Assembly: GCA_030698575.1 (NCBI GenBank)
Contig: JAUYMQ010000599.1
Location: 1 to 19,450 of the forward strand
DNA from: Deltaproteobacteria bacterium
GTDB taxonomy: Bacteria > JAUYMQ01
DNA: 19,450 nucleotides
Direction: 5' to 3'
Below are positions 1-19,450 of the stretch, one piece after another. A program made the translations under genes and the position numbers. The notes beneath the pieces were generated by a model, which searched no databases, was not told the DNA's origin, and saw only the letters and a list, made by a program, of their open reading frames with translations. Position 1 is the stretch's first letter. Every line of letters starts with the position of its first letter.

Positions 1-1429
1 GATCGACGCCGATCTGGAAGCGCACCTGGAGGAACAGATCGTCCCGGTGACTATCCATCAGGTCGTCGAGGAAGAAGGGCCTGTCGAACTCGGTGTGCTG
101 GTACTGGAGCCGCACGAGCATCATCTCGCTCTGGTGGAACGTCAGCCAGGTGGCCGCCGCCCAGGCCTGATCTCCCGCAAACGTTCCGTCGATGGGCTGC
201 ACGTAGTCGAATCGCGTGCCGGCCGACCACTTGGGATGGAACCGGTAGTCCACGAGCGAGTAGAGCCCCCAGCCGTCTTGCCCCGAGCCCCAGCGCGATC
301 TTTCGAGGTCCACGAGCAGATCGGCGATTTCCGCGTCGTCCAGCTCTCCCAGGAGCGACGCTACTTCCTCGGGCGATTCAACTCCAAGGACGTCCATGAG
401 AGAGATGTTGGTGTTGCTGCGCCGGCTCGCATACATGAACTCGCTCTGCCACAGGAGCTTCTTCGAACCCGGCATGAAGCGCGTGAGCGTCAGATCAACT
501 CCCGCGAGGTGCGCGTAGCGGTCGGAGTCTTCCTGGCTGGGGCCCGCCATAAGCGAGCCGCCGAGCTCGAGGCCGGTGCTGTCGTCGAGGTCGAAATAGG
601 ATTTCAGGTGGGTGTTGACGACGGGCCTGTTCTTCCCGGCGCAGAAGATCCGGCACTCGTCCTCGGGGTCACCGCCGTTCACGAACTCGATCGTGCCTTC
701 CAGGAAACCATCCCAGGGGTTCGGTATGAGCCGCTGGAGCCGGACGCCGGTATGCGAGAATCCCTCGGGACCCAGGAAGTCCTGGATCACGAGCGGCTCG
801 GTGACCATGGGAAGGGCGTTCAGATCGACAAGGTTCAGCTTTCCGAACTTTGACCGGAACTTGCCCACCTGTCCCTTCAGGGCGTAGGGGATGTCGAATC
901 GCGTCAGGAAGGCTTCCTCGATCTCGATTCCCTCGTCCTCGTTCAGCACGACGGCGAAGTCGGCGCGGCTGTAAGGATCGACGTACCCGCCGAAGACCAG
1001 CTCCAGCTCCCTGAAGCTGAACTGATCGCTCCCCGCGAGGCCGCTGTTCTCCGTCGTGGCGTTGCCGACCACGTCGCCCACCACGCCGATTTCCGGATTG
1101 AGCGAGGCCAGGCCTGAGGCGGGCGGCGGCACGGGAGGCGGCGTCGTGGACGGCGCCTGCGAGGCGGGGCCGGGAGGGCCGCCCGGACCGGGATAGGGAG
1201 CCGATACGAGAGGCTGCATGCGGGGCGTTTGCTGGAGTGCCCCGATGAGCTTCGACTGTTCCTCGACTGTCACCGCGAGTGTGCGGACAGTTTCGCGAAG
1301 CTCCGCCATCTCTTCCTGAACGCTTTTCTCCGCCGCGCCGCCCGCGGCGGCCGTTTCCGCCGCCGAGGCGGGCGCCAGCGGGTAAAGGGCGCTCAGGCTC
1401 CAAAGAACTGCCAGTGATGTCATGCGCAT
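1..1429 (-). CDS. Outer-membrane porin with N-terminal coiled coil (3' end cut by window edge)
   Basis: The reading frame is open for 476 codons from ATG at 1429 to the left edge. A signal peptide ends near residue 23 (PASA). A short coiled coil follows (about 35-67), then a Pro/Gly-rich linker (about 75-104), then a beta-barrel from about 106 with alternating strands such as ELELVFGGYVDPYSRADF and IEIEEAFLTRFDIPYALKGQ. The last visible residues (LFLQVRFQIGVD) look like a terminal barrel strand, so only a few residues are probably missing. The layout resembles a porin family often labelled 'zinc-regulated TonB-dependent outer membrane receptor', but no TonB plug domain is visible, so porin is safer. 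Residues about 343-378 are an acidic, helix-prone insert, probably an extracellular loop. The start is supported by GGAGAG nine to ten bases upstream. It lies 134 bases after the small His/Cys protein and is probably co-transcribed with it. Substrate is unknown. Confidence 0.75.
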   Translation of the reverse strand, partial: MRMTSLAVLWSLSALYPLAPASAAETAAAGGAAEKSVQEEMAELRETVRTLAVTVEEQSKLIGALQQTPRMQPLVSAPYPGPGGPPGPASQAPSTTPPPVPPPASGLASLNPEIGVVGDVVGNATTENSGLAGSDQFSFRELELVFGGYVDPYSRADFAVVLNEDEGIEIEEAFLTRFDIPYALKGQVGKFRSKFGKLNLVDLNALPMVTEPLVIQDFLGPEGFSHTGVRLQRLIPNPWDGFLEGTIEFVNGGDPEDECRIFCAGKNRPVVNTHLKSYFDLDDSTGLELGGSLMAGPSQEDSDRYAHLAGVDLTLTRFMPGSKKLLWQSEFMYASRRSNTNISLMDVLGVESPEEVASLLGELDDAEIADLLVDLERSRWGSGQDGWGLYSLVDYRFHPKWSAGTRFDYVQPIDGTFAGDQAWAAATWLTFHQSEMMLVRLQYQHTEFDRPFFLDDLMDSHRDDLFLQVRFQIGVD

Positions 1430-1563
1430 GACGTTCTCTCTCCGGCGCGGCGCCAGATAGCCTGACGCGCGTTGCCGCAGGGGCCGCCGCCCGGCGCGCC
1501 AGCGCCGCCGGACCGGACCCGGTTCGGGGCAGTGATCCCTGACGGGAGACTCGAGGGGTGCTT
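1430..1563. other. Intercistronic spacer, no gene seen
   Basis: A GC-rich spacer lies between the small His/Cys protein and the porin. I see no convincing promoter, U-tract terminator or open frame with a ribosome site. It may hold weak GC-rich folds. Read-through from the promoter at 1941-1970 is the simplest model. Confidence 0.4.
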
Positions 1564-1911
1564 CTAGAGGGAGAGAGACGGAGGACCACGGGTGGTTCGT
1601 TGCGTGGGGAAGAGGCTCGGAACATCCAGGCGGACCGTGGTCCAGGGGAGGGCCGCAGCGTCGATGGAAGCGACAATCCGCGGGGCGTGTCCCAGCACGC
1701 CGTTGACGGCGTGCGTCCAGGCGCATCCGCGGCAGTCGAACTGCGCCGCGCCCGCCTCGCCGCCGTGCTGGTGGAGGGCGCTCGCGTCGACGGTCAGGAA
1801 CGCCAGGAGCGCGGCCAGCCCGAGGGCAATCGCCGCCAGGCCGCGCCGCCGTGCGGGACGGGGGCCGACTTTCACGGGCCTTCCTGTGGTGTGAAGCGAA
1901 TGCCGGGGCAC
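1564..1911 (-). CDS. Small exported His/Cys protein, DUF2946-like
   Basis: The product is 115 residues. It has a basic N-terminus (RPARRRG), one hydrophobic export segment (about 24-41), then HQH (47-49), CRGC (60-63) and H67. The tail ends in a TRGPPS-type segment. Short exported proteins with an HxH...CxxC pattern and a Pro-rich tail match the look of the DUF2946 group, which is commonly found beside outer-membrane metal or TonB receptors; that assignment is from memory of the family. The residues could bind a soft or borderline metal (Cu, Zn). The start is GTG at 1911, supported by AAAAAAGGAG ending nine bases upstream; an internal GTG at residue 14 is possible. A sigma70-like promoter lies just upstream. 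Metal binding and partnership with the porin are inference. Confidence 0.6.
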   Translation of the reverse strand: MPRHSLHTTGRPVKVGPRPARRRGLAAIALGLAALLAFLTVDASALHQHGGEAGAAQFDCRGCAWTHAVNGVLGHAPRIVASIDAAALPWTTVRLDVPSLFPTQRTTRGPPSLSL

Positions 1912-1940
1912 TTGCTGGCACTCCTTTTTTCGCGCGCCAG

Positions 1941-1970
1941 AGCGTAGCGGCGATGGCCTGGAGGTGTCAA
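1941..1970 (-). promoter_or_regulatory. Predicted sigma70-type promoter for the His/Cys protein and porin
   Basis: On the minus strand a perfect -35 TTGACA (1970-1965) is followed by an 18-base spacer and a weaker -10 TACGCT (1946-1941). The start would be near 1934, leaving a leader of about 22 bases that contains the AAGGAG ribosome site of the gene starting at 1911. The same TTGACA/TACnnT style recurs elsewhere in the window. Confidence 0.5.
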
Positions 1971-2048
1971 TAGGCCGGTTGCAGCCGCCATGCGCTTATC
2001 GTCGCCGCCCGCGCCGGACCTGAGCGGGCCCCTTCTCGGCGAAAGCCA

Positions 2049-2068
2049 GGCCGAGCGCTCGCTCGGCC
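2049..2068 (-). terminator. Hairpin after the LEA-like lipoprotein gene, likely operon terminator
   Basis: GGCCGAGCG (2049-2057) and CGCTCGGCC (2060-2068) are perfect 9-base arms; in RNA the inner pairs open to form the loop. It begins 17 bases past the stop at 2085 on the minus strand, where the holB-metG operon ends. The following T-run is poor (TGGCTTTC), so termination may be inefficient. Confidence 0.45.
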
Positions 2069-2084
2069 GGATTCAGCGGTTCGG

Positions 2085-2630
2085 TCAGGTGTGTTCCTCT
2101 TCGTCTCCTGGATTCTCGCGCTGCTTGCGCCCCATCTCCGCAGGCAGCGAGACCTCGCCGGTCGCCTCGAAGGGAACCGCCTTGCTGCCGAGCCAGGAGC
2201 CCACCTCGAGCGAGGAGCGGAAGTCATAGCTGAGCGCCATGCGGTTCATCCCCCGCTGGATCACTTCCACGAAATTGCCGAACCCCACCTCGACCGGGAT
2301 TGTGATCACCTGCTCGCTCCGCGCGCCTATTTCCCGGGGACCGCCGGAGGGACCCGCGGGGATTTCAACGCCGTTCAGCGAAAGCTGGTAGCGCCACTCG
2401 CGTATCGTAATGCGGAACGGGTTCGGATTGTGAATGCGGACCCTGAGCGAGAGGGTGAGCCCCTTGAGCGATACGTCGGAGACCTCGGCGCCGTCGAAGT
2501 GCAGCGTGGGGCGGTCGAAGAACGGGGCCCCGAGTCGGCCGAGCGGGCCCAGGCGGTCGCAGCCCGAAAGGGCCAGCAGGAGGAGGGCCGCGAGCGGAAT
2601 CAAGACGCGCCGATCAGCGAAGCTTCTCAT
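2085..2630 (-). CDS. LEA14-like (WHy/LEA type 2) lipoprotein
   Basis: The product is 181 residues with a lipoprotein signal: hydrophobic core 9-22 and lipobox LSGC with Cys24 as the predicted lipidated residue. The mature part is a single beta-rich domain with the hallmark NPNPF (68-72) inside LRVRIHNPNPF, followed by YQLSLNGVEI, which matches bacterial LEA type 2/WHy-domain lipoproteins. The last 15 residues are acidic and hydrophilic. Members of this family are exported and have been linked to desiccation or envelope stress, but no reaction is known. It is the last gene of the holB-metG-tatD-suhB string, 30 bases after the phosphatase stop, and a hairpin follows it. The start ATG has only a weak, distant GGGGA. 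Confidence 0.8.
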   Translation of the reverse strand: MRSFADRRVLIPLAALLLLALSGCDRLGPLGRLGAPFFDRPTLHFDGAEVSDVSLKGLTLSLRVRIHNPNPFRITIREWRYQLSLNGVEIPAGPSGGPREIGARSEQVITIPVEVGFGNFVEVIQRGMNRMALSYDFRSSLEVGSWLGSKAVPFEATGEVSLPAEMGRKQRENPGDEEEHT

Positions 2631-2660
2631 GCCAGGATGATCCCCTCATGCGGGGCAAAT

Positions 2661-3482
2661 TCAATCGGCGGGCCGGCCACTGCGCGCACGTGTCCGCCGG
2701 ATGATCTCCAGCATCGCGCCCTGGATCTTGCCGTTCGAGGCGACGATCAGGCGGCCGTCGATCTCGTTCGGGCGCCCCTCGAAGTCGGTGACCACGCCTC
2801 CGGCCTCGCGCACAATGAGTCCGCCGGCGGCCACGTCCCAGGGAGAGAGCTGCATCTCCCAGAAACCGTCGAAGCGCCCCATCGCCGTGTAGCAGAGGTT
2901 CAGTTCGGCGCTGCCGTCCCGGCGTACCGCCTGCGCCTCCATCATGAAGGCTTCGAAGTAGTCGAGGTTGTTGTCGGGATTCTCGCGGATGTCGTAGGCG
3001 AACCCGGTGGCGAGGAGCGAGTGGAGGACGTCCGTCCGGGCGCTCACGCGGATGGGACGGCCGTTCAACGTGGCGCCGCCGCCCAGCACAGCCACGAATT
3101 CCTCGTCGAGCACCGGGTCGAGAACCACGCCGAGCAGCACCCGCCCGGATTGCTCGAGCGCGATGGCGACGCAGAAGCGCGGGTAGCCGTGGGCGTAATT
3201 CGTCGTTCCGTCGAGCGGGTCTACAATCCAGCGGTACTCAGAATCCGATTCCCTGGAATAGCCTTCCTCGGCGAGGATTCGGTGATCGGGAAAAGCGGCA
3301 TGCAGGTGATCGACCACGGCGCGCTCGCAACGGTGATCGACCTCGGTGACGAGATTGATGTCCCCCTTCCGGCTCACTTCGATGGACGCGCCGTAGGAGT
3401 CGAGCTGGATCCGGCCGGCGAGGCGCGCGGCGGCTCGGGCCTCGCTGACAAAGCGCGCGAACTGCCGCTGATCGGCGCCCAC
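2661..3482 (-). CDS. suhB: Inositol monophosphatase family protein (SuhB-like)
   Basis: The product is 273 residues, normal for the family. The metal-site motifs are all present: AEEGYS (71-76, Glu72/Glu73), WIVDPLDGTTN (85-95, Asp88, Asp91, Thr93) and PWDVAAGGLIVREAGG (214-229, Asp216). These bind Mg2+ and position the phosphate ester. Family substrates include myo-inositol-1-phosphate, fructose-1,6-bisphosphate, PAP and histidinol phosphate, and sequence alone does not decide between them. The GTG start at 3482 directly abuts the TAG stop of the TatD-rSAM gene (TAGGTG), so translation is probably coupled. In E. coli SuhB also acts in rRNA transcription antitermination; whether that applies here is unknown. 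Confidence 0.9.
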   Translation of the reverse strand: MGADQRQFARFVSEARAAARLAGRIQLDSYGASIEVSRKGDINLVTEVDHRCERAVVDHLHAAFPDHRILAEEGYSRESDSEYRWIVDPLDGTTNYAHGYPRFCVAIALEQSGRVLLGVVLDPVLDEEFVAVLGGGATLNGRPIRVSARTDVLHSLLATGFAYDIRENPDNNLDYFEAFMMEAQAVRRDGSAELNLCYTAMGRFDGFWEMQLSPWDVAAGGLIVREAGGVVTDFEGRPNEIDGRLIVASNGKIQGAMLEIIRRTRARSGRPAD

Positions 3483-4874
3483 CTAGCCGACCTCGTCGAG
3501 GGGACGAAAGCGGAAGCGCACGCCGAGTTCTTCCTCGGCGATGCGGCGGCAGGCCTCGACGTCGACACCGGGCAGCCCCACGGCAGTCGCCTGCACGTCG
3601 GGGATATGCGCCCGCGCCAGGCGGATGAACTCCTTCACCTTCGGGTACGCCTCGGTCTTGTAGCGCGAGGGGCAGTAACGCGCGTAGGTCTCGGCGTCCT
3701 GCGCGTTGAGCGAGACCGAAACTGAATCGACGAGCCCCTCCAGCTCGGGGGTGATGTCCCTTCCGTGGACGAGGCTGCCGAGCCCGTCCGTGTTGAGCCG
3801 TACCTTGTGGCCACGCGCCTTGAGCCCGAGGGCGATCGCCTTCAGCTCTTCGAGCTTGAGCGTCGGCTCGCCGTAGCCGCAGAAGACCACCTCATCCGGC
3901 CGCGCTTCGGCCGTGGCCTGGTCGACCTCGGCGAGTACCACGTCGGGGTCGGGCCCCTTGGCGCCGATCTTCAGGAAGTACCCCTTCACCATGAAGTCCT
4001 CGAACTTGGGGCAGAAGGTGCAGGCGAGCGTGCAGCGGTTCGTCAGATTGACGTAGAGGCTGTTGCGAATGCGGTAGGTGATGCGCGGCTCGAGCGTTGG
4101 ATCGAGGCCGAAGAGCCTGCGCGCGTTGAGCGAGGTGATGCGCGCCACGTCCTCGAAGCTGAGCTTCTTCAACTCGGCGATCTTCTGCGCCACCAGCGAC
4201 ACGAAGGCCGGCTCGTTGCGCTTGCCCCGGTGGGGCGCGGGCGTGAGATAAGGGCAGTCGGTTTCGATGACGAGCTTCTCGATCGGCACCTTCTCCACAA
4301 TTTCACGGAGGTCGGCGGCGTTCCGGAAGGTCACGACACCGGAAATCGAAAGGTAGAGCCCGAGATCCAGGCAGCTCCGCGCCATGTCGTAGTCGCCGGA
4401 GAAGCAGTGCATGACGCCGCCGGGATACTCGTTTCGCATCTCGCGCAGGATCGCGACCGTGTCATCCTTGGCCTCCCGGCTGTGCACCACCACGGGCTTT
4501 CCGAGTTCACCGCCAAGCGCGAGGAACTCCCGAAACCTCGCCTGCTGCTCCTCCCTGGGCGAGTGCATGTAGTGGTAGTCGAGGCCGATTTCACCCACCC
4601 CAACGACTTTCGGGTCCTCCGACAAGTCCCGGTACTCCGGATTGGCCTCGAGCGACCACTCCTTGGCCTCGTGCGGATGCACGCCGATGGTGGCGAAGAC
4701 GCGCTCGTTGTCGCGGGCGAGCGCAAGCGCCCGGCGCGCGCCTTCGGGACCCTCGCCGGAGCCCACCACGACCATCCAGTCGAGGCCGGCCTCCCAGGCG
4801 CGCGAGAGCACCTCGCTGCGATCCTGGTCGAAGCGTGCGACGTCCACGTGGCTATGTGTATCGACGAGCGGCAT
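3483..4874 (-). CDS. TatD-family metal-dependent hydrolase fused to a radical SAM domain
   Basis: This 463-residue protein has two parts. Residues 1-258 are a complete TatD nuclease-type TIM barrel with metal ligands His7/His9 (THSHVD), Glu95 (GEIGLDYHY), His131 (VVHSRE), His156 (HCFSG) and Asp206 (ETDCPYLTP). Residues about 265-463 are a short radical SAM domain with Cys281-x3-Cys285-x2-Cys288 (CTLACTFC), the GYGEPTL SAM-binding loop and NTDGLGS. TatD proteins are DNases or D-amino-acyl-type hydrolases; the small radical SAM partner matches the family described as TatD-associated radical SAM, of unknown substrate. I place the start at ATG 4874, where TatD homology begins. An ATG at 4910 would overlap metG by 11 bases and add 12 unrelated residues; neither has a good ribosome site. 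It sits between metG (26-base gap) and suhB (no gap). Confidence 0.9.
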   Translation of the reverse strand: MPLVDTHSHVDVARFDQDRSEVLSRAWEAGLDWMVVVGSGEGPEGARRALALARDNERVFATIGVHPHEAKEWSLEANPEYRDLSEDPKVVGVGEIGLDYHYMHSPREEQQARFREFLALGGELGKPVVVHSREAKDDTVAILREMRNEYPGGVMHCFSGDYDMARSCLDLGLYLSISGVVTFRNAADLREIVEKVPIEKLVIETDCPYLTPAPHRGKRNEPAFVSLVAQKIAELKKLSFEDVARITSLNARRLFGLDPTLEPRITYRIRNSLYVNLTNRCTLACTFCPKFEDFMVKGYFLKIGAKGPDPDVVLAEVDQATAEARPDEVVFCGYGEPTLKLEELKAIALGLKARGHKVRLNTDGLGSLVHGRDITPELEGLVDSVSVSLNAQDAETYARYCPSRYKTEAYPKVKEFIRLARAHIPDVQATAVGLPGVDVEACRRIAEEELGVRFRFRPLDEVG

Positions 4875-4899
4875 GCGGCAGATGATAGCGGACGGCCCC

Positions 4900-6480
4900 T
4901 TACTTGGCATCCACGGGAGGAAGGATCTCGAGGCGCGGGAACAGCGGGTCGCCCTTGGTCACGCGCCCCTGCTCGGGAAACTTGAAGAAGTCGAGATCGG
5001 AATCGATCCGCTGCGCGTCCACCGAGCCGGGAAGCCCGAGCTGCGACCAGATGCTGGCGGCGGCGCCGGGCATGACGGGTTGAATGAGGATGGCCAGGAT
5101 CCGCAGCGTCTCTGCGCAGACATAGAGGATGTCGGCCACCTCGTCCGCGCGCGCGGGATCCTTCGCGATCTGGAAAGGCTTGCGTGCCGCGATGAAGCTG
5201 TCGAGGGCCGCGACGATGCGCCAGGCCTGCTCCAATGCGCGGCTCGGCAGCATCTCGTCCATCCCCCGCCTGTAGCCCTCGAGCGCGTCCCCCATATGGC
5301 TGTTGTTGATGAACGACTCCGACGCCTCGCGCACGGTCGGGGTCTTGCGTACGATCCCCACCTGGTACCGCACGATCATCGCCGTCGTGCGCGCGAGAAG
5401 ATTGCCGATCCCGTTCGCGAGATCGGCGTTGCAGCGGTCCTGCACGCGCTCCCAGGTGAAGTCGCCGTCGCGGTCGAAGGGGACCTCCGCCATGAGGAAG
5501 TAGCGCAGCGCATCGACGCCGACCTTCTCCGCGACCTCGACGGGGTCGAGCACCGTCCCGAGAGTCTTCGACATCTTGGCGCCCTGGAGGTTCACGAAGC
5601 CGTGGGCGTGGACCTTGAGGGGCGGCTCGAGGCCCGCGCTCCAGAGCAGTGCCGGCCAGATGATGCAGTGAAAGCGGGTGATATCCTTGCCGATCACATG
5701 CACGTCGGCGGGCCAGGTTTTCCTGAATCGCTCCTCATCCGTCCCGTAACCGGCTCCGGTGATGTAGTTGATGAGCGCGTCCACCCAGACATAGGCGACG
5801 GACCAATCGTCAAAGGGGAGGGGGATCCCCCATTTTACGCCCGCCCTCGAGATCGAAACGTCCTGCAGGCCGCCCCGGATCACATTCAGGATCTCGTTGC
5901 GGCGCATCTCCGGCTGAATGAAGCCGGGGTTCTTCTTCGTGATGTACTCGATCAGTTGGTCCTGGAACTTCGACAGCTTGAAGAACCAGTTCTGCTCGCG
6001 GATCCACTCGGGCTTGGTGCCGTGCGTCGGGCAGTTACCGCCTGCCAGGTCTTTTTCCTGGTAGAAGGCTTCGCAGGAAACGCAGTACCACCCTTCGTAG
6101 TGACCCTTGTAGATGTCGCCCTTGCCGTTGTCGTATATCGCCTGGAGGAACTTCCTGACGGCGTTCTTGTGAACCTCGTCGGTGGTTCGGATGAAGCGGT
6201 CGTAGGAGATTTCCAGCCGGCGCCATGTCGCCTCGAAGCGCTCCGCCATCTCGTCGCAGTAGGCCTGGGGGTCTTTCCCCAGTTCCCGCGCACGCTTCTC
6301 GACGTTCAGTGAGTGCTCGTCATTTCCCATGAGGAAATAGACGTCGTCGCCGCGCAGCCGGCGGTAGCGCGCGATCACGTCGGCGCCGATCTTCTCGTAG
6401 GCCGTGCCGAGGTGGGGCGTGGAGTTCGCGTAGTCGATCGCGGTGGTGATGAAGAACTTTTTTCCGCTGCCTGTGGGCAT
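4900..6480 (-). CDS. metG: Methionyl-tRNA synthetase, short form
   Basis: It charges tRNA-Met with methionine in the cytoplasm. The class I signatures are HLGTAY (residues 23-28, HIGH box) and KMSKT (302-306). The connective insert has a single zinc knuckle with Cys133, Cys136, Cys150 and His153 (YCVSC...NCPTH). At 526 residues it lacks the C-terminal EMAP/tRNA-binding domain of longer MetG proteins and ends soon after the anticodon-binding helices. The holB stop and an ATG at 6486 share ATGA, but GGGAGG lies only one base before that ATG and seven bases before the next in-frame ATG at 6480, so I prefer 6480. It follows holB and precedes tatD-rSAM in one operon. Confidence 0.95.
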   Translation of the reverse strand: MPTGSGKKFFITTAIDYANSTPHLGTAYEKIGADVIARYRRLRGDDVYFLMGNDEHSLNVEKRARELGKDPQAYCDEMAERFEATWRRLEISYDRFIRTTDEVHKNAVRKFLQAIYDNGKGDIYKGHYEGWYCVSCEAFYQEKDLAGGNCPTHGTKPEWIREQNWFFKLSKFQDQLIEYITKKNPGFIQPEMRRNEILNVIRGGLQDVSISRAGVKWGIPLPFDDWSVAYVWVDALINYITGAGYGTDEERFRKTWPADVHVIGKDITRFHCIIWPALLWSAGLEPPLKVHAHGFVNLQGAKMSKTLGTVLDPVEVAEKVGVDALRYFLMAEVPFDRDGDFTWERVQDRCNADLANGIGNLLARTTAMIVRYQVGIVRKTPTVREASESFINNSHMGDALEGYRRGMDEMLPSRALEQAWRIVAALDSFIAARKPFQIAKDPARADEVADILYVCAETLRILAILIQPVMPGAAASIWSQLGLPGSVDAQRIDSDLDFFKFPEQGRVTKGDPLFPRLEILPPVDAK

Positions 6481-6482
6481 GG

Positions 6483-7532
6483 TCATGCCTCCCGGCGCGC
6501 GACAGCGCCGCCGGCGTTACGCCCCGGCCGGCCCTCGGGGCCCGCGAGATCGGCGAAGAGCCCCTGCAGGGCGAGGGCCGGCGTCACGTTCCGCCGGATG
6601 TCCTGCTGGGCTCGCAGGATGCGCGTGAAGGCGCGGGCTGCGCGGTCTGCGGCGCCGGGGACTCTCGCTTCGTCTTGCATCGCCCTGACTCGATCGCGGT
6701 GCGCGAGATCGGACTCGAGCCCGCCCGAGGCCAGCACCATCACGTCATGCGCCTTGAGCAGGAGGAGATCAAGAACCGCGAGCGCCCGGGCTCGTCCTTC
6801 CTCGGTGCCCCGCACTCCCTCGGCCCAGGCAAGCGCCGGCCCAAGAACGCCCGATTGGGCCGCGCCCTCAACCTCGAAGAGCGCGTCGCGATCAGGGAGC
6901 GCTCCGGCCTTACCGAGCGCCAGCGCACGCCCGAGGCTGCCGCGGGCGATTCCGGCGAGAAGATCCACCTGCTTCGGATCGATGTCCGCTCGCGCGGCCA
7001 GCGCTCTCCGGAGCGGCGCGTCCGGGATGGGGCCGAAGCCGACGCTCTGGCATCGCGAGAGAATTGTGCCGACGAGCGCGCTCGGGCGCGCGGTGACGAG
7101 AATGAACACGGTGCCCGCACCCGGCTCCTCGAGCGTTTTCAGGAACGCGTGCTGGGCGTCGAACGAAAGCGCGTCGGCCGGATCGACGATGGCGACCCGC
7201 TGGCGGCCGCCGTGGGAAGCAAGCTGGAGCTCCGCCTCGATGGCGTGAAAACGATCGATCGGAATGCGACTCTTTCCCTCGGGGATCTCGAGCACGTGCA
7301 GATCGGGATGGGTGCCAGCGCCGAAGCGAACACAGGATGCGCAACTACCACAGGCCTCCTCGCCGGCGGGATCATCGCAGAGAAGGGCCGCCGCGAAGGC
7401 GTCGGCGGCGCGTCGCTTGCCCACACCCCCGGGCCCCTGGAAGAGATAGGCGTGCGCCACCCGCCCCGCGCGTGTGGCGCGCCGAAGGATCTCGAGGGGC
7501 CGCTCTTGCCCAAGGATGTCGGAGAACCGCAT
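6483..7532 (-). CDS. holB: DNA polymerase III delta-prime subunit (clamp loader)
   Basis: The protein is 349 residues. The AAA+ N-terminus starts FSDILGQERPLEIL and has an intact P-loop GPGGVGKR (33-40), a zinc-binding set Cys52/Cys61/Cys64/Cys67 (CGSCASC), the DAQHAFLKTLEEP box (125-137) and SRC (159-161), all typical of delta-prime/DnaX-like clamp-loader subunits. It helps load the beta sliding clamp at replication forks. An intact P-loop is not found in every delta-prime, so ATP binding is possible here. The ATG at 7532 is preceded by GAGG seven bases upstream. It is the first gene of the operon that runs on through metG; the next gene upstream is divergent. Confidence 0.92.
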   Translation of the reverse strand: MRFSDILGQERPLEILRRATRAGRVAHAYLFQGPGGVGKRRAADAFAAALLCDDPAGEEACGSCASCVRFGAGTHPDLHVLEIPEGKSRIPIDRFHAIEAELQLASHGGRQRVAIVDPADALSFDAQHAFLKTLEEPGAGTVFILVTARPSALVGTILSRCQSVGFGPIPDAPLRRALAARADIDPKQVDLLAGIARGSLGRALALGKAGALPDRDALFEVEGAAQSGVLGPALAWAEGVRGTEEGRARALAVLDLLLLKAHDVMVLASGGLESDLAHRDRVRAMQDEARVPGAADRAARAFTRILRAQQDIRRNVTPALALQGLFADLAGPEGRPGRNAGGAVARREA

Positions 7533-7698
7533 GGGTGTCCTCGAACTGCGCCCCGGGGGGCGCCGCGCGGGGCGCGCTGTTTCGCTGCGAACGCCGGCAG
7601 GAGGGTGGCGGTCAGAAGGTCAAACTATCATAATGGATCCAGTTTTCCCGCCCCACCGCGGCGCGCAGCGTGCCCGGTAACCGAGCCGAAGCACCCAC
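7533..7698. promoter_or_regulatory. Divergent intergenic region, holB operon and rhomboid gene
   Basis: These 166 bases separate divergent starts and must hold both promoters. The only AT-rich patch is at 7621-7635. It contains TATGAT on the minus strand (7632-7627), a fair -10 for holB, and CATAAT/TATCAT on the plus strand. No good -35 at 16-18 bases is visible for either, so I do not fix promoter positions. Confidence 0.35.
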
Positions 7699-8382
7699 GT
7701 GATTCCCATCAAGGACGAGAACCCGAGCCGTTCCGCGCCGATCGTCACGGTGATCCTGATCGTCGTGAACGTCGCCGTCTACCTCTGGCAGGCGTCAGTG
7801 GGCCCGGAAGAGGAGTACGGAATCCTCCGCTGGGGGCTCACGCCGATCGAGCTCCGCGGGCTTTTCACCTATGCGCACGGTTCCTTCAGCGCCCAGCCCA
7901 TCGTGACGCTCTTCAGCTCGATGTTCCTCCACGGCCACCTGCTTCACCTGGCGGGGAACATGCTCTTCCTCTGGATCTTCGGGAACAACGTGGAGGACAC
8001 GCTCGGCCATTTTCGCTTCGTGCTTTTCTATCTCATAACCGGGGTGGCCGGGGCGCTGACGCAGGTTTTCACGACGGCGGATCCGACGGTTTCGATGATC
8101 GGCGCGAGCGGGGCCATCTCGGGGGTGCTGGGCGCATACCTCGTGCTTCACCCCTTTGCGCGCATCGTCACCCTCGTGCCGCTCTTCTTCTACTTCACGG
8201 TCGTGCGCATTCCCGCTTTTTTCTTCCTCATCTTCTGGTTCCTTATCCAGATCCTGGGCGGCGTCGCGGCCCAGGGCGCCAAGGGCGGGGGTGTCGCCTT
8301 TCTCGCGCACGTCGGGGGCTTCGTCGCGGGGATTATCCTGGTGCGCCCGCTCGCCCGCCAGAAGATTCCGCGGGCGCGGTGA
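7699..8382 (+). CDS. Rhomboid-family intramembrane serine protease
   Basis: The protein is 227 residues with about six membrane segments. The rhomboid signatures are HGHLLHLAGNMLFLW (78-92), the catalytic GASGAISG with Ser137, and the partner His204 in FLAHVGG. It cleaves membrane proteins within or near their transmembrane helices; the substrate is unknown. The N-terminus MIPIKDENPS is the usual start of this bacterial subgroup, which supports GTG at 7699 even though no clear Shine-Dalgarno is visible. It stands alone, divergent from holB and convergent with the lipoprotein gene 39 bases away. Confidence 0.92.
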   Translation: MIPIKDENPSRSAPIVTVILIVVNVAVYLWQASVGPEEEYGILRWGLTPIELRGLFTYAHGSFSAQPIVTLFSSMFLHGHLLHLAGNMLFLWIFGNNVEDTLGHFRFVLFYLITGVAGALTQVFTTADPTVSMIGASGAISGVLGAYLVLHPFARIVTLVPLFFYFTVVRIPAFFFLIFWFLIQILGGVAAQGAKGGGVAFLAHVGGFVAGIILVRPLARQKIPRAR

Positions 8383-8421
8383 ATCCTGCGCTGGCGCTGA
8401 TAGCCTCCGGGCCGGGCCCGA

Positions 8422-9195
8422 TCACGGCTTCGCGGTCTCCTTCGTTCTGTCGATCACCTTGAAATCCTTCGGGATCGTGAACGGCTGCTCGGGCAGCTTC
8501 TCGTTGACCTTGAAAACGGTCGGCTCGATGGTGTCCTTTACCTCGGTGCCGCGCCAGTTCGACACGAGGATGTTCTTAACGCCGATGTCGCCGTACGTCC
8601 AGATCTCGGAGGTGCCATCAGCGATCGGGATGACGTAGTGCTTTGTCTTGTGCCCCATCAGATCTTCCTCGGTGATGGTCGCCCCGATCTCGGTCAGCTC
8701 CTCGTCGGTGATGGTCACGAGCCGCTTTTGCAGTTCGGTCTTTTTCTCTTTCGAAAGATCGTCGCGCCGGATGAGGAAGCGCATCGTAGGCAGCCAGAAC
8801 TCGAAGCGCTGGGCGATGATCAGCGGCGCCATTTCCACCCTCGCCACGATGGCGCTCTTCAACGACGGTGCCATGGACGTCTGGACGCCTTCCACGTTGA
8901 AGTACGAGCCCTGATCATCGGACGTCCGGCCGGGGTCTCCGGGAATCTTCCGGACCATGTCGCGCACTCCCGCCATCCGCTTGTAAACGAGCGCGCCGTT
9001 CTCGAAAGTCTTTGTCTCGAGGAAGATCTGGCGCGTGCCCGTGATGTTGCCGTCGTAGGTCCACGTCACCTCGAGGGTCTTGAAATTGTAGCCCTCCGGC
9101 GCGCCGGAATAGGTCTCCCCGTTGCAGGCGACCAGGGTGACGGCGAGAAGGAATGGGATGAGCCGGTGAAGGCTGAAACGGGTGAGCCCGGGCAC
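8422..9195 (-). CDS. Lipoprotein of unknown function
   Basis: The product is 257 residues with signal and lipobox LVAC, Cys24 lipidated. I do not recognise the family with certainty. The mature part is beta-rich and mostly hydrophilic. The second half (HYVIPIADGTSEIWTYGDIG, then FTIPKDFKVID at the end) has the rhythm of LolA/DUF4412-like folds that wrap lipids, a weak resemblance only. A charged helix sits near 150-175. The GTG start at 9195 is supported by AAGGAG six to seven bases upstream, and a TTGACA promoter lies at 9280-9251. It is transcribed away from nrdJ's terminator on the same strand, so it appears to be its own unit. Confidence 0.75.
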   Translation of the reverse strand: MPGLTRFSLHRLIPFLLAVTLVACNGETYSGAPEGYNFKTLEVTWTYDGNITGTRQIFLETKTFENGALVYKRMAGVRDMVRKIPGDPGRTSDDQGSYFNVEGVQTSMAPSLKSAIVARVEMAPLIIAQRFEFWLPTMRFLIRRDDLSKEKKTELQKRLVTITDEELTEIGATITEEDLMGHKTKHYVIPIADGTSEIWTYGDIGVKNILVSNWRGTEVKDTIEPTVFKVNEKLPEQPFTIPKDFKVIDRTKETAKP

Positions 9196-9250
9196 GTTTT
9201 TCTCCTTGCGATAGTTGTTCTCCGGTCGCTCCTGGCGCCGGAAGCTCGTG

Positions 9251-9280
9251 ACGGTATCACCCGCCCTCGCGCACTGTCAA
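9251..9280 (-). promoter_or_regulatory. Predicted sigma70-type promoter of the unknown lipoprotein
   Basis: On the minus strand: -35 TTGACA (9280-9275), 18-base spacer, -10 TACCGT (9256-9251). The start would be near 9244, with a leader of about 48 bases before the GTG at 9195. Downstream of it is the AAGGAG ribosome site. Confidence 0.45.
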
Positions 9281-9315
9281 CGAAACCGCCCGAACACGCG
9301 CCGCGTTCGGAAAGA

Positions 9316-9345
9316 GAAAAGCCCCCTCGCGAGAGGAGGCTTTTC
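9316..9345 (-). terminator. Strong Rho-independent terminator of nrdJ
   Basis: A hairpin with GAAAAGCC/GGCTTTTC outer arms, one C-A mismatch (9324 with 9337), CCTC/GAGG inner arms and a GCGA-type tetraloop (9329-9332). On the minus strand it is followed by CTTTTCTCTTT. It begins 22 bases past the nrdJ stop. Because the flanks are A-rich on one side and T-rich on the other, it could work in both directions. Confidence 0.85.
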
Positions 9346-9367
9346 AAGGCTGGCGGACCCTGGAGCT

Positions 9368-11920
9368 TCAGCTGCAGTTCGAGAATCCGCAGTCGAAGCA
9401 GGTGGGCTCCTTGCAGCCGCTCACGAACTCGACGTTCGTGGAGTAGCACTGCGGGCAAGTCGCCGAGATGCTCGCGTCGCGAGCCGGCGCGGCGGCGGGC
9501 TTGGCGCTCGCCGAGGCGCCGTTCCCGTTGGCCTTCATGTGGCCGTGCTTGATCAGGTGATCGCGCAGGATCTGGCTGAGCGCGTAGGGGATCGACTCGA
9601 CCCGCTTGGGGCCGAACCCGATGGGGCGATCGCCCTTGACCGAGTTCAGGTGCTTCAGGATGCGCTCGGCTTTTCCGCCGGTCTCGAGATACTTCGAGAG
9701 AAGGATGCCGATGACCGCGGTGAGCCCGGCGATCTCGGTTCCGAGCGGCGGGATGTTGGCGAACACCCGGAAGGGCCCGCGCTCGTCGTAGATGATGTTG
9801 ACGTGCAGCGGCCCGTAGCCCGTCTCCTTCTCGTAGTATTCACTCGTGACGCCGTGTTCAGCCGAGGGACGCCGGGACGGTAGAGGCGCGGGCGCTTCAT
9901 CCGCCGCCTTCTTGCCGATGTTGAGCACTTGCTGGGTCTTCGATCCGTCCCGGTAGACGGTGAGCCCCTTCACGCCGAGGTCGTAGGCGAGGAGATAGCC
10001 CCGTGCGATCTCCTCCTTGGTGGTTTCCTGCGCGCAGTTGATGGTCTTCGAGACCGCGTTGTCCGTATGGTTCTGGAAGGCGGCCTGGACCGCGATGTGG
10101 TGCTCGAAGGATACGTCGTGGGCCGTGGAAAAAATGTCCTGCACGTGCTTGGGGATCTCGGGGATGCCCCTGACCGCCTTGTGGTTCTCGTCGATCTTCT
10201 TCCACAGCTCCGATTCTTCCAGGCCGAAGTAGTCGTTCGCCTCGGCCACCGCCTTGAAATGCGGGTTGACCTCCCAAAACGTGTCTTCCTCGGCGGGTGT
10301 CTGGCCCTTCTTCAGGGCATCTATGCCGCGGGCGTTGTAGCGCGTGTAGGCGACGGCGAAGAACGGCTCGATGCCCGAGCCCTGAAGGCCGGCGGCGATG
10401 GCGATGGTGCCCGTGGGTGCGATGGTGGTCCGTGCGCAGTTGCGCGGAAGAACGTGCTGGCCGCGGAAGTGCTTGCCCTCGGGATCGTAGATGGAGTTCT
10501 TCCAGTTCGGGAAGACCCCGCGGCTGGCGGCGAGTTCGACGCTTGCATCCAGGGCCGACTCGTTGATGAAGCCCATAACCTCCTCGGCTTTCTCGATGGC
10601 CCGCTCTGAATCGTAGGGAATGTCGAGCGCCACAAGCGTCTCGGCCCAGCCCATTACGCCCAGGCCGATCCTCCGGTTACCCTTCGCCATGAGCTCGATC
10701 TCGGGGACCGGGTAGTCGTTCAGTTCGATGACGTTGTCGAGAAAGTGAACGCAGCTGAAGACCGTCTCGCGCAGACGCGTCCAGTCGATGCTCGATCCGC
10801 CGTTGTAGCCGGTGACGAACTTGCTGAGGTTGATCGAGCCGAGATTGCATGGCTCGTTCGGCAGCAGCGGCTGCTCGCCGCAGGGGTTCGTCGCCTCGAT
10901 CTCGCCCAGTTGGGGCGTGGGATTCGAACCGGAGGCGTTGATGCGGTCGAGGACCACGTAGCCAGGGTCACCGCATTCCCAGGCGCACTCGGCCATGAGG
11001 TCGAACAGCTCCCGCGACGGCAGGCGCTTGACGACTTCGCCGGTGCGCGGGTTCCTGAGCTCGATATCCTCCCCCTTCTTGACGGAGTCCATGAAGGCCG
11101 CGTCGATCCCGACAGAGATGTTGAAGTTCTCGAGGACGGTGTTGTTGCGCGCGCGCTTCATCGTGATGAAGTCGATGATGTCGGGATGCCAGTAGGGGAG
11201 GATGGCCATGTTGGCGCCGCGCCGCGTGCCGCCCTGCTTCACCTGCTCGGTGGCGGCGTCGAAGATTTTCATGAAGCTCAGCGGACCCGAGGCGATGCCC
11301 TTGGTGCTCAGGACGGCGTCCTCGGCGGGGCGGATGCGGCCAAAGGAGAATCCGGTGCCGCCCCCGCTCTTGTGGATGAGCGCCTGGTTCTTCACGGCGC
11401 CGAAGATTCCCTCGATGGAGTCGGGAACGGGAAGCACGTAGCAGGCTGAAAGCTGCTGCAGCTCCCGGCCGGCGTTCATGAGCGTCGGGGAGTTCGGCAG
11501 GAACTCGAAGCGCGCCATCAGCCGGTAGAACTTCAACTCCGTCTCGCGGACGACGTCGGCCGCGGCGGGATCCTCGGATGCCACCCTGTAAAGGTTGGTC
11601 ATCAGCTTCTTGAAGTTCGACACACGCTCCCGGTAACCGTGCATCTCGTGGTGGATGAGGAGCATCTCGACGGTCTCGCCGCCGCCGGCCTCTTTCCTGT
11701 CGATGTGATGGCTCACCCCTTCGAGGATCGCCGGCCGGAACCGCGCATCGTGAAGCAGCTCGCCAAGCGCGATGTTGCGCGCCACGTTCAGAAGCCAGGC
11801 CTCGGGTGATTTCGCATCTTTCAGGTACTTGTCGTTGATGACCTTGCGCTGGTTTTCCGTGAGCTGGAGGCTTTCAACCGACCCGGAAGTGTCGACATGC
11901 GTGGTTCCCATGGGCTCCAT
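9368..11920 (-). CDS. nrdJ: B12-dependent (class II) ribonucleoside-diphosphate reductase
   Basis: It reduces ribonucleotides to deoxyribonucleotides using adenosylcobalamin, independent of oxygen. The 850-residue protein has the reductase barrel with Cys160 (LSACYVLP), the active loop NPCGEQ (345-350: Asn345, Cys347, Glu349), ARTTIAPTGTIA in the C-terminal half of the barrel, a TSCPD domain (about 693-785) and a Cys-rich tail (Cys822, 825, 836, 841, 844, 849) that should hold metal and/or shuttle electrons. An Ala/Lys-rich linker precedes the tail. I prefer ATG 11920, five bases after AAAGG; a GTG at 11971 would add 17 poorly conserved residues. It is a single-gene unit with its own terminator and a regulated promoter at 12180-12248. 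Confidence 0.95.
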   Translation of the reverse strand: MEPMGTTHVDTSGSVESLQLTENQRKVINDKYLKDAKSPEAWLLNVARNIALGELLHDARFRPAILEGVSHHIDRKEAGGGETVEMLLIHHEMHGYRERVSNFKKLMTNLYRVASEDPAAADVVRETELKFYRLMARFEFLPNSPTLMNAGRELQQLSACYVLPVPDSIEGIFGAVKNQALIHKSGGGTGFSFGRIRPAEDAVLSTKGIASGPLSFMKIFDAATEQVKQGGTRRGANMAILPYWHPDIIDFITMKRARNNTVLENFNISVGIDAAFMDSVKKGEDIELRNPRTGEVVKRLPSRELFDLMAECAWECGDPGYVVLDRINASGSNPTPQLGEIEATNPCGEQPLLPNEPCNLGSINLSKFVTGYNGGSSIDWTRLRETVFSCVHFLDNVIELNDYPVPEIELMAKGNRRIGLGVMGWAETLVALDIPYDSERAIEKAEEVMGFINESALDASVELAASRGVFPNWKNSIYDPEGKHFRGQHVLPRNCARTTIAPTGTIAIAAGLQGSGIEPFFAVAYTRYNARGIDALKKGQTPAEEDTFWEVNPHFKAVAEANDYFGLEESELWKKIDENHKAVRGIPEIPKHVQDIFSTAHDVSFEHHIAVQAAFQNHTDNAVSKTINCAQETTKEEIARGYLLAYDLGVKGLTVYRDGSKTQQVLNIGKKAADEAPAPLPSRRPSAEHGVTSEYYEKETGYGPLHVNIIYDERGPFRVFANIPPLGTEIAGLTAVIGILLSKYLETGGKAERILKHLNSVKGDRPIGFGPKRVESIPYALSQILRDHLIKHGHMKANGNGASASAKPAAAPARDASISATCPQCYSTNVEFVSGCKEPTCFDCGFSNCS

Positions 11921-12214
11921 GATGACCTTTCCCCCCTGAACGTTGGCGGTTCCGTTTCCTGCCCGGGTCACGCTCCCCCCGCGGGATACGCGGCCTCTCC
12001 GCAGCCTAACTGCGCCCTGTGATCAGCCGCCCACGACCGTTCCCAGGGGGCGCCGGCAGGACTCGCCGGCACGGCTGAGCCCCGCAATAAGGGGAAAAGC
12101 CACCCCCGCCACGGCAGCTCGAGGCGCGCGTGGCTTGATCCGTCAGCATCGATAGGGAACGGGTCGGAAGGGGCTGTGACCCTTATATCTTGTAGGGGCG
12201 CCAGCCAGTACTCA
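11921..12214 (-). other. Long structured 5' leader of nrdJ
   Basis: If transcription starts near 12214, the nrdJ mRNA has about 290 untranslated bases. No open frame with a ribosome site is convincing here. It can fold: a hairpin GGCU-uuu-CCCC-(uuauugc)-GGGG-cuc-AGCC at 12101-12073 and a GCCGGC/GCCGGC hairpin at 12070-12052. I do not find the conserved B12-box pattern of a cobalamin riboswitch. Function is unknown. Confidence 0.45.
12180..12195. promoter_or_regulatory. NrdR-box-like site, downstream copy
   Basis: CCCTTATATCTTGTAG matches 10 of 16 positions of the NrdR palindrome ACACWAWATATWGTGT, including the central A-T-A-T and TTGT half. It shares ATCTTGTAG with the second site exactly 32 bp away. 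Paired boxes about three helical turns apart are the usual NrdR arrangement. It lies just downstream of the predicted nrdJ start. Confidence 0.55.
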
Positions 12215-12227
12215 CGACATCTTGTAG
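12212..12227. promoter_or_regulatory. NrdR-box-like site overlapping the nrdJ -10
   Basis: TCACGACATCTTGTAG matches 10 of 16 positions of the same palindrome, here with a good CAC...GTG half on one side. It overlaps the predicted -10 (12226-12221), where a bound NrdR would block RNA polymerase. Confidence 0.55.
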
Positions 12228-12248
12228 GCAGGCGGGAATGCCTGTCAA
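12221..12248 (-). promoter_or_regulatory. Predicted sigma70-type promoter of nrdJ
   Basis: On the minus strand: -35 TTGACA (12248-12243), 16-base spacer, -10 TACAAG (12226-12221). The start would be about 12214. The -10 lies inside the upstream NrdR-like box. Confidence 0.5.
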
Positions 12249-12272
12249 GAAGATTCGATCCGGGGTTGGACT

Positions 12273-12298
12273 AAAAATGTCACGGCGCCGGCCGGGGC
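12273..12298 (-). terminator. Possible terminator of mrp
   Basis: Just past the mrp stop (12305), the minus strand reads a GC-only stretch that can fold (CGGC-cggc-GCCG and alternatives) and then, five bases later, TTTTT (12277-12273). The stem is short, so this is tentative. It separates mrp from the nrdJ promoter. Confidence 0.4.
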
Positions 12299-12304
12299 CC
12301 GAAT

Positions 12305-13171
12305 CTAGGTGATGATCGGCAGCTCGAAGGGGGTGGCGCGGCGGATCTCTTCGAGGGGCGGGACCAGGCGCTCGGCGATGTCCCGGTAGAGCTTCGAGAC
12401 GGGGTGGTCGGGTTGGGCCGCCACGATGGGCGTTCCCGCGTCGCCGGCGGCGCGCACCGCCGGGTCGATGGGGATCTTGCCGAGGAAGGGAACGCCCAGC
12501 TCCTCCGCGCAGCGCTCGCCGCCGCCGGTGTCGAAGATGTCGGTTTCCTTGCCGCAGTGCGGGCAGCTGAAGGTGCTCATGTTCTCGATGATTCCCAGCA
12601 CGCGAACGTTCACCCGCTCGAACATCTTGAGCCCCTTGCGCGCGTCGATGAGTGCGACATCCTGCGGCGTGGTAACGATCACGGCGCCTGAAAGCGGCGC
12701 CAGCTGTGTGAGCGTCAACTGGGCATCGCCCGTTCCGGGCGGCAGATCGATGAGCAGATAGTCCAGCTCACCCCACAGCACGTCGCTCAGGAATTGCTGG
12801 ACGATGCCGTGGACCATGGGTCCCCGCCAGATGATCGGCGAGTCGTCATTGGTGAGAAAACCCATGGACACAAGCTTCAGGCCGTGGCGCTCGAGCGGCA
12901 CGAGCTTGCGCTCGGGCGTGACGGCGGGCGTCTTGTTGATGCCGAGCATGAGCGGGATGCTGGGGCCGTAGATGTCGGCGTCGAGGAGCCCGACGCGGCT
13001 CCCCCGGGCGGAGAGCGTCAGGGCGAGGTTGGTGGCCACCGTCGATTTTCCCACGCCGCCCTTGCCGCTCGCGATGGCCACGATGCTCTTGACCTCTTCG
13101 AGGATGCGGGCGGGGCGCGGAGCGGGCTTGGACGCGGGCCCGGACACAGGGTCAGAAACAGGGTCAGACAC
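12305..13171 (-). CDS. mrp: Mrp/ApbC/NBP35-family Fe-S cluster carrier P-loop ATPase
   Basis: The family carries and transfers [4Fe-4S] clusters. The deviant Walker A is SGKGGVGKST in VKSIVAIASGKGGVGKS, followed by LLDADIYGPSIPLMLG (switch I) and the cluster-binding CPHC pair in TFSCPHCGKETDIF. It lacks the N-terminal DUF59/MIP18 domain that many Mrp proteins have; instead it starts with a Pro/Ser/Ala-rich segment (SDPVSDPVSGPASKPAP). I place the start at GTG 13171 because GGAGG sits eight bases upstream (13184-13180); a TTG at 13237 would add 22 Pro-rich residues and has no ribosome site. At 288 residues it has the core length. It is divergent from moaDE. Confidence 0.92.
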   Translation of the reverse strand: MSDPVSDPVSGPASKPAPRPARILEEVKSIVAIASGKGGVGKSTVATNLALTLSARGSRVGLLDADIYGPSIPLMLGINKTPAVTPERKLVPLERHGLKLVSMGFLTNDDSPIIWRGPMVHGIVQQFLSDVLWGELDYLLIDLPPGTGDAQLTLTQLAPLSGAVIVTTPQDVALIDARKGLKMFERVNVRVLGIIENMSTFSCPHCGKETDIFDTGGGERCAEELGVPFLGKIPIDPAVRAAGDAGTPIVAAQPDHPVSKLYRDIAERLVPPLEEIRRATPFELPIIT

Positions 13172-13246
13172 GACGGGATCCTCCGGGAGCCAGGGCGCCG
13201 GGGCGATTGCGGGCCGCGGCGGGGGCGGATGGTGCAAGCGGGGGAG

Positions 13247-13275
13247 AGGGTAGGTGTGCCCCGGGGGGGTGTCAA
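13247..13275 (-). promoter_or_regulatory. Predicted sigma70-type promoter of mrp
   Basis: On the minus strand: -35 TTGACA (13275-13270), 17-base spacer, -10 TACCCT (13252-13247). The start would be near 13240, leaving a leader of about 69 bases to GTG 13171. Confidence 0.45.
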
Positions 13276-13278
13276 CCG

Positions 13279-13307
13279 CGGCGCCCGGACGTTGCGCCCG
13301 GGCGCCG
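13279..13307. repeat. 10-bp inverted repeat between mrp and moaDE promoters
   Basis: CGGCGCCCGG (13279-13288) and CCGGGCGCCG (13298-13307) are perfect arms around a 9-base centre. It sits four bases upstream of the mrp -35 and 25 bases upstream of the moaDE -35. It could be an operator shared by both genes. As RNA it would form a very stable hairpin, but neither predicted transcript covers it. Confidence 0.6.
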
Positions 13308-13332
13308 TTGCGCCTGTGGCCCCGGGGCCGGC

Positions 13333-13361
13333 TTGAAAGGGCGGCGGCCCTGCGCCATTAT
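13333..13361 (+). promoter_or_regulatory. Predicted moaDE promoter, near-leaderless
   Basis: -35 TTGAAA (13333-13338), 17-base spacer, -10 CATTAT (13356-13361). The start would be at about 13367-13369, that is zero to three bases before the ATG at 13370, and there is no Shine-Dalgarno upstream of that ATG. Confidence 0.5.
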
Positions 13362-13369
13362 TCCTTCCC

Positions 13370-14038
13370 ATGAAGATCAAGGTGAAATTCTTCGCATCGC
13401 TCCGGGAGCGGGTGGGCGTTTCGGAGGCCGATCTCGAATGCCCGGACGGGACCTCCGTGGCGGGCCTGCGAGCCCGGCTCGCGGAGCGATACCGGCAGCC
13501 CGAGGCTTTCGCATCGACGCTCCTGGTTTCGGTGAACTGGGATCCGGCCGGAGAGGATCTCCTGCTGGCTGAGGGCGACGAGGTCGCGTTCCTCCCACCC
13601 ATGTCGGGGGGCGTGAATGGGGAGGGCGCCTTCTGGCTCTCCGAAACGCCGATCGACGCCGCGATGGTGGAAGAGAAGGTGCGGTGGGCCGGCTCCGGCG
13701 GAGTAGTCACCTTCCTCGGCGCCGTCCGCGCCGAATCGCGAGGCAAGAAGATAAGGCGCCTCGAGTACGAGGCGTACGGCGGCATGGCCGAGAAGAAGAT
13801 GCGGGAGATTGGCGAAGAGATGGCGCGTCGCTGGCCCGGCGTCCGCGTGGCCATCGCGCACCGCATCGGGGCGCTCGACGTCGGGGAGTTGGCTGTGGCG
13901 ATCGCGGTCGCGGCGCCGCACCGGGCCGAGGCCTTCGAAGCCTGTCGTTACGCCATCGACCGCCTGAAGGAAGTGGTTCCGATCTGGAAGAAAGAGATCG
14001 CCGAAGATGGCGCCTACTGGGTCGAGCCCCATGCCTGA
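13370..14038 (+). CDS. moaDE: MoaD-MoaE fusion (molybdopterin synthase, both subunits)
   Basis: Molybdopterin synthase puts two sulfurs on cPMP to make molybdopterin. Residues 1-81 are the ubiquitin-like MoaD (MKIKVKFFASLRERVG ... FLPPMSGG) ending in Gly80-Gly81. Residues 82-222 are MoaE, with VVTFLGAVR (112-120), PHRAEAFEACR (183-193) and the catalytic lysines Lys200 and Lys207 in DRLKEVVPIWKKE. The Gly-Gly that must carry the thiocarboxylate is internal, so activity needs either cleavage after Gly81 or another solution; the mycobacterial MoaX fusion is known to be cleaved at the equivalent place. It overlaps moaB by eight bases. The start is fixed by MoaD homology; no ribosome site is visible. 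Confidence 0.93.
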   Translation: MKIKVKFFASLRERVGVSEADLECPDGTSVAGLRARLAERYRQPEAFASTLLVSVNWDPAGEDLLLAEGDEVAFLPPMSGGVNGEGAFWLSETPIDAAMVEEKVRWAGSGGVVTFLGAVRAESRGKKIRRLEYEAYGGMAEKKMREIGEEMARRWPGVRVAIAHRIGALDVGELAVAIAVAAPHRAEAFEACRYAIDRLKEVVPIWKKEIAEDGAYWVEPHA

Positions 14039-14564
14039 TGAGCCGCGCAAGGCCCACGACCATCACCGCGAGACGTCTCCCCGCGACGCGCGCTGCTTCG
14101 TCCTGACGGTGAGCGACACGCGGGATCCCGATACCGATCGCTCGGGCCGGCTCATCGGGGAACTTGTGGAGGGGGCAGGGCTGCGCCTCTCGGGCGCGGA
14201 AATCGTTCCCGATGAACCGGCGCGCATTCGCGCCTCGATTGAAGCGAGGCTGGCCGATCCCGCGACCGACGTCATTCTCGTCACCGGTGGAACCGGAGTC
14301 GCCCCGCGGGACCGGACGGTGGAGGTCGTGCGGGAGCTTCTGGAACGCGAGCTTCCGGGCTTCGGGGAGATCTTCAGAATGCTGAGCTTTCGAGAGATAG
14401 GCGCCGCCGCCATGCTGTCACGGGCGCTGGCAGGCGTGGCGCGCGGGAAGGCCGTTTTTGCGCTCCCGGGCTCCGCCGACGCCGTGAAGCTCGCCATGAA
14501 CCAGATTATTCTGCCCGAAATCGGACACCTGCTTCGGGAACTCCGCAAGCAGGGGTCCGGCTAG
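14031..14564 (+). CDS. moaB: MoaB/Mog-type molybdopterin adenylyltransferase family protein
   Basis: The 177-residue protein is a single MoCF-biosynthesis domain: FVLTVSDTRDPDTDRSG, then the molybdopterin-binding VTGGTGVAPRDRTVE and the MoaB-type EIFRMLSFREIGAAAMLSRALAGV and VFALPGS...ILPEIGHLL. The family adenylylates molybdopterin before metal insertion; E. coli MoaB is dispensable while Mog works, so which step this one performs is inferred. I place the start at ATG 14031, inside the moaDE stop region (eight-base overlap); an ATG at 14007 would add eight residues. Translational coupling to moaDE is likely. The N-terminal 20 residues are His/Arg-rich and not part of the domain. Confidence 0.9.
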   Translation: MPDEPRKAHDHHRETSPRDARCFVLTVSDTRDPDTDRSGRLIGELVEGAGLRLSGAEIVPDEPARIRASIEARLADPATDVILVTGGTGVAPRDRTVEVVRELLERELPGFGEIFRMLSFREIGAAAMLSRALAGVARGKAVFALPGSADAVKLAMNQIILPEIGHLLRELRKQGSG

Positions 14565-14566
14565 CT

Positions 14567-14586
14567 CGCCCGTACGCACTCGGGCG
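14567..14586 (+). terminator. Weak hairpin after moaB
   Basis: CGCCCG (14567-14572) and CGGGCG (14581-14586) form a 6-bp stem with an 8-base loop, starting three bases after the moaB stop. No T-run follows, so it may be an attenuator or only an mRNA end stabiliser. Confidence 0.3.
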
Positions 14587-14629
14587 TGTGGCGGCGGATC
14601 TCAAGCGGTCTGTCGCAGGTGGGTGTTAC

Positions 14630-15037
14630 ATGAATGAATCCGGCAAGACTCTGGTCATTCTGCTCGTGGACGACGATCCTTCGATCGTCAAGGTAGTGGG
14701 AGCGCGCCTCCGATCGGAGGGGTACAAGGTCGTCACGGCGGCGGACGGCGAGGCGGCGGTCGAACGCGCCCGGTCGCTGTTGCCGGATCTGATCATCCTC
14801 GATGTCAATCTTCCCAAGCGCATCGGTTACAGCGTTTCGCGCATGCTCAAGCTCGACGGGCGGACCAGAAGGATTCCAATCCTCATGCTCACCGCGCGCG
14901 ATCAGGAGGCCGACTGGCGTCTGGGGGCGCTGACCGGGGCCGACGGCTACATGACGAAGCCCTTCGAGACCCAGGATCTGTTGCGGACCATCAGAAACCT
15001 TCTGGCCGCGGCCGGAAGGACGCCCTCCGACCCCTGA
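14630..15037 (+). CDS. Receiver-only response regulator
   Basis: The 135-residue protein is a single CheY-like receiver domain. The acidic pocket Asp14-Asp16 (LLVDDDPS), phospho-acceptor Asp58 (LIILDVNLP), Thr88 (ILMLTAR) and Lys110 (YMTKPF) are all present, so it should accept phosphate. There is no output domain and no histidine kinase in the window, so partner and target are unknown. The loop after Asp58 is NLPKRIGYS, not the usual MPxxDG. I place the start at ATG 14630 with GGTGG seven bases upstream; a GTG at 14588 would add 14 residues before the domain. It is 65 bases from moaB and convergent with pepA. Confidence 0.88.
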   Translation: MNESGKTLVILLVDDDPSIVKVVGARLRSEGYKVVTAADGEAAVERARSLLPDLIILDVNLPKRIGYSVSRMLKLDGRTRRIPILMLTARDQEADWRLGALTGADGYMTKPFETQDLLRTIRNLLAAAGRTPSDP

Positions 15038-15038
15038 G

Positions 15039-15060
15039 CCGATCCCTTCTGAGAGGTCGG
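15039..15060. terminator. Possible short hairpin between convergent genes
   Basis: CCGATCC (15039-15045) and GGTCGG (15055-15060) can pair with one bulged T. There is no T-run on either strand, so termination here is uncertain. It is the only fold in the 37-base gap between the response regulator and pepA. Confidence 0.25.
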
Positions 15061-15074
15061 ATCCCTCGGGGGGC

Positions 15075-16727
15075 TCAGCGCCCGCCGCGGCGTCCCGTCG
15101 CGTGTCCGCGTCCGGCCAGCCTGCCGTTACTCCGCCCCTTTCCACGCGTGCGCGGCTTGCGCCGCCGGGGCGCGTCGTCGTCATCATCATCGGCCTTGTC
15201 GTGGACGAGCGGCGCCCAGTTGAGAAGCGTGTGCGCCAGCAGCCGCACGCCCACGCCCGTGGCGCCTCGAGGCGCGTAGGGCTTCTTCTTCATGGTCCAG
15301 GCCGTGCCTGCGATGTCCAGGTGAACCCAGGGCGTCTTGCCGACGAACTTCTGGAGGAAGCTCGCGCCGGCAATCGTCCCGGCCTCGCCCGCATTCCCGA
15401 TGTTCTTGATGTCGGCCACCTCGCTCTTGACGGCGTCGGCGTACTCCTCGAACATCGGCAGCTCCCAGACGCGCTCGTAGGTAGCCTCGCCGCTGGCCTT
15501 GATCCGGTCGGCAAGCGCCGCGTTGTTGGTCATGAGGCCGCTTGCGTGGGAGCCGAGGGCGACGACGCAGGCCCCGGTGAGGGTGGCCATGTCGACGATG
15601 GCGTCTGGTTTGAAGCTCAGGGCGTGGTGAAGGCCGTCTGCGAGGACGATTCTCCCCTCGGCGTCGGTATTGAGGACTTCGATGGTCACACCCGCGGCCG
15701 AAGTGAGGATGTCGCCGGGCTTGTAGGCGTTTCCGCCGGGCAGATTCTCTGCCGACGGAACGATGCAGACCACGTTGACGTCGGGTTTCAGGAGGGCCAT
15801 GGCGCGGGCCAGGGCGATGGTGGCCGCTCCTCCGCTCATGTCGAATTTCATCTCGTCCATCTTTCCGGGCGGTTTGAGCGAGATGCCTCCCGAGTCGAAG
15901 GTGATCCCCTTGCCCACCACGCAGACCGTCTGGGCCCCCTTCGTATTGCACCGGTACTCGAGCACGATGAGCCGCGGTTCGTTGCGGCTGCCGCGCGCGA
16001 CTCCGAGCAGCGCTCCCATCTTGGCCCGCGCTAGCTCGCGCGGCCCCCAGATGGTGCACCGGAGCCCCACCTCCCGCGCCATCTTCCTGGCTTCATCGGC
16101 GAGGTATTTCGGGGGGTGATCGGAGCCCGATCGGTTGGCCAGATCGCGGGCGAATACGACGCTGTCGGAGAGCGCGCTCCCCACGCGGGCCCCCTCTCGA
16201 ATCTCCCGGACCTTTGCGGCATCGTTATCGACGATCGTGAGCTGGGTGATCGGCTTGCTGTCGCTCTTTTTTCCGGACTTGTAGAGGGAGAATGCGTAGC
16301 CGCCGAGCCGGGTTCCCTCGACGATCGCCTGGGCGGCCTCGGCCGCGGAGATGTCCTCATCGCCCCCGCCGTCTTCGCCCACGCCGTGGAGCACGCTCAC
16401 CACGTGGGTCACCCCGAGACTCCGGGCCGCCTGGGCTGCGGTGCCCGCTGCCTGTCGCACCCGGTCGAGGATGAAGCGATTCTTCTTCCCGAGGCCGACG
16501 ACGAGCACTCTGCGGGCTTTCACTCCCCGGGTGGGGCGGAGGAGCAGCGTTTCGTTGGGCTTTCCCTTGAAATCCCCGTCCTTCAGGTAGGCCGAAAGCT
16601 GGCCCCGGGTGGCCTTGTCGATCGCGGCCGCGGCCCCGCCGGGCTTTGTCGTTCCCTCGAATAGATTGACGACCAGGAGGTCTGCGGGAGTCTTGGCGGC
16701 GTCGCCGACTTTTAGCGTTACTTTCAT
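15075..16727 (-). CDS. pepA: Leucyl aminopeptidase (M17), with unusual charged C-terminal tail
   Basis: A cytosolic, usually hexameric, two-metal aminopeptidase. The N-terminal Macro-like domain covers about 1-165. The catalytic domain has VVGKGITFDSGGISLKPP (Lys273, Asp278, Lys285), Asp296 and the family signature NTDAEGR (353-359, Asp355, Glu357). Homology ends near residue 507 (LLNWAPLVHD). Then comes a tail with six Asp (513-518) and about 32 residues rich in Arg, Lys and Gly, ending GRRGGR; this is not a normal part of M17 enzymes. E. coli PepA also binds DNA, in a different region. The ATG at 16727 has GGAGGG 12 bases upstream. It is divergent from tolQ and has its own promoter. Confidence 0.95.
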   Translation of the reverse strand: MKVTLKVGDAAKTPADLLVVNLFEGTTKPGGAAAAIDKATRGQLSAYLKDGDFKGKPNETLLLRPTRGVKARRVLVVGLGKKNRFILDRVRQAAGTAAQAARSLGVTHVVSVLHGVGEDGGGDEDISAAEAAQAIVEGTRLGGYAFSLYKSGKKSDSKPITQLTIVDNDAAKVREIREGARVGSALSDSVVFARDLANRSGSDHPPKYLADEARKMAREVGLRCTIWGPRELARAKMGALLGVARGSRNEPRLIVLEYRCNTKGAQTVCVVGKGITFDSGGISLKPPGKMDEMKFDMSGGAATIALARAMALLKPDVNVVCIVPSAENLPGGNAYKPGDILTSAAGVTIEVLNTDAEGRIVLADGLHHALSFKPDAIVDMATLTGACVVALGSHASGLMTNNAALADRIKASGEATYERVWELPMFEEYADAVKSEVADIKNIGNAGEAGTIAGASFLQKFVGKTPWVHLDIAGTAWTMKKKPYAPRGATGVGVRLLAHTLLNWAPLVHDKADDDDDDAPRRRKPRTRGKGRSNGRLAGRGHATGRRGGR

Positions 16728-16865
16728 GGACTGGGATCACCCTCCGTCATGTGGTTGGCCCGGGGGCTTCGCGCGGCGGTTGCGCGCGCTCGGTCACCGG
16801 CGCTCGGAGACGAGGGCGTCCACGTGACACGTAACCGTGGAACCCGCGGCCATGGAACTGGCGGG

Positions 16866-16894
16866 AGAATAGGGTGGCGCGGAAGGGTTGTAAA
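16866..16894 (-). promoter_or_regulatory. Predicted sigma70-type promoter of pepA
   Basis: On the minus strand: -35 TTTACA (16894-16889), 17-base spacer, -10 TATTCT (16871-16866). The start would be near 16859, giving a leader of about 130 bases. Confidence 0.55.
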
Positions 16895-16967
16895 GATTCG
16901 GCGGCCGGGTTCCGCCGGAAGAAGCGCTCAACGCTCCCTTTCCGGGGCGCGCCAGGCCAATAAGCCG

Positions 16968-16996
16968 TTGACTTTCCAACCCTCCTTCTCTAATTT
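16968..16996 (+). promoter_or_regulatory. Predicted sigma70-type promoter of the tolQRAB operon
   Basis: -35 TTGACT (16968-16973), 17-base spacer, -10 TAATTT (16991-16996). The start would be near 17003, about 36 bases before tolQ. This is the best-matching promoter pair in the window. Confidence 0.65.
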
Positions 16997-17038
16997 GCAG
17001 GGTCTCCCCCAGAGCCACGGGAATTGGGATTTCATCAC

Positions 17039-17791
17039 ATGCCAGGCACTTTCCTTGCGGGCGCCGCTGCCGCGGGTCCGACCTTCCAGGGCGGCATACT
17101 CGACCTCATCTGGAACTCCGGCCCCGTCGTCAAGCTGGTTCTCATCATACTTTTCGGCTTCTCCTTCATCTCATGGGGAATCATTTTCTATAAGGCGCGC
17201 GTCATCAAGCGCGCGTTGGAGGAATCGACCGAGTTCCTCGAGATCTTCTGGGAGCGCCGGACGCTGGATCTCATCTACGAGGAGGCCAAGGGCCTCAGCG
17301 GGAGCCCGCTTTCGAACATCTTCCGCGCGGGCTTCATCGAACTGGTAAAGCTCAAGCGAGGCCGCAACGCGGGTGCAATTCCGCGTGTCGATCCGCGGGG
17401 GGCCGTCACTGTCGAGGCCGACCTCGACGAGGTCCTGAAGAAGATCCGCTGGACGAGCGCGGCGGAGATTAACCACCTCGAGCGGTACATCTCATTCCTG
17501 GCCACGACCGGTTCCACTGCTCCTTTCATCGGACTGTTCGGAACGGTGTGGGGGATCATGGATGCGTTCCGGCACATCGGCGTCAAGGGAGCTGCCAGCA
17601 TCGCAGTTGTCGCGCCGGGCATTTCCGAGGCGCTTGTCGCCACCGCCATCGGCCTGTTCGCCGCCATTCCCGCCGTGGTCGCGTACAACTACTTCGTCAG
17701 CAAAATCAGAGTCATCGTGAAGGAAATCGAGGGCTTCACGGACGATTACATGGCTGACCTGCGCAAGGCCTTCGAGAAGGAACTGGGATGA
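17039..17791 (+). CDS. tolQ: TolQ proton-channel subunit (MotA/TolQ/ExbB family)
   Basis: The inner-membrane protein is 250 residues. It has one membrane helix near 25-49, a cytoplasmic stretch of about 100 residues, then two helices near 151-174 (ATTGSTAPFIGLFGTVWGIM) and 188-218 (APGISEALVATAIGLFAAIPAVVAYN), the family signatures. With TolR it uses the proton motive force to energise TolA. I prefer ATG 17039; a TTG at 17024 would add five residues. The ribosome site is weak (GGGA about 15 bases away). It overlaps tolR by four bases (ATGA), and tolA and tolB follow, which separates it from an ExbB role. Confidence 0.92.
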   Translation: MPGTFLAGAAAAGPTFQGGILDLIWNSGPVVKLVLIILFGFSFISWGIIFYKARVIKRALEESTEFLEIFWERRTLDLIYEEAKGLSGSPLSNIFRAGFIELVKLKRGRNAGAIPRVDPRGAVTVEADLDEVLKKIRWTSAAEINHLERYISFLATTGSTAPFIGLFGTVWGIMDAFRHIGVKGAASIAVVAPGISEALVATAIGLFAAIPAVVAYNYFVSKIRVIVKEIEGFTDDYMADLRKAFEKELG

Positions 17792-18192
17792 AGGTCGGAA
17801 AAGAGTCGGAGAGCCTCTCCGAAATCAACGTCACGCCCTTCGTCGATGTGATGCTGGTGCTGCTCATCATCTTCATGGTGACGACGCCGCTCATCCAGGC
17901 CGGCGTCGATGTGAATCTCCCGGAGGCCACCGCGGAAGGGCTCCGGGCTCCGGAGGATCCCACCATCATCAGCGTCAACAAGGATGGCCAGATATTCTTC
18001 GGAAAGGACAAGGAAGTTCCCTTTGACAAGCTGCAGAGCTTCGTCGCGGCCCTCAAGGAGAACAAGGGACTCGAGGAGATCTATCTCAAGGCGGACAAGG
18101 ACGTCTCGTACGGCATCGTGGTCAGGGTAATGGCCGAGGTAAAAGCCGCAGGAATTGATCGGCTTGGGATGATCACGCTTCCCGAGACATGA
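17788..18192 (+). CDS. tolR: TolR (ExbD/TolR family)
   Basis: The protein is 134 residues: a short cytoplasmic N-terminus with SEINVTPFVDVMLVLLIIFMV, one membrane helix containing the conserved Asp20 that takes part in proton transfer, and a periplasmic domain ending GIDRLGMITLPET. It pairs with TolQ as the stator of the Tol motor. The start overlaps the tolQ stop as ATGA, and tolA begins three bases after its stop. Confidence 0.95.
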   Translation: MKVGKESESLSEINVTPFVDVMLVLLIIFMVTTPLIQAGVDVNLPEATAEGLRAPEDPTIISVNKDGQIFFGKDKEVPFDKLQSFVAALKENKGLEEIYLKADKDVSYGIVVRVMAEVKAAGIDRLGMITLPET

Positions 18193-18195
18193 GCC

Positions 18196-19017
18196 ATGGC
18201 CTCGTTCACCTTCGAAAATCTGTTCGGCGGGGAGATCGATCCCAAGCTGAAGCGCATGGTGGCGGTCTCCGCCTTCATGCACCTGACTCTCTTTGCTCTT
18301 ATTCTGATCATGGCACGCAACGCGCCGCTGCCGGTGAACTACCAGGCGAGCATCCAGGTCGCGCTGGTCGATCTCCCGGAGGTCAACGACCTGGAGCAGG
18401 TCAAGCTCGGCGCTCCGAAGCCCAAGCAGTTGCCTCCCCCCGAAGCGAAGAAGCCGGAGCCGAAGGCCGCGGAGAAGGCCAAGCCCGCCGAGCCAAAGAA
18501 AAAGATCGTCGCCCTCGAGGAAGCGAAGAAGACCGAGCAGAAGGCGGCGGACACCAAGGCGAAGAAAGAGCCGGTCCCCGCCGCCAGGATGGACAGCGCC
18601 GTCAACCGGCTCCGCGTTCAGAACACGGCCATCGCGCGGATCCGGCAGCGCGCCCTCGACACGGCCATGCCCGAGGGGACGGCCGGCGGAAACGTCCGCG
18701 GGATCGGCGCCCTGAAGGGGCTTGCCTATGACGCCCTCGTGAGGGGGCACTTGGAATACAACTGGGAACTGCCGCCGACCTTCCTGGGGCAGCACCTGAA
18801 CACCCAAGTCTACATGAAGATCGATCGGGACGGCCGCTTGATTGAATGGAAGATCGTCAGGGGATCGGGCAACTCGGTTTACGACGATACGGTGTACAGG
18901 GCCTTCCGGAAGATTGAACTGGGGCAGGGCTTTCCCCGGCCCGAGCCCGAGATTTACGACTCGATGCTGAAGGAAGGCTACGTCATCGATATGAAAGCCG
19001 AGGATTTCTTCTCTTGA
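18196..19017 (+). CDS. tolA: TolA-type energy transducer (TonB/TolA C-terminal domain)
   Basis: The protein is 273 residues: one membrane anchor (about 20-41, MVAVSAFMHLTLFALILIMA), a Pro-rich then Lys/Glu/Ala-rich periplasmic linker (about 70-128), and a C-terminal TonB/TolA domain with VYMKIDRDGRLIEWKIVRGSG and FRKIE (about 175-260). It should reach across the periplasm to TolB/Pal and the outer membrane. The linker is far shorter than the E. coli TolA helix. Position between tolR and tolB favours TolA over TonB, although the C-terminal domain alone cannot decide. Confidence 0.88.
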   Translation: MASFTFENLFGGEIDPKLKRMVAVSAFMHLTLFALILIMARNAPLPVNYQASIQVALVDLPEVNDLEQVKLGAPKPKQLPPPEAKKPEPKAAEKAKPAEPKKKIVALEEAKKTEQKAADTKAKKEPVPAARMDSAVNRLRVQNTAIARIRQRALDTAMPEGTAGGNVRGIGALKGLAYDALVRGHLEYNWELPPTFLGQHLNTQVYMKIDRDGRLIEWKIVRGSGNSVYDDTVYRAFRKIELGQGFPRPEPEIYDSMLKEGYVIDMKAEDFFS

Positions 19018-19038
19018 ACCACCGGGATCGCCGGCATC

Positions 19039-19065
19039 AAAGGTTGAGCCAGAATTAAAGGTTGA
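19039..19065 (+). repeat. Duplicated AAAGGTTGA before tolB
   Basis: AAAGGTTGA occurs at 19039-19047 and again at 19057-19065, 18 bases apart, in the 49-base gap between tolA and tolB. The second copy supplies the AAGG ribosome site five bases before the tolB ATG. The first may be a second ribosome landing site or chance. Confidence 0.5.
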
Positions 19066-19066
19066 A

Positions 19067-19450
19067 ATGACCCTTTCGCGCTTCCGCCCCGTTTCGCCGC
19101 TCCTGATCGCCCTGGCCGCCTTGACGCTGCTTCTGGCCGGCTGGGCGCGCGAGGCTTCGGCGCAGCGACGGCTGGAGGTCACCCCCTACGAGCGCAAGTT
19201 CAAGATCGCTATCCAGCCCTTCGTGGGAGACAGCGCGAGCACCAGTGGAACCGGCGGTGAGATCGCCCGCGTCGTCTCGAGCGACCTGGACTTCACGGGC
19301 ATCTTCCAGCCGCTGAACCCGAACTCGTTCCTGGAGGATCCCGGGCAGACGGCCGGCATCGACTTCGACACCTGGCGTGTCCTGGGGGCCGAGGCGCTGG
19401 TCAAGGGCAAGATCGTGGACGAGGGGGGCGGGCGGATCGCCATCGAGGCG
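19067..19450 (+). CDS. tolB: TolB, N-terminal part (cut by window edge)
   Basis: 128 codons are visible. A signal peptide (hydrophobic 10-27) with a likely cut at EASA/Q near residue 34 precedes the TolB N-terminal domain: KFKIAIQPFVGD, IARVVSSDLDFTGIFQPLNP, SFLEDP and WRVLGAEALVKGKI, typical of TolB domain 1. The WD40-like propeller lies beyond the window. TolB is periplasmic and binds Pal and TolA. Fourth gene of the tol operon; pal would be expected next. Confidence 0.95.
   Translation, partial: MTLSRFRPVSPLLIALAALTLLLAGWAREASAQRRLEVTPYERKFKIAIQPFVGDSASTSGTGGEIARVVSSDLDFTGIFQPLNPNSFLEDPGQTAGIDFDTWRVLGAEALVKGKIVDEGGGRIAIEA

Follow-up and report, generated by a model that had tools for sequence, protein, structure and literature searches.

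The window, by which we mean the whole stretch of 19,450 nucleotides analysed here, carries on its minus strand a single frame of 463 amino acids plus stop (3483-4874), in which open reading frame analysis and profile searches place a TatD domain followed by a radical SAM domain. The start is the ATG at 4874, and a further in-frame ATG, at 4910, lies inside the 3' end of metG. The gene order agrees with that of the preliminary description, namely holB, metG, the fused gene, and suhB, and the features of the locus are as follows.

6486-7532, minus strand: holB, DNA polymerase III delta prime (TIGR00678, 180.4 bits against a cut-off of 180.6, and Pfam DNA_pol3_delta2)
4903-6486, minus strand: metG, methionine--tRNA ligase, the upstream neighbour (profile search)
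3483-4874, minus strand: fused TatD-radical SAM gene (open reading frame, profile matches, full-length homologues)
4107-4868, minus strand: TatD domain, YcfH-like, HxH group II, residues 3-256 (TIGR00010, 283.9 bits)
4848-4856, minus strand: H7-S-H9, the TatD group II metal-binding motif (aligned homologues; group definition from PMC10085689)
4590-4592, minus strand: TatD ligand E95 (aligned homologues)
4482-4484, minus strand: TatD ligand H131 (aligned homologues)
4407-4409, minus strand: TatD ligand H156 (aligned homologues)
4257-4259, minus strand: TatD ligand D206 (aligned homologues)
4140-4151, minus strand: D242-V-A-R245 in the last TatD helix, one half of a fusion-specific signature (fused against unfused alignment)
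3498-4082, minus strand: radical SAM domain, residues 265-459 (TIGR04038, 239.8 bits, cut-off 129.7)
4059-4067, minus strand: R270-N-S272 at the start of the radical SAM domain, the other half of the signature (fused against unfused alignment)
4011-4034, minus strand: C281xxxC285xxC288, predicted ligands of the SAM-binding 4Fe-4S cluster (invariant in 59 of 59 aligned fusions; many aligned loci were picked by this motif, so cysteine conservation is not independent there)
3864-3881, minus strand: C332-G-Y-G-E-P337, a GxGEP motif in its RlmN form with a near-invariant extra Cys (alignment)
3486-3491, minus strand: C-terminal V462-G463, the protein ending exactly at Gly (comparison of fusion C-termini)
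2664-3482, minus strand: suhB-like inositol monophosphatase family gene, beginning right after the fused gene (profile search)
2088-2630, minus strand: probable lipoprotein with an LEA_2 domain, downstream (Pfam match)

Both domains score above their profile cut-offs (TIGR00010 and TIGR04038), and the protein also matches Pfam TatD_DNase (E 2.7e-84) and Radical_SAM (E 2.4e-15, 57.6 bits), with the TIGR04038 match spanning profile positions 2-191 of 192 and reaching 242.5 bits in the genome search. The TatD half has the HxH motif by which group II is defined (PMC10085689), together with the E, H, H, and D ligands, all of which are essentially invariant among 93 aligned fusions, and CxxxCxxC is kept in the TIGR04038 frames inspected. 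Searched as a single sequence, the protein retrieves only TatD structures from the PDB. By fold, the nearest solved structures to the TatD domain are 1j6o and 6l25 (VIA Z about 41, 41-46% identity). It thus shares with the TatD/YcfH family (S. aureus 6l25, T. maritima 1j6o, E. coli YcfH 1yix) the fold (Z 37-41), the metal ligands, and the HxH motif, and differs from that family in its extra C-terminal radical SAM domain and in D242/R245 of the last helix. That helix ends at residue 255 and the first radical SAM strand begins at 267, leaving a gap of 12 residues. Because it ends 183 residues after the first cluster cysteine and a second set of cysteines, sought in its sequence, is absent, the protein has neither a SPASM nor a twitch domain. 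The preliminary description had claimed a single frame of this length with all the TatD ligands, an intact CxxxCxxC core, a short joint near residue 260, and no auxiliary-cluster domain, and in each of these points it is borne out. Both domains are intact with their catalytic residues in place, and their activities are predicted from these residues. Of 40 further genomes sampled across the domain, 8 encode full-length homologues (40-53% identity) and another has one truncated at a contig edge, and the fusion architecture is therefore real and widespread rather than a chimera.

The radical SAM half belongs to a family that, as the preliminary description stated, is already known and is catalogued, with its association in its name (TIGR04038, tatD_link_rSAM, "TatD family nuclease-associated radical SAM protein") and no function assigned; our search of the open literature found no paper on it. 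With its whole radical SAM domain above the cut-off, its fused architecture, and a -VG end of the usual kind, the protein is a typical member, and nothing tested sets it apart. Sampling 386 bacterial genomes across the domain turned up the family in 92, or about a quarter, mostly fused to TatD; M. acetivorans served as an archaeal control, and the counts here are for bacterial copies. Frames of about 450 amino acids or more were counted as fusions (about 76, in roughly a fifth of the genomes) and the 16 copies in frames of 200-323 amino acids as unfused, one copy cut by a contig end (G032) being placed in neither set. Seven of the unfused copies lie adjacent to tatD, so the two domains do co-occur outside the fusion, and nine have no tatD nearby; contig ends truncate some of these 16 loci. 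Named genomes were scanned as well and yielded 80 TIGR04038 loci, nearly all fused, mainly in Desulfuromonadales, Geobacter, Nitrospirota, Nitrospinota, and other deltaproteobacteria. A phylogeny built from 117 radical SAM domains requires seven changes among the fused, adjacent, and standalone states, of which the well-supported branches force at least two to three per label. In the genome from which the window comes, the fused gene is the only TatD found.

The comparison of fused and split pairs that had been proposed thus supports the view that the two domains belong together, as do residues specific to the fusion on both sides of the joint. D242 and R245 are each found in 91 of 93 fused proteins and in 3 of 24 unfused TatD proteins, while R270 (90/93) and S272 (87/93) are found in 3 of 18 unfused radical SAM proteins; both sides of the signature are lost in two loci (L010 and L016). 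L151, a standalone copy that clusters with a fused one in the tree, retains both IRNS, which includes R270-N-S272, and a final -VG, as would be expected if it had split off recently. The AF2 model of the whole fusion is confident (pLDDT 95.3, pTM 0.90) and consistent with a fixed arrangement of the domains, and together with the signature it suggests rigid docking, with D242/R245 and R270 as the putative contact, although D242/R245 might reflect lineage inheritance instead of an interface. These residues and the nearly fixed length of the joint among fusions also bear on a somewhat unlikely alternative, in which the radical SAM half modifies a substrate that TatD never touches, such as a protein residue, a peptide, or a small metabolite, and fusion merely ties its expression or stability to TatD. 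A defined arrangement is favoured by them over a loose tether, whereas the nine of 16 unfused copies that have no tatD nearby speak for separate substrates.

The surroundings of the gene were also compared. Among 61 related loci with enough upstream sequence, metG precedes the fused gene in 28 and holB in 27. Across the neighbourhoods compared, a further gene recurs between holB and metG (32 loci) and looks from its sequence like a PSP1/YaaT-type gene. The linkage to suhB is not conserved (1 of 61), a search of about 96 neighbourhoods found no conserved downstream gene, and no neighbour points to DNA repair. Since unfused tatD has metG within 1.5 kb (9 of 20 loci) about as often as fused tatD does (5 of 9), the holB-metG context is TatD's own and says nothing of the radical SAM substrate, and the earlier suggestion that operon packing with these genes is a substrate clue was rejected. 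The same result weighs on a reading that we regard as doubtful, in which the radical SAM half modifies an RNA base in the manner of RlmN and TatD either trims or hydrolyses the 3' end of the RNA or an aminoacyl adduct: the metG neighbourhood would suit it, but metG adjoins TatD with or without the fusion. This reading also draws on a standalone copy in Thiorhodospira sibirica (L099:4965-6536) that is followed directly by MnmL/YtqA, a radical SAM gene of tRNA modification, and on another MnmL match about 4.8 kb from a standalone copy in Sedimenticola, but the link amounts to these two loci.

The neighbours of unfused radical SAM copies otherwise vary by locus, which counts against the separate-substrate alternative. 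In a few clades they include further radical SAM genes, and adjacency to genes of the AmmeMemoRadiSam or MnmL type is a point in favour of that alternative. At four loci (L153, L154, L157, and L158) the unfused gene adjoins an AmmeMemoRadiSam-like radical SAM gene, possibly as a functional pair, with a cytidylate kinase gene between the two in L153. A genome-level association with AmmeMemoRadiSam radical SAM proteins (79/92 against 189/294 genomes, p 5e-5 with kinship ignored) was left unused, the adjacency being confined to few clades. Three unfused copies (L148, L150, and L156) have GYGDS or GYGDC in place of GxGEP.

MoaA and RlmN are nucleotide or RNA enzymes, acting on purine nucleotides or RNA, and it is these that head the solved structures found with a profile of the radical SAM domain (MoaA at 3.9e-6, RlmN at 2.9e-5). 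RlmN shares the GxGEPLL motif, a further point for the RNA reading, and MoaA (GTP 3',8-cyclase) ends in GG where the fused protein ends in Gly, although the latter lacks the C-terminal auxiliary-cluster domain of MoaA. The protein stays far below the family cut-offs of both, with 16.1 and 17.8 bits against 284 and 325 for the MoaA profiles TIGR02666 and TIGR02668, and 15.2 bits against 290 for RlmN (TIGR00048). Its sister family is TIGR04100 (rSAM_pair_X), of the same length (152.8 bits, under the cut-off of 262), after which the next NCBIfam family is the tungsten-cofactor oxidoreductase maturase TIGR04317 (36 bits). A model of the radical SAM domain by itself, which has CxxxCxxC and the partial barrel, matches many solved radical SAM enzymes, among them NifB (Z 17.3), PFL activase (16.1), viperin (15.7), RlmN (15.1), TYW1 (15.0), and MoaA (14.4). 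As NifB and MoaA are separated by only about 3 Z units, the fold does not choose a substrate, and it is the profile signal that leans to nucleotide and RNA enzymes. The position of NifB and PFL activase at the head of the fold list, as well as that of TIGR04317 after the sister family, sits well with a substrate unrelated to TatD. The similar small barrel (PFL activase, VIA Z 16.1) also raises the very improbable reading of an activase of a glycyl-radical enzyme, like NrdG or PFL activase. Co-occurrence was examined for NrdD, which is found in 37 of the 92 genomes with TIGR04038 and 109 of the 294 others (p 0.62), and for want of this association an NrdD activase was rejected; the genome of the window has no NrdD match and has class II NrdJ.

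The end of the protein offers a second regularity. Among the 106 fusions that have a real stop, 101 finish on Gly, almost always as -[VIL]G, whereas metG, holB, and unfused tatD from the same loci have scattered ends with no such rule; the terminal Gly is missing from all split adjacent copies and some standalone ones. MoaA from fusion-bearing genomes ends in -[IV]GG in 8 of 9 cases read, the ninth match being incomplete, against the single Gly of -VG here. Hover and Yokoyama are said to have reported in 2015 that the C-terminal GG tail of MoaA gates radical initiation, and that tail works with the auxiliary cluster. The glycine tail of the fusions resembles it and by this parallel may have a gating role. 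In the models it comes after the last barrel strand, with a pLDDT of about 40 in the fused protein and 78 in the domain-only model. The joint signature and this near-invariant glycine are new details of an already catalogued family.

The reading that we tentatively prefer, while judging it short of probable, is that the protein is a rigid, bifunctional two-domain enzyme acting on nucleotides or nucleic acid. Its TatD part would be a two-metal phosphodiesterase of the YcfH type, whose homologues are 3'-5' exonucleases and AP-endonucleases, and the radical SAM half a single-cluster, MoaA/RlmN-like enzyme abstracting hydrogen from a nucleoside or base, with the glycine tail reaching into the active site and, as in MoaA, gating radical formation. 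In such an enzyme one half would expose a lesion or modified nucleotide to the other, for instance when a damaged 3' end is repaired or removed. This bifunctional reading is supported by the retained catalytic residues, the seven split adjacent loci and the several changes between fused and split states in the tree, the joint signature and confident model, the MoaA/RlmN profile matches, and the terminal Gly of 101 of 106 fusions. Support also comes from E. coli TatD, YcfH, and YjjV, which have AP-endonuclease and 3' exonuclease activity and the loss of all three of which sensitises the cell to H2O2 (PMC10085689). It is weakened by the close Z scores across folds, by the nine copies without tatD nearby, and by the lack of a DNA-repair neighbour, as well as by the absence of the terminal Gly from all split adjacent copies and some standalone ones and by the cooperation of the MoaA tail with an auxiliary cluster that is absent here. 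The tail function, the nucleic-acid substrate, and the coupled catalysis are all three things that we infer, and a fully specified version, in which a docked, MoaA-like, glycine-gated single-cluster radical SAM domain and TatD work successively on a single lesion in a nucleotide or nucleic acid, seems to us unlikely as a whole; if true, it would be a previously undescribed radical-based step of repair or editing. Should the halves share a substrate, this would help to explain the job in these bacteria of TatD, an almost universal nuclease whose role is uncertain, and the joint signature and terminal glycine make a joint role testable by simple mutants.

Several other features of the window deserve mention. 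A protein of 222 amino acids encoded on the plus strand (13370-14038) joins MoaD (ThiS) and MoaE, and a MoaB/MogA-like gene (14007-14564) overlaps the end of that fusion gene. An adenosylcobalamin-dependent ribonucleotide reductase, NrdJ, with a TSCPD domain is encoded at 9368-11971 on the minus strand. The leucyl aminopeptidase PepA has an unusual C-terminal tail (15075-15190, minus strand), with a run of Asp and then an Arg/Gly/Lys-rich stretch past the catalytic domain, and genes of the TolQ/ExbB, ExbD/TolR, and TonB_2 types stand in a row at 17024-19017 on the plus strand.
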